A stretch of 64,000 bases of DNA from Pedobacter segetis (GCF_016623585.1 NZ_JAEHFY010000013.1:1-64000); one strand, 5' to 3'; numbered from the stretch's first letter, positions 1 to 64,000 are shown. Notes: a model not told the origin generated them from the letters alone. Program-made: numbers and translations.

Positions 1-241
1 AAACCAGCTCTGTGACCTCCGAGTCCACTGCGGTTTAAACAAACGACCTGATCAAAAAGCTTAGAGGTCAAAAACAACAACCAAACCAGCTCTGTGACCT
101 CCGAGTCCACTGCGGTTTAAACAAACGACCTGATCAAAAAGCTTAGAGGTCAAAAACAAAAACCAAACCAGCTCTGTGACCTCCGAGTCCTCTGCGGTTA
201 AAAAACTAGCCACTCAGCCAAAAAACTCCGTGGTCAAAACA
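1..241. repeat. 82-bp tandem repeat, 3 units, the last degenerate
   Basis: Units start at 1, 83 and 165. The first two are almost identical. The third matches only over about its first 38 bases and then drifts into a related text that ends just before the parC start. Each unit holds a CTCTGTGACCTCCGAGTCC core and an inverted-sense echo, AGAGGTCA, near its end. Similar 'ctctgtg...ctctgcggt' text recurs between genes in many Bacteroidota; I know of no function. The array continues to the left edge, so the copy number is a minimum. Confidence 0.9.
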
Positions 242-243
242 AT

Positions 244-3018
244 ATGGACGAAAACGATTACAAAAACGAAGAAACCTTACACAACGTAACCCCGCTTAGC
301 GGTTTATACGAAAACTGGTTTTTAGATTACGCTTCTTACGTAATTTTGGATAGGGCGGTCCCCCATATTTTTGATGGGCTAAAACCTGTGCAACGCCGTA
401 TTTTACATTCGCTAAAAGAAATGGACGATGGGCGTTTTAACAAAGCGGCCAACGTAATTGGCAACACCATGAAGTACCATCCACATGGCGATGCTTCCAT
501 TGGTGATGCCATGGTGCAAATTGGGCAAAAAAACCTGTTGATTGATACCCAAGGAAACTGGGGCGACCCCGTAACAGGAGATTCTGCAGCCGCACCTCGT
601 TATATAGAAGCTCGTTTATCTAAATTTGCTTTAGAAGTTGTTTTTAACCCGGATACAACAGAATGGCAATCTTCTTATGACGGAAGAAACAAAGAACCGG
701 TTACCTTACCGGTAAAATTCCCGCTTTTATTGGCACAAGGTGCAGAAGGTATTGCCGTAGGTTTGGCCACCAAAGTAATGCCCCACAACTTTATAGAACT
801 TATCGATGCTTCTATAGAGGTTTTAAAAGGCAATCGTCCGGATATTCTCCCAGATTTTATGATGGGTGGCATGGCCGATTTTTCTAACTACAATGAAGGG
901 CAAAGGGGCGGTAAGATCAGGGTTAGGGCAAAAATATCCGAGCTTGATAAAAAGACTTTGGTAATCACAGAAATCCCTTTCTCTACCACAACAACCAACT
1001 TGATAGATAGTATCATTTCTGCCAATGATAAGGGCAAAATCAAGATAAAGAAAATTGAAGATAATACAGCGAAAGATGTAGAGATCGTTGTGCACCTAGC
1101 CCCAGGCATTTCTCCTGATGTTACCATTGATGCGCTTTATGCTTTTACCAATTGCGAGGTTTCCATATCGCCAAACACCTGCATCATCAAAGGCGATAAG
1201 CCCCATTTTATGAGTGTTAACGATATATTAATCGAAAGCACACATTATACCAAAAACCTCTTGAAGAGAGAGTTAGAGATTAAGCTGCATGATTTGCAAG
1301 AGCGTATTTTCTTTAGCTCATTGCTCAAAATATTTATCCAAGAGGGGATGTATAAACACCCTGATTATGAAAACTCTGCAAATTTTGATGAGGTTGTAAT
1401 CGTTTTACATCAATTGTTTGAACCTTTTAAGCCAAGTTTATATCGGGAGATATTGCCAGAGGATTTCAAAAAACTGATCGATAAACCAATGAGCAGCATC
1501 ACTCGTTTCGACGTTAAAAAGGCAGACGAGCAAATGGCCAACCTAGAAAAGGAGATTAAAGGCGTAAAACATGATCTACGCCATTTAACAGATTATGCCA
1601 TTGCTTATTTTAATCGGTTAAAAGAAAAATTTGGGAAAGGCAGAGAGCGCAAAACAGAAATCAGGGCGTTTGATAAAGTAGAGGCGGCACAAGTTGCATT
1701 GGCAAACACTAAGTTTTATGTTAGCCGCGAAGATGGTTTTGTGGGTACCGGGTTAAAGAAAGACGAATACGTTTTTGATTGTTCTGATTTAGACGACATT
1801 GTTGTTTTTAGGGAAGACGGCGTTTGCTTGATTACCAAAGTGCAAGATAAAACCTTTGTGGGCAAAAACATTTTGTATGTGGGCGTTTTTAAGAAAAACG
1901 ACGAACGCACCATATATAACATGGTTTATAAAGATGGTAAAACAGGGGTGGCTTATATAAAACGTTTTGCCATTGGCGGCGTAACCCGCGATAAAGAATA
2001 CGATCTTACCAAAGGAACCAAAGGAAGTAAAGTTTTATATTTTACGGCAAACCCTAACGGTGAGGCAGAGGTGATAAATGTAGCTTTAAAGCCGATGTCT
2101 AAGCTTAGAAAACTCACTTTTGACCATGATTTTTCTGAAACAGTTATAAAAGGAAGGGGCTCCCAAGGAAATATACTTACAAAATATGCCATAAAAAAGA
2201 TCACGTTAAAATCTAAAGGTGTTTCTACATTGGCAGGACGTAAAATTTGGTACGATCCAACTATACAGCGCCTTAATGAAAACGGACATGGAAGATATTT
2301 GGGAGAATTCCAGGCAGAAGATAAAATCCTTTGTGTTTTTAACGATGGCAGTTATGAGCTTTCCAGCTTTGATCTAAGCAACCATTTTGATGATAAGATG
2401 TTGAGGATAGAGAAGCTTGATGTAGAAAAAGTATTCTCTTGTATCCACATAGACGGGAAATCCAAGAATTATTACGTCAAAAGATTTGTCTTCGAAGATT
2501 TGGCAATTGGTAAAAGAATGGGCTTTATTAACGAAGAGCCCGGATCTAAAATGGTTTTATTGAGCAGTGCAGATCATCCGATAATTAAAATTGAAGCTTT
2601 AAAAGGTAAATCGCAGATTTTTGATGAGCAAGAACTAGATCTTTCAGAAGCTATTGATGTTAAAGGTATCAAAGCACAAGGAAATAAGTTGAGCCAAAAC
2701 GATGTCCAAGCAGTAGAGCTTTTATCAGAATTGAACGATAAAGATGAAATACAAGAAGGCATAACCGAGGAAAACGAGGTGGACGAAGATTTAGGGGAAG
2801 AAGATAGCCCGGAAGAAAATTTAAAAACCGGAAATACCATAACCGATAAAAACGAGAAACCAAAAAAGATTATAAAGCAAGAAAAACAAGACGTTGATGA
2901 AGAAGAGAGCAAACCCCAATTTACTTCAAATCTGGCAGCGGTAAAAAAGATAGATCTAGAAATTACCAACCCCGATGATATAAAATTGGATGATAAGGGG
3001 CAAACTAAATTGTTTTAA
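244..3018 (+). CDS. parC: DNA topoisomerase IV subunit A (ParC/GyrA family)
   Basis: This is the DNA cleavage and rejoining subunit of a type IIA topoisomerase, which decatenates chromosomes together with ParE. The winged-helix region has the family motif YHPHGDAS at residues 78-85 and the catalytic tyrosine Tyr120 in APRYIEARLS. A coiled-coil dimerisation region and a beta-pinwheel C-terminal domain follow. The protein ends in a long acidic and lysine-rich tail (about residues 820-924), as is common in Bacteroidota ParC. It is 924 aa, and the ATG follows the repeat array directly. I choose ParC over GyrA from the overall text and the tail; a GyrA label cannot be fully excluded. At the quinolone-contact serine (GyrA Ser83) the protein has Ala84, while the acidic contact (Asp87) is kept as Asp88. 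Confidence 0.88.
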   Translation: MDENDYKNEETLHNVTPLSGLYENWFLDYASYVILDRAVPHIFDGLKPVQRRILHSLKEMDDGRFNKAANVIGNTMKYHPHGDASIGDAMVQIGQKNLLIDTQGNWGDPVTGDSAAAPRYIEARLSKFALEVVFNPDTTEWQSSYDGRNKEPVTLPVKFPLLLAQGAEGIAVGLATKVMPHNFIELIDASIEVLKGNRPDILPDFMMGGMADFSNYNEGQRGGKIRVRAKISELDKKTLVITEIPFSTTTTNLIDSIISANDKGKIKIKKIEDNTAKDVEIVVHLAPGISPDVTIDALYAFTNCEVSISPNTCIIKGDKPHFMSVNDILIESTHYTKNLLKRELEIKLHDLQERIFFSSLLKIFIQEGMYKHPDYENSANFDEVVIVLHQLFEPFKPSLYREILPEDFKKLIDKPMSSITRFDVKKADEQMANLEKEIKGVKHDLRHLTDYAIAYFNRLKEKFGKGRERKTEIRAFDKVEAAQVALANTKFYVSREDGFVGTGLKKDEYVFDCSDLDDIVVFREDGVCLITKVQDKTFVGKNILYVGVFKKNDERTIYNMVYKDGKTGVAYIKRFAIGGVTRDKEYDLTKGTKGSKVLYFTANPNGEAEVINVALKPMSKLRKLTFDHDFSETVIKGRGSQGNILTKYAIKKITLKSKGVSTLAGRKIWYDPTIQRLNENGHGRYLGEFQAEDKILCVFNDGSYELSSFDLSNHFDDKMLRIEKLDVEKVFSCIHIDGKSKNYYVKRFVFEDLAIGKRMGFINEEPGSKMVLLSSADHPIIKIEALKGKSQIFDEQELDLSEAIDVKGIKAQGNKLSQNDVQAVELLSELNDKDEIQEGITEENEVDEDLGEEDSPEENLKTGNTITDKNEKPKKIIKQEKQDVDEEESKPQFTSNLAAVKKIDLEITNPDDIKLDDKGQTKLF

Positions 3019-3102
3019 AATTGCGGTTTTTGATAATTTTAAACCTACTATGCCTTTAAAAGATTATTTTCTTAAAAGCTATATTTAAGCAAAAGCAAAA
3101 TT

Positions 3103-5982
3103 ATGAAGTTACGTTTTATCTTAACTTTTCTTTTATGTATCGGGTTAAAACTAAACGCCCAAACCATTCAAAAAATCGGGGTTCCCTATATCCAAAATTT
3201 TTACAAATCTGATTACGCTGCCGGAAATCAAAATTGGGCAATCGCAAAAGACAAGAACGGCATCATATATTTTGGCAACAGCGAGGGGCTACTTTCTTAT
3301 GACGGCAATTATTGGCAAACGCACAAACTGCCCCACAGATTAGTGGTAAGATCTGTTGCTACAGATAAAACAGGGCGAATTTATACCGGTGGTTTTGGCG
3401 AATTGGGTTATTGGGAGTATGATGAAAGAGCAATCCTTAATTATCATTCACTAACCAATTTGGTAAAAGATAAATCAACCTTAAACAATGAGGTATGGAA
3501 AATTTATGTGGATGGCAATCGAGTTATCTTTCAAACTTTTGCCAATATTTTCATTTATCAAAACAATAAAATAGAAATAATAAAGGGTAATGGCTCATTT
3601 CTTTTTTTACTTAAAGCGGGCAAAAGGTTTTTTGTAGAAACACCCGGTTCTGGAGTTTATGAGCTAATAGGAAATAAACTTTCTTTTTTACCGGTTCTCA
3701 ATAAAAAAGAGGTCTCAAATATATTGTCTATACTTCCTTTTGGGAAAGATTCTTATTTAATTGGTACGGCAAAAAACGGTTTGTTTCTGTACAATGGCAA
3801 AACCGTAACTAAATGGGTAAACCAAGGAGACGGTTTCCTTTCTACCTATCAATTAAACAACGGCGTAAAAATTTTTGATAAGTATTTTGCCTACGGGACC
3901 ATCTTAAACGGGGTTATAATTTTGGATGAAAATGGGCAAATTGTACAGCACATCAATAAAGGGAACGGTTTACAGAACAATACGGTTTTAAGTTTATTTA
4001 CAGATGAAAACCAGAATCTTTGGGTAGGCCTGGATAATGGAATTGATAGGGTAGATACAAGCTCGCCGCTTTATTTCTTTTTTGATAAAAATGGGATTTT
4101 TGGTACCGTTTATTCTAGTATTATTTTTGGCGATAGAATATATTTGGGTACCAACCAAGGCCTATATCAAAGCGATTGGGATAATAAAGACAATAAAAGC
4201 CCTCATCTGGATTTTAAGATTATCCCCAACTCACAAGGGCAGGTGTGGGATTTATCTGTGCATCAAGGCAACCTTATTTGCGGGCATAATAACGGGACTT
4301 ATTTGGTAAATGACGATAAAATAGAAAAAATTTCATCGGTTAGTGGTGGGTGGACGATTAAAGGTTTGGGCAAGGATGCGGATAAGTTGATACAGGGTAC
4401 TTATACAGGCCTGGTTATTTACCAAAAAACAAATGGGAGTTATGCGTTTTCAAATAAAGTAATTGGTTTTAACCAACCTAGTAGATATATAGAAGAAGAC
4501 GATAAAGGCAATTTTTGGATTTGCCATCCCTATAAAGGGCTTTTTAAGGTAAAGCTATCTGATGATTATAAAACCGCAAAAAGCGTTAAACAATATGATA
4601 AGTCATCGGGGCTATCTTCTGATTACGGCATAAGTGTTTTTAAGCTTAACGGGAAGATCGTTTTTTCTTCTGATGCTGGTTTTTACGTCTATGATGATAT
4701 TAGCGATAAATTTTATCCGTACAACCAATTAAACTCCAAACTAGGATCTTTCAAATCATCTAATAAGATCATAAAAGCAACGGATCAAAAGTTTTGGTTT
4801 ATAGATCATGGGAAAGTTGCATTGGCCAATTTCCCCAAGCCAGGCATATTAAATATTGATTCTAATATGTTTAAGATTTTAAATGGTAGGATGGTGCAAG
4901 ATTATGAAAACATCTCTAAAATTGATGAAAACCTGTTTTTGATCAGTGTTGATGATGGTTTCGTGATCTACAATAAACAAAATTTTGTAAAAAATAAACT
5001 CAATTTGCCTTCGGTATTTATTGGCCGTATAGAAAATATCTCTACAGATGGTTACCTTATCACAGAAAGTGGATCTTTAGCTAAAAACATTGCCATAAGA
5101 TTTTCTAAAAATAGTTTAAGGATAAACTATAGCCTCCCATATTATGGTCAAGGGAAAATAAAATATCAGTATTTTTTAGATGGGTTTACAAAAAAATGGT
5201 CAACATGGTCTGTTTTGTGCCAAAAAGATTTTACAAACCTACCTTACGGTGATTACACCTTTAAAGTTAGGGCTTTGGTAAATGAAGGTAAGGTTTCTAA
5301 CGTTTCCGAATTTAATTTTACTGTTCTTGCGCCTTTTTATGCTACTGTTTGGGCTTATATTGTTTACTTCGTCTTATTTGTTTTAGCAATTTACTTTATC
5401 AGGATATGGTATTTTAAAAAACTTACCAAACATCAGAAAGCATTAGAAACAAGGTTAAAAAACGAACAGAATGAACGCTTGAGGGAAGAAGCCATTGCTA
5501 ATCAACAAAAACTGGCTACGCTCAAAAACCAACAATTGCAAACAGAGCTTAACAATAAAGCCAGAGAGGCAACAAACTCTGCAATGAATATAGTTTACAA
5601 AAATGAACTCTTGCAAAAGATCAAAGATGAAATCCTAAACCTTAAAGACAAAGAGGGGAAAAAAATTGCGGAAGACCAATTAAAACGTATCCAAAAAATC
5701 ATCGACGAAAGTTTGAACGACGAAAGAGATTGGAATTTATTTGAAACCAGCTTTAATGAAACACATGAAAGCTTCTTTAAAAAACTAAAAGTAGAGCACC
5801 CAGATCTTGTACCCAATGATTTAAAACTATGCGCATACCTAAGAATGAACATGAGCAGCAAAGAAATGGCTTCTTTATTAAACATCAGCGTTCGGGGTGT
5901 CGAAATTCGTAGATACAGGCTCAGAAAAAAGCTCAACATAGCTCATGATAAAAACCTAAATGAGTTTTTAATTGAATTATAA
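3103..5982 (+). CDS. Membrane-spanning propeller/Y_Y_Y regulator with C-terminal LuxR-type HTH
   Basis: A probable sensor-regulator of the neighbouring glycan locus. Visible in order: a signal peptide (residues 1-19, ending LNAQ), a long periplasmic beta-propeller of two-component-regulator-propeller repeats (phrases such as LWVGLDNGIDRV), a Y_Y_Y-type beta domain (about 660-740), one transmembrane helix (about 745-770), a charged coiled coil (about 772-890) and a LuxR/GerE-like helix-turn-helix (about 901-946, with SSKEMASLLNIS). There is no histidine kinase or receiver domain, so it is not a classical hybrid two-component system; it would join periplasmic ligand binding directly to DNA binding. 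It lies just upstream of, and in line with, the SusCD locus, and the 277-bp gap after it holds repeated motifs that could be its targets. The ligand is unknown. Confidence 0.85.
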   Translation: MKLRFILTFLLCIGLKLNAQTIQKIGVPYIQNFYKSDYAAGNQNWAIAKDKNGIIYFGNSEGLLSYDGNYWQTHKLPHRLVVRSVATDKTGRIYTGGFGELGYWEYDERAILNYHSLTNLVKDKSTLNNEVWKIYVDGNRVIFQTFANIFIYQNNKIEIIKGNGSFLFLLKAGKRFFVETPGSGVYELIGNKLSFLPVLNKKEVSNILSILPFGKDSYLIGTAKNGLFLYNGKTVTKWVNQGDGFLSTYQLNNGVKIFDKYFAYGTILNGVIILDENGQIVQHINKGNGLQNNTVLSLFTDENQNLWVGLDNGIDRVDTSSPLYFFFDKNGIFGTVYSSIIFGDRIYLGTNQGLYQSDWDNKDNKSPHLDFKIIPNSQGQVWDLSVHQGNLICGHNNGTYLVNDDKIEKISSVSGGWTIKGLGKDADKLIQGTYTGLVIYQKTNGSYAFSNKVIGFNQPSRYIEEDDKGNFWICHPYKGLFKVKLSDDYKTAKSVKQYDKSSGLSSDYGISVFKLNGKIVFSSDAGFYVYDDISDKFYPYNQLNSKLGSFKSSNKIIKATDQKFWFIDHGKVALANFPKPGILNIDSNMFKILNGRMVQDYENISKIDENLFLISVDDGFVIYNKQNFVKNKLNLPSVFIGRIENISTDGYLITESGSLAKNIAIRFSKNSLRINYSLPYYGQGKIKYQYFLDGFTKKWSTWSVLCQKDFTNLPYGDYTFKVRALVNEGKVSNVSEFNFTVLAPFYATVWAYIVYFVLFVLAIYFIRIWYFKKLTKHQKALETRLKNEQNERLREEAIANQQKLATLKNQQLQTELNNKAREATNSAMNIVYKNELLQKIKDEILNLKDKEGKKIAEDQLKRIQKIIDESLNDERDWNLFETSFNETHESFFKKLKVEHPDLVPNDLKLCAYLRMNMSSKEMASLLNISVRGVEIRRYRLRKKLNIAHDKNLNEFLIEL

Positions 5983-5986
5983 CATT

Positions 5987-6158
5987 ACATCATTACTACA
6001 CATCTCAATTTTTTTTACCATTTAAAATCTCATTTTTAAATATTACTTGATGTAGTATTAAAATGAATTTGAGTTTAAATAAACCCCTCTATTTTGCTTT
6101 AAATACAGATTTTTAAAAATTTTGATTTTCAAAAATTTTAAAATGATGTAGTGATGTA
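5987..6158. promoter_or_regulatory. Gap with repeated TGATGTAGT motifs, possible operator region
   Basis: The 277-bp gap between the regulator and the first PUL gene (5983-6259) is very AT-rich and has no ORF. It contains TACATCATTAC (5987-5997), TGATGTAGTA (6048-6057) and TGATGTAGTGATGTA (6144-6158). The last contains, on the opposite strand, TACATCACTAC, a 10/11 match to the first. I infer a binding region for the adjacent LuxR-type regulator; no such site is known to me for this family. Confidence 0.4.
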
Positions 6159-6259
6159 TAGGTAAAATTTTTGGTAAAACAAGCTATTTACGCCTACATT
6201 AGCCTAGCGTTTCACAAAAGAAACCATAACCAATTTCCAAATTATAACTTATTAATTTT

Positions 6260-7849
6260 ATGAAAAGAACTTTTACTTTATTGCTATTGCTTGTCACAAC
6301 TTTGATAGGCTATGCGCAAACTACCTTAGATTTTGAAACATCCACTACGGGGCAAAACTTAAACTGGTCTGATGTTGGCGGAGGCGTTTTTAGCGGTTAC
6401 GTTACCAATCCTTCAAAAACTGGGATCAACACTTCAAATACAGTTGCCTCAATACTTGCCAAATCAAAAGCGAACGGAGGCGAATTTTATGCCTTGATCA
6501 ATTCCCAGAATTTAACTCCAATAACTTTTACATCAGCTAACTGTATCGTAAAGATGATGGTTTACAAAGCAAATACCAATGATGTTAGGCTAAAATTTGA
6601 GGGTGGTGCCGGAGGTACGCAAAGCCCAGAAGTAGCGGCAAGTTATACAACAGCAAACGTTTGGCAAGAACTCACGTTTAATTTTAGTTCAGAAATAGGA
6701 AAAACATACGCCAGCTTATCAATATTGGCAGATTATACCCCAGGTGCTGCAGATAGGCCTGCCGATGTTAGCGTATCAGTAGATAACATCAGTTTTAATG
6801 ATGTTACAACTTTGCCTTTAGATTTTGAAACAGCCTCAACCGGGCAAAACTTAAACTGGTCTGATGTAGGCGGAGGTGTTTTTAGCGGTTACGTTACCAA
6901 TCCTTCAAAAACTGGGATCAACACCTCAAATACAGTTGCCTCAATACTTGCCAAATCAAAAGCGAACGGAGGCGAATTTTATGCCTTGATCAATTCCCAG
7001 AATTTAACTCCAGTAACTTTTACATCAGCTAACTGTATCGTAAAGATGATGGTTTACAAAGCAAATACCAATGATGTTAGGCTAAAATTTGAGGGTGGTG
7101 CCGGAGGTACGCAAAGCCCAGAAGTAGCGGCAAGTTATACAACTTCGGGTGTTTGGCAAGAACTAACGTTTGATTTTAGTTCAGAAATAGGAAAAACATA
7201 CGCCAGTTTATCAATATTGGCAGATTATACCCCAGGTGCTGCAGATAGACCTTCAGATGTTACCGTTTCTGTTGATAATATAACTTTCAACGATATTTCG
7301 ACCCTCCCAATAAAATTGGTTTCGTTTACGGGTTCTTACGCTAATTTCCAAAATAGATTGACTTGGCACACGGCTTCTGAAATCAACTTCAATAAATTTG
7401 AAATAGAAAAGAGTTTAGATGGATCAAGTTTTGCGAAAATTGGCGAGATAAAGGGTGGTAAATCTGATTACACCTTTATTGATAATGATGTAAAATTAGG
7501 AGTAACCAGTTATTATCAGCTTAAAATGATTGATAATGATGGAAGTTTCAGTTTATCCAACGTAGTAGCTATCAGCAATAAACCTTCTAAAACCATTAGT
7601 ATTTCTGCCTATCCGATCCCGGCAACAAATAAAATAACTTTAAATATTCAATCACAACAGGCAACCGGAAGTAACATTACGATTTATGATACGGCAGGAA
7701 GGATACAAACACAATTCCGTACAAACTATGTTAAAGGCTTAAATGCACTAGAAATAAACACCAGCAGCTTAAAAGCAGGAAATTATTTCTTGGTTAGCAC
7801 AACATCAAACGGTAATTCGCAAAGCGCAAAGTTTATCATTGCAAAATAA
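6260..7849 (+). CDS. Secreted protein with two tandem jelly-roll (CBM-like) domains and T9SS sorting domain
   Basis: An extracellular protein probably used in glycan capture. After a signal peptide (ends IGYAQ, about residue 20) come two near-identical 164-aa modules (about 23-186 and 187-350). Each starts LDFET, contains WSDVGGGVFSGYV and ends VSVDNI(S/T)FND. This resembles the jelly-roll domains that accompany Bacteroidota endoglucanases. A linker domain (LPIKLVSFTGSY onwards) and a C-terminal type IX secretion sorting domain (about 445-529, with NIQSQQ, IYDTAGR and AGNYFLV phrases) follow. No catalytic motif is visible. It is the first gene after the regulator and ahead of the PUL enzymes. 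A carbohydrate-binding role is inferred from fold resemblance and position; an adhesin is an alternative. Confidence 0.75.
   Translation: MKRTFTLLLLLVTTLIGYAQTTLDFETSTTGQNLNWSDVGGGVFSGYVTNPSKTGINTSNTVASILAKSKANGGEFYALINSQNLTPITFTSANCIVKMMVYKANTNDVRLKFEGGAGGTQSPEVAASYTTANVWQELTFNFSSEIGKTYASLSILADYTPGAADRPADVSVSVDNISFNDVTTLPLDFETASTGQNLNWSDVGGGVFSGYVTNPSKTGINTSNTVASILAKSKANGGEFYALINSQNLTPVTFTSANCIVKMMVYKANTNDVRLKFEGGAGGTQSPEVAASYTTSGVWQELTFDFSSEIGKTYASLSILADYTPGAADRPSDVTVSVDNITFNDISTLPIKLVSFTGSYANFQNRLTWHTASEINFNKFEIEKSLDGSSFAKIGEIKGGKSDYTFIDNDVKLGVTSYYQLKMIDNDGSFSLSNVVAISNKPSKTISISAYPIPATNKITLNIQSQQATGSNITIYDTAGRIQTQFRTNYVKGLNALEINTSSLKAGNYFLVSTTSNGNSQSAKFIIAK
6326..7309 (+). repeat. Direct repeat, 2 x 492 bp, inside the T9SS protein gene
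   Basis: The copies start at 6326 and 6818. The DNA is nearly identical over most of the unit, including third codon positions, with differences clustered at the start and in the last third. This points to a recent in-frame duplication or ongoing gene conversion, not two anciently related domains. Confidence 0.92.
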
Positions 7850-7855
7850 TATAAA

Positions 7856-7892
7856 TTAAGATTAAGAAACCTCTAAGGTTTTTTAATCTTAA
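7856..7892 (+). terminator. Strong hairpin after the T9SS protein gene
   Basis: An inverted repeat that reads TTAAGATTAA-GAAACCT on the left and AGGTTT-TTTAATCTTAA on the right, with a loop of about 3 bases, lies directly after the stop codon. A T run sits inside the right arm. It probably ends or attenuates transcription between the T9SS protein and the downstream glucoamylase-fold gene. Confidence 0.7.
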
Positions 7893-7957
7893 CCCTTACC
7901 AATTAACGCTTCAAACCTAAATTGAAGCTATTTACTAACCAACTAATTGATACTTAA

Positions 7958-9295
7958 ATGAGAGTAAAATGTAATTTATTGTTTCTATTTTTCTTCGCAA
8001 TTGGGTTGCTATCCTGTAAGAGCGTAGAAGTTACTAAGCCTGCTGTTGCAGAAACTTTAGTTATTAAAACCGATGCGGTACCTGCACAAACCATTACCAA
8101 TTTGTTTGGTAACTCGCTAAGATTTTTTGAGATTTCTAGAAATGCAAAAGGGATGTACCGCGATTCTAAAAACCTTGTAGGTGCAGATTACCATCCATGT
8201 TCAGTGGCAAACGTGGGCATGGGCTTAATCTCTTTGTGCATTGGCGATAAAATGGGCTGGAATTTAGATGCCAAGAACCAAGCTATAAAAACCCTAAATA
8301 CTTTGGTTGGTTATACAACCGGGTTTAAATTAGATGTAAATGCAGCTGGTTTCCCAAGGCATTTTGTTGATATGGAAACTGGTGCAAGGGCCTGGAATTC
8401 TGAATATAGCACCATTGATGCCGCTATTATGGTAGAAGGGGCATTGTTTTGTAAAAAGTATTTTATTAACGATGTAACCATTAGGAATTTAGCAGATAAA
8501 CTTTATCAATCAATCAATTGGCAAAAAGCAATTGCCGATGCTGATAATGGCAAAATTTGGAGAGAATTAGATGCTAACGGGAATGGTGTACCTGGATCGG
8601 AGACAGGTGCGTATAATGAATACATAAACGTATCTTACTTAGCTTTTAAGTCAGAAAACAACCCTTACGGAACAGGCCCTGCAACCCGCTTGTGGAACAA
8701 GTTTTACTCAAACCCGGCAGATGCCAACAATCCGCTCCCAAAAAAGAATTACTGGGGCTATAATACGCTTACGGATAATCCAAATAACTTTTTATCCAGT
8801 TTCATATCACAGTATAGCTATTATTTATGTGGTCCGTACGCATCCAATGCTACTTATAGAAACTTCAGCACAAACATGATGAACGCAGATAAAAAATGGT
8901 GGACTTTTCAAGGAGTGCAAGCTTATGAATGGGGAATAGGGGCAGGTGTTTCGCCTGGGGGTTATGCTGCTAACGCCGTAGAAAACAATCCTTATAAAAT
9001 GGTTTCTCCTCAAATTATAGCTGGGTTTATTCCCCAAAATGCCAATGCGGCAACAGATTTTATGAATATGTACAATGCCGAAAAAGGAGTTTATTATCTG
9101 CCTGGCGAAAATAACCGACCGGTTTTATGGAGATATAGCATTACCAACCCAACTTACAGGGCCGATGTAATCTCTGGAGTTGATTTTGCAACCGAACTGT
9201 TTGGTTTGGCAAGTTTACCTCAGCATTGCGGAGCTAATTTTTTCTCTAACAATAACAGTTATAATTTTCCGGTTTATAGTTATACCCATCTCTAA
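7958..9295 (+). CDS. Divergent glucoamylase-fold (PF10091-like) lipoprotein
   Basis: A probable surface or periplasmic glycosidase of the (alpha/alpha)6-barrel glucoamylase-like superfamily. The lipobox is GLLSC (Cys20). A stretch with AGFPRHFVDMETG (about 129-142), followed by a helix with VEGALFCKKYF, lines up with GAFPHWLDGNTG and MEGLLTARQYF in the GH144-type protein encoded at 14980. The candidate general-acid glutamate is kept (Glu221 in YNEY). The three acids next to the cleavage site in GH144 align here with Asn147, Ser151 and Asp154, in a SEYSTID motif I recall from other PF10091 proteins. It may therefore act on a different linkage or as an exo-enzyme. It lies upstream of susC. Fold assignment is good; specificity is unknown. 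Confidence 0.7.
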   Translation: MRVKCNLLFLFFFAIGLLSCKSVEVTKPAVAETLVIKTDAVPAQTITNLFGNSLRFFEISRNAKGMYRDSKNLVGADYHPCSVANVGMGLISLCIGDKMGWNLDAKNQAIKTLNTLVGYTTGFKLDVNAAGFPRHFVDMETGARAWNSEYSTIDAAIMVEGALFCKKYFINDVTIRNLADKLYQSINWQKAIADADNGKIWRELDANGNGVPGSETGAYNEYINVSYLAFKSENNPYGTGPATRLWNKFYSNPADANNPLPKKNYWGYNTLTDNPNNFLSSFISQYSYYLCGPYASNATYRNFSTNMMNADKKWWTFQGVQAYEWGIGAGVSPGGYAANAVENNPYKMVSPQIIAGFIPQNANAATDFMNMYNAEKGVYYLPGENNRPVLWRYSITNPTYRADVISGVDFATELFGLASLPQHCGANFFSNNNSYNFPVYSYTHL

Positions 9296-9313
9296 AATTG
9301 AGATGCGTATAAC
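9279..9313 (+). other. Long hairpin over the stop codon, between glycosidase and susC
   Basis: The left arm GTTATAC-C-CATCTC pairs with GAGATG-C-GTATAAC around a 7-base loop, with one C/C mismatch. The stop codon of the glycosidase gene lies in the loop. There is no strong U tract, so I favour an mRNA-stabilising or processing hairpin over a full terminator. Confidence 0.55.
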
Positions 9314-9428
9314 AAAAATTTGACTGTTAAAAGCATTAATGAATAGCTAAAAAAATCAAATTTAGATTTTTCAGTGTTATATTTTAAAACAATTATAAAC
9401 CACAATTCAAATTATAAACAAATTAAAA

Positions 9429-12400
9429 ATGAAACGAAAAGCACTATTAGTTTTACTATGTCTTTTCTCCATTAGCTATGCTTTCTCCCAAGAAATTAAT
9501 GTAACGGGCAAGGTTACAGATTCTGCAACCGGAGAAACCCTAATTGGAGTAAGCGTTAGTGTCAAAAATGCCCCAGGTGGTACTCAAACAAATGTTGATG
9601 GGAATTATGCTATTAAGGCACCAAGTAATGCAACTTTGGTATTTTCTTATATAGGTTATACCAATTTAGAAATCCCCGTAAACGGGAAAGCAATTATTAA
9701 CGCTAGTTTAACCACTTCAAATAAATCATTATCAGAGGTGGTGGTAATAGGTTATGGCACACAAAAGAAAATTGATGTTACCGGGTCTATATCAAGTGTT
9801 AAAGGAGATGAGATAGAAAAATTGGTTACCACCAATCCAATAGACGCTTTGCAGGGTAAAGTACCGGGTTTAACAGTCATAAATTCTGGAATCCCTGGAG
9901 CATCCCCAACAGTTAGGATAAGGGGCGTTTCTAGCACCAACAATGCCGATCCCCTTTACGTGGTTGACGGTATCCTTCAAGATAACATCGATTATTTGAA
10001 CCCTGGTGATATCGAAAGTATTGATCTATTACGTGATGCTTCCTCAACCGCAATTTATGGTTTAAGAGGTGCCAATGGTGTAATTGCCGTTACCACCAAA
10101 AAAGCGGCTTTGGGGAAAACCACCATAAATTTTCAAAGTACCGTTGGTGTGCAACATGTTACCGATAGGATTGATTTGGTAGATGCCGCAGGGTTTAAAA
10201 AATTATATACCGCCCAATTGGCCAACCTAAATGCTGCACCTTTTGATTATACCAATTATACCGCTAACACCAACTGGCAAGATGTACTCTTAAGAGACGC
10301 CGCCATTAACACCAACTCCTTAACTATCTCTAACAATAACGATAAAAGTTCAACGGTTTTAAACATCGGCTATAATGATCAGGATGGTGTTGTAAGAAAC
10401 GACAATTACAAAAAGTTTATCGCAAGGATAAACGAGGAGATAAAAATCAATAAAAACATCAAAGTTGGTGGGCAATTGATGGGGTTCCACTTTAGGACAG
10501 AACCTACGGTTGCAAGCATCAACAATGCTTTATGGGCTGCACCAATTGTACCCATAAAAGACCCAAACGGCTTGTACTATACCATGCCTTCTTTTCAAAG
10601 AGCGCAGGTGGGTAATTTAGCGTACAACTTGGATAGAAATAGCAATACCGATGTTAACAGGGGTTTTAGGTTTAACGGGAATCTTTTTGCAGAGATCAAG
10701 TTCTTAAAAGATTTTACTTTAAGATCTACCGTTTATACCGATTTAGGCTTTAACAATACCAGAGACTACTTCCCGCTGCCATATACTGTGGTTAATTTGG
10801 GTGAGGGCACCGTTCCAACCACTACTTTTTTTGATAATACGATAAAGACCAGCATCAATCAAAATTCTTTCGAGTCTCGTAAATACCAACAAGATCATAC
10901 CCTAAGTTTTGATAAAGAGTTTAATCAAAAGCATCGCTTAAATGCCATGATAGGATTTACTTCTGTATTTTTGTCTAATACCAGTCTTTTTGGTTCTAGA
11001 AGAGATACCACTTTAAATGTGCCTAATGATCCTAACCTATGGTATTTGAACGTCATCAATCAAAATAATCCCTCTTCTAATTCTGGGGGCGGTTTTGAAG
11101 AATCTAACGTAGGTGTTTTTGCAAGAACCAGTTATGCCTATGCTAATAAATACCTTTTGAATGCAACCATCAGAAGAGATGCAAGCTCTAAATTTGCACC
11201 AAAAAACAGGTGGGGAACATTTGGAAGTATAGGTTTGGGTTGGGTGGCCAGTGAAGAGAATTTCTTTAAAGATCATGTGAAGGATATTGATTTCTTAAAA
11301 TTGAGAGCTGCTTGGGGTAGATTAGGAAACTCTAAAGGAGTGGATCAGAACAGGTACCAACAAACATTGGCCGGTGGGGATAATGCCGTTTTTGGAGACA
11401 ATGTTTACACAGCGGTAGGTAATGCTTATTTTCCTGATCCTAACCTACGCTTTGAAGTGGTACAAGGAGAAGATCTGGGCTTAGAATTAAAAGCTTTGAA
11501 TTATAAGTTAAACTTCGAGGCTACGTTCTATAACAAAACAACAGATGGTATTTTAACAAGCTTTACTTTACTAGCCACACAATCAGAAAATGATTACTTC
11601 ACAAACTTGGGTAACCTTACTAATAAAGGAGTTGAACTTAGTGCTGGTTGGAACGATAGCTTTGCAAAAGACTTTAATTATTCTGTAAGTGCAAATTTTG
11701 GCTACAATAAAAATGTGGTAAACTCCATAGGTAATACGTCTAACTTCCAAATTATCGGAAACGGAGGCGTGAATTTAACAGAGTCTGGCCAATCTGTAGG
11801 TTATTTTTACGGCTATCGCCAGATTGGTATTTACCAAACTGCTGCCGAAGTTGCAAACAGTGCGGCTTTTTCAGATTCTGCTCCCGGCGATATCAAGTTC
11901 CAAGACGTAAACGGTGACGGGATTATTTCTCCTCTGGATAGAACTTACCTAGGTACGCCTTTTCCTCCATATAGTTATGGCTTAAACTTATCGCTTAGTT
12001 ACAAAGGCCTGGATTTTATAGCTCAGGGGCAAGGGGTTGCGGGCAATATGATCTATACCCAACGCAGAAATGCAAACTTTGCCATCTTAAACTATGAAAG
12101 TAATAGATTGAACGCATGGACAGCTCCTGGGACCTCTAATGTAGAACCCATCCTAAATAATGCAAGGGCAAACAACTATTTGTTCAGCACTTACTTTCTA
12201 GAGCCTGGAGATTATTTCCGCATCAGAAACCTGCAATTGGGTTACACATTTGGGCAGGATATGCTGGGCAAAATTGGGGTAAAGAAATTGAGGGTTTACG
12301 TTAGCGGCCAAAACATTAAAACCTGGTCTCAAACTACTGGCTATACGGCAGAAGCTCAGATTGGTAGTATTTTGGGTGGCGGGGCAGATAATGGGGCTTA

Positions 12401-12446
12401 CCCGGTACCGGCCATTTACACTTTTGGTTTAAACTTAACTTTTTAA
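9429..12446 (+). CDS. susC: SusC/RagA-type TonB-dependent outer membrane transporter
   Basis: Imports oligosaccharides across the outer membrane, powered by TonB. The signal peptide ends at about residue 20 (YAFSQ). An N-terminal carboxypeptidase-regulatory-like beta-sandwich (about 23-105) is followed by the family text VVVIGYGTQKK and a plug domain with GVSSTNNADPLYVVDG. A large beta-barrel ends in LNLTF with the terminal aromatic residue usual for outer membrane barrels. At 1005 aa it is normal length. It is followed 12 bp later by its SusD partner, so the two are co-transcribed. There is no anti-sigma-interacting N-terminal extension, consistent with control by the upstream regulator and not by an ECF sigma pair. 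Confidence 0.95.
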   Translation: MKRKALLVLLCLFSISYAFSQEINVTGKVTDSATGETLIGVSVSVKNAPGGTQTNVDGNYAIKAPSNATLVFSYIGYTNLEIPVNGKAIINASLTTSNKSLSEVVVIGYGTQKKIDVTGSISSVKGDEIEKLVTTNPIDALQGKVPGLTVINSGIPGASPTVRIRGVSSTNNADPLYVVDGILQDNIDYLNPGDIESIDLLRDASSTAIYGLRGANGVIAVTTKKAALGKTTINFQSTVGVQHVTDRIDLVDAAGFKKLYTAQLANLNAAPFDYTNYTANTNWQDVLLRDAAINTNSLTISNNNDKSSTVLNIGYNDQDGVVRNDNYKKFIARINEEIKINKNIKVGGQLMGFHFRTEPTVASINNALWAAPIVPIKDPNGLYYTMPSFQRAQVGNLAYNLDRNSNTDVNRGFRFNGNLFAEIKFLKDFTLRSTVYTDLGFNNTRDYFPLPYTVVNLGEGTVPTTTFFDNTIKTSINQNSFESRKYQQDHTLSFDKEFNQKHRLNAMIGFTSVFLSNTSLFGSRRDTTLNVPNDPNLWYLNVINQNNPSSNSGGGFEESNVGVFARTSYAYANKYLLNATIRRDASSKFAPKNRWGTFGSIGLGWVASEENFFKDHVKDIDFLKLRAAWGRLGNSKGVDQNRYQQTLAGGDNAVFGDNVYTAVGNAYFPDPNLRFEVVQGEDLGLELKALNYKLNFEATFYNKTTDGILTSFTLLATQSENDYFTNLGNLTNKGVELSAGWNDSFAKDFNYSVSANFGYNKNVVNSIGNTSNFQIIGNGGVNLTESGQSVGYFYGYRQIGIYQTAAEVANSAAFSDSAPGDIKFQDVNGDGIISPLDRTYLGTPFPPYSYGLNLSLSYKGLDFIAQGQGVAGNMIYTQRRNANFAILNYESNRLNAWTAPGTSNVEPILNNARANNYLFSTYFLEPGDYFRIRNLQLGYTFGQDMLGKIGVKKLRVYVSGQNIKTWSQTTGYTAEAQIGSILGGGADNGAYPVPAIYTFGLNLTF

Positions 12447-12458
12447 ATAAACAGAAAG

Positions 12459-13994
12459 ATGAAAATATTTAATCATAAAATAATAGGTTCAGGGCTGATA
12501 TTGGCAATGCTCCTTACCATTTCTCCTGGTTGTAAAAAGCTCTTGGATACCCAAAGGCAAGGAGAGTACAACACAGATAATTATCCTTACCCTGGCGGTG
12601 CCGGGCCTTATGATACTTACATATTTGGAGCTTACAAAGATTTGAGAGCCTATGGGGTACACGTATTTGGGTTTATCTTAGCTACCAGTATAAGAAGCGA
12701 TGATGCAGATAAAGGGAGTACTGCCGCTGATGGCGGTGCTGATGCAAACAGCATGGACAACTTTCCGGTGCAACCTAGTAATGGCATCGTAAACGGAATG
12801 TGGACAGGTTATTACGGATTGATTACCAAATGCAATGTTGCGTTAGATCAAATTGCCAATAACAAAGACATAGTGGCCACCGATGCGCAGAAAATGCAAT
12901 CAGAAGCTGAAGCCAGATTTTTGAGAGGCTATGCTTATTTTAATATGGTAAGGTTTTTTGGTAGGATCCCATTATTTGATAAGGTATTGGGGCCAACAGA
13001 ATTAAACGTTCCCCAAAGTACGCCAGCGCAAATTTATGCTTTAATAGAAAGCGATCTAAAATTTGCGGCAGCCAATTTACCAATAAGTTGGGACCCCAAG
13101 TTTATTGGGCGGGCCACCAGCGGTGCCGCAACCGGCTTGTTGGCTAAAGTTTATTTAACCCAAAAAAAGTGGGGCGAGGCAATGGCAGCGGCTAACACCG
13201 TAATGACCAGTGGCCAGTATGATCTTTCTACACCTTACGATAAAATTTTTGGTGAGACAGGCGAAAACAGTAAAGAATCTGTTTTTGAAGTACAGGCTAC
13301 CGCAACCCCAAAAGAAGAAACAGCGTATGGGGTGCAAACCACCCAATTTCAAGGTGTTAGAGACGGTGGTGTTTGGAACCTTGGATATGGATTTAATGTG
13401 CCAAATAGCAATTTGGAATCTGCTTACGAAGTGGGAGACCCGAGGTTAGCCCGCACTTTTTTAAGGCGAAGTACCGCAACTACCACCTATAAAACCGTTT
13501 ATGGCGAAAACACGGCTACTACATGGGCAAACCCCATTTACAACCACAAAGCCTATGTAAGTCCGGCTTTTAGGGCTAAATACGGGTACAACTCTGGCTA
13601 CTGGATGAACCTACGTATCCTTCGTTATGCAGACGTGGTATTGATGTATGCAGAAGCAGCAAACGAGCTTGGCGGTACCGCAAATACAACTATCGCATTA
13701 ACTGCGTTAAATAGTGTAAGGGCCAGGGCAAGAAACGGAAATACAGCTGTTTTACCAGATATTACCATTACCAATCAAGATCAGCTTAGAACTATTATAC
13801 ACCACGAAAGAAGAATTGAACTAGCTATGGAATATGACCGCTTTTTTGATCTTGTGCGTTGGGGAGAATCTCAAAGTGCATTGTCTGCTGCGGGCAAAAA
13901 TAACTTTAATGCTAGCAGAGACAATTTATTACCGATCCCGCAAGCTCAGATAGATTTAAGTAAGGGGGTACTCACACAAAATGCTGGCTATTAA
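12459..13994 (+). CDS. susD: SusD/RagB-type surface glycan-binding lipoprotein
   Basis: The lid partner of SusC; it captures glycan at the cell surface and hands it to the transporter. The lipoprotein signal has its Cys at residue 25 (SPGCKK). The text follows the RagB/SusD plan: an N-terminal TPR-like region (AEARFLRGYAYFNMVRFFG), then the C-terminal SusD domain with RILRYADVVLMYAEAANE and ERRIELAMEYDRFFDLVRWG. At 511 aa it is a standard length. It follows susC by 12 bp and is 10 bp from the LamG lipoprotein start, so it sits inside one transcription unit. Confidence 0.95.
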   Translation: MKIFNHKIIGSGLILAMLLTISPGCKKLLDTQRQGEYNTDNYPYPGGAGPYDTYIFGAYKDLRAYGVHVFGFILATSIRSDDADKGSTAADGGADANSMDNFPVQPSNGIVNGMWTGYYGLITKCNVALDQIANNKDIVATDAQKMQSEAEARFLRGYAYFNMVRFFGRIPLFDKVLGPTELNVPQSTPAQIYALIESDLKFAAANLPISWDPKFIGRATSGAATGLLAKVYLTQKKWGEAMAAANTVMTSGQYDLSTPYDKIFGETGENSKESVFEVQATATPKEETAYGVQTTQFQGVRDGGVWNLGYGFNVPNSNLESAYEVGDPRLARTFLRRSTATTTYKTVYGENTATTWANPIYNHKAYVSPAFRAKYGYNSGYWMNLRILRYADVVLMYAEAANELGGTANTTIALTALNSVRARARNGNTAVLPDITITNQDQLRTIIHHERRIELAMEYDRFFDLVRWGESQSALSAAGKNNFNASRDNLLPIPQAQIDLSKGVLTQNAGY

Positions 13995-14004
13995 TTTTAA
14001 AATT

Positions 14005-14901
14005 ATGAAAAGATATATTTTTAACATCAATATTTTGATGTTTGGAGCTTTAGCTTTTACCATATCATCATGTAAGAAGGATGGAAATCCTAATAATTTG
14101 CCACCTGTAAATCCTGCAGATTATGCAGGCACTATAGATGGCTTTAAAAGCTCTGAAGAAGTTTATCCAAAAAACTTGGTGGCTTATTGGAGTTTTGATA
14201 CCGATGCTAAAGAACAAAAAACGGGAACCGCACCCACAACCAATTCTAATACTACCATTGTAGATGGGGGTATAAGGGGCAAAGCGGTAAAATTAAATGC
14301 AGGCTTTCTGTATTATGCAAAACAGTTTGGGGCTTTCAAAACAGACTCTTTAAAAAGTTTTACCATAAGCACTTGGGTGCAAATATTAAATAACGGTACT
14401 GCTAACACCATGCTACTTCAAATCGCAAGACCGGGCATGTTTAATGGCAACCTAGATTTTACTCTTGAGACAAAGACGCAGCCCGCATCAAATCTAGATT
14501 ATATCCAAATACATCCCAACTTTGCCGCGGCAGGCGGAGGAAGGCAGGATAATATCAATAATTACGGGAATGTTAACCTATCCCCAAAAATTGGTGCCTC
14601 TAAATGGACAAACCTGGTTTTAACCTATGATTCATCTACCGGAGTTTTTAACATTTGGGCCGATGGGGTAAAAGTTGGTAACTACCCAAACCGGGGCACA
14701 GGAGATAATTTATTCAAATCTTTTGAGCCAAATGAATTTATTATTGGTGCCAATTATAATCTAATTCCGGGGAAAGTGGTTAACGCCGACACTAATTTTG
14801 CTGCAATGACAGGCTCTGTTGATGAGATAAGAGTTTACAACAGGGTTATTCCAGATGCGATCATCAAAACACTTTATAATTTAGGCTTGGCCGGTAAATA
14901 A
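14005..14901 (+). CDS. LamG-domain surface lipoprotein (SusE/F-like position)
   Basis: A probable surface glycan-binding protein. I start it at the ATG at 14005 because this gives a clean lipoprotein signal (SSCKK, Cys23); an in-frame ATG at 13981 would overlap susD and spoil the signal. After a short linker, residues of about 60-295 form a concanavalin-like LamG domain, recognisable from VAYWSFDTDAKEQ, FTISTWVQIL and the closing VDEIRVYNRVIPDAIIKTLY. It is 298 aa. It directly follows susD, the usual place of the accessory glycan-binding lipoproteins of SusCD loci. No catalytic residues are recognised. Its ligand is presumably the same glycan as that of the neighbouring enzymes. Confidence 0.8.
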   Translation: MKRYIFNINILMFGALAFTISSCKKDGNPNNLPPVNPADYAGTIDGFKSSEEVYPKNLVAYWSFDTDAKEQKTGTAPTTNSNTTIVDGGIRGKAVKLNAGFLYYAKQFGAFKTDSLKSFTISTWVQILNNGTANTMLLQIARPGMFNGNLDFTLETKTQPASNLDYIQIHPNFAAAGGGRQDNINNYGNVNLSPKIGASKWTNLVLTYDSSTGVFNIWADGVKVGNYPNRGTGDNLFKSFEPNEFIIGANYNLIPGKVVNADTNFAAMTGSVDEIRVYNRVIPDAIIKTLYNLGLAGK

Positions 14902-14913
14902 ATGCAGTTTTAA

Positions 14914-14940
14914 GTATTGAGCCTTATTTTGGCTCAATAC
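14914..14940 (+). terminator. Perfect 10-bp stem hairpin after the LamG gene
   Basis: GTATTGAGCC and GGCTCAATAC pair perfectly around TTATTTT; a moderately T-rich stretch follows. It separates the transport genes (susC, susD, lamG) from the hydrolase genes and may reduce read-through. It also covers an in-frame upstream start at 14917, which supports the later start for the next gene. Confidence 0.65.
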
Positions 14941-14979
14941 CTTTATCCTTGTTTTCAACAAATTAACATTAATTATATT

Positions 14980-16647
14980 ATGCTACCTCAATCAATCCAA
15001 AGTAAGCTCTTTTTATCTCCTTTAATATGTTTTCTTATTTTATTAGGATGCAAGAAAAGTAGTGTAAAAGAGATGGCAAAAGATGCAAGTTTATCGTTTA
15101 CCGTAAATGGTTCTTATAACGGGACATTAATTTATAAAAACCTAAGTAATACACCTGTAATAAAAATCAGCTCTAGCGAGCCATTAAACTCTTCTTCCCT
15201 TAACCAGATTAGTTTGAAAACAAGTGATGGTGCAACGGTTGTAGCTATCAATATAACTTTATCAACCGATTCGAAATCAGCCGAGCTTACCCCAAAAAGC
15301 AGTCTTTCATCATTTACAAATTACCAGCTTATTATTCCTGCAAATTTAGAAACGCAAAGCGGAGGAAAAATCATCAATCCGCTCACTATTGATCTACAAA
15401 CAGGTTTAGATGGAATAGATAAATTCCCAAGGATTTCAGACGATGAATTGCTTACCCTAATCCAAAAACAAACCTTTAAATATTTTTGGGATTTTGCACA
15501 TCCAAACTCTGGTTTGGCCCGCGAAAGAAATACATCAGGTGATTTAGTAACCACCGGTGGCTCTGGTTTTGGGATCATGGGGATCATCGTTGCGATAAAC
15601 AGAAACTTTATTACCAAAGCAGAGGGCTTGGCCCGTTTGCAAAAGATAGTCGCCTTTCTTAAAACTGCCGATAAGTTTCATGGGGCGTTCCCTCATTGGC
15701 TTGATGGAAATACAGGTAAGGTATTACCTTTTAGTACCCAAGATGATGGAGCGGATTTAGTAGAAACTTCCTTTTTAATGGAAGGCCTTTTAACGGCTCG
15801 TCAATATTTTAGCACTGCCGATCCCGCCGAGACCCAATTGAGGGCAGATATCAATCAGCTTTACAATAATGTAGAATGGGATTGGTTCCGTAAAAACGGG
15901 GAGAATACCTTGTACTGGCATTGGAGCCCTAAATACAACTTTGATATAAATTTACAATTAAACGGATGGAACGAAGCCTTGATGGTGTATGTTTTAGGGG
16001 CATCATCAACCACCCATACTATCCCAAAATCTGTTTATGATATTGGTTGGGCTACTAATGGCGGCATTAAAAACGGCAACACTTATTATAATGTAAACTT
16101 ACCGCTTGGCCCTGCTGGCGGTGGCCCATTATTTTATGAACATTATTCTATGATGGCATTAAACCCGAACGGGTTAACCGATGCCTATGCCAATTATGAA
16201 ACTCAGGCAAAAGCACATTCTATGATCAATTATAACTACTGTGTGGCCAATCCTAAAAATTTTGTAGGCTATTCTGCAGATAGTTGGGGCTTAACCGCAA
16301 GTGATGTAAAAGGTGGCTATACAGCCAGTTCGCCTACAAATGACAATGGTTATATAGCCCCAACGGCCGCAGTTTCTTCTATCCCATATACCCCAGAAGA
16401 ATCTTTAAAAGCCATCCGCTTTTTCTACTATAAACTGGGCGATAAAATGTGGGGAGATTACGGCTTCAAAGATGCCTATTCATTAACTGATCCTTGGTTT
16501 GCCCAATCTTATATCGCAATTGATCAAGGGCCCCAAATTGTAATGATAGAAAATTATAGGACAGGCTTAATATGGGATTTGTTTATGAGTTGCCCAGAGG
16601 TAAAAGCTGGACTGACTAAACTTGGTTTTCAAAGCCCTAAAATTTAG
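14980..16647 (+). CDS. GH144-type beta-1,2-glucanase lipoprotein with N-terminal Ig-like domain
   Basis: A predicted endo-acting glucanase of the glucoamylase-like (PF10091) fold. The ATG at 14980 gives a lipoprotein signal (LLGCKK, Cys24). An SbsA/Big_5-like Ig domain (about 35-140) precedes the catalytic domain (about 150-550). Asp255, Asp259 and Glu262 in the text DDGADLVE, plus Glu332 in GWNEAL, match in order and spacing the residues I recall for the Chitinophaga endo-beta-1,2-glucanase (D135, D139, E142, E211), with one extra residue before the last. The protein is 555 aa. Its stop codon is 8 bp before the start of a second GH144-type gene. The family is assigned with good confidence; the exact product pattern is not visible. 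Confidence 0.8.
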   Translation: MLPQSIQSKLFLSPLICFLILLGCKKSSVKEMAKDASLSFTVNGSYNGTLIYKNLSNTPVIKISSSEPLNSSSLNQISLKTSDGATVVAINITLSTDSKSAELTPKSSLSSFTNYQLIIPANLETQSGGKIINPLTIDLQTGLDGIDKFPRISDDELLTLIQKQTFKYFWDFAHPNSGLARERNTSGDLVTTGGSGFGIMGIIVAINRNFITKAEGLARLQKIVAFLKTADKFHGAFPHWLDGNTGKVLPFSTQDDGADLVETSFLMEGLLTARQYFSTADPAETQLRADINQLYNNVEWDWFRKNGENTLYWHWSPKYNFDINLQLNGWNEALMVYVLGASSTTHTIPKSVYDIGWATNGGIKNGNTYYNVNLPLGPAGGGPLFYEHYSMMALNPNGLTDAYANYETQAKAHSMINYNYCVANPKNFVGYSADSWGLTASDVKGGYTASSPTNDNGYIAPTAAVSSIPYTPEESLKAIRFFYYKLGDKMWGDYGFKDAYSLTDPWFAQSYIAIDQGPQIVMIENYRTGLIWDLFMSCPEVKAGLTKLGFQSPKI

Positions 16648-16654
16648 ATCCACA

Positions 16655-17989
16655 TTGAAAATTTCATCCTACATATTAGCTGTTCTTTTGCTTTCTTCTT
16701 GCGGAACAAACAAAAAGAACATTGATACAGCCATTGGGCTTACAGATAAGCAACTTTTAGATACCGTTCAGTACCATACCTTTCAATACTTTTGGGACGG
16801 TGCCGAAAAAAACTCTGGTGCTGGCCGTGAACGTATCCATTTAGACCAACCTGATTACGAAACCGATATTGTGGCTACTGGCTCAACAGGTTTTGGGATC
16901 ATGGGTATTATTTCTGGGATAGATAGAAAGTTTGTTACCAGAAAGGAAGGCGTAGAAAGGCTCATGAAAATCCTTGTTTTCTTAAAAAAAGCCGATCGTT
17001 TTCATGGTGCATGGCCTCATTGGATGTACGGAGAGAGCGGGAAAGTGAAGCCGTTCTCTACTTTTGACAATGGCGGCGATTTGGTAGAAACTTCTTTTTT
17101 AGCTCAAGGCCTCATCTGCGTAAAGCAATATTTTAAGAATGGAAATGCCAAAGAGAAAGAGCTTTCGGCTTTGGCAGATGAGCTGTGGAAAGGCATTGAC
17201 TATGATTGGTATCGTAACGGCAAAAATGTTCTTTATTGGCATTGGAGCCCAAATAACCAATGGAAAATGAATTTCCCTGTTCATGGTTTTAATGAATGTT
17301 TGATCATGTATGTGATCGGGGCATCTTCTCCAAACCATGGCATAAATAAAAAAGTTTATGATGAAGGTTGGGCCTTGAACGGCGCAATTAAATCTCCACG
17401 AAGCTATGATGATATACCGCTACAATTTCTTCATCAGGGCGATGCGCCACATGGTGGCCCTTTGTTCTGGTCGCATTATTCTTTTTTGGGCCTCGATCCA
17501 AAAGGCTTAAAAGATGCCTATGGCGATTATGGAATGGAGACCAAAAACATGGCTGTGATCAATTATAAATGGTGTGTCGATAATCCACTGAATTATAAGG
17601 GATATGGAAAAAACTCCTGGGGCCTAACATCAAGCTACTCAATAACAGGTTATGCCGGCCATGCGCCACAACAGGACAGAGATTTAGGCGTAATTGCTCC
17701 AACGGCCGCAATTTCTTCTATCGTTTATACACCAAAAGGATCTATGGCAGCAATGCGCCATTGGTATGAAGATAAAAAAGCGCAATTGTGGGGCAAGTAT
17801 GGTTTTTATGATGCCTTTAGCGATAATGCCAATTGGTACACCCCAAGATATTTAGGGATTGATCAAGGGCCACAGGTGGTAATGATAGAAAATTACCGTT
17901 CGGGATTATTATGGAAATTATTTATGAGCGATGAAAATGTACAAGCAGGATTAAAAAAGCTCGGTTTTCAAAGTCCTTATTTAAAATGA
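16655..17989 (+). CDS. GH144-type beta-1,2-glucanase lipoprotein, second copy
   Basis: A second glucoamylase-fold hydrolase, 444 aa and without the Ig domain. There is no ATG before the mature domain. The TTG at 16655 follows the previous stop by 8 bp and gives a lipoprotein signal (LLLSSC, Cys16); a TTG at 16622 is the alternative and would overlap the upstream gene. Asp138, Asp142 and Glu145 (DNGGDLVE) and Glu214 (GFNECL) reproduce exactly the spacing recalled for the Chitinophaga enzyme (135/139/142/211). The two adjacent copies are clearly homologous but well diverged, so the duplication is old. They may divide endo and exo activity, or surface and periplasmic location. Confidence 0.8.
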   Translation: MKISSYILAVLLLSSCGTNKKNIDTAIGLTDKQLLDTVQYHTFQYFWDGAEKNSGAGRERIHLDQPDYETDIVATGSTGFGIMGIISGIDRKFVTRKEGVERLMKILVFLKKADRFHGAWPHWMYGESGKVKPFSTFDNGGDLVETSFLAQGLICVKQYFKNGNAKEKELSALADELWKGIDYDWYRNGKNVLYWHWSPNNQWKMNFPVHGFNECLIMYVIGASSPNHGINKKVYDEGWALNGAIKSPRSYDDIPLQFLHQGDAPHGGPLFWSHYSFLGLDPKGLKDAYGDYGMETKNMAVINYKWCVDNPLNYKGYGKNSWGLTSSYSITGYAGHAPQQDRDLGVIAPTAAISSIVYTPKGSMAAMRHWYEDKKAQLWGKYGFYDAFSDNANWYTPRYLGIDQGPQVVMIENYRSGLLWKLFMSDENVQAGLKKLGFQSPYLK

Positions 17990-18069
17990 GAAAAAATAAT
18001 GGTCTTCGGCTTAAAAGCCTTCAATTAGAACGGAACCCCTGACCCTACAAAACCTTTAAAAACAGAAGA

Positions 18070-18729
18070 ATGAAAAAAAACATTTTATTACTGATTGGAT
18101 TTCTAGTTTCTTTCGGGGCATTTGCCCAGCAGAAACCTCCATTTTATGACGAGGTACAAGCTTTTAGGAAGGCGGATAGTTTAAATATGCCGGCTAAAAG
18201 CGGAATCCTTTTTATTGGGAGTTCTTCTTTAAGAAAATGGACCGATTTGGAAAAGGTATATAAAACCTACGGGGCAATAAACAGAGGGTTTGGAGGCTCA
18301 ACATTGGCCAATGCCATTTACTATGCCGATGATATTATTTTTCCCTATCAGCCCCGCCAAATTGTTATTTATAGCGGAGAAAATGATATTGCAGAAGGGG
18401 CAAGTCCAGAAATTACATTTGATAGATTTAAGATACTTTTTGGATTGATCCGCAAAAAAATGCCTAATGTTTTGATCAGTTTCATCTCCATAAAACCAAG
18501 CATCAGCAGGCAAAAAATGATGCCCCAAATGGTTTATGCCAATGAATTGATCAAAACATATTTGGCAACGCAAGCCAACGCCAACTTTATCAATGTTTAC
18601 CCACTAATGCTGAAAGATGACGGAAAACCCATAGATGATATTTTCTTGGAAGATAACTTACACATGAACCAAAAGGGATATGATATTTGGATAAAAGTCA
18701 TTTCTCCATATTTATTAAAAGCGAAATAA
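18070..18729 (+). CDS. Secreted SGNH/GDSL hydrolase
   Basis: A probable esterase or deacylase. The signal peptide is residues 1-19 (AFAQ). SGNH blocks are visible: block I GSSSL with candidate nucleophile Ser52, block II glycine in RGFGGS, block III GEND with Asn105, and block V Asp195 and His198 in DNLH. It is 219 aa, typical of a single-domain member. It is located between the GH144-type genes and the GH3 gene, so it may remove ester groups (for example acetyl or succinyl) from the glycan. That role is inferred from position; substituted periplasmic beta-glucans would be a natural target. Confidence 0.8.
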   Translation: MKKNILLLIGFLVSFGAFAQQKPPFYDEVQAFRKADSLNMPAKSGILFIGSSSLRKWTDLEKVYKTYGAINRGFGGSTLANAIYYADDIIFPYQPRQIVIYSGENDIAEGASPEITFDRFKILFGLIRKKMPNVLISFISIKPSISRQKMMPQMVYANELIKTYLATQANANFINVYPLMLKDDGKPIDDIFLEDNLHMNQKGYDIWIKVISPYLLKAK

Positions 18730-18736
18730 TTAGATT

Positions 18737-21055
18737 ATGAAACCATTGAAATATTTAGTAGCCGTATGCTCTTTTGCAGCAATAACTGCATGTGCACAAC
18801 AAAAAACAACGCTAAAAAACACTACAAATACCTCCATCTCCTCCACCAAAATGAATGTTTTCATTTCTGATCTAATGAAGAAAATGACGGTGGATGAAAA
18901 AATTGGCCAGTTGAACTTGCTTACCGGTGGCGAGGCCATCACGGGTTCTACAGGTAATTCAGACATAGAAAAGAAAGTAAAGGCTGGGCAGGTTGGAGGG
19001 TTCTTTAGTTTAAGCACTCCTCAAAAAATACGTATGGTGCAAGAACTAGCCGTTAATAACACTCGGTTAAAAATTCCTTTGATCTTTGGTTTAGATGTAA
19101 TTCACGGTTATAAAACCATTTTCCCAATTCCCCTAGCTTTAGCATCTACTTGGGATTTAGGTTTGATCAAGCATTCTGCCCAAATTGCAGCAGAAGAAGC
19201 TACCGCAGACGGTATTAACTGGACATTTTCGCCAATGGTTGATATTTCTAGGGACCCTCGTTGGGGGCGTTTTGCAGAAGGTGCCGGAGAAGACCCATTC
19301 TTAGGTTCGGCAATTGCGAAGGCAATGGTTAAAGGTTACCAAGGAGATGATCTAACAAAAGTAAATACCATGATGGCCTGTGTAAAGCATTTTGCTCTTT
19401 ATGGTGCCGCAGAGGCGGGCAGAGATTACAACTCTACAGATATGAGCAAAGTGAAGATGTATAACGAATATTTGCCGCCTTACAAAGCCGCTGTTGATGC
19501 AGGAGCGGGGAGCATCATGACATCTTTTAACGATATTAACGGAATCCCGGCAACGGCCAATAAATGGTTGGTTACAGATTTACTAAGAAACCAATGGGGT
19601 TTTAAAGGCATGGTTGTAACAGATTATACAGGTATTAACGAGCTTACGGCACATGGCTTGGGCAATCTGCAAGAAGTATCGGCCTTAGCCTTAAAAGCAG
19701 GGGTAGATATGGATATGGTTGGCGAAGGCTTTATAACCACGCTAAAAAAATCTTTAAAAGAAAAAAAAGTTTCTCTTACAGAAATTGATAGGGCCTGTCG
19801 GTTTGTTTTAGAGGCAAAGTACAAATTGGGCTTGTTTGATGATCCTTACAAATACTGTAACGAGGAAAGGGCAAAAACAAAGATCTTTACCAAAGAGAAC
19901 CTTAAAGCAGCTAGAGATGCGGCAACCAAAAGTTTTGTGCTGTTAAAAAACCAAAATAATTTATTGCCATTAAAAAAAACTAATACCATTGCGTTGGTTG
20001 GGCCTTTGGCAGATAGCAAAGTAAACATGATAGGCACTTGGGCGGTTTCGGCAGATCTGGCCAAAGCAGTTTCTGTAAGGCAAGGATTAGAAGATGCCGT
20101 TGGAGATAAAGCCAAGATCATTTATAGTTTAGGTTCTAATTTGATAGAAGATGAAGAATACCAAAAAAGGGCTACTGTGTTTGGCCGCGAGATCAAAAGA
20201 GATAACAGGCCAGAAGATGTCATCATCAAAGAGGCGGTAGATGCCGCTAAAAAGGCAGATGTTGTGGTGGCTGCTTTAGGAGAAAGTTCTGAAATGAGCG
20301 GAGAAAGTTCTAGCCGAACAAATATCCAGATCCCGGCTATACAACAAAGGTTGTTAAAGGCACTTTTAGCAACGGGCAAACCTGTTGTACTATTGGTTTT
20401 TGATGGCAGGCCTTTAGATCTTTCTTGGGAAAATGAAAATGTCCCTGCGATATTAAATGTATGGTTTGGTGGTACAGAAACCGGGAACGCCATTGCCGAT
20501 GTATTGTTTGGAGATGTTAACCCATCAGGTAAATTGAGCGCTACTTTCCCCCAAAATGTAGGGCAGATCCCTATATATTATAGCCACAAAAATACAGGCC
20601 GGCCGCTAGAGGAAGGGAAATGGTTTACCAAGTTTAAGTCTAATTATTTAGACGTGAGCAATGATCCTTTATATCCTTTTGGATATGGTTTAAGTTATAG
20701 CACTTTTGATATATCGGCTCCAAAACTAGATAAAACAGTAATTAAAACAGGCGGAAGCATTACCATATCAACCACGGTAAAAAACACGGGTTTACGAGAT
20801 GGCGAAGAAGTAGTACAACTATATATTAGGGATTTAGTGGGTTCTATTACTCGTCCCGTTAAAGAATTGAAGGGTTTCCAAAAAGTCTTTTTAAAAGCGG
20901 GGCAATCTAAAGAGGTAAATTTCACTTTAACAGAGAACGATCTGAAGTTCTATAACAACAATTTAGATTTTGTTGCCGAACCCGGGGATTTCAAAGTTTT
21001 TGTTGGCAATAGTTCTGCTAATGTAAAAGAGGCTGATTTTAAATTGATAAAGTAA
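18737..21055 (+). CDS. bglX: GH3 beta-glucosidase
   Basis: Releases glucose from the non-reducing end of beta-gluco-oligosaccharides. The N-terminus looks like a lipoprotein signal (ITAC, Cys19), so it probably acts in the periplasm. The TIM barrel holds the GH3 Lys-His pair (CVKHF, Lys217-His218) and the nucleophile Asp296 in VVTDY. The alpha/beta sandwich holds the candidate acid/base Glu523 in EMSGES. A C-terminal fibronectin-like domain (about 655-770) is present. At 772 aa it has the usual three-domain BglX length. It follows the SGNH gene by 7 bp and closes the PUL. A GH3 from Bacteroides thetaiotaomicron acting on sophoro-oligosaccharides is known to me, which fits the beta-1,2-glucan prediction. 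Confidence 0.9.
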   Translation: MKPLKYLVAVCSFAAITACAQQKTTLKNTTNTSISSTKMNVFISDLMKKMTVDEKIGQLNLLTGGEAITGSTGNSDIEKKVKAGQVGGFFSLSTPQKIRMVQELAVNNTRLKIPLIFGLDVIHGYKTIFPIPLALASTWDLGLIKHSAQIAAEEATADGINWTFSPMVDISRDPRWGRFAEGAGEDPFLGSAIAKAMVKGYQGDDLTKVNTMMACVKHFALYGAAEAGRDYNSTDMSKVKMYNEYLPPYKAAVDAGAGSIMTSFNDINGIPATANKWLVTDLLRNQWGFKGMVVTDYTGINELTAHGLGNLQEVSALALKAGVDMDMVGEGFITTLKKSLKEKKVSLTEIDRACRFVLEAKYKLGLFDDPYKYCNEERAKTKIFTKENLKAARDAATKSFVLLKNQNNLLPLKKTNTIALVGPLADSKVNMIGTWAVSADLAKAVSVRQGLEDAVGDKAKIIYSLGSNLIEDEEYQKRATVFGREIKRDNRPEDVIIKEAVDAAKKADVVVAALGESSEMSGESSSRTNIQIPAIQQRLLKALLATGKPVVLLVFDGRPLDLSWENENVPAILNVWFGGTETGNAIADVLFGDVNPSGKLSATFPQNVGQIPIYYSHKNTGRPLEEGKWFTKFKSNYLDVSNDPLYPFGYGLSYSTFDISAPKLDKTVIKTGGSITISTTVKNTGLRDGEEVVQLYIRDLVGSITRPVKELKGFQKVFLKAGQSKEVNFTLTENDLKFYNNNLDFVAEPGDFKVFVGNSSANVKEADFKLIK

Positions 21056-21092
21056 TGAAACAACTAAAAGAGTTCTTGCTTTATCGATTTGC

Positions 21093-21488
21093 TTATGAAA
21101 AGACTTCTTTAAGCTCTTCAAAAGTTATAGGTTTAAAGATGTATTTTTCGATTATCGCTATCTCTTTTGCTTTTTTTACATCCCGAGAATCTATGGAAGA
21201 GCTTATCATAAACAACTTCATCGGTTTAGTTTCTGTGATGTTCATTTTTTGGAATTCATCAATAAAGCCCCAACCATCTAAAATAGGCATGTTAACATCG
21301 ATCATGATTACATCAGGCAATCTAGAAATATCATCCTTATGTTCGCTTAAATAATCTACCGCTTGTTGGCCATCTGTAAAAACCAGAATTTCATCACAGA
21401 GATTCTGGATTTTTATCAATCTTCTTATGGCATAAATGTACACTTCATCATCATCAATTATAAACGCAATTTGTACTTTTTTGCTCAT
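21093..21488 (-). CDS. Single-domain response regulator (CheY-like)
   Basis: A stand-alone receiver domain of 131 aa. The acidic pocket is DDD (residues 12-14), the phospho-acceptor is Asp64 (MIDVNMP), the switch serine is in ISSS (about 96) and the conserved lysine is Lys119 (FKPIT). There is no output domain, so it must act by protein contact, as in the Rcp1-like receivers paired with phytochrome-type or hybrid kinases. It is convergent with the GH3 gene, 37 bp apart. No cognate kinase lies nearby, so the pathway is unknown. Confidence 0.9.
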   Translation of the reverse strand: MSKKVQIAFIIDDDEVYIYAIRRLIKIQNLCDEILVFTDGQQAVDYLSEHKDDISRLPDVIMIDVNMPILDGWGFIDEFQKMNITETKPMKLFMISSSIDSRDVKKAKEIAIIEKYIFKPITFEELKEVFS

Positions 21489-21540
21489 ATACCCACTATC
21501 CTAAAAGGTTGATCAGATCAATTAAAATTATAAATTTAAA

Positions 21541-21572
21541 CAAAGATAGGCTCTTATTTTACAATAACACAA
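21541..21572 (-). promoter_or_regulatory. Bacteroidota-type promoter of the response regulator
   Basis: On the minus strand TATCTTTG (21541-21548) fits the -7 consensus TAnnTTTG, with a TTG at about 21570-21572 in the -33 position (21-nt spacing). The gene starts at 21488. Confidence 0.5.
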
Positions 21573-21612
21573 TTATGTAAATATTGGAAGTGCGCAGCCT
21601 TGCTTAAAATAA

Positions 21613-21642
21613 AAAAAGTATTTGGGTAGCCAAATACTTTTT
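21613..21642 (-). terminator. Terminator of yceI
   Basis: A perfect 13-bp stem (AAAAAGTATTTGG / CCAAATACTTTTT) with a 4-base loop lies 20 bp after the yceI stop codon. On the minus strand it is followed by a T run, as expected for a rho-independent terminator. Confidence 0.85.
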
Positions 21643-21662
21643 ATTAGAATATTTATGCCCGC

Positions 21663-22253
21663 TTATTTTTTGGCCACTAAATTTATATTAAGCTCAAATT
21701 CATCGTCAATGGCTTTATCGCCTAAACCGGCAATAAAATTTTTAGAACCATATTTAACATCGTATCTAGTCCTATCCACTTTAATGTTTGATGCAACTGC
21801 CACTATAACATTGCCTTTTTGTTGTATGGTTGCCGGGAAAGTTATTTTATCGCTTATTCCTTTAATGGTTAAGTTGCCTGTAATGTTGTATTTGTTGGCA
21901 TCTACCTGGTTAATAGTAATGATCTCGAAATTTGCCGTTGGATGTTTTTCTACGGAAAAAAAATCTTCTGACTTAAGATGCCCTAATAATTTTGCCCCGT
22001 TTTTTTGGTCTAGATCGGTACAGGTTATCGTGTTCATATCAATGTTAAATATGCCCCCCACTAATCTGCTGCCATTGGCATTTAAGATACCGTTTGCTAA
22101 TTTAATCTCACCATTGTGCTGCCCCGTAATCTTTTTCCCAATCCACTCTATTTTTGATTTTGTTACATCTACTTTATAAACCTCTGAGGCGGGTTTAAAA
22201 GCAAAAAACAAAACCGTTATCGCTAATAATAATATTCCTTTTTTCATTTTCAA
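21663..22253 (-). CDS. YceI family periplasmic protein
   Basis: A YceI-type lipocalin-like beta-barrel thought to bind isoprenoid or other amphiphilic molecules in the periplasm. The signal peptide is residues 1-19 or so (GILLLAITVLFF). The family phrases are visible: VDVTKSKIEWIGKK near the start, FNIDMNTI, LKSEDFFSVEKHPTANFE (the FD.ekyP-like motif) and a final FELNINL. It is 196 aa, a normal length. It is monocistronic, with its own promoter and terminator. The physiological ligand is not evident. Confidence 0.9.
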   Translation of the reverse strand: MKMKKGILLLAITVLFFAFKPASEVYKVDVTKSKIEWIGKKITGQHNGEIKLANGILNANGSRLVGGIFNIDMNTITCTDLDQKNGAKLLGHLKSEDFFSVEKHPTANFEIITINQVDANKYNITGNLTIKGISDKITFPATIQQKGNVIVAVASNIKVDRTRYDVKYGSKNFIAGLGDKAIDDEFELNINLVAKK

Positions 22254-22266
22254 ATGTTTTAAAAAC

Positions 22267-22296
22267 CAAATGTATCAACTATATTAAATGTTTCAA
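22267..22296 (-). promoter_or_regulatory. Bacteroidota-type promoter of yceI
   Basis: Minus strand: TTGA (22293-22296), an 18-nt spacer, then TACATTTG (22267-22274), matching TAnnTTTG. The -7 element ends only 13 nt before the yceI ATG, so the leader is very short. Confidence 0.6.
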
Positions 22297-22344
22297 CTGC
22301 TAATTTAGGCTTGTAACCATTAACCCATAAAAAACAGATTTATT

Positions 22345-23259
22345 TTAGATGGTAAAACTGCTAAGGTCAACAAATTCTTGAACCCTATCGCTTACCTCTT
22401 TATCGCTAAGGTTTTTCAGTTTTTCTGTGCCAAATTTCTCTACACAAAAAGATGCCAATGCAGAACCGTATATGATCGCATTTTTCATATTAGAAAAATT
22501 GATGCTGCCTACTTTAGCTAAATATCCAATAAAACCACCTGCAAATGTATCTCCGGCACCGGTTGGGTCAAATACATCTGCCAATGGCAATGCTGGCGCA
22601 GAAAATATGCTATCTTCATTAAATAACAGGGCCCCATGTTCTCCTTTTTTTATGATGAGGTATTTTGGCCCCATTTTCAATATCTTATGGGCAGCTTTCA
22701 CTAAAGAATATTCTCCAGAGAGTTGTCTCGCCTCGGCATCATTGATAGTCAAAACATCAATCATCTTAATGGTCTCTAGCAAATCATCCATGGCAATATC
22801 CATCCAAAAATTCATGGTATCCATTACTATCAATTTTGGGCGTTTTTTCATCCTTTTTATAACCGTTTGCTGAACTTGCGGGGTAAGGTTGCCCAACATT
22901 AGGTATTCACAATCTTGGTAAGATTCTGGAATGATAGGATCAAAATTTTCTAATACATTTAATTCGGTAATTAAAGTATCCCTGCTATTCATATCATTAT
23001 GGTATTTGCCAGACCAAAAAAAAGATTTCTCACCTTTTTTTATCTGCAGCCCTTCTACATCTATCCCGTGTTTTCCAAAATCGTCTATATCCTCTTTTTT
23101 AAAATCATCGCCAACAACTGCTACAATTTTTGTTTGATCATAAAAGTAAGATGCCGCCAAACTTGCGTAGGTGGCCGCACCACCAACAATTTTTTCTGTT
23201 TTTCCAAAAGGGGTTTCAATTGCATCAAAGGCCACGGTGCCTATAACTACTAAGCTCAT
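22345..23259 (-). CDS. PfkB-family sugar/nucleoside kinase
   Basis: An ATP-dependent kinase of the ribokinase/PfkB family, 304 aa from the ATG at 23259 (MSLVVIGTVAFDAIETPFG). An in-frame ATG 90 bp upstream adds a basic stretch foreign to the family and is rejected. The glycine-rich N-terminal signature is present (GGAATYASLAAS). The C-terminal PfkB signature has the catalytic Asp in FDPTGAGDTFAGG. The middle contains VMDTMNFW and LTINDAEARQLSG, as in PfkB-like kinases of Bacteroidota. The substrate (ribose, adenosine, fructose phosphate or another) cannot be told from sequence. tRNA-Asn lies upstream in the opposite orientation. Confidence 0.88.
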   Translation of the reverse strand: MSLVVIGTVAFDAIETPFGKTEKIVGGAATYASLAASYFYDQTKIVAVVGDDFKKEDIDDFGKHGIDVEGLQIKKGEKSFFWSGKYHNDMNSRDTLITELNVLENFDPIIPESYQDCEYLMLGNLTPQVQQTVIKRMKKRPKLIVMDTMNFWMDIAMDDLLETIKMIDVLTINDAEARQLSGEYSLVKAAHKILKMGPKYLIIKKGEHGALLFNEDSIFSAPALPLADVFDPTGAGDTFAGGFIGYLAKVGSINFSNMKNAIIYGSALASFCVEKFGTEKLKNLSDKEVSDRVQEFVDLSSFTI

Positions 23260-23392
23260 AAATTTTTTTAATTTTTTTCTGTACAAATATTGCATAATTA
23301 ATTTTAATTCCCGAATATTGCACTCCCGTAAGGGAGAAAAGCTTTGCAAAAAGCGATCAATAACCAGAAAGCGTTGTTAAAACGCCCAAAAT

Positions 23393-23466
23393 TCCTAAGT
23401 AGCTCAGCTGGTTAGAGCATCTGACTGTTAATCAGAGGGTCCCTGGTTCGAGCCCAGGCTTGGGAG
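23393..23466 (+). tRNA. tRNA-Asn (GTT)
   Basis: A full cloverleaf of 74 nt. The acceptor stem TCCTAAG/CTTGGGA has one T-G pair. The D stem is GCTC/GAGC. The anticodon stem is TCTGA/TCAGA with loop CTGTTAA, giving anticodon GTT. The T arm is CCTGG-TTCGAGC-CCAGG and the discriminator base is G. CCA is not encoded. Confidence 0.97.
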
Positions 23467-23478
23467 CTTTAAAATGAG

Positions 23479-23508
23479 AGAGCTATACGATAAGTGTAGC
23501 TCTTTTTG
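23479..23508 (+). terminator. Terminator of tRNA-Asn
   Basis: A 10-bp stem (AGAGCTATAC / GTGTAGCTCT, one T-G pair) with loop GATAA is followed by TTTTTGTTT, 12 bp after the tRNA. Confidence 0.88.
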
Positions 23509-23784
23509 TTTGCATACATACAAAGGCGGCTTTAGTGAGCAACTTAACAAGGTATAAAAACAAAAACTACCCAAAAGCTATCTTTTAAAAATTGTTCTTC
23601 CATTTTAAATTCTTTTAAGAGCCTGTTTAAATTTGTATTGTAAAAGTGTTCATAACGTGAGTTATGGGTTTAACGATTGAAGAGGCATCGTTTTCTTGTT
23701 ATTCCAAGAGAGGGGTAATATATTTATTTCATATCAATATAAATAACGTTGAGACTTAAATATGTCCTCCAAAAATGGGGCGTT

Positions 23785-24020
23785 GCCCTGAGCGGAGGCG
23801 AAGGGAATGTCACCCAGAGCGGAGGCGAAGGGAATGTCACCCAGAGCGGAGGCGAAGGGAATGTCGCCCTGAGCGGAGGCGAAGGGAATGTCACCCAGAG
23901 CGAAGTCGAAGGGAATGTCGCCCAGAGCGGAGGCGAAGGGAATGTCACCCAGAGCGAAGTCGAAGGGAATGTCACCCAGAGCGAAGTCGAAGGGAATGTC
24001 ACCCTGAGCGAAGTCGAAGG
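23785..24020 (+). repeat. 27-bp tandem array, 9 units
   Basis: Nine head-to-tail units of the type (A/G)CCC(A/T)GAGCG-(GAGG or AAGT)-CGAAGG-GAATGTC, starting every 27 bp from 23785; the ninth, at 24001, is partial. Two sub-types (GGAGGCG and GAAGTCG) alternate irregularly, which suggests unequal exchange. It belongs to the dispersed 'CCCTGAGCGAAGTCGAAGG' family common in Bacteroidota genomes. Open frames across it (HPERSRRE-like peptides) arise because the unit is a multiple of three and stop-free; they are not genes. Confidence 0.93.
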
Positions 24021-24040
24021 GGGGCGTTGGGCTTCATGCT

Positions 24041-24106
24041 TCGACTCCGCTCAGCATGACAATCGACTCCGCTCAGCATGACAATCGACTCCGCTCAGCA
24101 TGATAA
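24041..24106 (-). repeat. 22-bp tandem array, 3 units, inverted relative to the 27-bp array
   Basis: Three units TCGACTCCGCTCAGCATGAC plus AA, starting at 24041, 24063 and 24085. The reverse complement reads ATGCTGAGCGGAGTCGA, so these are inverted relatives of the preceding 27-bp array. The transcript could fold into a large hairpin with the ninth 27-bp unit. Confidence 0.9.
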
Positions 24107-24331
24107 TGGGCTCTGCTTGTGTAATTCAATTTTAATAAATGATCATCGATAACATCAGTGGTAGTAGGGTAAAAGAATAAGCTAAAAAAGGGATAAAACC
24201 AAAAGCCCGCTTGTTAGGACAGGCGTGTTAAAACGCTCAAAAATCTTGTCCTGATAAAAATAATTATCGCACTATTGGGTTATCAGATAAATTTTAAACA
24301 GGCTCTAAATATAATTTCTCTACAAAACGCA

Positions 24332-24367
24332 AAAAATCCTTGCCCAAATTAATGAACAAGGATTTTT
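24332..24367 (-). terminator. Terminator of groEL
   Basis: AAAAATCCTTG and CAAGGATTTTT pair perfectly (11 bp) around a 14-base loop, 49 bp past the groEL stop, and give a T run on the minus strand. Confidence 0.82.
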
Positions 24368-24416
24368 ATATATCAAGCAAATCAGCTTTAAGCTTTATGC
24401 CCTCTGCTTTTTAAGA

Positions 24417-26090
<1,674 letters not shown>

Positions 26091-26156
26091 TTAGTATTGT
26101 GTATTGAGATTACACGCATTTAAACTATCAAATTTTATTTTTTTATTTTTTTAATT

Positions 26157-26242
26157 ATCACTGATGCAAAGCGTCTCATTACTCACATCTTTTTACTCTT
26201 ATCACTGATGCAAAGCGTCTCATTACTCACATCTCTTTACTC
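26157..26242. repeat. 44-bp direct repeat in the groES-groEL gap
   Basis: Two copies starting at 26157 and 26201, each containing ATCACTGATGCAAAGCGTCT and CATTACTCACATCT. Within each copy GATGC-AAA-GCGTC can form a small hairpin. Short 'actcaatac' phrases flank the repeat on both sides. The array lengthens the gap between the two chaperonin genes and would be present twice in a groESL transcript. Confidence 0.9.
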
Positions 26243-26247
26243 AATAC

Positions 26248-26541
26248 TTACAAAATTGCGTAAATATCGCTTTCCCTCATGATCAAATACTCTTTCCCCT
26301 CGTAGGTAATTTCTGTGCCCGCATATTTGCTGTATAAAATTTTATCTCCTACTTTAACATCCATCGGGATTTGAGCGCCCGTGGAATCTGCAAATTTTCC
26401 GTTCCCTACAGCTACAATAACTCCTTGAGATGGTTTTTCCTTTGCGGTATCGGGGATGTAAATTCCCGAAGCGGTTTTCTCCTCTGCAGCAGCAGCTTCT
26501 ACCACTACTCTATCTGCGATAGGTTTAATGTTCATTGCCAT
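26248..26541 (-). CDS. groS: Co-chaperonin GroES (10 kDa)
   Basis: The heptameric lid of the GroEL cavity. It is 97 aa from the first ATG; the second in-frame ATG ([12 protein letters not shown]) gives the more usual N-terminus, 2 residues shorter. The mobile loop [18 protein letters not shown], the GKFADSTG turn and the closing [15 protein letters not shown] are typical of Bacteroidota GroES. It is the first gene of the groES-groEL unit. The upstream region has no clear CIRCE inverted repeat. Confidence 0.98.
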
Positions 26542-26595
26542 AATTAATCTGTTAATCTGTTATTTTTTAAAGTTTTTATTTTCTGATACCAACCG

Positions 26596-26612
26596 TACAT
26601 AGAATATGCCAA
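26596..26612 (-). promoter_or_regulatory. Possible sigma-54-like element ahead of groES
   Basis: The minus strand reads TTGGCATATTCTATGTA, which keeps TTGGCA and a G at the -12 side but lacks the full TTGC. It lies 55 bp before the groES ATG. No TTTG/TAnnTTTG pair with normal spacing was found in the same place. Weak support. Confidence 0.25.
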
Positions 26613-26918
26613 AGGAAAAACAGCTGAATTTTTTACAGTATAAGTCAGCTATGTAATTTATAAGATAAATTGTTAATGTCAGGTTGTCAGTAATGATGGG
26701 ATTTGGTTTTATGATCTAAACCATTTGTTTTTTTTAGGATCTATTTTGTTTACTTAGCTATTTTAAGAGGTATGATGATAAAGAATTATTTGGGTTTTAA
26801 ACAATGGGCCTGCGGGCGGATTTATTTTTTTTCATCCTGTGGGTTGCTATATTCTATACAAATCAATATGAAACGATGTTAAAAATTATGGTTTATTTAC
26901 AATATAAGAGGGCTGCCA

Positions 26919-26990
26919 CCCCCTGAGCGAAGTCGAAGGGGAGCGAAGTCGAAGGGAATGTCACCCTGAGCGAAGTCGAAGGGGGGAGCG
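26919..26990 (+). repeat. Dispersed GAGCGAAGTCGAAGG repeat cluster
   Basis: Three close copies of GAGCGAAGTCGAAGG (two of them in full CCCTGAGCG form), one followed by the GAATGTCACC linker seen in the 23785 array. It is the same repeat family at a second site 3 kb away. Confidence 0.9.
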
Positions 26991-27134
26991 GAGGGCTTTA
27001 TACTTCCCAAAGGCCATCAAAGGCCACTTAACTACAAAACGGCTGTGCTTTTAATAATTAACTGTAAAAAACGTTAATGGTAGCGGAGCCTGAGGACAAA
27101 AAAGCCGCTGCTCTTATCCCTAAAAACCCACAAA

Positions 27135-29831
27135 TTAAACCTTTTTTCCCCTTGTTTTTTTAACCTTTGCAAACAGGGTATCTTTCTTGGTCATTTCTTC
27201 ATAAAGCTTAAAGAGGTAGGCCAAACGCTCGGCATCGTTTTCAAAAGGGGCCAAACGGTAAATTTGCTCTATGGCAAGATCTAGGGCTTTGTGCGCTTGC
27301 CGCAACCCGCTGGGCATGGTATCTGGGTTGTAAAGCCACGCCATGGTTTTCTCTGGGAATTTTGCCCGCTCATCCATTATATCATAAACATACTCGTTAA
27401 TGAGGGTTTTTTGCTTGGCGGTGGTTTCTGGGAAGGGGAAGGTGTTGTAACAGAGTTTAGCCGAATAACGGTAATCTGTTTTCAGTTTGCCGCCCACCGC
27501 ACTTACCCACACCATGTGCATTTTAGAATGGATGATACCGAATTCAAGAGCGGTTGCATTTGGTAAAATAAATGATGAATAATTGGCGATAACATCTTTA
27601 GTTAAAAAGCCTATGGGAATGTATTCTCTATTTTCTGATGAAACAACGGGTATCATTAAATAATCAGAATCTGGTTGTCTATCTTCCATAAACAAAAGAG
27701 GTTTATCCGCATATTTTCTAGTTTGAGTTTTCGGGCTTCTATTCCTAAATCTTTTGACATTCTCAACCCTTAATTGTATTTCTGGGTTGTTTAATATATC
27801 AGTCGGTTTTGCATCTTTAAGCCATAAACAATATCTTTTATAGCTATTAATTAGTTCTTGAGAGCCAATAAATTCTCTCACTAAGTAAGCCTGTTCTGGA
27901 TATTTGATTTTAAAGGCTTTTGCTTGTTCTTCAGTTGAGAATAGAAAATTTCCATCATCAATTGCAGCGTTGCCTTTCATCATTGGTCGAAATTTAGAAA
28001 GAGGTAATGGAAGTTCATCGATATATGAATCAGCAGCATCCAATAAATATCCATTTATGTTTTTTACCTCTTTGGTAATATTTGTAAAAAGATATTTAGG
28101 CTGGTTGCTTTTATTGCGCAATCCAACATTTATAACCGTTACGCCAGCATTGCCCCTTGCATTGTTTGTCCATTTAAAAGATTGATGTGCAAAAGAAATT
28201 TCAATATTTTTATTTAAAATCCTTGGCCAAGTAAGAGCAACCGCCAAACCTTGGCAAATAGAATTTGTAGCTACAAAAGCTAATTGGGCATCGTATCCTT
28301 CAATATATTTTGCTCCTTTATAAAACCAGGCAGTAACATAATCCAAACTTTTAAAATCCCTACCAAAAACCAATTGCATATCGTCTTTTTGGTTGCTGTC
28401 TTGGTTTCGGCTCCCCAAATATGGCGGGTTTCCCAAAATATAGATCTCATCGTTTGCGCCACGGGGGCAAACTTTTTCCCAGCTCATCCTGGTGGCATTT
28501 CCACATGCTATGTTGCCCGCTTGTTTTAAGGGCAAAATGGGTTTGCTTTGTCCAAGGCCTTCAAGACGATCGTCAAAAACCTTGTTCATCTGGTGCTCTG
28601 CCAGCCAAAGGGAAAGTATGGCCATTTCGTGGGCAAAATCTTTGATCTCTATGCCGTAAAATTGCGATAGCTGTATGCTGGTAAATTGCATAGGCAGGGT
28701 TAGGCCTTGTTGTATGCTTAGTTCTGCTATACGCTTGATCACCTCAATTTCTAGCAGACGGATCTCTTTGTAAGTGATGATCAAAAAGTTTCCGCTACCA
28801 CAGGCGGGATCAAAAAATTTGATACTTCCTAAACGGGCGATCAGCTTGTTTAGCCCGCTGATGCTGTTGTGCTGTTTTTCAAATTCTTTGTTTAGGGCGT
28901 TTAAAAAAAGCGGTTCTATCAGTTTTTTGATGTTTGGCACAGAGGTGTAGTGCATCCCTAGGTCGCTGCGTTCTTCGGGATCGGCAACGGCCTGTATCAT
29001 AGAGCCAAAAATATCCGGGTTGATCTCGCTCCAATCCAAATTGCCGCATTCTAATAAAATACGTCGCGATTTGGTGGTAAAGATAGGGGCTTTGATACTG
29101 TCTCTAAACAAGCCTCCGTTTACGTAAGGGAAGTTTTGCAAATGCTTGGGGAAGTCGCCGTTTTCGGTATCCAACTTGGTAAAAAGCTCGTTCAAAAACT
29201 CGTGTACATCGGCACCGTTGGCTTGTGTATGCTGGGCAAGGGTATCGGTAAATATGCCCACCTTATCAAAAATATCGGTATCCTCGGCAAAAAAACAAAA
29301 CAGCAAACGCGATAAAAACAGGTTTAAAAGATGGCTTTCTTTGGCGTAATCGGGGTTATCTTGCACCAAAATATCGTATAAACGGGCCAGCTGGTAACTT
29401 GCCTCACGATCGGCCTTGTTATCGTTCTTAGATCTATAAACCTCTGCACCGCTAAGTGGCAAAAAGAAATCGTAATAGCTGGGCAGCTCTAAAAGGGGTA
29501 TATCTATATTAACATTGGTTTTAAGGTCTTTGGCAACAATAAGCTGATGGTCCGTAACGATGATGAACCTTGGCTTTTGCTTCAATATCCGTTCTTCCTT
29601 GGCAAAAGCATCAACCCGCAGGTGCAGATCTGTTGCGGCATGGGCATAAAAGAGCTTGTTTTTGTAAAGTGTTTCCCCTTCTGTATCAGACATATTGAAA
29701 TCGCCTTTTTTTAAGCGCAAAACAGAGGTTTTAGAGCTTCCATAAGCCAAAAGCAGATCATAGATAAACTCTTCTTTGTTAAAATTGGCAACCAGTACGT
29801 TTAAATTGCTGATTATTTCTTTAGAGGTCAT
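27135..29831 (-). CDS. MmeI-like class I DNA adenine methyltransferase (type IIG/IIL-like)
   Basis: An 898-aa N6-adenine DNA methyltransferase with built-in target recognition. SAM motif I is FFDPACGSGNFLI (about 336-348), and the catalytic motif IV is NPPY (about 466-469, in GNPPYLGS). An N-terminal alpha/beta region with KPRFIIVTDHQ and a helical spacer (LFLSRLLFCFFAEDTDIF, LGMHYTSVPNI) precede it; a target-recognition region with LVREFIGSQELIN and FPFPE follows. This order matches the MmeI-like family. I do not see a clear PD-(D/E)xK nuclease motif at the N-terminus, so it may methylate without cutting, or use a diverged nuclease. It is monocistronic and about 2 kb from the helicase/GIY-YIG pair. 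Confidence 0.82.
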   Translation of the reverse strand: MTSKEIISNLNVLVANFNKEEFIYDLLLAYGSSKTSVLRLKKGDFNMSDTEGETLYKNKLFYAHAATDLHLRVDAFAKEERILKQKPRFIIVTDHQLIVAKDLKTNVNIDIPLLELPSYYDFFLPLSGAEVYRSKNDNKADREASYQLARLYDILVQDNPDYAKESHLLNLFLSRLLFCFFAEDTDIFDKVGIFTDTLAQHTQANGADVHEFLNELFTKLDTENGDFPKHLQNFPYVNGGLFRDSIKAPIFTTKSRRILLECGNLDWSEINPDIFGSMIQAVADPEERSDLGMHYTSVPNIKKLIEPLFLNALNKEFEKQHNSISGLNKLIARLGSIKFFDPACGSGNFLIITYKEIRLLEIEVIKRIAELSIQQGLTLPMQFTSIQLSQFYGIEIKDFAHEMAILSLWLAEHQMNKVFDDRLEGLGQSKPILPLKQAGNIACGNATRMSWEKVCPRGANDEIYILGNPPYLGSRNQDSNQKDDMQLVFGRDFKSLDYVTAWFYKGAKYIEGYDAQLAFVATNSICQGLAVALTWPRILNKNIEISFAHQSFKWTNNARGNAGVTVINVGLRNKSNQPKYLFTNITKEVKNINGYLLDAADSYIDELPLPLSKFRPMMKGNAAIDDGNFLFSTEEQAKAFKIKYPEQAYLVREFIGSQELINSYKRYCLWLKDAKPTDILNNPEIQLRVENVKRFRNRSPKTQTRKYADKPLLFMEDRQPDSDYLMIPVVSSENREYIPIGFLTKDVIANYSSFILPNATALEFGIIHSKMHMVWVSAVGGKLKTDYRYSAKLCYNTFPFPETTAKQKTLINEYVYDIMDERAKFPEKTMAWLYNPDTMPSGLRQAHKALDLAIEQIYRLAPFENDAERLAYLFKLYEEMTKKDTLFAKVKKTRGKKV

Positions 29832-30119
29832 GAATCCAAAAGTAGGAAATTGTTTGTTTAGTTGGTTGGGGGGTAATTAAATGAATTTTGGATGAGGGAG
29901 GGGGATGGATTTTGAAGGGATTATCATAGCCACTTTTTTATGCCGAGCGGAGCGGAAGCATAAAACCCAATGCAACCCTCTTTAAACCTGTTGCTTGCCC
30001 AAAATTTACAAGTTCCACATTTTTGGGCCAAAAGAATATTTTAATCTTTTAGACTATTTTTTTTGCCCTTTTAAAACAAATTTTATGTTAATTGCTTTAT
30101 TAAGCTAAGAGAAGTTAGA
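29832..30119. other. Divergent intergenic region, methyltransferase / pirin
   Basis: 288 bp with both gene starts facing outward. It includes a degenerate copy of the dispersed repeat (GCCGAGCGGAGCGGAAGC near 29942) and T-rich stretches before pirin. I see no convincing promoter pair. Confidence 0.5.
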
Positions 30120-30971
30120 ATGAGAAATATCAAAGCTATCCACAAAACAGTTTATTCGCCGGTTGATGATTTGGAAACTTTTAGGGCAATCCCCACGCAA
30201 AGCATCAATTATTTAGATCCTTTTCTTTTTTTGAACCACCATGGCCCACAATTTTATGTGAAAAACAACAATGGTTTGCCCTTTGGGCCGCATCCGCACC
30301 GTGGTTTTGAAACCTTAACCTATGTGCTTAAAGGCGATATCGCCCATCAAGATTCTACCGGGGGCGAAAGCGTGATCAAAGAGGGCGGCATACAATGGAT
30401 GACAGCGGGCAGCGGTTTGATACATTCTGAAGTTTCTTCACAAGAATTTATGCAAAATGGCGGCAAAGTAGAAGTTATACAGCTATGGCTAAATTTGGCC
30501 GCAAAAAACAAAATGGTAGAACCAAATTACAGGGGTTTAACTTTTGAGGATATTTGCCACTTTGATCTTGATGGTGGGAAAGTTAACGTAGATCTGATCT
30601 CTGGTAATTGGGACAAACATAAAGGCCCTATTGATTCTTTGAGCAATTTAACCATGGCAAGTATCAGGCTTAAAGCCGATGCAAGATTGAGCTTAGAAGT
30701 TGACGAAAAAAACGAGATCTTGTTTTACCTGGCCTATGGCGAATTAGTTGTTAACGCAACAGAGATACAAAAACACCAATTGGTACAGTTTGAAAACAAG
30801 GGTAGCGAGATTAGCATAAAAGCCAATAGCGATAGCTACCTGATCTTTGGTTACGGGAAACCTTTTAACGAACCAATGGTTGCCCAAGGGCCTTTTGTAA
30901 TGAACAGCCAAGAAGAAATTATGGCAGCCTATGCCGATTTTAGATCCGGAAAAATGGGTAAATGGCGATAG
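30120..30971 (+). CDS. Pirin family protein
   Basis: A bicupin metalloprotein of the pirin family, 283 aa. The iron ligands of the N-terminal cupin are all present: His58 and His60 in GPHPHRG, His102 and Glu104 in IHSEV. The C-terminal cupin (about 165-270) lacks a metal motif, as is usual. Bacterial pirins can have quercetinase activity or act as regulators; neither can be decided here. It is convergent with the DUF985 gene with only 3 bp between stops. Confidence 0.93.
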   Translation: MRNIKAIHKTVYSPVDDLETFRAIPTQSINYLDPFLFLNHHGPQFYVKNNNGLPFGPHPHRGFETLTYVLKGDIAHQDSTGGESVIKEGGIQWMTAGSGLIHSEVSSQEFMQNGGKVEVIQLWLNLAAKNKMVEPNYRGLTFEDICHFDLDGGKVNVDLISGNWDKHKGPIDSLSNLTMASIRLKADARLSLEVDEKNEILFYLAYGELVVNATEIQKHQLVQFENKGSEISIKANSDSYLIFGYGKPFNEPMVAQGPFVMNSQEEIMAAYADFRSGKMGKWR

Positions 30972-30974
30972 GGT

Positions 30975-31460
30975 TTAATTTAAGCACATTTCTTCTAATA
31001 TGTTCTTCAAACCGGGATAAAGGCTCATCAACTCTTTCTTTTTGGCCATCTCAAAATCTTCAAAATCAAACCCTGGGGAAACCGTACAGCTTACCAGTCC
31101 GTATCCTTTATAATTTTTCATTCTAGAGGCAAACCATGTATTTGCAGGGATAGTTGCCTGTAAAACTTCGCCGTTCTCTAAGTTATTGCCCAACAGCATT
31201 GTTTTCAGTGTATTTTCTTCTATATAGAGTATCTCTAAAGTTTCCCCAAAATGATGGAACCATTGTTCGTCTGATCTTATTTTGTGAAAATGTGATTTAT
31301 TTTGATCTGCTAACAAAAAAAATATAGCGGTAGAAACATTTCTTTTATTTCCATAGATGTTTACTATTTCTTCTTTTGCCCTGTAAGTTTCTTTGTAAAA
31401 CCCACCTTCGGGATGAGGCTTTAAGCCTAGTTTATTGATGAAGTATTTTGCGGTTTTCAT
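30975..31460 (-). CDS. DUF985 (Cupin_5) family protein
   Basis: A small single-domain cupin of 161 aa. Family hallmarks: LKPHPEGGFYKETYRA at the N-terminus, AIFFLLADQNKSHFHKIRSDEQWFHHFG in the middle and LVSCTVSPGFDFEDFEM near the end. Resolved members of DUF985 bind small molecules or metal in the barrel, but the reaction is not established. It is a single gene, convergent with pirin; the two cupin-type genes need not be functionally linked. Confidence 0.9.
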   Translation of the reverse strand: MKTAKYFINKLGLKPHPEGGFYKETYRAKEEIVNIYGNKRNVSTAIFFLLADQNKSHFHKIRSDEQWFHHFGETLEILYIEENTLKTMLLGNNLENGEVLQATIPANTWFASRMKNYKGYGLVSCTVSPGFDFEDFEMAKKKELMSLYPGLKNILEEMCLN

Positions 31461-31636
31461 TCTTTAAAATTAAGAATTTATGCTAGAGATTTAATAAAGC
31501 TTAATCTTAAATATCCAAGTGTGGTAAACAAAATATTTTTATTACTTTCAACCATAAAAAGAAGAGGTTCTGTTTATTTCATGGCCAATAAATATCGTAC
31601 AAGGTTGTATATTGGTTTTTTTTTGCTTTATGTTTG

Positions 31637-31750
31637 ATGCTCAACATCATCCAAAAGAAAAACAAGATTAAAAATAACCTACAAACTTTGCGTAAAAATG
31701 GAATCATCGTCTCAGATGGGAAGGCTTGGCAGATGTCTAAAACCGAATAA
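31637..31750 (+). CDS. Small ORF (37 aa), possible gene remnant
   Basis: The ATG at 31637 opens a basic 37-aa peptide ending TLRKNGIIVSDGKAWQMSKTE. The text resembles the C-terminal edge of a winged-helix or restriction-associated domain, but I cannot name a family. The frame stays open for a few codons upstream, which would fit a decayed gene 3' end. It lies 132 bp before the helicase gene on the same strand, so a tiny leader peptide or antitoxin-like gene is also possible. Low support. Confidence 0.25.
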   Translation: MLNIIQKKNKIKNNLQTLRKNGIIVSDGKAWQMSKTE

Positions 31751-31752
31751 AT

Positions 31753-31855
31753 TATCCGGGTTTAGACGGATATTTTAGACGTAAAAAATCATAACTTATT
31801 GATTTACAAAGCTCCCCTCGGATATTTTTAAAATAAATTAGACGGATAATTATCC
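31753..31855 (+). promoter_or_regulatory. Cluster of CGGATA half-sites upstream of the helicase operon
   Basis: TATCCG (31753-31758) faces CGGATA (31767-31772) as an inverted pair. CGGATA recurs at 31819-31824 and at 31843-31848, the last inside the 12-bp perfect palindrome GGATAATTATCC (31844-31855), 26 bp before the ATG. TTAGACGGATA occurs as a direct repeat at 31762 and 31838. A repressor or autoregulatory operator is inferred. Confidence 0.5.
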
Positions 31856-31881
31856 CAACATCAATCACATTAAACCAAAAA

Positions 31882-34326
31882 ATGAATTACGGCCCACGCT
31901 TGCAAGAAATTATCAAACAATTAGGTTTAGCCAAAGAAAACATCTTATACCTTACCATAAACAATAGTTTTTTGCATGATATCCGCCTAGGCGAAAAAAA
32001 TGTAGAATACCGTGATCTAACCGATTTTTACCTACAAAGGTTTTTTAAAAAAGACGGTAAGGGCAATTATACCATACCAAAAAACATTACACATTTATTG
32101 TTACAGGGCGGCTACCTGTCCAACAGCCCACGTATGTTGGTGCAATTGAAAGGTATAGTGATCGTTGGTTCTTTTAAGCATCCTGCCGATATGGATACCG
32201 ATGGTTTCCCTTGTGATGAGGATCGCATCAATTTGTTATTGGCAAATATCGAATATGATTCTGTTACAGAAAACGGCGATACCGTAGTTATTACCAATCC
32301 TAAGCCTCGTCAAAAGCGTGAAAAAGTAATCATAAACCACCCAGAATATGTAAAGCCCATCAACTTGGTAAACGTTACCTACGCCCAAACGGGCCAAAGC
32401 AAAAAAACCGATGAATTGGGGATGCGGGAGATGCAGCAAAAAGCTTATGCAGCAAGATCGGCAAAATACCTTTTGTTGAAAGCGCCGCCTGCATCGGGCA
32501 AATCACGGGCATTAATGTTTATTGCTTTAGATAAATTGATCAACCAAGGAATTAAAAAAGTGATTGTTTCTGTGCCAGAACGTTCTATCGGTAGCTCATT
32601 TAGCCCAACAGAATTAAGCAAATACGGTTTCTTTGCAGATTGGGAACTTAGCCCAAGGTATAACCTTTGTACGCCCGGTGGCGAAAAAAACAAAGTAGAG
32701 GCCTTTGTTAAATTCTTGGAAAGCGAAGAGCGCATTTTGATCTGTACCCACGCCACTTTGCGTTTTGCCTTTGAAAGTTTAACACCAACAGATTTAAACA
32801 ATTGCCTGTTGGCGATAGATGAATTCCACCATGTATCTGCAGATGGCGAAAACCGATTAGGAGAAGTGATACGCAAGGTAATGGAAAAATCTACTGCCCA
32901 TTTGGTAGCCATGACGGGCTCTTATTTTAGAGGAGATAGCATACCTGTTTTATTGCCAGAAGACGAAGCCAAGTTTACCAACGTTACCTATAATTATTAC
33001 CAGCAATTAAATGGCTATGATCATTTGAAATCTTTAGGTATTGGTTACCATTTTTACCAAGGGCGCTATTACAAAAAGCAACCAGATAGAGAAATATCGG
33101 CCCTAGAAGAGATCTTGGACGAAGATTTAAAAACCATCATCCATATCCCCAGCGTAAACTCGGCAGAATCATCTAAAGAAAAGCTAGAAGAAGTTGGGCA
33201 TGTGATAGATTGTATTGGAGTGATGGAATACCAAGACCCTGAAACGGGGATCATGTATGTGAAGAGTAAACGCAGCGGGCGCATATTAAAAATTGCCGAT
33301 CTGGTTAATGATAACCTTAAAGAAAGAGACAAGGTGGTAGCTTATTTACGCGGCGTTAGCACTGCAGATGATCTTGATATGATCATTGCTTTGGGGATGG
33401 CCAAAGAAGGCTTCGATTGGCCATTTTGCCAACATGCGCTTACCATTGGTTACCGGGGCTCGCTTACAGAAATCATACAGATCATAGGCAGGGCAACCCG
33501 AGATAGCAATAATAAATCACACGCCCAGTTCACCAATTTAATTGCCCAGCCAGATGCCGTTGACGATGATGTGAAATTAGCCGTTAACAATATGCTAAAG
33601 GCCATTACCGCCTCGTTATTGATGGAACAAGTATTGGCCCCCAATTTTAAATTCAAACCGAAATTTGATGATGATAGGGATGATGCAGAGGTTGAAAATA
33701 AAGAAGATGGAAGGATCATAAAGATCAGAGGGTTTAAAATGCCAACATCGCAAAGGGCAAAAGACATCATAGAAAGCGACCTTAACGATTTAAAGGCCAA
33801 AATTCTGCAAGATGACGTGATGTTACGGGCAATGCCTGGCAATATTGATGCAGAAGTGATCAATACGGTAATTATTCCAAGGATCATTAGGGAGGTTTAT
33901 CCAGATTTGAATAAAGATGATTTGGAGGCGGTTAGGCAACATATTGTGGTAGATTCTGTAATGAAAAACAGTACCATAGAACAACAGGGCAACAAGCAGT
34001 TTTTAAGGATGGCAGGTAGTTTTGTTGATATTGATCAGATAGAGATTGATCTGATAGATAGGATCAATCCTTTTCAAAAAGCTTTCGAGATTTTATCAAA
34101 ATCTGTAACAGCATCGGTATTAAGGGCCATACAGGATACCATAAATGTGGCTAAATTAGAAATGACCGAAGCGGAAGCCATACTTTTGTGGCCAAAGATT
34201 AAAGAATGGGCGGCCGCACACGGAGAACCCAATCTACAATCACACGACCCAAAAGAGCAACGCTTGGCAGCAGCTTTGATATTTTTAAGAGAAGCTAGAA
34301 GAAAAAAAATGGTACAAAATGATTGA
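31882..34326 (+). CDS. SF2 DEAD/DEAH-box helicase of a two-gene helicase/GIY-YIG module
   Basis: A superfamily 2 nucleic-acid helicase or translocase, 814 aa. Motif I is APPASGKS (201-208), motif II is DEFH (313-316), motif III-like is MTGS (344-347), motif V is GMAKEGFDWP (505-514) and motif VI is QIIGRATRD (533-541). The roughly 185 residues before motif I and the 270 after motif VI match no domain I can name; the C-terminal part is helical and charged. Its last 8 bp overlap the start of the GIY-YIG gene, so the two proteins are made together. The layout resembles restriction or defence helicase-nuclease pairs, but I cannot match it to a named system. RecQ/UvrB-type housekeeping helicases are excluded by the domain layout. 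Confidence 0.85.
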   Translation: MNYGPRLQEIIKQLGLAKENILYLTINNSFLHDIRLGEKNVEYRDLTDFYLQRFFKKDGKGNYTIPKNITHLLLQGGYLSNSPRMLVQLKGIVIVGSFKHPADMDTDGFPCDEDRINLLLANIEYDSVTENGDTVVITNPKPRQKREKVIINHPEYVKPINLVNVTYAQTGQSKKTDELGMREMQQKAYAARSAKYLLLKAPPASGKSRALMFIALDKLINQGIKKVIVSVPERSIGSSFSPTELSKYGFFADWELSPRYNLCTPGGEKNKVEAFVKFLESEERILICTHATLRFAFESLTPTDLNNCLLAIDEFHHVSADGENRLGEVIRKVMEKSTAHLVAMTGSYFRGDSIPVLLPEDEAKFTNVTYNYYQQLNGYDHLKSLGIGYHFYQGRYYKKQPDREISALEEILDEDLKTIIHIPSVNSAESSKEKLEEVGHVIDCIGVMEYQDPETGIMYVKSKRSGRILKIADLVNDNLKERDKVVAYLRGVSTADDLDMIIALGMAKEGFDWPFCQHALTIGYRGSLTEIIQIIGRATRDSNNKSHAQFTNLIAQPDAVDDDVKLAVNNMLKAITASLLMEQVLAPNFKFKPKFDDDRDDAEVENKEDGRIIKIRGFKMPTSQRAKDIIESDLNDLKAKILQDDVMLRAMPGNIDAEVINTVIIPRIIREVYPDLNKDDLEAVRQHIVVDSVMKNSTIEQQGNKQFLRMAGSFVDIDQIEIDLIDRINPFQKAFEILSKSVTASVLRAIQDTINVAKLEMTEAEAILLWPKIKEWAAAHGEPNLQSHDPKEQRLAAALIFLREARRKKMVQND

Positions 34327-35518
34327 TTCTTTAGACGATATTTTTAACGATGACGAGTTTGGGTTATTGAGCCAGAAAGATAAACCAACCAACCTAAGAT
34401 CTGATGAGGATAGGATGATAGATGCTTTTGAAGAGATCAATAACTTTTATGAGCAAAATGGCAGGGAACCAGAAAAAGGAAGCATGTCTGAGTATAACCT
34501 TTTGGCCAAATTAAAAAGCTTTAAAACCGATGAGAAAAAGAAAAAAGCTTTAAAACCTTTTGATAAGTTCAATTTATTGGGAGAGGTAGAATTGGAAATG
34601 CCATCTTTAAGCCAAATTATTGAGGAAGACGATTTAGGTTTACTGGATAACGATGCCGACCTTTCCATTTATGCTTTTAAACATACGCCCAAACCAGATA
34701 AAAGGGCAGAGGCCGATTTTGTTGCACAAAGAAAAGCGATAACCGAAAGGGATTTTACAGAATACGAAGCGATGTTTTTTAAAGTACATCAAGAATTAAA
34801 AACAGGTTTACGTAAGCTGTTACCTTTTGAAAACATGGAGAAAAACCTGCAAATAGGTAATTTTTATCTGTTAGATGGCATATTGCTTTACCTAGAAGAT
34901 GGGGATTTAGAGAACAAGCCTCAAGAGTTAAAATCTGGGAATAGGCTAAGGCTTGATGGTAGAACAAAGATTATTTTTGAAAATGCCACAAAATCTAATA
35001 TGTTGTACCGTTCTTTAGGGAAAATGCTCTATAAAGGCGGTAAAATTATCACTCGCCCTAGTACTTTAGCAAATGAAGATCTAAAAAATAATAGCATAAT
35101 TGTTAAGGAGGATAATCTACAAACCGGGTGGATCTATGTCTTAAGATCAAAATCATCAAAGCCAGAAATTGCCAATTTGCAAAACCTCTATAAAATAGGC
35201 TTTTCTACCACAAAGGTTAGCGATAGGATAAATAATGCAGCCAATGAGGCCACTTATTTATACAGCGAAGTAGAAATTATAGCCTCCTACCTATGTTATG
35301 ATATAAATATCCATGCTTTTGAAAACCTTATCCACAGATTTTTTGCCAACAACTGCTTAAATATTGATATTTATGACAAAAACGGAAAAAGGCAAACACC
35401 AAGAGAATGGTTTATGGTGCCGCTACCGATAATAGATGAAGCAATCAATTTGTTGATAAACGGGAGCATCATCAATTATAGGTATGATGTTGGTTCAGAA
35501 TCTATCCTTCTAAAATAA
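34319..35518 (+). CDS. GIY-YIG nuclease (T5orf172/Mug113-type) partner of the helicase
   Basis: A 399-aa protein with an N-terminal charged helical region (1-160, beginning LDDIFNDDEFGLL), a middle region of about 100 residues that may contact DNA or the helicase, and a C-terminal GIY-YIG domain of the T5orf172/Mug113 type. Nuclease landmarks: GWIYVLRS (270-277), LYKIGFST (290-297), Arg303, and the metal-binding Glu335 with His339 in HAFENLIHRFF; REWF follows at 362-365. All key positions are intact, so an active nuclease is likely. The ATG lies inside the end of the helicase gene (8-bp overlap, different frame). It is convergent with glnS. Confidence 0.85.
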   Translation: MIDSLDDIFNDDEFGLLSQKDKPTNLRSDEDRMIDAFEEINNFYEQNGREPEKGSMSEYNLLAKLKSFKTDEKKKKALKPFDKFNLLGEVELEMPSLSQIIEEDDLGLLDNDADLSIYAFKHTPKPDKRAEADFVAQRKAITERDFTEYEAMFFKVHQELKTGLRKLLPFENMEKNLQIGNFYLLDGILLYLEDGDLENKPQELKSGNRLRLDGRTKIIFENATKSNMLYRSLGKMLYKGGKIITRPSTLANEDLKNNSIIVKEDNLQTGWIYVLRSKSSKPEIANLQNLYKIGFSTTKVSDRINNAANEATYLYSEVEIIASYLCYDINIHAFENLIHRFFANNCLNIDIYDKNGKRQTPREWFMVPLPIIDEAINLLINGSIINYRYDVGSESILLK

Positions 35519-35554
35519 AGATTATTCTATCATTACAACATTCCTTCTAAAAAC

Positions 35555-37234
35555 CTATCCACTTACCTTTGCCCAAGTATCTTTTAAGGTAACCGTTCTG
35601 TTAAAAACCAAATTTTCTGATGTAGAATCTGCATCTAAACAAAAATAACCTTTACGTATAAATTGGTAACGCCTATCTGGGTTATCTGCCAGTTGTTGTT
35701 GTGCGTTTGCCAGATCAGCTTCTATATAGGCTTTCTTTAAAACCACCAAACTCTCTGGGTTGATGTATTCTTTAAAGTCGCCTTCTTCACGGTCTGGCTC
35801 TTCAGAGATGAACAATCTATCGTATAACCTCACTTCGGCAGTTTTTGCATGCCTAACGCTTACCCAGTGCATGGTACCCTTAACTTTTAAACCCGAAGTA
35901 TCCTCGCCAGATTTTGATTCTGGGAAATAAGTACAATGTATTTCGGTTACATTACCTTCCTCGTCTTTTACAAAATCGTTACACCTTACAATGTAGGCAT
36001 TCTTTAAACGGCTCATTAAGCCCGGGCCCAGGCGGAAGAATTTTTTTGGTGGCTCTTCCATAAAATCATCACGTTCTATCCAAAGCTCTCGGCCAAAAGG
36101 GATTTGTCTTTCGCCATCATGCCCTTCAACCTCTGGGTTGTTTTCGCCATGCAGCATTTCTTCTTGTCCTTCTGGATAGTTGGTGATCACCATTTTTATG
36201 GGGTCTAAAACTGCCATCCTTCGCCAAGAAGTTTTGTTTAGATCCTCACGGATAAAAAATTCTAGCAAGCTGTATTCTATTAAGTTTTCTCTTTTGGCAA
36301 TGCCGATGCGCTCGCAAAAATTACGGATAGAAGATGGTGTAAAACCCCTTCTTCTTAAACCGCTGATGGTTGGCATACGTGGATCATCCCAGCCGTTCAC
36401 AAAATTCTCGTTAACCAATTGCAACAATTTTCTTTTACTTGTTACGGTATAGTTTAGGTTTCTACGGGCAAATTCATACTGGTGCGATGGATAGATCTCC
36501 AATTTTTCTATCAACCAATTATAAAGATCACGGTGTGGGATAAATTCTAAGGTACAAACCGAATGGGTAACCTGTTCAATGGCATCACTTTGGCCGTGGG
36601 CAAAATCATACATAGGGTAAATGCTCCATTTATCTCCCGTACGGTGGTGTTTGGCATGTTTTATACGATATAAAATGGGATCACGCATTAGCATATTTAC
36701 GTGTGCCATATCAATTTTTGCCCTTAGGGTTTTGCTGCCATCAGGGAAATCCCCGTTTTTCATCTGGGCAAAAAGTGAGAGGTTTTCTTCTACCGTACGG
36801 TTTCTGAAAGGAGAATCTTTTCCCACTTCGGTTGGTGTACCTTTTAAGGTTGCCATTTCCTCTGCACTAAGATCATCTACATAGGCTAAACCCTTTTCTA
36901 TCAGTTTTATGGCAAAACCATACAGGGTATCAAAATAATCGGAGGCGTAAAGTTCGTTTTCCCACTTGAAGCCTAGCCAAGCAATGTCTTTTTTGATCGC
37001 ATCAACATATATGGTCTCTTCCGTAACGGGATTGGTATCATCAAAACGAAGATTGGTATAACCTTTGAATTTTTTTGTTAGCCCAAAATTTAAGCAGATA
37101 GAACTTGCATGCCCAATGTGCAAAAAACCATTTGGCTCTGGTGGGAAACGGGTTATGATCTTATCGTATTTGCCAGAACTAAGATCGTTCTCTACAATCT
37201 CTTCAATAAAGTTTAATGATTTTTCTTCAGACAT
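35555..37234 (-). CDS. glnS: Glutaminyl-tRNA synthetase
   Basis: Charges tRNA-Gln with glutamine in the cytoplasm. It is a class I synthetase with the HIGH motif in PPEPNGFLHIGHA and the KMSKS counterpart in TVTSKRKLL. The Rossmann fold and the C-terminal double beta-barrel anticodon-binding region (ESLVVLKKAYIEAD and following) give 559 aa, typical of GlnRS. The text DDTNPVTEETIYVDAI separates it from GluRS. Its presence suggests direct glutaminylation. It is a single gene with its own promoter at 37265-37299. Confidence 0.98.
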   Translation of the reverse strand: MSEEKSLNFIEEIVENDLSSGKYDKIITRFPPEPNGFLHIGHASSICLNFGLTKKFKGYTNLRFDDTNPVTEETIYVDAIKKDIAWLGFKWENELYASDYFDTLYGFAIKLIEKGLAYVDDLSAEEMATLKGTPTEVGKDSPFRNRTVEENLSLFAQMKNGDFPDGSKTLRAKIDMAHVNMLMRDPILYRIKHAKHHRTGDKWSIYPMYDFAHGQSDAIEQVTHSVCTLEFIPHRDLYNWLIEKLEIYPSHQYEFARRNLNYTVTSKRKLLQLVNENFVNGWDDPRMPTISGLRRRGFTPSSIRNFCERIGIAKRENLIEYSLLEFFIREDLNKTSWRRMAVLDPIKMVITNYPEGQEEMLHGENNPEVEGHDGERQIPFGRELWIERDDFMEEPPKKFFRLGPGLMSRLKNAYIVRCNDFVKDEEGNVTEIHCTYFPESKSGEDTSGLKVKGTMHWVSVRHAKTAEVRLYDRLFISEEPDREEGDFKEYINPESLVVLKKAYIEADLANAQQQLADNPDRRYQFIRKGYFCLDADSTSENLVFNRTVTLKDTWAKVSG

Positions 37235-37600
37235 GCTTAATAATTACAAGGATATTTCAAGGCACAAAAGTAAGAATTTTTAAATGAGGCTATCCCAAAA
37301 ATTGGTGTCATTCCGAATTTATTTCGGAAACTTATCAAAATGAGTTCTCACATAGTTTGCCAACTTGAAAATGAGATATTGAATACGCCAGTTGGCGGGC
37401 AGCATGACAAATCTTTTAATTTTGAGGTGGCTTTCTATTTAAAAGTAATTTGATGTAAATTGAAATTTTTTAAATGATGTGGTTTAAGCGTTAAGGATAG
37501 AAACGGATACCGGCCTGTGAATAAGGCCTTGTGGCGTATGAGTGGATAGCCTGTTAAAACGCCCAAAAAATTATCATCTATTATGAAGACCCACGCCTAT
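37235..37600. other. 366-bp gene-free stretch between ald and glnS
   Basis: It contains the glnS promoter, a TTCCGAA-TTTAT-TTCGGAA-type hairpin around 37313-37331, a GCCAGTTGGC palindrome with GCATGAC text near 37390-37408 (both typical of dispersed intergenic repeats in this group), and a copy of GTTAAAACGCCCAAAA at 37553-37568. There is no ORF worth calling. Confidence 0.6.
37265..37299 (-). promoter_or_regulatory. Bacteroidota-type promoter of glnS
   Basis: Minus strand: TTTG (37296-37299), 23-nt spacer, then TACTTTTG (37265-37272), an exact TAnnTTTG. The glnS ATG is 31 bp downstream. Confidence 0.65.
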
Positions 37601-38734
37601 TTAATCTTCTTCTATATTGGTATCTAAAAAATGGTGGACTGCTTTATAATGCAAATCAAAAGCTTCGGCTACACCCCTGTAAACCACCTCACCATTGATA
37701 ATATTGAGACCTTTTAACAGTTCATAATTATCTAAGCAAGCTTTTTTCCAGCCTTTATCCGCCAATTGTAACACATAAGGGAAGGTGCTGTTGGTTAAAG
37801 CAATGGTAGATGTATAAGGTACTGCGCCCGGCATATTGGTTACGCAATAGTGCAGAATACCATCTACAATATAGGTAGGGTTTTCATGCGTGGTAGGTTT
37901 GCAGGTTTCTATGCAGCCACCTTGATCTACAGAAACATCAACCATTACCGTCCCAGGCCTCATCAGTTTCAGCATATCCCTGGTGATTACCATAGGCGAT
38001 TTGCCTCCGGGGATCAATACTGCCCCAACGATCAAATCGTGGTTGGCCACCAATTTTCTGATGTTATATTCGCTACTGTACATGGTAACCACGTGGGGCG
38101 GCAAAATATCGTTCACATATCTTAACCTTTGGATATTGGTATCAATAATGGTTACGTGAGCGCCCAAGCCCGATGCCATTTTTGCGGCCTGTACGCCAAC
38201 AACGCCCGCCCCAATGATCAAAACTTTGCCCGGGGTTACGCCAGGTACCCCACCCAACAATATGCCGCGGCCCATTACAGGTTTTTCTAGGTACCTTGCA
38301 CCTTGTTGTATGGCCATCCTACCTGCAACTTCGCTCATGGGCACTAAAATGGGCAAGGTTTTATCGGTTGTTTCTACGGTTTCATAGGCTAAACATATCG
38401 CACCGCTATCTAACATGGCATGTGTTAGTTTTTTGTTTGATGCGAAGTGGAAAAAGCTGAAGATCAATTGGTTTTTGCGGGTCATCTTATACTCATGCTC
38501 TTCTGGTTCCTTAACTTTGATGATCATATCTGCCCTGCCCCAAACTTCATCCTCGGTAGATATGATTTCTGCGCCTGCTTCTTCATAATCATCGTTTCTA
38601 AAACCGCTAGCAGCCCCAGAATGTGTTTCTATTAACACTTGATGACCTCTCTTTACCAGTTCATGAGTGCCGGCAGGGGTTAAGCCTACCCTGTTCTCAT
38701 TGTTTTTCATTTCTCTAGGTACACCAATAATCAT
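37601..38734 (-). CDS. ald: Alanine dehydrogenase
   Basis: NAD-dependent interconversion of L-alanine and pyruvate plus ammonia. It is 377 aa, the standard length. The N-terminal substrate domain begins MIIGVPREMKNNENRVGLTPAG and has the catalytic lysine region MIIKVKEPEEHE and the histidine region FSFFHFAS. The Rossmann domain carries IGAGVVGVQAAKMASGLGA, and VDVSVDQGGC is diagnostic for the Ald/PntA family. It ends without the membrane part of transhydrogenase, so Ald is favoured. It is a single gene, and the upstream DNA is AT-rich with a TAnnTTT-like box. Confidence 0.95.
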   Translation of the reverse strand: MIIGVPREMKNNENRVGLTPAGTHELVKRGHQVLIETHSGAASGFRNDDYEEAGAEIISTEDEVWGRADMIIKVKEPEEHEYKMTRKNQLIFSFFHFASNKKLTHAMLDSGAICLAYETVETTDKTLPILVPMSEVAGRMAIQQGARYLEKPVMGRGILLGGVPGVTPGKVLIIGAGVVGVQAAKMASGLGAHVTIIDTNIQRLRYVNDILPPHVVTMYSSEYNIRKLVANHDLIVGAVLIPGGKSPMVITRDMLKLMRPGTVMVDVSVDQGGCIETCKPTTHENPTYIVDGILHYCVTNMPGAVPYTSTIALTNSTFPYVLQLADKGWKKACLDNYELLKGLNIINGEVVYRGVAEAFDLHYKAVHHFLDTNIEED

Positions 38735-38897
38735 ATAATCAATATTTTTTAATAAAAATAATTATTTATTAATAAAAGTAGCATATTTTATTGAAATTAA
38801 TAATCTTTTTGTTAAAACGATAAAAAAGTCATAAAATAAAGGATGAATAACTTGGGTTTTGAAAAGAGATTTTAAATTGTAAATTTATTTTTTGAAA

Positions 38898-39665
38898 ATG
38901 ATAATCCGAGAAGAGAAAGACCATTACCTTTTTATTACGCAACATGATCATGCTTATATAGCGGGAGAAATGTTTTCTAACCTAAGGAAAGAGTTTGTGC
39001 CAGATAAGCATTATGAATCTTTAAAATTTGCCATCCATCAACACGATAGGGCTTGGCTGGTGCCAGATTCTCACCCTTTAATGGATGATCTTACGGGTAA
39101 GCCATTTTCTTTTTTAAATTACCCCGAAAAGCTAAAATTGCAATTCTATAAATTTGGTATAGAGCAAGTTAATTTGGCCAATTCTTATGCTGCCATATTA
39201 TGCAGTATGCACTATTGCAGTTTGCTAAAACATAGCGTTACAGAAGAGGCCAAGGTTTTTTTGGATAGGGAAAAATCGCGTCAGAAATTTTTGTGCAACG
39301 GGCTTAAACTTTCGCAAAACGAAGTAGAGATATTGGATTATCAGTTGAAAATACTGAACCTTTGTGATAATATTGCCTTATATGTTTGCATGACAAGCCC
39401 AGAGACCCGTAAAGATCAAGAACACCCTATGTTTGTGAACGGGCTTGATAATTCTAATTTTTTTAACCAGTACGGTTACAGGGGCATTGTGCCCACTTTT
39501 ATACAAGGTAAGCTTAAGGTTAAGTTTAGTTATTCTCCTTTTGAAAATCATTTTGACGTTAAAATCGCTTTTAGATCGGTCCCAAAAGATCTAATAAAAG
39601 AGGTGGGCCTAGCTACTGCCTATCATGATGCAAGATCAAACTACTACGCCTTGCGTATTACCTAA
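38898..39665 (+). CDS. DUF3891 family protein
   Basis: An uncharacterised conserved protein of 255 aa. I start it at the ATG at 38898 (MIIREEKDHYLFITQHDHA); a TTG 6 bp earlier is in frame but less likely. The N-terminal half is rich in histidines in a pattern typical of DUF3891 (QHDHAYIAGE, IHQHDRAW, ILCSMHYCSLLKH), which suggests a metal-binding, HD-domain-like core. Function is unknown. It lies alone between ald (divergent) and the LiaF-like operon. Confidence 0.75.
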   Translation: MIIREEKDHYLFITQHDHAYIAGEMFSNLRKEFVPDKHYESLKFAIHQHDRAWLVPDSHPLMDDLTGKPFSFLNYPEKLKLQFYKFGIEQVNLANSYAAILCSMHYCSLLKHSVTEEAKVFLDREKSRQKFLCNGLKLSQNEVEILDYQLKILNLCDNIALYVCMTSPETRKDQEHPMFVNGLDNSNFFNQYGYRGIVPTFIQGKLKVKFSYSPFENHFDVKIAFRSVPKDLIKEVGLATAYHDARSNYYALRIT

Positions 39666-39670
39666 ATATT

Positions 39671-39720
39671 TTTACCGATTAAAACCTGCCGTTTACCGAG
39701 TTTATACTGCCATTTATCGG
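39671..39720 (+). promoter_or_regulatory. Three 21-bp phased repeats, probable LytTR-type operator
   Basis: TTTACCGA (39671-39678), TTTACCGA (39692-39699) and TTTATCGG (39713-39720) recur at exactly 21-bp steps. The flanking bases are also shared: CTGCC(G/A) precedes the second and third copies. LytTR-domain regulators are known to bind 9-bp direct repeats with a 12-13 bp spacer, that is at about 21-22 bp steps. The array ends 8 bp before a -33 element, and the operon downstream encodes a LytTR regulator, so autoregulation is inferred. Confidence 0.6.
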
Positions 39721-39727
39721 TTTTGCA

Positions 39728-39758
39728 TTTGAAGATTTTCTAAGGGCTTGTAGTTTTA
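39728..39758 (+). promoter_or_regulatory. Bacteroidota-type promoter of the LiaF-like/LytS/LytTR operon
   Basis: TTTG (39728-39731), 19-nt spacer, TAGTTTTA (39751-39758), one mismatch to TAnnTTTG. It starts 8 bp after the phased repeats and lies about 20 bp before the ATG at 39779. Confidence 0.6.
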
Positions 39759-39778
39759 CACCATAATTTAAAAGCAAA

Positions 39779-40588
39779 ATGAAAGATCAAGAAATAAAGA
39801 GAAAGCATAATCCCAATGGAAAAAGGATAGTTGGGGCAGCTATATTGGTTGTTGGTGTGGTTTTATTTGCGAACCAGATGGGCATATTTATGCCAGATTG
39901 GATTTTGAGCTGGCCAATGTTATTGATTGTTATTGGTTTGGCAAACGGGGTTAAACATAATTTTAGAAATTCTGGCTGGTTGATCATGGTTTTGATCGGA
40001 GGGGTTTTCTTGCTAGAAAAGATAAGCCCAGAATTATCTGTTTCTAAATTTACATGGCCTTTAGTTTTAATGGGTTTGGGTATTTGGTTCATTTTTGGGA
40101 AAGGATTTAAAGCGGGCAATTGCAGCAGGAGGGGCAGAAGAAGGTGGGATAATTTTGATCCCGCTTATCAAACCTCAAACAACGGCTTTGAAAACGAAGC
40201 CACAAAAAATGACGGGCCTGTAGTTGATCAAAAGCACCAAACTACGGGTGACGAATATATAGACAGCGTATCTATTTTTGGTGCTACAAAGAAAAATATC
40301 CTATCTAAAAACTTTAAAGGGGGCGATATACTTACCATTTGCGGTGGCTGTGAGATCAGTTTGATCAACGCAGACATCAACGGGATGGTAATTTTAGACG
40401 TAACCCAGGTTTTTGGGGGGACCAAGATTGTAATCCCTCCCACTTGGGACGTATCGGTAGAAATGTCGGCAGTTTTTGGCGGTGTAGAAGACAAAAGATC
40501 ATTGGTGCAAGTTTTACCCGATAGAAGCAAAGTTTTATTGATCAAAGGTTCTTCTGTTTTTGCCGGCATAGAGATCAGGAATTTTTAA
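39779..40588 (+). CDS. LiaF-like membrane protein (DUF5668 / LiaF C-terminal domain)
   Basis: A cell-envelope stress protein of the LiaF/VraT type, 269 aa. The N-terminal half has four short hydrophobic helices (about 18-35, 42-56, 63-77, 92-105) of the DUF5668 type. A charged Arg-rich linker (NCSRRGRRRW) follows, then a soluble beta-helix-like C-terminal domain (about 160-269) with DSVSIFGATKK, ISLINADINGMVILDVTQVFGG and SVFAGIEIRNF. In Firmicutes such proteins restrain a LiaS kinase; here the gene heads an operon with a LytS-like kinase and a LytTR regulator. A role as modulator or target of that pair is inferred. Confidence 0.8.
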   Translation: MKDQEIKRKHNPNGKRIVGAAILVVGVVLFANQMGIFMPDWILSWPMLLIVIGLANGVKHNFRNSGWLIMVLIGGVFLLEKISPELSVSKFTWPLVLMGLGIWFIFGKGFKAGNCSRRGRRRWDNFDPAYQTSNNGFENEATKNDGPVVDQKHQTTGDEYIDSVSIFGATKKNILSKNFKGGDILTICGGCEISLINADINGMVILDVTQVFGGTKIVIPPTWDVSVEMSAVFGGVEDKRSLVQVLPDRSKVLLIKGSSVFAGIEIRNF

Positions 40589-40646
40589 TATCAGAAACGG
40601 TTTAAACTAATAGTAAATTTTAAACAAGCTCTTAAAATAAAAAACA

Positions 40647-40985
40647 ATGAATTGGTTTGTAGCAAAAATGGTATTCCAAATCGAGGGTTGTGAAAATTCT
40701 TACCCTCAGTTTGACGAACAATTAAGGTTGATAGATGCCGTAAACGAAGATTTGGCTTTGGAAATGGCACATCAGCTAGGTTATCTGTACCAAGATGAGG
40801 TTAAATCTAACAACCAAGAAACCGTAAAATGGAAATTTATAGCTGTAACCGAAATACAATATCTTGGAAATTTGGAGCAGGGGAAAGAAATCCATTATAG
40901 AATTGTAGAACCAGATAATGCCGACATTTATTTAGATTTGGTTTACCATAAAACCCAAAGTATTAAAAAAAGAAAAATAGCATAA
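40647..40985 (+). CDS. DUF4288 family protein
   Basis: A small soluble protein of 112 aa starting MNWFVAKMVFQIEGCE, which fits the DUF4288 pattern (an N-terminal W-hydrophobic strand, a central ALEMAHQLG helix and a closing GNLEQGKEIHYRIVEP region). Function is unknown. It lies 58 bp after the LiaF-like gene and its stop is 1 bp before the TTG start of the kinase gene, so it is co-transcribed with the signalling pair. Confidence 0.7.
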   Translation: MNWFVAKMVFQIEGCENSYPQFDEQLRLIDAVNEDLALEMAHQLGYLYQDEVKSNNQETVKWKFIAVTEIQYLGNLEQGKEIHYRIVEPDNADIYLDLVYHKTQSIKKRKIA

Positions 40986-40986
40986 T

Positions 40987-42020
40987 TTGGCAGCCTCCCC
41001 ATTTTCGAGCAGCAAATTCAAATGGACATTTTTGTGCATCATGCTGGTTTTTGCCGGCCTTCATTTTTATACGCTTTATAGTTTAAATACCAGTTTTGCC
41101 TTGGCTTTAAAAGACAGTGTGCTTTCTAACCTTATTTTAGGCCTTTTATGTTGGCTCATTTCTAATAATCTTTCTTATTATCGCCCCAAGGGCAACAAAT
41201 ATATTTATGTAGTTATTTGGTGCCTCATACTTTCCGCACTTTATGTTGCCATTATTAGGTATGTGATAATATCATCCTTTAAGGTTGGTTTTTTAGATGA
41301 AAAAATCTTAAATTTTTCTTTGCCAATTAGATATGCTTTCTGTTTTTTATTGATCGGCTGCATGACGGCCATAAGCATCTTGTTTTACAACCAACAAGAA
41401 AAGCAAGAACTAGAACAGCGCAAAAACGAGGCAGAAAAATTAACAAAAGAAGCAGAATTATCATCTTTGAGAGAAAAGCTGCAACCCCATTTTTTGTTCA
41501 ACAGTTTAAACTCTATCAGTGCATTAACGCTTTCTAAGCCAACAGAAGCTAGGAAAATGACGCAACAACTCTCTGATTTTTTACGAGGAACTTTAAGGCA
41601 AGATGATGCCCTAACCAGCTTAAAATCAGAACTAGCGCATTTAGAGCTTTACCTAGAGATAGAAAAAGTAAGGTTTGGTAATAGGTTAAACACGATCATA
41701 AAAACCGATGAAGAATCTTTACGGAAATTTATCCCACCCATGCTTTTGCAGCCCGTTGTAGAAAACGCCATCAAATTTGGGCTTTATGATACCTTGGAAG
41801 CGGTAAACATCAACATCCAAACAAAATTTAAGCAACCAAATCTAGAAATCAGTATTTCAAACCCCTTTGATGCCCAAACCGCACATCCAAACAAAGGTAC
41901 GGGCTTTGGGCTAAACAGCATCAAAAGGAGGCTGGCGCTACTGTTTAGCAGAAACGATCTATTAAAAACATCAATAACAGAAAACCAATTTATAACCACT
42001 ATTTTAATCCCACAAACCTC

Positions 42021-42024
<4 letters not shown>
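40987..42024 (+). CDS. LytS/YehU-type sensor histidine kinase
   Basis: A membrane histidine kinase of the His_kinase (PF06580) class, 345 aa. Four transmembrane helices (about 10-32, 39-56, 69-91, 112-131) are followed by a coiled coil, the phospho-acceptor motif LQPHFLFNSLNSISAL and a short HATPase domain with PPMLLQPVVENAIKFG and GTGFGLNSIKRRL. The likely start is the TTG at 40987; the next in-frame ATG (41041) would cut into the first helix. There is no extracellular sensor domain, so it senses within the membrane. The 3' end overlaps the regulator gene by 4 bp. Confidence 0.92.
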
Positions 42025-44803
<2,779 letters not shown>

Positions 44804-44828
44804 ATCACTATAACAGTAAAAAAACAAA

Positions 44829-45362
44829 ATGAAAGATTTGATAGATCAAGTACGGTTAAAGTTTGGGTTTAGGCAGTTAAGGAAAGAAACAAACAAACAG
44901 ATGCGTAAAAACGAATCTGTATCTTTAGATAATGCAAAAAATATAGGCATACTGGTCAATATCCAAAATCAGAACCAGTTAACAGAAGCCGAAAAAATTG
45001 TTACAAGTTTATCAGGATTTGATAAAAAAGTAAGATTATTGGGTTTCATTTCTGATAAAAGCCTAAAATTGAAATCCAATATCATAGACCTAATCTCATT
45101 AGATGATGTGGAATGGAATTTAGTGCCCAAGAAAGATAAAATCAAAACATTTGTTAATAACGAGTTTGATATTCTCTTAAACCTTTGTACAGAAATCTGT
45201 TTCCCTTTGGTTTATATTACCGCCTTATCAAAATCCCTGTTTAAAGTGGGTGCTTACGATAAAAAGAACTCGGCATTTTTCGATTTTATGCTTGCAACGC
45301 AGCAACACAGTATTACCGGCTTCACAACAGAATTAAGATACTATTTAGATAAAATAAAATGA
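44829..45362 (+). CDS. Conserved hypothetical protein upstream of dapA (DUF6913-like)
   Basis: A soluble protein of 177 aa without signal or transmembrane helix. It starts with a basic helix (LIDQVRLKFGFRQLRKETNKQ), then an alpha/beta pattern with NIGILVNIQNQNQ, VRLLGFISDK and FDILLNLCTE. I recall this kind of protein next to dapA and ligA in Bacteroidota; the DUF number is from memory. It overlaps dapA by 4 bp (ATGA), so translation is coupled. Function is unknown. Confidence 0.65.
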   Translation: MKDLIDQVRLKFGFRQLRKETNKQMRKNESVSLDNAKNIGILVNIQNQNQLTEAEKIVTSLSGFDKKVRLLGFISDKSLKLKSNIIDLISLDDVEWNLVPKKDKIKTFVNNEFDILLNLCTEICFPLVYITALSKSLFKVGAYDKKNSAFFDFMLATQQHSITGFTTELRYYLDKIK

Positions 45363-46243
45363 GCAGTTTTTTTGGGACCGGTGTAGCCATGGTTACCCCC
45401 TTTCTTGAGGATGGAAGCGTTGATTTTAGCGCACTAGAAAAAACCATTGAACACTTGATCAATGGAAAAGTGGAGTACATTGTTGTAATGGGTACCACGG
45501 CAGAGTCTGCCACATTAAGCAAAGAAGAAAAGCAAGAAATTTTTGGATTTACCGCTCAAAAAGTAAATAAGCGCATTCCGCTGGTTGCAGGTTTGGGGGG
45601 CAACAATACCGCAGAAGTGGTAAAAGCCGTTAGCAATTTCGATGTTGAAGGATATGAAGCCGTACTTTCTGTTGTCCCTTATTACAATAAACCAAACCAA
45701 GAAGGCATTTATCAGCACTATAAGGCTGTGGCCGAGGCTTCAAAACTACCGATCATATTGTACAACGTACCGGGAAGAACCGGTATAACCATGTCTGCTG
45801 CAACAACCTTGCGCTTGGCAAAAGAAAAAAACATCATCGCCACAAAAGAGGCATCGGGCAATTTTGATATTTTTAACGAGATAGCGGCCAACAAACCAGA
45901 AGATTTTCTTTTGATTTCTGGAGATGACCCAGTAACCTTACCCATGATTGCCTTAGGGGCAGCAGGGATAATCTCTGTGATAGGTAACGCAGTTCCGTTT
46001 CAACTTTCAGAAATGGTGCGCAAATGCTTAAAAGGAGATTTTAAAAGTGCGCATGCCGCCCATTTTGGTTTATTAGAGTTTACTAAATTATGCTTTGTAG
46101 AAGGTAACCCGGCAGGCGTAAAAGCAGCGATGAAACAATTGGGCATTTGCAAGGATCACTTGCGTTTACCGCTGGTAAAGGTTACCGATCAAACTAGGGC
46201 TCAAATTGTAAATGAAATAAAGAAATTGTTTAAACAGGCTTAA
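45359..46243 (+). CDS. dapA: 4-hydroxy-tetrahydrodipicolinate synthase
   Basis: Condenses pyruvate with aspartate semialdehyde in lysine and diaminopimelate synthesis. It is a TIM-barrel aldolase of 294 aa. The Schiff-base lysine is Lys163 (ATKEASGN), the catalytic tyrosine is Tyr135 (LYNVPGRTG), and the substrate-binding Thr pair is Thr46-Thr47 (MGTTAESATL). All are in the normal spacing for DapA. It is translationally coupled to the preceding hypothetical gene and followed at once by a terminator. Confidence 0.97.
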   Translation: MSSFFGTGVAMVTPFLEDGSVDFSALEKTIEHLINGKVEYIVVMGTTAESATLSKEEKQEIFGFTAQKVNKRIPLVAGLGGNNTAEVVKAVSNFDVEGYEAVLSVVPYYNKPNQEGIYQHYKAVAEASKLPIILYNVPGRTGITMSAATTLRLAKEKNIIATKEASGNFDIFNEIAANKPEDFLLISGDDPVTLPMIALGAAGIISVIGNAVPFQLSEMVRKCLKGDFKSAHAAHFGLLEFTKLCFVEGNPAGVKAAMKQLGICKDHLRLPLVKVTDQTRAQIVNEIKKLFKQA

Positions 46244-46266
46244 TTCTTGTAACCCAAGGCCTGTTT
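46232..46266 (+). terminator. Terminator of dapA
   Basis: AAACAGGC, inside the last codons of dapA, pairs with GCCTGTTT followed by TTTTT; the loop is 19 bases. The stem includes coding DNA, so the stop codon lies within the loop. Confidence 0.7.
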
Positions 46267-46417
46267 TTTTAAAATTCGCTATTCCATAACCCTGCTTCTT
46301 TGATAATAATTCTTGTTTAACAGGCCAAGGTATAATTGTATGTTCAATTATTTTTAGGGTTTAAATTCATTAGTTTTTTACCGATTTTTAACCTCATTAC
46401 CTAAAACAGTTAATAAA

Positions 46418-47527
46418 ATGCAAGCTATGGTTAAAAGTTATCCTTTTTATGTTAAGTTAACTTGTGTGCTTCTAAGTATTATAGCAATATGTTATATCGC
46501 TATCTTTACCAAAGAAATTTTATCGCCACTTATATTTTCTTGCTTGTTTTCTATGGTTTTGTTGCCATTGGCTACATTTTTTGAGAATAAGCTTAAATTC
46601 CCTAGAAGCGTTGCCGCCATAATTTCTGTTTTGCTGCTTTTGAGTGCAATTGTATTGCTGTTATATTTTATCGGCACACAGGTTGGTAAACTAGCTAACG
46701 ATTGGCCCCAATTCCAACATCAACTCAATATAACCATTGATAAAATGCAAGATTGGATAGAGAGCACCATGAACATCAATGCCAAAAAGCAATTAACTTA
46801 TGTGCATGAGGCCACAAATAAGCTGTTATCTTCAAGTACCGTTTTTGCTACTGCAACATTGCTTTCTTTATCCTCTACATTGTTGTTCTTGGTTTTTACT
46901 TTTATCTATACCTTCTTCTTTCTTTTTTATAGGCGGTTAATCAAACGTTTTTTATTGATTGTTTTTTTAGAAGAGAACAAAACCATTGTAACAGATGTGA
47001 TAGAAAACGTTCAGTACATGATCAGGAAATATATCATCGGTTTATTTTCTGAGATGGCCATAGTTACAGCGGTTGTATGTTTGGCGTTTTGGGCTTTGGG
47101 AGTAAAATATGCCATACTTCTTGGTTTAATTACCGGCATCCTAAATATCATACCTTACTTGGGGATTTTTGTAGCCATGATCTTAAGCGTACTCATTACT
47201 TTTGCTACAGCTAGTATATTATCAAAAACATTGCTTGTATTTATCACCATCGTAATTGTTCATTTAATCGATAGCAATATATTGTTGCCGGTAATTGTAG
47301 GCTCAAAGGTTAGAATAAACGCATTGGTTACGGTTTTGGGAGTTATAATTGGCGAAATGCTTTGGGGTATTTCTGGTATGTTTTTATCTATCCCTGTTTT
47401 TGCGGTTTTAAAAATTATTTTTGATAGGATTGAAAGTTTTAAACCTTGGGGGATGTTGATGGGGGAAGAAGCCGAGGAACTTGAAATTTTAGAAAAAAAG
47501 CGCTCTCTTAAAAACAAAACGATTTGA
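46418..47527 (+). CDS. AI-2E family (YdiK/TqsA-type) membrane transporter
   Basis: A 369-aa inner membrane protein of the AI-2E family. Seven to eight transmembrane helices can be read: a pair at about 14-62, one at 65-90, and four to five between 155 and 345, including GLITGILNIIPYLGIFVAMIL, which is the family signature. Homologues export autoinducer-2 or act as Na+/H+ antiporters, so the substrate is open. It is a single gene, and its 3' region is convergent with the BamA-like gene. Confidence 0.88.
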   Translation: MQAMVKSYPFYVKLTCVLLSIIAICYIAIFTKEILSPLIFSCLFSMVLLPLATFFENKLKFPRSVAAIISVLLLLSAIVLLLYFIGTQVGKLANDWPQFQHQLNITIDKMQDWIESTMNINAKKQLTYVHEATNKLLSSSTVFATATLLSLSSTLLFLVFTFIYTFFFLFYRRLIKRFLLIVFLEENKTIVTDVIENVQYMIRKYIIGLFSEMAIVTAVVCLAFWALGVKYAILLGLITGILNIIPYLGIFVAMILSVLITFATASILSKTLLVFITIVIVHLIDSNILLPVIVGSKVRINALVTVLGVIIGEMLWGISGMFLSIPVFAVLKIIFDRIESFKPWGMLMGEEAEELEILEKKRSLKNKTI

Positions 47528-47738
47528 ACTGTTAATAATAGAATTAATACTTTCTATAGAATATCTAAGAGTAATTTATTCTCTAATATTTTCAAATCAA
47601 TGAGATTTTGCTCTCATTAATAATTTCTAATAATTAAGGATTTTTAAGAGTTTGTGATTCCAATAAATCTACCTTTCGTCCCAATAAATTTTTCCATACT
47701 ATTGAAATTAAGGTTACAAATTAGTTTTTAAATTTATC
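47528..47738. other. Convergent gap with a 21-bp spaced direct repeat
   Basis: CCAATAAAT occurs at 47660-47668 and 47681-47689, exactly 21 bp apart. On the minus strand it reads ATTTATTGG, one base from the ATTTATCGG of the phased repeat at 39712. A small hairpin (AATGAGA/TCTCATT, 47599-47618) may end the transporter transcript. No gene is seen. Confidence 0.45.
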
Positions 47739-48866
47739 CTAAAAAGCTTCTCCCAAAGAAATATAAAAACCAGAAATCCTTTTCTCTCCTATGGGTTTTT
47801 CTCCCAAAGCATAATCGAACCTTAAGGCCAAACCTTTCTCAAGATCAAAGAAAATCCGGCCACCAATTCCATAGGTTGGTTTAAAACTGTTATCACTAAA
47901 ATTCCCCTTAGAATATACTTTTCCGGCCCCGCCAAAAGCAACCAAACCAAATCTTGGTACTGGCCTATATCTTATCTCGGCTTGTGAAGTAATCAAATTT
48001 TCATCACGATAACGCCCCGTATAATAGCCACGCATAAACTGATCGTTTCCTAATTGCCTCAAAACATAAAAGGGGATGGGATGGCTACTACTTAAAGATT
48101 CAAAAGTGGCGTTTAGCCCTAGGTTTATTTTATCGGATATTTTGTGGAAATTTCTCACATCTGCGGTAATTATAGAGCCTTCAAAATTTGGGGCGCCAAA
48201 AAAATCTGGTGAAAAACCAAACTGTGTTTTAAAATAAATCCCGCTAGAAGAATAAGAAACATTATCTCTGGTATCATAAAAGAATGTCCCCTTAAAAAAT
48301 AAAAACTGCCCTCCATTTTTATCCACGTAATTGGGGTTGGTGGTATAAATCCCCCCAATCTCTTTATCGGCATAAACCAAATTTTCATACTCCACACCGC
48401 CGCCTAAATAAAGTTTAGGGATAACTTTTTTCTCTATTTCTGCATTTAGCCTCAATCTTTTAAGGTTCAGAAGGTCTTCATCGGCTAAACGGGTATTATT
48501 CCCTGTTCCGTAAAAATTAAATGTTTGATCATAGTATTTGGTCTCAATTAAATAATGATAATTGTTTTTTGGTGCCCAAGCATCTGTTTTAAAGCTAAGT
48601 TGTAATTGCTTTTTAGTACTAAAAGCCGCTACCCCATAAATTTGGGATGCTTTGGTCTCTTTGTCTTTATAGTCGGTATAGAAAGAATATATCCCGGCCG
48701 CACCAAACTGAAATCCAGCTTCTTGCGAAAACCCAATGAGGGGGACAGGTAAAAAACTGTTATGCCTAGTGGTATCGTTAGAAAAAAGCTTTTCTATAAT
48801 TTTATTTTGTGCGGAAGCGCAAAACGGCGAAATAGATATAATGATGGAGTAAAAGAATTTTTTCAT
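47739..48866 (-). CDS. BamA/TamA-type (Omp85 surface antigen) outer membrane protein
   Basis: An outer membrane beta-barrel of the bacterial surface antigen family, 375 aa from the ATG at 48866, which gives a clean signal peptide (MKKFFYSIIISISPFCASAQ). A start 30 bp upstream would spoil it. The N-terminal region is short, with no room for POTRA domains. The barrel shows LPVPLIGFSQEAGFQFGAAG, FFYDTRDNV and the GSGGRIFF-like KPTYGIGGRIFFDLEKG, and ends YISLGEAF with a terminal Phe. Such short members are thought to be outer membrane channels or patatin-barrel relatives. Role unknown. Confidence 0.82.
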   Translation of the reverse strand: MKKFFYSIIISISPFCASAQNKIIEKLFSNDTTRHNSFLPVPLIGFSQEAGFQFGAAGIYSFYTDYKDKETKASQIYGVAAFSTKKQLQLSFKTDAWAPKNNYHYLIETKYYDQTFNFYGTGNNTRLADEDLLNLKRLRLNAEIEKKVIPKLYLGGGVEYENLVYADKEIGGIYTTNPNYVDKNGGQFLFFKGTFFYDTRDNVSYSSSGIYFKTQFGFSPDFFGAPNFEGSIITADVRNFHKISDKINLGLNATFESLSSSHPIPFYVLRQLGNDQFMRGYYTGRYRDENLITSQAEIRYRPVPRFGLVAFGGAGKVYSKGNFSDNSFKPTYGIGGRIFFDLEKGLALRFDYALGEKPIGEKRISGFYISLGEAF

Positions 48867-48925
48867 TAGTTTAATCAAAGCTGCAAAGTAATGCAATTTC
48901 CACGTACAATTATCAATCCTTTTCT

Positions 48926-48953
48926 TTTGATCGGTCCTAAAATCCTATTTTTG
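48926..48953 (+). promoter_or_regulatory. Bacteroidota-type promoter of the deoxyhypusine-synthase homologue
   Basis: TTTG (48926-48929), 16-nt spacer, TATTTTTG (48946-48953), an exact TAnnTTTG. The gene starts at 48971. The spacing is a little short. Confidence 0.5.
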
Positions 48954-48970
48954 AAAAAAAATAGTATATC

Positions 48971-49951
48971 ATGAATCAAGAAAGAGGCCCAATTTCACAG
49001 TTTATAGAAAAGAATTACCTGCATTTTAATTCAGCAGCTTTAATGGATGCCGCAAAAGGTTATGAAACCCATTTAGCAGAAGGTGGTAAAATGATGATTA
49101 CCTTAGCAGGTGCAATGAGTACCGCAGAATTAGGTATTTCCTTGGCAGAAATGATCAGGCAAGATAAAGTGGCGATTATCTCCTGTACAGGGGCAAATTT
49201 AGAAGAAGACATCATGAATTTGGTTGCCCATTCGCATTACAAAAGGGTACCTAACTATCGCGATTTAAGCCCTCAAGACGAGTGGGATTTGTTAGAGAAC
49301 CATTATAATAGGGTAACGGATACCTGTATCCCAGAAGAGGAGGCTTTCCGTCGTTTGCAAAAGCATATCCAAAAAATTTGGATGGATGCAGAGGCTGCGG
49401 GAGAAAGATATTTCCCTCATGAATTTATGTATAAAATGCTTTTGAGCGGCGATTTAGAACAATACTATGAGATTGACCCTAAAAATTCTTGGATGCTCGC
49501 TGCTGCAGAAAAAAACCTGCCCATAGTGGTGCCAGGGTGGGAAGATTCTACCATGGGAAATATTTTTGCCTCGTATGTGATAAAAGCACAGTTAAAGGCA
49601 ACAACCGTTAAAGGTGGCATAGAATATATGGCTTGGCTTGCTGATTGGTATGTTAAAAATTCTGATGGGAAAGGTATCGGTTTCTTTCAAATTGGTGGCG
49701 GCATAGCAGGCGATTTCCCAATTTGCGTAGTCCCAATGTTGTATCAAGATATGGAAATGGAAAATATTCCTTTTTGGAGTTATTTCTGTCAAATCTCAGA
49801 TTCTACCACCTCTTATGGTTCATATTCTGGGGCAGTACCAAATGAGAAGATCACTTGGGGTAAACTGGATATACATACGCCTAAATTTATTGTAGAGTCA
49901 GACGCAACCATTGTTGCCCCCTTAATTTTCGCATGGATATTAAAACAATAA
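48971..49951 (+). CDS. Deoxyhypusine synthase family protein
   Basis: A homologue of eukaryotic and archaeal deoxyhypusine synthase, the NAD-dependent enzyme that transfers aminobutyl from spermidine to a lysine of eIF5A. It is 326 aa. The Rossmann-like core has MMITLAGAMSTAELG, VAIISCTGANLEEDIMNL and FFQIGGGIAGDFPIC. Lys298 in TWGKLD lines up with the catalytic lysine (human Lys329, SWGK). Bacteria lack eIF5A, so another acceptor is expected; a homospermidine-synthase-like or agmatine-related reaction has been suggested for bacterial members. It is monocistronic, with its own promoter and a shared terminator. Confidence 0.9.
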   Translation: MNQERGPISQFIEKNYLHFNSAALMDAAKGYETHLAEGGKMMITLAGAMSTAELGISLAEMIRQDKVAIISCTGANLEEDIMNLVAHSHYKRVPNYRDLSPQDEWDLLENHYNRVTDTCIPEEEAFRRLQKHIQKIWMDAEAAGERYFPHEFMYKMLLSGDLEQYYEIDPKNSWMLAAAEKNLPIVVPGWEDSTMGNIFASYVIKAQLKATTVKGGIEYMAWLADWYVKNSDGKGIGFFQIGGGIAGDFPICVVPMLYQDMEMENIPFWSYFCQISDSTTSYGSYSGAVPNEKITWGKLDIHTPKFIVESDATIVAPLIFAWILKQ

Positions 49952-49970
49952 ATCATTAAAAACCCCATAA

Positions 49971-50002
49971 AAAAAGCAGGATCTTAACAAGTCCTGCTTT
50001 TT
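49971..50002. terminator. Bidirectional terminator
   Basis: AAAAAGCAGGA and TCCTGCTTTTT pair perfectly (11 bp) around a 10-base loop, with T runs on both strands. It serves the deoxyhypusine-synthase homologue (plus) and the small membrane protein (minus). Confidence 0.88.
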
Positions 50003-50036
50003 TTATTATAGAAACAACTAAATTGACTGTTGCTAA

Positions 50037-50252
50037 TTACTGATTTCTAGTTTTATAATCTGGTAATGAGTTTGCAAATATCACAACTCCAACTCCGGCA
50101 ATAAATAAGCCCCCAAAAAAGTAGAGTGCTGCAGCTTTAATTCCATTGGTAGAATCTGCTGGGTTAAAAGAAACTGCAGGTGTTAAAACAATAGATCCTA
50201 TTAAGATTAAAACACCAATAACAATGATAGAAATACCAAGCGACTTTTTCAT
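50037..50252 (-). CDS. Small two-helix membrane protein
   Basis: 71 aa with two hydrophobic helices (about 5-27 and 41-63) separated by a short loop (SFNPADSTNGIK) and a charged C-terminus (SLPDYKTRNQ). The frame begins MKKSLGISIIVIGVL, and a bidirectional terminator follows the stop, which supports a real gene. Its family is not recognised, and no operon partner is present. Confidence 0.6.
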   Translation of the reverse strand: MKKSLGISIIVIGVLILIGSIVLTPAVSFNPADSTNGIKAAALYFFGGLFIAGVGVVIFANSLPDYKTRNQ

Positions 50253-50574
50253 TTTTTTTAAATTTATGAGGCAAATATAATAAACTGTTTAAATTTTTTG
50301 GGAGAAATATTTAATGAGCAACTTAAATTTACCAGATTAATAATAGGGCGTTGCCCAACATTATCGTGAAGGGGGCACATCATACGCCATATTTCTTACC
50401 ATAAAAAATCGATCAAAGGATATCGCTCTTATGGATTAAGCAAAAGAAATCGTTAAACGGATATAAATAAGTTGTGAAAACTCAAAATAAAAAGAATCCC
50501 GATATTATATTTTTTGTCGATTGTTTAAATCAAAAAAGGCTAAAACATACGCTAAACCATCTTTAAACATATTG

Positions 50575-50591
50575 TTTAGAATAATTCTAAA
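50575..50591. promoter_or_regulatory. 17-bp palindrome upstream of the actA promoter
   Basis: TTTAGAAT-A-ATTCTAAA is perfectly symmetric around one base. The inner 7-1-7 layout (TTAGAAT-n-ATTCTAA) resembles the boxes of Fur/PerR-family regulators. It lies 20 bp before the -33 element, a place more fitting for an activator than for a repressor. Confidence 0.5.
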
Positions 50592-50611
50592 TTATTAATA
50601 TCAGTCATGAA

Positions 50612-50645
50612 TTTGTCAGCCCATGATTAAATAATTATACTTTTG
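50612..50645 (+). promoter_or_regulatory. Promoter of the actABCDEF-cox operon
   Basis: TTTG (50612-50615), 22-nt spacer, TACTTTTG (50638-50645), an exact TAnnTTTG. The leader to the actA ATG would be about 75 nt. Confidence 0.65.
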
Positions 50646-50727
50646 TGCTTCAGAAATGTGAATTAAGAAACCTTAACCGCACATTTTTAATACCCTAATA
50701 TTTTAATTTTTGTATAAGAAACTCAAT

Positions 50728-52098
50728 ATGAGAAACTTCTCATCTGATTTAAGAAGATTTTTAAGACCATTGGCAATAGCATCTGTTATCGCTTTTGGTG
50801 CTTTAAGTTCATCGCTAGCTCAAACGGCTCCAGCAGATTCAGCAAAAACTGCCGCTCCTGCAGAAAAAGCTGCAGGAGGTGCAGCCCCAATAGGTGATTC
50901 AAAGGCCGGTGAAGCTTTATTTAAAGCAAATTGTACTTCATGCCATGCTTTAAACAAGAGGGTTTTAGGCCCGGCTCTTGCCGGTGTTACCGAAAAACAA
51001 AGCAGAGAATGGCTTCACAAATGGATCAAAAATTCTCCTGCTTTTATAGCAACAGGAGATAAAGATGCCGTTGCCATTTATGAAGAGTTCAATAAAGCAG
51101 GGATGACCCCTTTCCCGCAATTTAGCGACAACGATATTGATAATATATTAGCTTACATAAAAGTAGAGGGTGATAAAAAACCTGCGGCAGCAGCAGGTTC
51201 GGGCGCAGCAACTGCAGATGCAGCGGGCACTTCAGATGGCGGGATCAGTAATTTTATGATATTCGGTTTAATTGCCGTAGTGGTAATTGCGTTCTTGGTA
51301 ATACTGGTTTTAAACCGAGTTATTGGTACCTTGGAGCGTTTATTGCTCAAAAAAGAAGGCGAAGTTATACTGCCAGATGAACAAGACGATGAAGACGCAG
51401 AGCCAAAAGATAGATTAGCAACTGTTAAAAAGCTTGCAAAGAACAAGAAATTGGTGTTCTTTGTGGTTTTAGCGGTTACCATTACTTTGGGTTCTTTTGG
51501 ATGGATGGGATTATGGAATACTGGCGTACAACAAGGCTATCAACCGGTACAACCTATCAAGTTTTCGCATCAATTACATGCCGGTACTAATCAAATACAG
51601 TGTCAATATTGCCATTCTGGCGCATGGAAATCTAAGAACGCAACCATTCCTTCTTTAAATATTTGTATGAACTGCCATAAATATGTTCAAGCAACAGAGA
51701 AATACAATGGAGAAATTTCACCAGAAATAGCTAAAATTTATTCTGCTTTAGATTACAATCCAGAAACTCAAAAATATGGAGATAATCCTCGCCCTATTGA
51801 ATGGGTAAGGATCCACAACTTGCCAGATTTGGCTTACTTCAATCACTCACAACACGTAAAGGTTGCAGGTATTAAATGCCAAAAATGTCATGGCCCAATT
51901 CAAGAAATGCAAGAAGTTTATCAATATTCTCCACTTACCATGAAATGGTGTATCAATTGTCATAAAGAAACTCAGGTTAACTCTAAAGGAAACCCTTATT
52001 ATGATAAAGTGATTGCTGCACATGATAAGATCAAAAAAGGAGAAAAAGTTACTGCCGCTGTTTTAGGTGGTATCGAGTGTGGTAAATGTCATTATTAA
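50728..52098 (+). CDS. actA: Alternative complex III subunit ActA, multihaem cytochrome c
   Basis: The periplasmic electron-relay subunit of the quinol-oxidising alternative complex III. The ATG at 50728 (MRNFSSDLRRFLRP) gives a signal peptide (SSSLAQ); a TTG 18 bp earlier is less likely. An N-terminal monohaem domain with CTSCH (about 69-73) is followed by a Gly/Ala linker, a transmembrane helix (about 175-197), a second helix (about 235-260) and a C-terminal pentahaem part with CQYCH, CMNCH, CQKCH, CINCH and CGKCH (about residues 292, 315, 386, 408 and 451). That makes six haem sites, one more than the pentahaem core. It heads the operon. Confidence 0.93.
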   Translation: MRNFSSDLRRFLRPLAIASVIAFGALSSSLAQTAPADSAKTAAPAEKAAGGAAPIGDSKAGEALFKANCTSCHALNKRVLGPALAGVTEKQSREWLHKWIKNSPAFIATGDKDAVAIYEEFNKAGMTPFPQFSDNDIDNILAYIKVEGDKKPAAAAGSGAATADAAGTSDGGISNFMIFGLIAVVVIAFLVILVLNRVIGTLERLLLKKEGEVILPDEQDDEDAEPKDRLATVKKLAKNKKLVFFVVLAVTITLGSFGWMGLWNTGVQQGYQPVQPIKFSHQLHAGTNQIQCQYCHSGAWKSKNATIPSLNICMNCHKYVQATEKYNGEISPEIAKIYSALDYNPETQKYGDNPRPIEWVRIHNLPDLAYFNHSQHVKVAGIKCQKCHGPIQEMQEVYQYSPLTMKWCINCHKETQVNSKGNPYYDKVIAAHDKIKKGEKVTAAVLGGIECGKCHY

Positions 52099-52135
52099 TA
52101 ATTAGCAACAAACATTACAGTCTTATATAGCTTAA

Positions 52136-55100
52136 ATGGAGAGCACAAAAAAATATTGGAAAGGTTTAGAGGAAGTTCAAAAGACTCCTGAGTTCGTTGA
52201 AAGAAATAAACACGAATTTGCAGAACCACTTCCTGTAGAAGAATTATTAGAAGGTACAGGTTTAAACTCACCTACACCTCGTAGAGATTTTTTAAAAGCA
52301 ATGGGTTTTGGATTGGGAGCAGTAAGCTTAGCGGCTTGTAACGTTGCCCCGGTTGTTAAATCTGTTCCTTATTTGATTAAACCAGAAGAAGTTACCCCGG
52401 GTGTACCTAACTATTATGTTTCTAGCTACAAAGGCGGAAGTATTTTGGTAAAAACTAGGGAAGGAAGGCCTATTAAAATTGAGGGTAACCCGAAATGCTT
52501 AATTAACAATGGCGGTTTAAACGCCCAAGCACAAGCGGCAGTTTTAGATTTGTATGATATCTCAAAGCTAAAAGGACCCGTTGTTAACGGAGTGGATAAA
52601 TCTTGGGAAGATCTTGATACTTATGTTAAACAAGCACTGTCAAAAGTCCAAGCATCTGGTAAGTCCATCGTATTGGTAAGCAATACCGTTAACAGTCCAT
52701 CTACAAAAGCGGCTATCGCAGATTTTTCTGCTACTTACCCGGCAACCAAGCATATCATGGTAGATCCGGTGTCATACTCAGGTATTTTAAAAGCAAACCA
52801 AACTAGTTTTGGTAAGGCGGTTTTGCCCCAATATCATTTTGAAAAAGCAAACGTAATTGTAAGTTTTGGTGCTGATTTCTTGGGATCATGGATTTCCCCA
52901 GTTCAATTTACCAAGCAATATGTTAAAAACAGAAACTTAGCTTCGTTAGAAGATAAGAAAATGTCCCGTCATATTCATTTTGAGACTGGGATGAGTTTAA
53001 CGGGTACAAAGGCCGACTCAAGAATACCTGTAAAATTATCAGAAGAAGGGCCAGCTTTGCTAAACTTATACTCAGCAATCACAGGATTTTCTAACGGAGG
53101 CGCCTCACTTTCTGATAACAATGCCGCAGATGCTGCCGTTAAATTGGCTGCTAAAGAGTTATTGGCCGCTAAAGGTGCCGCATTGGTGGTCTCTGGTTCT
53201 AATGATCCAGCAACGCAAAGCATCGTTAATGTAATCAACAGCGCATTAGGTAGTTATGGATCAACTATAGATTTAGATAATCCATCATACCAATATATGG
53301 GAGATGATGCCGCATTTGCAATGTTGCTATCCGATATGAAGGCAGGGAGAGTTGGGGCTGTTATGTTTTTAAACTCCAATCCGGCATATTTTTCGGCAAC
53401 ATCGAAAGATTTTGCAGAAAGCATCAAAAAAGTTGACTTAACAATATCTTTTGCAGATAGGGTTGATGAAACCGCTGCTTTATGCCAAGTTGTAGCCCCA
53501 AACCATAATTTCTTAGAAGCATGGGGCGATGAAAATGCAGTTGAAGGTTACTATACAATTGTGCAACCAACTATTAATCCGATCTACAATACCCGTCAAG
53601 CAGAATTAAGTATGCTAAATTGGGCAAATACTCCTGTTCAAGATTACTATACTTACGTAAGGGGGAATTGGGAAAAGACCGTTTTAGCCGCTGCTGGTTT
53701 AAAGTGGGATGATATTTTGCAATCTGGTTTTGTATCGATGGCTGCTAAACCAATAACAACCAACGTAACCACAACAGATATTTCTAATGCAGTTTCTACA
53801 ATTATAAAACAAAGTAAAGCATTAGACAAAGATATTCAGCTACAGGTTTATCAATCTGTGGCAATAGGTTCTGGCGAGCAAGCAAATAATCCTTTGTTAC
53901 AAGAAACACCAGATCCGGTTTCAAAAGTAACTTGGGATAACTATGTTGCCATCAATCCTAAATATGCACAAAAACTAGGTATAGCTCAATTTGATATCGT
54001 TACGGTAAAAGGAGCTAATTATTCAATTGATTTACCCGTTCTTCATCAACCTGGCCAAGCGCAAGGTACCGTTTCTGTTGCCTTGGGATATGGAAGAAAA
54101 AATGCCGGTAAAGTTGGAGACAACGTTGGTCAGAATGCTTATCCATTTTTGAGTTTTGTAAACGGGACACTTCAAAATAATACTACCGTTACTGTAACAA
54201 AAACCGGTGGTTATGAAGAATTAGCGCAAACACAAACCCACCACACTTATGAAGGTAGGGGCATTATTAGAGAGGCTACTTTTGCTGAGTATAAAAAAGA
54301 CCCTGCACATGGCAGTGGTAACCATGGAGAGAAAAAACATGAATCTTACGATTTATGGAAAAAATACGATCATCCTGGGCATAATTGGGTAATGGCTATC
54401 GACTTAAATGCCTGTACTGGTTGCGGTGCCTGTATTGTAGCCTGTAGTGCCGAAAACAATGTGCCAGTTGTTGGTAAAGATGAAGTAAGACGTAGAAGGG
54501 AAATGCACTGGATACGTATTGATAGATATTACACTTTTGAAGACGGCGATAAAAAGCTAACAGATGAAGATTCTATCGTAGAGATGGGCGGTAATATGGA
54601 AAATGTTTCTGTGGTGCATCAGCCCATGATGTGTCAGCATTGTGATCATGCCCCTTGTGAAACCGTTTGCCCTGTTCTAGCTACTGTTCATTCTAACGAA
54701 GGGATTAACCACATGGCTTATAACCGTTGTGTTGGAACAAGATATTGTGCAAACAACTGTCCTTACAAGGTTCGTCGTTTTAACTGGTTTAACTATTGGA
54801 ACGACTCTAGATTTGATAATTATTTGAACAATGAATTTACACAATTAGTTTTGAATCCGGATGTTACCACTCGTTTCCGAGGTGTAATGGAGAAATGCTC
54901 TATGTGTTTACAACGTATCCAAGCAGGTAAATTGCAAGCTAAGATAGATAAGAGAGTATTAGTTGATGGGGATATTAAAGTTGCTTGCCAACAAACTTGT
55001 CCTGCTAATGCAATTGTATTTGGAGATGCTAACGATCCTAATTCAGAAGTTTCTAAAGCACTAACTAATGAAAGAGCTTACTATGTACTGGAAGAATTAA

Positions 55101-55162
55101 ACGTTCAACCGGGTGTAGGCTACATGACAAAAATCACAAACAAAGGATTACAAGAAGCTTAA
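52136..55162 (+). CDS. actB: Alternative complex III subunit ActB, molybdopterin-oxidoreductase-like iron-sulfur protein
   Basis: The iron-sulfur subunit of alternative complex III, 1008 aa. The N-terminus carries a Tat-like signal inside the protein (PRRDFLKAMGFGLGAVSLAAC, about residues 49-69). The large central region (about 80-720) is a molybdopterin-oxidoreductase fold without a visible cofactor-binding cysteine, as usual for ActB. The C-terminal ferredoxin part has four cysteine groups: CTGCGACIVAC (about 760), CQHCDHAPCETVCP, CVGTRYCANNCP and CSMCLQRI with CQQTCP, which fits three [4Fe-4S] and one [3Fe-4S]. It follows actA by 37 bp. Confidence 0.95.
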   Translation: MESTKKYWKGLEEVQKTPEFVERNKHEFAEPLPVEELLEGTGLNSPTPRRDFLKAMGFGLGAVSLAACNVAPVVKSVPYLIKPEEVTPGVPNYYVSSYKGGSILVKTREGRPIKIEGNPKCLINNGGLNAQAQAAVLDLYDISKLKGPVVNGVDKSWEDLDTYVKQALSKVQASGKSIVLVSNTVNSPSTKAAIADFSATYPATKHIMVDPVSYSGILKANQTSFGKAVLPQYHFEKANVIVSFGADFLGSWISPVQFTKQYVKNRNLASLEDKKMSRHIHFETGMSLTGTKADSRIPVKLSEEGPALLNLYSAITGFSNGGASLSDNNAADAAVKLAAKELLAAKGAALVVSGSNDPATQSIVNVINSALGSYGSTIDLDNPSYQYMGDDAAFAMLLSDMKAGRVGAVMFLNSNPAYFSATSKDFAESIKKVDLTISFADRVDETAALCQVVAPNHNFLEAWGDENAVEGYYTIVQPTINPIYNTRQAELSMLNWANTPVQDYYTYVRGNWEKTVLAAAGLKWDDILQSGFVSMAAKPITTNVTTTDISNAVSTIIKQSKALDKDIQLQVYQSVAIGSGEQANNPLLQETPDPVSKVTWDNYVAINPKYAQKLGIAQFDIVTVKGANYSIDLPVLHQPGQAQGTVSVALGYGRKNAGKVGDNVGQNAYPFLSFVNGTLQNNTTVTVTKTGGYEELAQTQTHHTYEGRGIIREATFAEYKKDPAHGSGNHGEKKHESYDLWKKYDHPGHNWVMAIDLNACTGCGACIVACSAENNVPVVGKDEVRRRREMHWIRIDRYYTFEDGDKKLTDEDSIVEMGGNMENVSVVHQPMMCQHCDHAPCETVCPVLATVHSNEGINHMAYNRCVGTRYCANNCPYKVRRFNWFNYWNDSRFDNYLNNEFTQLVLNPDVTTRFRGVMEKCSMCLQRIQAGKLQAKIDKRVLVDGDIKVACQQTCPANAIVFGDANDPNSEVSKALTNERAYYVLEELNVQPGVGYMTKITNKGLQEA

Positions 55163-55185
55163 TATTTAAAAATATAATTTAAGAT

Positions 55186-56658
55186 ATGTCATCTCATAAC
55201 GAATCAATATTAAGAGAACCATTAATAACCGGTAAGGATATTACTTACGCAAAGATCACCGATGATGTTTTGTGGCCGGTAGAAAACAAGCCTAACAGGG
55301 CTTGGTGGATCGGATTTATAGTTGCCGCAATGGGCGCATGCCTTTGGTTGTTTGCGGTTAGTTATACTTTCTGGAACGGAATTGGAGCTTGGGGATTAAA
55401 CAAGACCGTTGGTTGGGCTTGGGATATTACAGGTTTCGTATGGTGGGTAGGTATCGGTCATGCGGGTACTTTAATTTCTGCGGTATTGTTGCTGTTCCGC
55501 CAAAAATGGAGAAATTCTATCAACAGATCAGCAGAAGCGATGACCATCTTTGCGGTAATTTGTGCAGCCACATACGTTGTATCGCACATGGGCCGCCCTT
55601 GGTTAGCTTATTGGCCGTTACCATTGCCAAACCAGTTTGGGTCTTTATGGGTCAACTTTAACTCACCCCTAGTTTGGGACGTGTTTGCAATATCTACTTA
55701 CTTCTCTGTTTCATTGGTGTTCTGGTATGTAGGTTTATTGCCAGATATTGCTACAATTAGGGATAGGGCAACAGGATTAAAAAGAAGAATTTATTCTATA
55801 CTTTCTTTCGGCTGGACGGGTTCTGTTAAAACTTGGCAGAGGTTTGAAACCGTTTCATTAATATTAGCCGGTGTGGCAACTCCATTGGTACTTTCTGTAC
55901 ATACCATCGTATCTATGGATTTTGCAACATCTCTTATCCCGGGATGGCACACTACAATTTTCCCTCCTTATTTTGTTGCAGGAGCTATATTTTCTGGGTT
56001 TGCAATGGTACAAACTTTATTATTGGTAACCAGAAAAGTATTAGGATTAGAGAATTACATTACCATGTTCCACATAGAATCGATGAATAAGATCATCGTT
56101 TTAACAGGTTCAATAGTAGGGGTAGCCTATTTAAGTGAGTTCTTTATAGCATGGTATTCTGGTGTTGAAGGCGAACAATATACCTTTTTGCATAGATTTA
56201 CTGGGCCATATTGGTGGGCAGGTTGTTTTATGTACGGTTGTAACGTAGTGATGCCTCAATTGTTCTGGTTTAAGAAGATAAGAACAAATATTGCCATTTC
56301 TTGGTGCTTATCAATTGTGGTAAACATTGGTATGTGGTTCGAGAGGTTTGTAATCATCGTACTCTCATTAAACAGAGATTATTTGCCATCAAGTTGGGCC
56401 ATGTTTTACCCTACATGGGTTGATATTTCTGTATTTGTTGGCTCAATAGGTGTATTCTTTACATTATTCCTGCTGTTTATCAGGGTTTTGCCATCCGTTG
56501 CTATGGCAGAGGTAAGGTTGATATTAAAGTCTTCTTCAGAACAGGCTAAAAAGAAATTAATGAAAGAAGGCAAAGTGAATGAGGCCGAGGCTGAATATTA
56601 TGTGGAGTCTCTGAATGCCTATGATAGTGTAGAACAAGCAGATTACGTAAAAATTTAA
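55186..56658 (+). CDS. actC: Alternative complex III subunit ActC (NrfD/PsrC-type)
   Basis: An integral membrane subunit of the NrfD/PsrC superfamily, 490 aa with about ten transmembrane helices, considered the quinol-binding part together with ActF. Helix text such as WWIGFIVAAMGACLWLFAV, GFVWWVGIGHAGTLISAVLLL and FFTLFLLFIRVLPSVAM is typical; the GIGHAGTLISA histidine stretch is a family mark near the quinone site. The C-terminus is soluble and charged. The gene follows actB by 23 bp and is 2 bp from actD. Confidence 0.95.
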   Translation: MSSHNESILREPLITGKDITYAKITDDVLWPVENKPNRAWWIGFIVAAMGACLWLFAVSYTFWNGIGAWGLNKTVGWAWDITGFVWWVGIGHAGTLISAVLLLFRQKWRNSINRSAEAMTIFAVICAATYVVSHMGRPWLAYWPLPLPNQFGSLWVNFNSPLVWDVFAISTYFSVSLVFWYVGLLPDIATIRDRATGLKRRIYSILSFGWTGSVKTWQRFETVSLILAGVATPLVLSVHTIVSMDFATSLIPGWHTTIFPPYFVAGAIFSGFAMVQTLLLVTRKVLGLENYITMFHIESMNKIIVLTGSIVGVAYLSEFFIAWYSGVEGEQYTFLHRFTGPYWWAGCFMYGCNVVMPQLFWFKKIRTNIAISWCLSIVVNIGMWFERFVIIVLSLNRDYLPSSWAMFYPTWVDISVFVGSIGVFFTLFLLFIRVLPSVAMAEVRLILKSSSEQAKKKLMKEGKVNEAEAEYYVESLNAYDSVEQADYVKI

Positions 56659-56660
56659 CA

Positions 56661-57197
56661 ATGAGTGATATCAAATATATTTTAGGCTTGTTTGAAGATC
56701 CCGATGATATGATGAATGGGATCGATAAGTTACAAGATAACGACATCAGCGTTTATGATGTTTATACGCCAATGCCCATACATGGTATTGAAGATAAATT
56801 AGGGGTTAAAAGAAGTAGGCTGGATATAGTTGCATTTATATGCGGCATTACAGGTACTTGTACGGGCTTCGGTATGATTTATTTTATGTTGGTGATGGAT
56901 TGGCCAATGAATGTTGGTGGTAAACCTAACTTTGCCATTCCAGACTTTATTCCGATAACTTTTGAATTAACGGTTTTATTTTGTGCTTTTGGGATGGTAG
57001 CAGCTTTCTTTTATAGAACTCACCTATTTCCAGGTAGGGCGCCAAGGGTAATGGAGCTTAGGGCAACAACAGATCGTTTTGTTATTGCTATCGACGCTAA
57101 TAAAGGGTTTGACAATCAAAAAATAGACAATTTACTAAAAGAGGCAGGTGCCATAGAAATCAAGCACAACGATAGAAAATATGTTAGCTATGAATAG
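56661..57197 (+). CDS. actD: Alternative complex III subunit ActD (DUF3341)
   Basis: A small membrane subunit of 178 aa. The N-terminal half is cytoplasmic (ILGLFEDPDDMMNGIDKLQD, DVYTPMPIHGIED), then two transmembrane helices follow (about 53-75 and 98-118) and a C-terminal tail with RFVIAIDA. This is the DUF3341 pattern. It contains no cofactor motif and acts as a structural subunit. It starts 2 bp after actC, and its end overlaps actE. Confidence 0.93.
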   Translation: MSDIKYILGLFEDPDDMMNGIDKLQDNDISVYDVYTPMPIHGIEDKLGVKRSRLDIVAFICGITGTCTGFGMIYFMLVMDWPMNVGGKPNFAIPDFIPITFELTVLFCAFGMVAAFFYRTHLFPGRAPRVMELRATTDRFVIAIDANKGFDNQKIDNLLKEAGAIEIKHNDRKYVSYE

Positions 57198-57774
57198 AAC
57201 AAATATATTAGGTTTAGCTTTTGTTGCGGTTGTAGTGGCAACTATTTTTAGCTCATGCCATGATAAGCGTAGCAGGGGTTTAGAATATGCGCCAAATATG
57301 TATTATCCAATCGCATACAATCCAGATCAAAAGAATCCGATTTTTGCTAACGGTATATCCGCTCAGGTACCGCCACCGGGCACAACCCCAGTTGGTTTTA
57401 CCAGATTTGATGAATTTCCAAATACACCAGAAGGTTATGCGGCGGCAAGCACAGGTATAACTAGTCCTTTAACCGTTACTAAAAAGAATTTGTTAGAAGG
57501 TAAGCAATTATATTTAGCTTTTTGCAGCCCCTGTCATGGAGAAAAAGGCATGGGGAATGGACATATAGTTGAGTTGGGTAAATTTCCAGCTCCCCCTTCC
57601 TATTCTACTGGTAACTCATCAAGAGGCGGGGCAATGAAAGATCTAACAGATGGAAAGATTTATCATACCATCCAATATGGATTAAATTTAATGGGGTCTT
57701 ATGCTTCCCAACTTTCTCCAGAAGAAAGATGGAAAGTTATCATGTACGTTCACCAATTACAAAAACCACAATAA
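57190..57774 (+). CDS. actE: Alternative complex III subunit ActE, monohaem cytochrome c lipoprotein
   Basis: A periplasmic monohaem cytochrome c. I prefer the ATG at 57190 (MNRTNILGLAF, 194 aa), which overlaps actD by 8 bp; an ATG 9 bp upstream is also possible. The lipobox is FSSC (about Cys22), so it is probably lipid-anchored. The haem motif is CSPCH (in LAFCSPCHGEKGMGNGH) and a distal methionine is likely in GLNLMGSY. The length and order match ActE, which passes electrons from ActA to the oxidase. Confidence 0.92.
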   Translation: MNRTNILGLAFVAVVVATIFSSCHDKRSRGLEYAPNMYYPIAYNPDQKNPIFANGISAQVPPPGTTPVGFTRFDEFPNTPEGYAAASTGITSPLTVTKKNLLEGKQLYLAFCSPCHGEKGMGNGHIVELGKFPAPPSYSTGNSSRGGAMKDLTDGKIYHTIQYGLNLMGSYASQLSPEERWKVIMYVHQLQKPQ

Positions 57775-57789
57775 TCGATTAACAAAAAT

Positions 57790-58986
57790 ATGGGAGCTCA
57801 TCATCATTCATATAATTTTTCAGAAAAATTTGACTTTAGTGGTAAAGTTAAAACATTAAGCATCGTTGGTATTATCATTGGCATTATTGCAGTAGCTTTT
57901 GGTTTTTTAACAGGCCATAGCGAGCGTACTTTCCTTAACTTACTATTGATGAGTTATTATTTTACCTGCGTATGTGCAGCCGGTGTTTTCTTTTGTGCCA
58001 TACAATTTGTTGCACAAGCCGGATGGTCTGCTGCATTGTTACGTGTACCCCAAGCGTTTGGCAAAGTTTTGCCATTAGCTAGTATAATTTTACTTATAGT
58101 TGTAGCCTCTGGTTTATTTTCTCATAACCTTTATCATTGGAACACACCAGAAGGTTCAGAAGAGTTCAGTCCGTCTAAATCTTTCTACCTAAGCCCAATT
58201 TTCTTTTTGGTTAGGATCGTATTGTTTTTAGGTGCCTACAGTATTTTTGCAGGTATTTTAACAAAAGCATCTGTAAATGAAGATCTTCACGGGGGGTTAA
58301 ATAGCTATAAGAGAAGTATCAAATATTCGGCTATATTTTTAGTGATTTTTGGTTTCACTACTCCCGTATGGGCATTTGATACCATTATGTCTTTAGAAGC
58401 AAATTGGTTCTCTACCATGTTTGGATGGTATAACTTTGCCGCAATGTGGGTTTCTGGCTTGGCAGCTATTACCGTTACTTTAATTTTATTAAAAAAAGCA
58501 GGCTATTTGAGCTGGATCAATGACAATCATTTCCATAACTTGGGACAGTTTGTTTTTGGTTTTTCCATTTTTTGGACTTATATCTGGTTTGCTCAATTTT
58601 TATTGATTTATTATGCAAATATGCCCGAAGAAACCGTTTATTTCTATAAACGATTGGAAGGTTTTTATATGCCTCTGTTTTGGTTAAACCTGATCATCAA
58701 CTTTATGTCGCCAGTTTTAATCTTAATGTCAAGAGACGCAAAAAGAAAACGAAATATGTTATTATTTGTATGTATTATACTTCTGTGCGGACATTGGTTA
58801 GATTATTATATGATGATCATGCCTGGGACATTAGGTGATGCAGCAGGTTTTGGAATTATTGAAATTGGAACAATTGTGGGTTTTGTGAGTTTGTTTGCTT
58901 TTACGGTAATGGCATCATTAAGTAAATTATCACTTGCTCCAAAAAACCATCCTTTTTTAGAAGAAAGTTTAAATCATCAAATATAA
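57790..58986 (+). CDS. actF: Alternative complex III subunit ActF (NrfD-like)
   Basis: The second NrfD-type membrane subunit, 398 aa with about ten transmembrane helices. It begins with a His-rich cytoplasmic segment (MGAHHHSYNFSEKFDFSGK) and contains YYFTCVCAAGVFFCAIQFVAQAGW, WAFDTIMSLEANWFSTMFGWY and NLIINFMSPVLILMSRDAKR, all typical of ActF. With ActC it forms the pseudo-symmetric membrane core. It follows actE by 15 bp. Confidence 0.94.
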   Translation: MGAHHHSYNFSEKFDFSGKVKTLSIVGIIIGIIAVAFGFLTGHSERTFLNLLLMSYYFTCVCAAGVFFCAIQFVAQAGWSAALLRVPQAFGKVLPLASIILLIVVASGLFSHNLYHWNTPEGSEEFSPSKSFYLSPIFFLVRIVLFLGAYSIFAGILTKASVNEDLHGGLNSYKRSIKYSAIFLVIFGFTTPVWAFDTIMSLEANWFSTMFGWYNFAAMWVSGLAAITVTLILLKKAGYLSWINDNHFHNLGQFVFGFSIFWTYIWFAQFLLIYYANMPEETVYFYKRLEGFYMPLFWLNLIINFMSPVLILMSRDAKRKRNMLLFVCIILLCGHWLDYYMMIMPGTLGDAAGFGIIEIGTIVGFVSLFAFTVMASLSKLSLAPKNHPFLEESLNHQI

Positions 58987-59023
58987 TTTGATATTCGGAA
59001 TGAAAATTTATAAGTTTTTTAAT

Positions 59024-60196
59024 ATGAAAAAAATCTTTTCATTATTTGCACTAATAGCATTGGCTTTTAATCAGGTAATGGCGCAAGATACAGTTGCAGG
59101 TGCCGCAGAAGAGGTAAGCAAAACTGATGGTTTGGCTAAAATGGTTGGATATTATCTGTTACTTTTCTTATTGCTTTGCATATTTATCGGTATAGTAGGT
59201 AAAATTCTCCAAGTATATGACCTAACAAAAAAAATCCAAGGTAAAAAAGAGGGAATAAAATGGAACAACATCAATGGGCTTATTTTCGCTGTTTTTTTGG
59301 TTTTGGGCCTGTATGGAGCATATTGGTGTTACACGGTGCAAGGCGCACAGATTTTACCAGATGCGGCCTCTATACATGGAGCTAAGATAGATTCTATGTT
59401 GAACGTAACATTGATTTTGACAACCATTGTGTTTGTAATTACTCATATTTTGCTTTTCACTTTCGCTTATCGTTACAAATTTAATAGAAAGAAAAAAGCT
59501 TACTATTATCCTCATAACAATACTTTAGAAAAATATTGGACTATTACCCCTGCAATTGTTTTAACAATTTTAGTTTTAATGGGATTTTTTACCTGGAGAG
59601 GGATTACCAACATATCTAAAAGCGATATGGCAAGTGCCATCCAAATCGATGTAACAGCACATCAATTTGCTTGGGAAGTAAGATATGCCGGAAAAGATAA
59701 CGTTGCGGGCAATAAAAATTACAAATTAATTGGGAGCCTTAACGGCTTAAATACCCTAGGTTTAGATCTTTCTGATAAAAGAAATTATGACGATTTAAAA
59801 GTGAGCGAAATTGTACTACCCGTAAACAAATCGGTAAGGTTTACTTTAGGCTCACAAGATGTTATCCATAGTTTTTATATGCCAGATTTTAGAGTTCAAA
59901 TGAATTGTGTGCCAGGTATGGCAACTTTTTTTCAATTTACTCCTACGATCACCACTGCAGAAATGCGAGAGAAAACCGGAAACCCAAAATATAATTACAA
60001 ATTGTATTGTGCAAAAATTTGCGGTGCTTCACATTATAACATGCAATTTGCAGTTAGGGTTGTTTCAGAGAAAGAATATAAAGAATGGATTAAACAACAA
60101 AAGCCAATTGTTACTGAAGATATGAAAAAGCAATATCAATTGGCCATGAAAGATAATTTAGCACCAAAGAATAATAAAATTGCATTAAATAATTAA
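59024..60196 (+). CDS. coxB: Cytochrome c oxidase subunit II
   Basis: Carries the CuA entry site of the aa3-type oxidase. The ATG at 59024 gives MKKIFSLFALIALAFNQVMAQ, a normal signal peptide (390 aa); an ATG at 59000 or a TTG at 58988 would extend it. Three hydrophobic helices follow (about 36-58, 78-98, 120-143), one more than the usual pair, as in other Bacteroidota. The cupredoxin domain has HSFYMPDF, and the CuA motif reads CAKICGASHYNM. The usual glutamate of C-x-E-x-C is Lys here; it is a backbone ligand, so copper binding may be kept. No cytochrome c domain is fused. It follows actF by 37 bp. Confidence 0.94.
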   Translation: MKKIFSLFALIALAFNQVMAQDTVAGAAEEVSKTDGLAKMVGYYLLLFLLLCIFIGIVGKILQVYDLTKKIQGKKEGIKWNNINGLIFAVFLVLGLYGAYWCYTVQGAQILPDAASIHGAKIDSMLNVTLILTTIVFVITHILLFTFAYRYKFNRKKKAYYYPHNNTLEKYWTITPAIVLTILVLMGFFTWRGITNISKSDMASAIQIDVTAHQFAWEVRYAGKDNVAGNKNYKLIGSLNGLNTLGLDLSDKRNYDDLKVSEIVLPVNKSVRFTLGSQDVIHSFYMPDFRVQMNCVPGMATFFQFTPTITTAEMREKTGNPKYNYKLYCAKICGASHYNMQFAVRVVSEKEYKEWIKQQKPIVTEDMKKQYQLAMKDNLAPKNNKIALNN

Positions 60197-60216
60197 GATT
60201 AAAACTGAAAGAGATT

Positions 60217-62115
60217 ATGTCAACAATTGCAATTCATACCTCAGCTACGATGCATCATCATGATGACCATTCTCATGGCCACCATAAAGAAACTTTCTTA
60301 ACTAAATATGTTTTTAGTCAGGATCATAAAATGATTGCCAAACAATTTTTGATTACTGGTATCATTATGGGCGTTATCGCTATGACGCTTTCTATTTTGT
60401 TTAGGATACAACTAGCCTACCCAGATCATAATTTCCCCTTATTAGAGGTTTTGTTGGGAAAATTTGCTCCAGACGGAAGGTTAGACCCTAACTTTTACTT
60501 GTCTTTAGTAACCATACACGGTACCATCATGGTATTTTTTGTGTTAACGGCCGGTTTAAGTGGTACATTCTCTAATCTTCTTATCCCCCTACAATTAGGC
60601 GCTAGAGACATGGCATCTCCGTTTATGAACATGCTTTCATATTGGTTGTTTTTTAGTGCTAGTGTAATCATGTTATCCACATTTTTCATAGAATCTGGGC
60701 CAGCAGGCGCAGGTTGGACTATCTATCCACCTTTATCTGCTTTGCCAAAAGCAATGCCAGGGTCTGGTTTAGGAATGACACTTTGGTTGGTATCGATGGT
60801 ACTATTTGTTGCTTCATCTTTGATAGGAGGTATTAACTATGTTTCTACCATCCTTAACATGCGTACCAAAGGGATGGATTTATGGAAAATGCCATTAACC
60901 TGTTGGGCTTTCTTCTTAACCGCCGTTTTAGGGATTTTATCGTTCCCGGTATTAGTTGCAGGTATCGTTCTATTGGTTTTCGATAGAAGTTTTGGAACTT
61001 CATTTTATCTTTCTGATATATACATAGGTGGGCAAGCATTGGCAAACGAAGGTGGTAGCCCTATTTTATGGGAACATTTATTTTGGTTCCTAGGGCATCC
61101 AGAGGTTTATATAGTAATTATGCCGGCAATGGGTATTGCTTCAGAAGTAATGTCTGTTAATTCTAGAAAGCCAATTTTTGGTTACCATGCAATGGTATAT
61201 TCTTTAATAGGTATTACCGTATTATCTTTCATAGTATGGGGGCATCATATGTTTGTTACAGGTATGAACCCTTTCTTAGGTGGGGTGTTTATGATAACCA
61301 CTTTAATAATCGCAGTTCCTTCAGCCGTAAAAACTTTTAATTGGTTAGCAACATTATGGCGAGGAAATATAAGGTTTACCCCCGCAATGTTATTTGCTAT
61401 CGGTTTGGTTTCTTTCTTTATTTCTGGCGGATTAACCGGTATTTGGTTAGGAAATGCAGCCTTAGACATTAATCTGCATGATACCTATTTCGTTGTGGCC
61501 CATTTCCATCTTGTAATGGGCTCTGCCGCAATTTTTGGTATGCTAGCAGGTATTTACCATTGGTATCCTAAAATGTTTGGCAGGCTAATGAACCCAAAGT
61601 TAGGTTATCTGCATTTTTGGTTAACCTTTGCTTCTGCATATTTGGTTTTCTTTCCAATGCACTTTATGGGCTTAGATGGTGTGCCGAGAAGATACTACGC
61701 TTTTACAGAATTCGAGTCGATGCAAAAATGGTTATCGGTAAACGTTTTCATTACTTGGGCCGCAATTTTAGGTGCAGTTGCTCAAGTTGCATTTTTGTTT
61801 AACTTCTTTTATTCGATTTTCTTCGGCGAGAAATCTACCCAAAACCCTTGGGAAGCCAATACCTTAGAATGGACAACTCCTGTAGAGCGTATCCATGGTA
61901 ACTGGCCAGGAGAAATACCTACTGTTTATAGGTGGGCTTATGATTATAGCAAACCAGGTCACGATGCCGATTTTATTACCCAAAACACGCCATTGTCTGA
62001 AACGATGAGTTCTAACCTTCCTCATGATTTTGCAGGAAACGAAGAAGCTGAAAGAATCCAAGAGCAATGGAATATCGAACATAAAAACATCGATAGTAGA
62101 GAAGAGGTAAAGTAA
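60217..62115 (+). CDS. coxA: Cytochrome c oxidase subunit I
   Basis: The haem-copper catalytic subunit that reduces oxygen and pumps protons, 632 aa and about 12-13 transmembrane helices. Ligand histidines are visible: TIHGTIMVFF (low-spin haem), HLFWFLGHPEVYIVIMP (CuB His with the cross-linked Tyr and the Glu of A1-type oxidases), WGHHMFVTG (CuB pair) and HDTYFVVAHFHLVMG (both haems). The Glu in GHPEVY argues for the A1 subfamily. A His-rich N-terminus (MHHHDDHSHGHH) precedes helix 1. It follows coxB by 20 bp. Subunits III and IV are not in the window. Confidence 0.97.
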   Translation: MSTIAIHTSATMHHHDDHSHGHHKETFLTKYVFSQDHKMIAKQFLITGIIMGVIAMTLSILFRIQLAYPDHNFPLLEVLLGKFAPDGRLDPNFYLSLVTIHGTIMVFFVLTAGLSGTFSNLLIPLQLGARDMASPFMNMLSYWLFFSASVIMLSTFFIESGPAGAGWTIYPPLSALPKAMPGSGLGMTLWLVSMVLFVASSLIGGINYVSTILNMRTKGMDLWKMPLTCWAFFLTAVLGILSFPVLVAGIVLLVFDRSFGTSFYLSDIYIGGQALANEGGSPILWEHLFWFLGHPEVYIVIMPAMGIASEVMSVNSRKPIFGYHAMVYSLIGITVLSFIVWGHHMFVTGMNPFLGGVFMITTLIIAVPSAVKTFNWLATLWRGNIRFTPAMLFAIGLVSFFISGGLTGIWLGNAALDINLHDTYFVVAHFHLVMGSAAIFGMLAGIYHWYPKMFGRLMNPKLGYLHFWLTFASAYLVFFPMHFMGLDGVPRRYYAFTEFESMQKWLSVNVFITWAAILGAVAQVAFLFNFFYSIFFGEKSTQNPWEANTLEWTTPVERIHGNWPGEIPTVYRWAYDYSKPGHDADFITQNTPLSETMSSNLPHDFAGNEEAERIQEQWNIEHKNIDSREEVK

Positions 62116-62136
62116 TATTTCTGCTATTTATATTTG

Positions 62137-62170
62137 ATTGGGGTATCATACTATAAGTAGATACCCCAAT
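62137..62170 (+). terminator. Hairpin between coxA and ctaA
   Basis: ATTGGGGTATC and GATACCCCAAT pair perfectly (11 bp) around a 12-base loop, followed by TTTTATAC. It may attenuate read-through from the oxidase genes to the haem A genes. Confidence 0.7.
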
Positions 62171-62184
62171 TTTATACAACAGTA

Positions 62185-63249
62185 ATGTATTCTAAGATAG
62201 AAAAGTCTTTTTTAAGAGTAAATTTAATTTCCATCATATCTTTATTCTTGTTGATCCTTGCAGGAGGGGTGGTAAGAAGTTCGGGATCTGGTATGGGATG
62301 CCCAGATTGGCCAAGATGTTTCGATCATTATATTCCTCCAACCGATGTGTCTGCATTACCAAAGGATTATAAGCAGAAATACGTTGCTCAAAGATTGGAA
62401 AAGAACAAAAAATTCGCCAATCTTTTAGATAAATCCGGATATCCCGATTTGGCCAATAAAGTAAGAAATGATGAGACCATAAAACTCCCGGAAGAATTCA
62501 ATGCAATCAAAACCTATACAGAATATATAAACCGGTTAATTGGCGCAATTACTGGCTTATTATTATTGCTAACTTTTATTATATCTATAAGATTATTAAA
62601 GGTTAGGAAGAGATTATTTTGGTTAAGTGGCATTAATCTTTTATTGGTTGTATTCCAAGCATGGCTAGGATCTATTGTGGTTTCTACAAATTTAATGGCC
62701 TGGATAATTACTGTACACATGTTAGTTGCCATTTTGATACTTGCAATAACCATTTATACCTATTTCGACTTAAAAACTTTTAAGAATAATGACATTACCA
62801 ACAATAAAGTAAGTTTAGTAATGAAGATATTTGCAGTAATTTTAGTTCTGTTATCCATTGTTCAAATAGCCGTTGGTACAGAAGTAAGAGAAGAGGTTGA
62901 TGCTGTGCAAAGTAATTATAAAGAATTATCAAGGAGCGAGTGGCTTAATGAAGTAGGACAGGTTTTTTCACATCACAAAGAATTGGCTTTGTTGTTAGTT
63001 ATCGCCAATGGGGTGTTTTTCTTTTTACTGATGAAGGGAAACAATTATAATAAAAGAACCACGGTTTATGGTAAGTATATTCTCCTTTTATTAGGATTAC
63101 AATTTATAACAGGTTTGATATTATCTAATTTTAGTTTGACTCCTTGGGGGCAAGCTCCCCATGTTTTATTGGCAACACTTATTTTTGGCGCACAATTTTA
63201 CTTACTACTTATTTTATTAAAAAAACCTTTTTTAATTAATAGCAATTGA
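62185..63249 (+). CDS. ctaA: Haem A synthase (COX15/CtaA)
   Basis: Oxidises haem O to haem A for the oxidase. It is a 354-aa membrane protein with eight helices in two pseudo-symmetric bundles. The CtaA signature GGVVRSSGSGMGCPDWPRCF stands at about 28-47, and haem-ligand histidines are in TVHMLVAILILA, SHHKELALLL and the final HVLLATLIFGAQ. An insertion between helices 1 and 2 (about 50-110, charged) is larger than in Bacillus CtaA, as in other Bacteroidota. The stop overlaps the ctaB start by 4 bp. Confidence 0.95.
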   Translation: MYSKIEKSFLRVNLISIISLFLLILAGGVVRSSGSGMGCPDWPRCFDHYIPPTDVSALPKDYKQKYVAQRLEKNKKFANLLDKSGYPDLANKVRNDETIKLPEEFNAIKTYTEYINRLIGAITGLLLLLTFIISIRLLKVRKRLFWLSGINLLLVVFQAWLGSIVVSTNLMAWIITVHMLVAILILAITIYTYFDLKTFKNNDITNNKVSLVMKIFAVILVLLSIVQIAVGTEVREEVDAVQSNYKELSRSEWLNEVGQVFSHHKELALLLVIANGVFFFLLMKGNNYNKRTTVYGKYILLLLGLQFITGLILSNFSLTPWGQAPHVLLATLIFGAQFYLLLILLKKPFLINSN

Positions 63250-64000
63250 ATACGTTTTTAAAAGATTTCAAGAATTTAGTTAAACTAAGGCTAACTTTTT
63301 TAGTGGTTTTTTCTGCTTCTATTTCATTTTTGATAGCAGCAGAAAGCCAGCTTGCCATACATTGGGGCAATTGGATAAAATTGGTGATCGGCGGTTTTTT
63401 GGTAACCTCTGCGGCAAACGGCTTTAATGAAATCATTGAAAAGGATTTAGATAAATTGATGCAAAGAACGGCAGACCGCCCTTTACCTTCTGGAAGGATG
63501 ACTAACGGCCAAGCTTTGGTAATAAGCTTGGTTATGGGCATATCTGGCACATTCTTATTAGGAAGTTTAAATATACTAACTGGTTTACTATCTGTTTTTT
63601 CGATATTTTTTTACGCTTTTATATATACACCGTTAAAACGCAAATCACCCATAGCAGTATTTGTTGGGGCAATTCCTGGTGCCTTACCACCTTTGATCGG
63701 TTACGTTGCTGCCCATGGCTATATCGATCAAATAGCATTGGTTCTTTTTGCGATACAGTTTGTATGGCAGTTCCCTCATTTTTGGGCAATTGCCTGGGTA
63801 CTAGATGATGATTATAAAAAAGCGGGCTTTAGGTTATTGCCAACCACCAAAAGAGATAAAACCAGCGCAATCATTACTTTTATGGCTACCTTGATATTAA
63901 TCCCTGTAAGTTTGTTGCCAACATTTTATGGTTTTGGAGGTAACATAATAGCGGTGGTATCGGTCATAATTGGATTGGCTTTTTCTTACCAAGCTTTGGT
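63246..64000 (+). CDS. ctaB: Protohaem IX farnesyltransferase (CtaB/CyoE), cut by the window end
   Basis: Adds the farnesyl group to haem B to give haem O, the step before CtaA. The frame opens with a TTG at 63246 that overlaps the ctaA stop (TTGA) and stays open to the window end (about 251 codons; the full protein is usually near 300). The UbiA-type motif is NGFNEIIEKDLDKLMQRTADRPLPSG (about 59-84), and the second acidic loop is seen in LDDDYKKAGFRLLP. About seven transmembrane helices are visible so far. No ATG lies near the start, so TTG is probably real. Confidence 0.93.
   Translation, partial: MNTFLKDFKNLVKLRLTFLVVFSASISFLIAAESQLAIHWGNWIKLVIGGFLVTSAANGFNEIIEKDLDKLMQRTADRPLPSGRMTNGQALVISLVMGISGTFLLGSLNILTGLLSVFSIFFYAFIYTPLKRKSPIAVFVGAIPGALPPLIGYVAAHGYIDQIALVLFAIQFVWQFPHFWAIAWVLDDDYKKAGFRLLPTTKRDKTSAIITFMATLILIPVSLLPTFYGFGGNIIAVVSVIIGLAFSYQAL

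What the first reader, a model, noticed from the sequence alone, without database searches (positions are those of the whole stretch)
31882..35518. Coupled SF2 helicase and GIY-YIG nuclease: a possible undescribed nucleic-acid-targeting system
Two genes overlap by 8 bp. The first has intact helicase motifs I, II, III, V and VI between two large regions I cannot name; the second has an intact T5orf172-type GIY-YIG nuclease (GWIYVLRS, LYKIGFST, Arg303, Glu335) behind a long unassigned N-terminus. A helicase co-translated with a nuclease is a classic defence or repair layout, but the pair does not match Hachiman, Zorya, type I/III restriction, DISARM or BREX as I know them. I recall similar pairs in other bacteria annotated only as 'helicase family' and 'GIY-YIG family', so the module may be widespread but unexplained.
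Basis: partly seen in the sequence, partly recalled or inferred. Interest (0 to 1): 0.72.

Follow-up and report, generated by a model that had tools for sequence, protein, structure and literature searches.

The report
DnmABC-type restriction system with ASCH domain
The two genes are the helicase and nuclease of a known, poorly understood bacterial restriction-modification system (DnmA-YeeB-YeeC), whose DNA-methylating third gene lies 2 kb away because an inversion split the operon; what is unusual is a phage-type ASCH domain fused to the helicase, which might help it sense foreign nucleic acid.

Summary
In detail: an 814-aa SF2 helicase (31882-34326) overlaps a 399-aa T5orf172 GIY-YIG protein (34319-35518) by 8 bp, and the key motifs are intact. 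The pair is not undescribed. It is YeeB-YeeC, partners of the MmeI-like adenine methyltransferase DnmA/YeeA, described in Bacillus subtilis as a Type I-like RM system or relic. In 126 homologous loci the GIY-YIG gene follows the helicase in 123 of 124 testable cases, and the methyltransferase lies upstream on the same strand in 86 of 88. The window is an exception for a traceable reason: a sister genome has the empty site groES-cupin-pirin-glnS, and one inversion of cupin-pirin-MTase yields the window's order. The new part is the helicase N-terminus (residues 18-130): an ASCH-fold domain related to a free-standing phage family (PHROG 625). The same domain sits on the helicase in Porphyromonas somerae and on the C-terminus of the GIY-YIG subunit in two other genomes, one without a nearby methyltransferase. 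Most likely this is a Type I-like restriction system with an accessory sensor or targeting domain. Verdict: new variant of a known kind.

The parts
27135..29831 (-). DnmA/YeeA-type MmeI-like adenine DNA methyltransferase (898 aa; motif I FDPACGSG at residue 340, NPPY at 468; TRD 600-802); no alignable MmeI nuclease region
   Evidence: Pfam MmeI_Mtase 6e-101, MmeI_TRD 8e-71; MmeI 5hr4 aligned only from MmeI residue 106; distances congruent with the helicase, Spearman 0.91
31882..34326 (+). YeeB-type SF2 helicase (814 aa)
31933..32271 (+). N-terminal ASCH-like (PUA superfamily) domain of the helicase, residues 18-130
   Evidence: PHROG 625 6.1e-9; AF2 pLDDT mostly above 90 over residues 1-90 and 110-130; best Foldseek and VIA matches are ASCH structures; present in L009 at 46% identity
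32362..34311 (+). Helicase core and C-terminal region shared by all YeeB homologues (residues 161-810)
   Evidence: (most homologues align only to 161-810)
34319..35518 (+). YeeC-type GIY-YIG protein (399 aa)
35105..35470 (+). T5orf172 GIY-YIG nuclease domain (residues 263-384) with R303, E335
   Evidence: invariant residues; Slx1 6sei match Z 5.4
34817..35056 (+). Predicted SH3/KOW-like beta-barrel before the nuclease (residues 167-246)
   Evidence: AF2 model, weak matches to EF-P/eIF5A domain I
34319..34326 (+). 8-bp overlap of the two genes
   Evidence: same overlap in 49 of 123 homologous pairs
30049..31491 (.). Resident pirin-cupin block, inverted relative to sister genome G017; lies between the methyltransferase and the helicase
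   Evidence: blastn to L194: window 30049-31491 = G017:C11 123925-122485, flanks collinear
31762..31848 (+). Two exact TTAGACGGATA repeats (31762, 31838) in the 120 bp before the helicase start; possible operator
   Evidence: 4 matches with up to 1 mismatch in the window, 0.76 expected

Best explanation
This is a DnmA-YeeB-YeeC type restriction-modification system. DnmA recognises a short asymmetric site and N6-methylates adenine on host DNA. When it meets an unmodified site it recruits or licenses the YeeB helicase with its co-translated partner YeeC. YeeB translocates DNA with ATP and the YeeC GIY-YIG domain cuts, as HsdM/S and HsdR do in Type I systems. Shown here: composition, intact active-site residues, strict co-occurrence, congruent methyltransferase and helicase distances, loss of the methyltransferase's own nuclease region, and an inversion that split the operon. 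Inferred: methylation, translocation, cleavage and phage restriction. In this copy the helicase also carries an N-terminal ASCH-fold domain of a phage-related family. It is inferred to be an accessory nucleic-acid sensor or targeting module.
For: Families. GIY-YIG next to the helicase in 123/124 loci and methyltransferase upstream in 86/88. The same 9 of 395 Bacteroidota genomes, and only those, have both helicase and YeeC. Mantel rho 0.913, 0 of 999 permutations. MmeI residues 1-105, which contain its nuclease motif, are not matched. Patchy distribution: full-length in 4 of 60 relatives; YeeB on 263 plasmid records, 118 of them conjugative, and on 41 viral contigs. Empty site and inversion. 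Published cluster with m6A activity in B. subtilis (PMC7261158) and phage phenotypes in Vibrio crassostreae (Piel et al., as cited in PMC9973331). ASCH.
Against: Deleting yeeB or yeeC in B. subtilis changed neither phage plaquing nor growth, and deleting dnmA did not change plasmid transformation; the authors call it a relic (PMC9973331, PMC7261158). No cleavage has been shown for any member in the papers I could read. In the window the operon is split, so expression may be unbalanced, although all three ORFs are open.
Confidence: 0.78

Rival explanations
1. Decaying relic: only the methyltransferase (or nothing) is functional; helicase and nuclease persist without restriction, as proposed for B. 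subtilis, and the inversion has broken expression.
For: PMC9973331 finds no defence by the B. subtilis cluster; the operon in the window is split by an inversion.
Against: All three ORFs are full length; catalytic motifs and the 8-bp overlap are preserved; V. crassostreae homologues affect phage sensitivity (cited in PMC9973331).
Confidence: 0.17
2. Modification-sensing hybrid: the ASCH domain recognises modified bases (or phage RNA) and redirects the helicase-nuclease to modified phages, a Type IV-like mode alongside or instead of methyltransferase-guided restriction.
For: ASCH fold with weaker matches to m6A-binding YTH domains; the domain sits on either of the two effector subunits (L009, G203, G108); in G108 no DnmA lies within about 29 kb upstream or 20 kb downstream; ASCH fused to HsdS and EVE fused to GIY-YIG nucleases are interpreted this way in PMC7641849.
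Against: A fold shows no ligand; the window, L009 and G203 retain DnmA; ASCH domains may also bind RNA or be enzymes (YqfB amidohydrolases, PMC9599836).
Confidence: 0.2
3. A repair or recombination helicase-nuclease pair of core metabolism.
For: SF2 helicase plus GIY-YIG architecture alone; sits among housekeeping genes (groESL, glnS, ald).
Against: Present in 4 of 60 relatives and 9 of 395 phylum genomes; on plasmids and phages; sister genome has an empty site; bound to a DNA methyltransferase.
Confidence: 0.02

Closest known systems
DnmA-YeeB-YeeC (B. subtilis yeeA/dnmA-yeeB-yeeC; V. crassostreae homologues)
   Same: Same three components and families: MmeI-like methyltransferase without nuclease, SF2 helicase, T5orf172 GIY-YIG protein; same helicase-to-nuclease order
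   Different: Methyltransferase inverted and separated by pirin and cupin; helicase has an extra N-terminal ASCH domain; recognition site unknown
MmeI (Type IIL/IIG)
   Same: Methyltransferase fold, TRD and C-terminal domain, E 4.9e-181 to 5hr4; PADLOC calls it REase_MTase_IIG
   Different: No alignable N-terminal nuclease region; nuclease and motor are separate proteins
Type I RM (HsdRMS)
   Same: Separate methyltransferase/specificity and SF2 motor, presumed translocation-coupled cleavage
   Different: GIY-YIG nuclease on its own subunit instead of PD-(D/E)XK in HsdR; methyltransferase and specificity in one chain; no HsdS
Phage PHROG 625 / ASCH domain proteins (e.g. ZmASCH 5gus, 3iuw)
   Same: Fold and GEKxxEYR signature of the helicase N-terminus
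   Different: Free-standing small proteins; here fused to a restriction helicase
EVE/ASCH modification-dependent restriction enzymes (PMC7641849)
   Same: PUA-superfamily domain joined to a restriction effector
   Different: Those are EVE fusions to PD-(D/E)XK, HNH, PLD or GIY-YIG nucleases; ASCH fusion to YeeB or YeeC did not appear in my text search of that paper

Membership tests
DnmA-YeeB-YeeC system | MmeI-like DNA methyltransferase nearby, lacking its own nuclease | tested here: met
   P0003 at 27135-29831; MmeI residues 1-105 unmatched
DnmA-YeeB-YeeC system | SF2 helicase immediately upstream of a T5orf172 GIY-YIG gene | tested here: met
DnmA-YeeB-YeeC system | Methyltransferase upstream, same strand (the usual operon order; a layout feature rather than a compositional one) | tested here: not met
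   Opposite strand, 2 kb away; explained by an inversion seen against sister genome G017
DnmA-YeeB-YeeC system | Methyltransferase co-evolves with the helicase (cognate) | tested here: met
   Mantel rho 0.913 over 89 loci; window's nearest methyltransferases lie in the same group as its nearest helicases
DnmA-YeeB-YeeC system | Direct sequence match to B. subtilis YeeB/YeeC themselves | tested here: inconclusive
   Control B. subtilis genome rings for both PF20473 and PF10544; its protein sequences were not aligned directly
DnmA-YeeB-YeeC system | m6A at an asymmetric site | not testable with these tools
   NPPY motif present; no methylome
Type I RM | HsdS subunit and PD-(D/E)XK in HsdR | tested here: not met
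   No HsdR, HsdS or PD-(D/E)XK match in Pfam/PADLOC scans of the three proteins
MmeI / Type IIL | N-terminal PD-ExK nuclease in the same chain | tested here: not met
   D-x9-ExK pattern absent from the window protein
Hachiman, Zorya, DISARM, BREX | Signature proteins | tested here: not met
   PADLOC: no HamA/B or Zor match; DrmMI/PglX matches only through the shared methyltransferase fold
ASCH/PUA superfamily (helicase N-terminus) | ASCH fold and sequence signature | tested here: met
   Foldseek prob 0.99 to 5gus/3iuw; VIA Z 6.7, rmsd 3.5, 78 aligned to 3iuw_B; relatives reach Pfam ASCH at E 0.004-0.08, below cut-off; window itself has no Pfam hit

The most novel reading that the evidence does not exclude
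Repeated capture of a phage-type ASCH domain by either effector subunit turns the DnmABC system into a dual-mode defence, restricting unmethylated DNA through DnmA and modified phage DNA or RNA through ASCH. In MTase-free copies such as G108 the ASCH-bearing pair would work as a stand-alone modification-dependent (Type IV-like) system.
Probability: 0.18. Interest if true: 0.68.

Novelty: new variant of a known kind. Interest (0 to 1): 0.4.

Why it matters
The DnmABC family is widespread in bacteria and also found in a methanogen MAG, on 263 plasmid records and on viral contigs, yet its helicase and nuclease have no PADLOC or NCBIfam model, and PADLOC labels the methyltransferase as Type IIG. 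A recurrent ASCH fusion gives a domain-level clue to how some copies might sense targets, and it makes the 'relic or active RM' question testable in a copy with all catalytic residues intact.

Tried and rejected
An undescribed system: rejected, see PMC7261158 and PMC9973331. Core repair genes: rejected by patchy distribution and the empty site. Pirin and cupin as system components: rejected; they are resident genes adjacent in sister G017 without the system. Gap genes between methyltransferase and helicase in relatives are varied RM-associated cargo (RhuM-like, AlbA_2/Schlafen-like, Fic, BRO-like; names from my reading of the sequences), not a fixed fourth component. ASCH domain as an assembly or start-codon artefact: rejected, L009 keeps it at 46% identity. 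Viral scan with the window's N-terminus alone found nothing and alignment A3 was too divergent to scan; A4 worked. PDB sequence search of helicase and YeeC found nothing. Foldseek with the whole YeeC model gave no significant match. Morgan 2009 is not held, so it is cited only through later papers. One weak ASCH match, in L093, was a chance hit inside a TonB-type receptor. Promoter and terminator scans were at shuffle level.

Full report
Observation. The two ORFs exist as stated: 31882-34326 (+, 814 aa) and 34319-35518 (+, 399 aa), overlapping by 8 bp. Pfam finds DEAD, ResIII and Helicase_C in the first and T5orf172/MUG113 in the second. Helicase motifs are 97% or more conserved across 89 homologues, and the GIY-YIG residues G270, Y273, K292, G294, R303, E335 and H339 are invariant in 46 homologues.

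The missed partner. On the minus strand at 27135-29831 lies an 898-aa MmeI-like methyltransferase with complete MmeI_Mtase, TRD, spacer, C- and N-domain matches and an NPPY motif. Against MmeI (5hr4) it aligns only from MmeI residue 106, so the region that holds MmeI's PD-ExK nuclease (position from my own knowledge) is not conserved. It is the only full MmeI-type gene in the genome, and the GIY-YIG gene is the only T5orf172 gene. This composition is that of DnmA-YeeB-YeeC in B. subtilis. There DnmA makes m6A at GACGAG, and YeeB (SF2 helicase) and YeeC (T5orf172) are conserved neighbours (PMC7261158, PMC9973331). Those papers report no phage or plasmid restriction in B. subtilis, but cite increased phage sensitivity of V. 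crassostreae deletion mutants (Piel et al.).

Co-occurrence. Scans of genome and viral collections gave 126 helicase loci. The GIY-YIG gene follows on the same strand in 123 of 124 loci with enough sequence, 49 with the same 8-bp overlap. The methyltransferase lies upstream on the same strand in 86 of 88; the exceptions are this window and L139, which has a methyltransferase fragment. In an independent sample of 395 Bacteroidota genomes, the same nine genomes hold helicase and YeeC and no genome holds one alone at the thresholds used. Methyltransferase and helicase distances correlate at Spearman 0.913, 0 of 999 permutations reaching it. The system is patchy (4 of 60 relatives full length) and mobile (263 plasmid records, 118 conjugative). 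These loci were found with the helicase as query and lean towards its closer relatives.

Why the operon is split here. Sister genome G017 has groES(-) - cupin(+) - pirin(-) - glnS(-) with nothing between. DNA alignment shows window 26218-26691 and 35559-37250 collinear with G017, and 30049-31491 inverted. Insertion of a canonical MTase>helicase>YeeC operon between pirin and glnS, followed by one inversion of [cupin-pirin-MTase], gives exactly the window's order. The order of these two events is inferred. REP-like repeats at 26921-26984 lie close to one breakpoint; whether they took part is unknown.

The helicase N-terminus. Most homologues align only to residues 161-810. Residues 1-160 are shared with the Porphyromonas somerae helicase (L009, 46% identity), so they are real coding sequence. 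Pfam finds nothing in them, but PHROG 625, a phage family of unknown function, matches at 6.1e-9, and free-standing phage relatives are common in IMG/VR. AlphaFold2 with 35 sequences gives pLDDT mostly above 90 for residues 1-90 and 110-130. Foldseek's best hits are ASCH proteins (5gus, 3iuw, probability 0.99 but E only 0.01). VIA gives 3iuw_B Z 6.7 (rmsd 3.5, 78 aligned), other ASCH proteins Z about 5-6.5, then YTH domains. Z of this size alone would be weak; the agreement with sequence matches (ASCH E 0.004-0.08 in relatives) makes the assignment sound.

Domain shuffling. A search for this domain led to other copies of the same system. In G203 and G108 the ASCH domain sits at the C-terminus of YeeC instead. 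Of nine Bacteroidota genomes with the system in the 395-genome sample, three carry ASCH on one subunit or the other; the search profile included the window and G203, so only G108 is an independent find. G203 keeps DnmA (L094 14687-17431), and its YeeC is split into two ORFs. G108 has no DnmA in the roughly 29 kb upstream or 20 kb downstream that I read, and lies in a defence island with SIR2-HerA and Septu. A DnmA elsewhere in G108 was not excluded. ASCH fused to the specificity subunit of a Type I system, and EVE fused to GIY-YIG nucleases, are described and read as modified-base recognition in PMC7641849.

Mechanism. Most likely Type I-like restriction: DnmA as modifier and specificity factor, YeeB as ATP-driven motor, YeeC as nuclease. 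The ASCH domain is probably an accessory sensor or targeting element, ligand unknown. Modification sensing is attractive but not shown. The relic hypothesis remains open. The modification-sensing rival overlaps with the best explanation, so the confidences given are not exclusive.

Novelty. The system is known; the ASCH-bearing variant, its movement between subunits and the inverted layout were not found in the papers read here. The library holds only open-licence papers, so prior description elsewhere cannot be excluded.

Noticed in passing
31762-31772 and 31838-31848: Two exact TTAGACGGATA repeats (plus a partial TTTTAGACGT at 31773) just before the helicase start; possible operator or autoregulation site.
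   Followed up: partly
23898-24020 and 26921-26984: Clusters of REP-like CCCTGAGCGAAGTCGAAGGG repeats, 15 exact copies in the genome, one cluster close to the inversion breakpoint beside the methyltransferase 3' end.
   Followed up: partly
L212 4635-15048 (genome G108): Defence island: SIR2-HerA, AlbA_2-like protein, helicase plus YeeC-ASCH, Septu PtuA/PtuB, with a tyrosine-recombinase-like gene nearby; no DnmA within the read region.
   Followed up: partly
L094 9286-10780 (genome G203): YeeC there is split into two ORFs (89 and 407 aa) separated by 1 nt; may be a frameshift or a split gene.
   Followed up: no
L101 659-1860: Prophage-like ASCH gene beside a PAPS-reductase-like and a ParB-like gene; a possible context clue for PHROG 625 function.
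   Followed up: no
L013, L015, L019, L024, L026, L027, L080 and others, between MTase and helicase: Recurrent RhuM-like and AlbA_2/Schlafen-like genes embedded between DnmA and YeeB homologues, like cargo in Type I RM loci.
   Followed up: partly
L049 4296-7016: Methyltransferase placed downstream of YeeC instead of upstream, another rearranged layout.
   Followed up: no
34817-35056 (YeeC residues 167-246): Predicted SH3/KOW-like barrel before the nuclease in YeeC homologues; possible nucleic-acid or partner-binding domain with only weak structural matches.
   Followed up: partly
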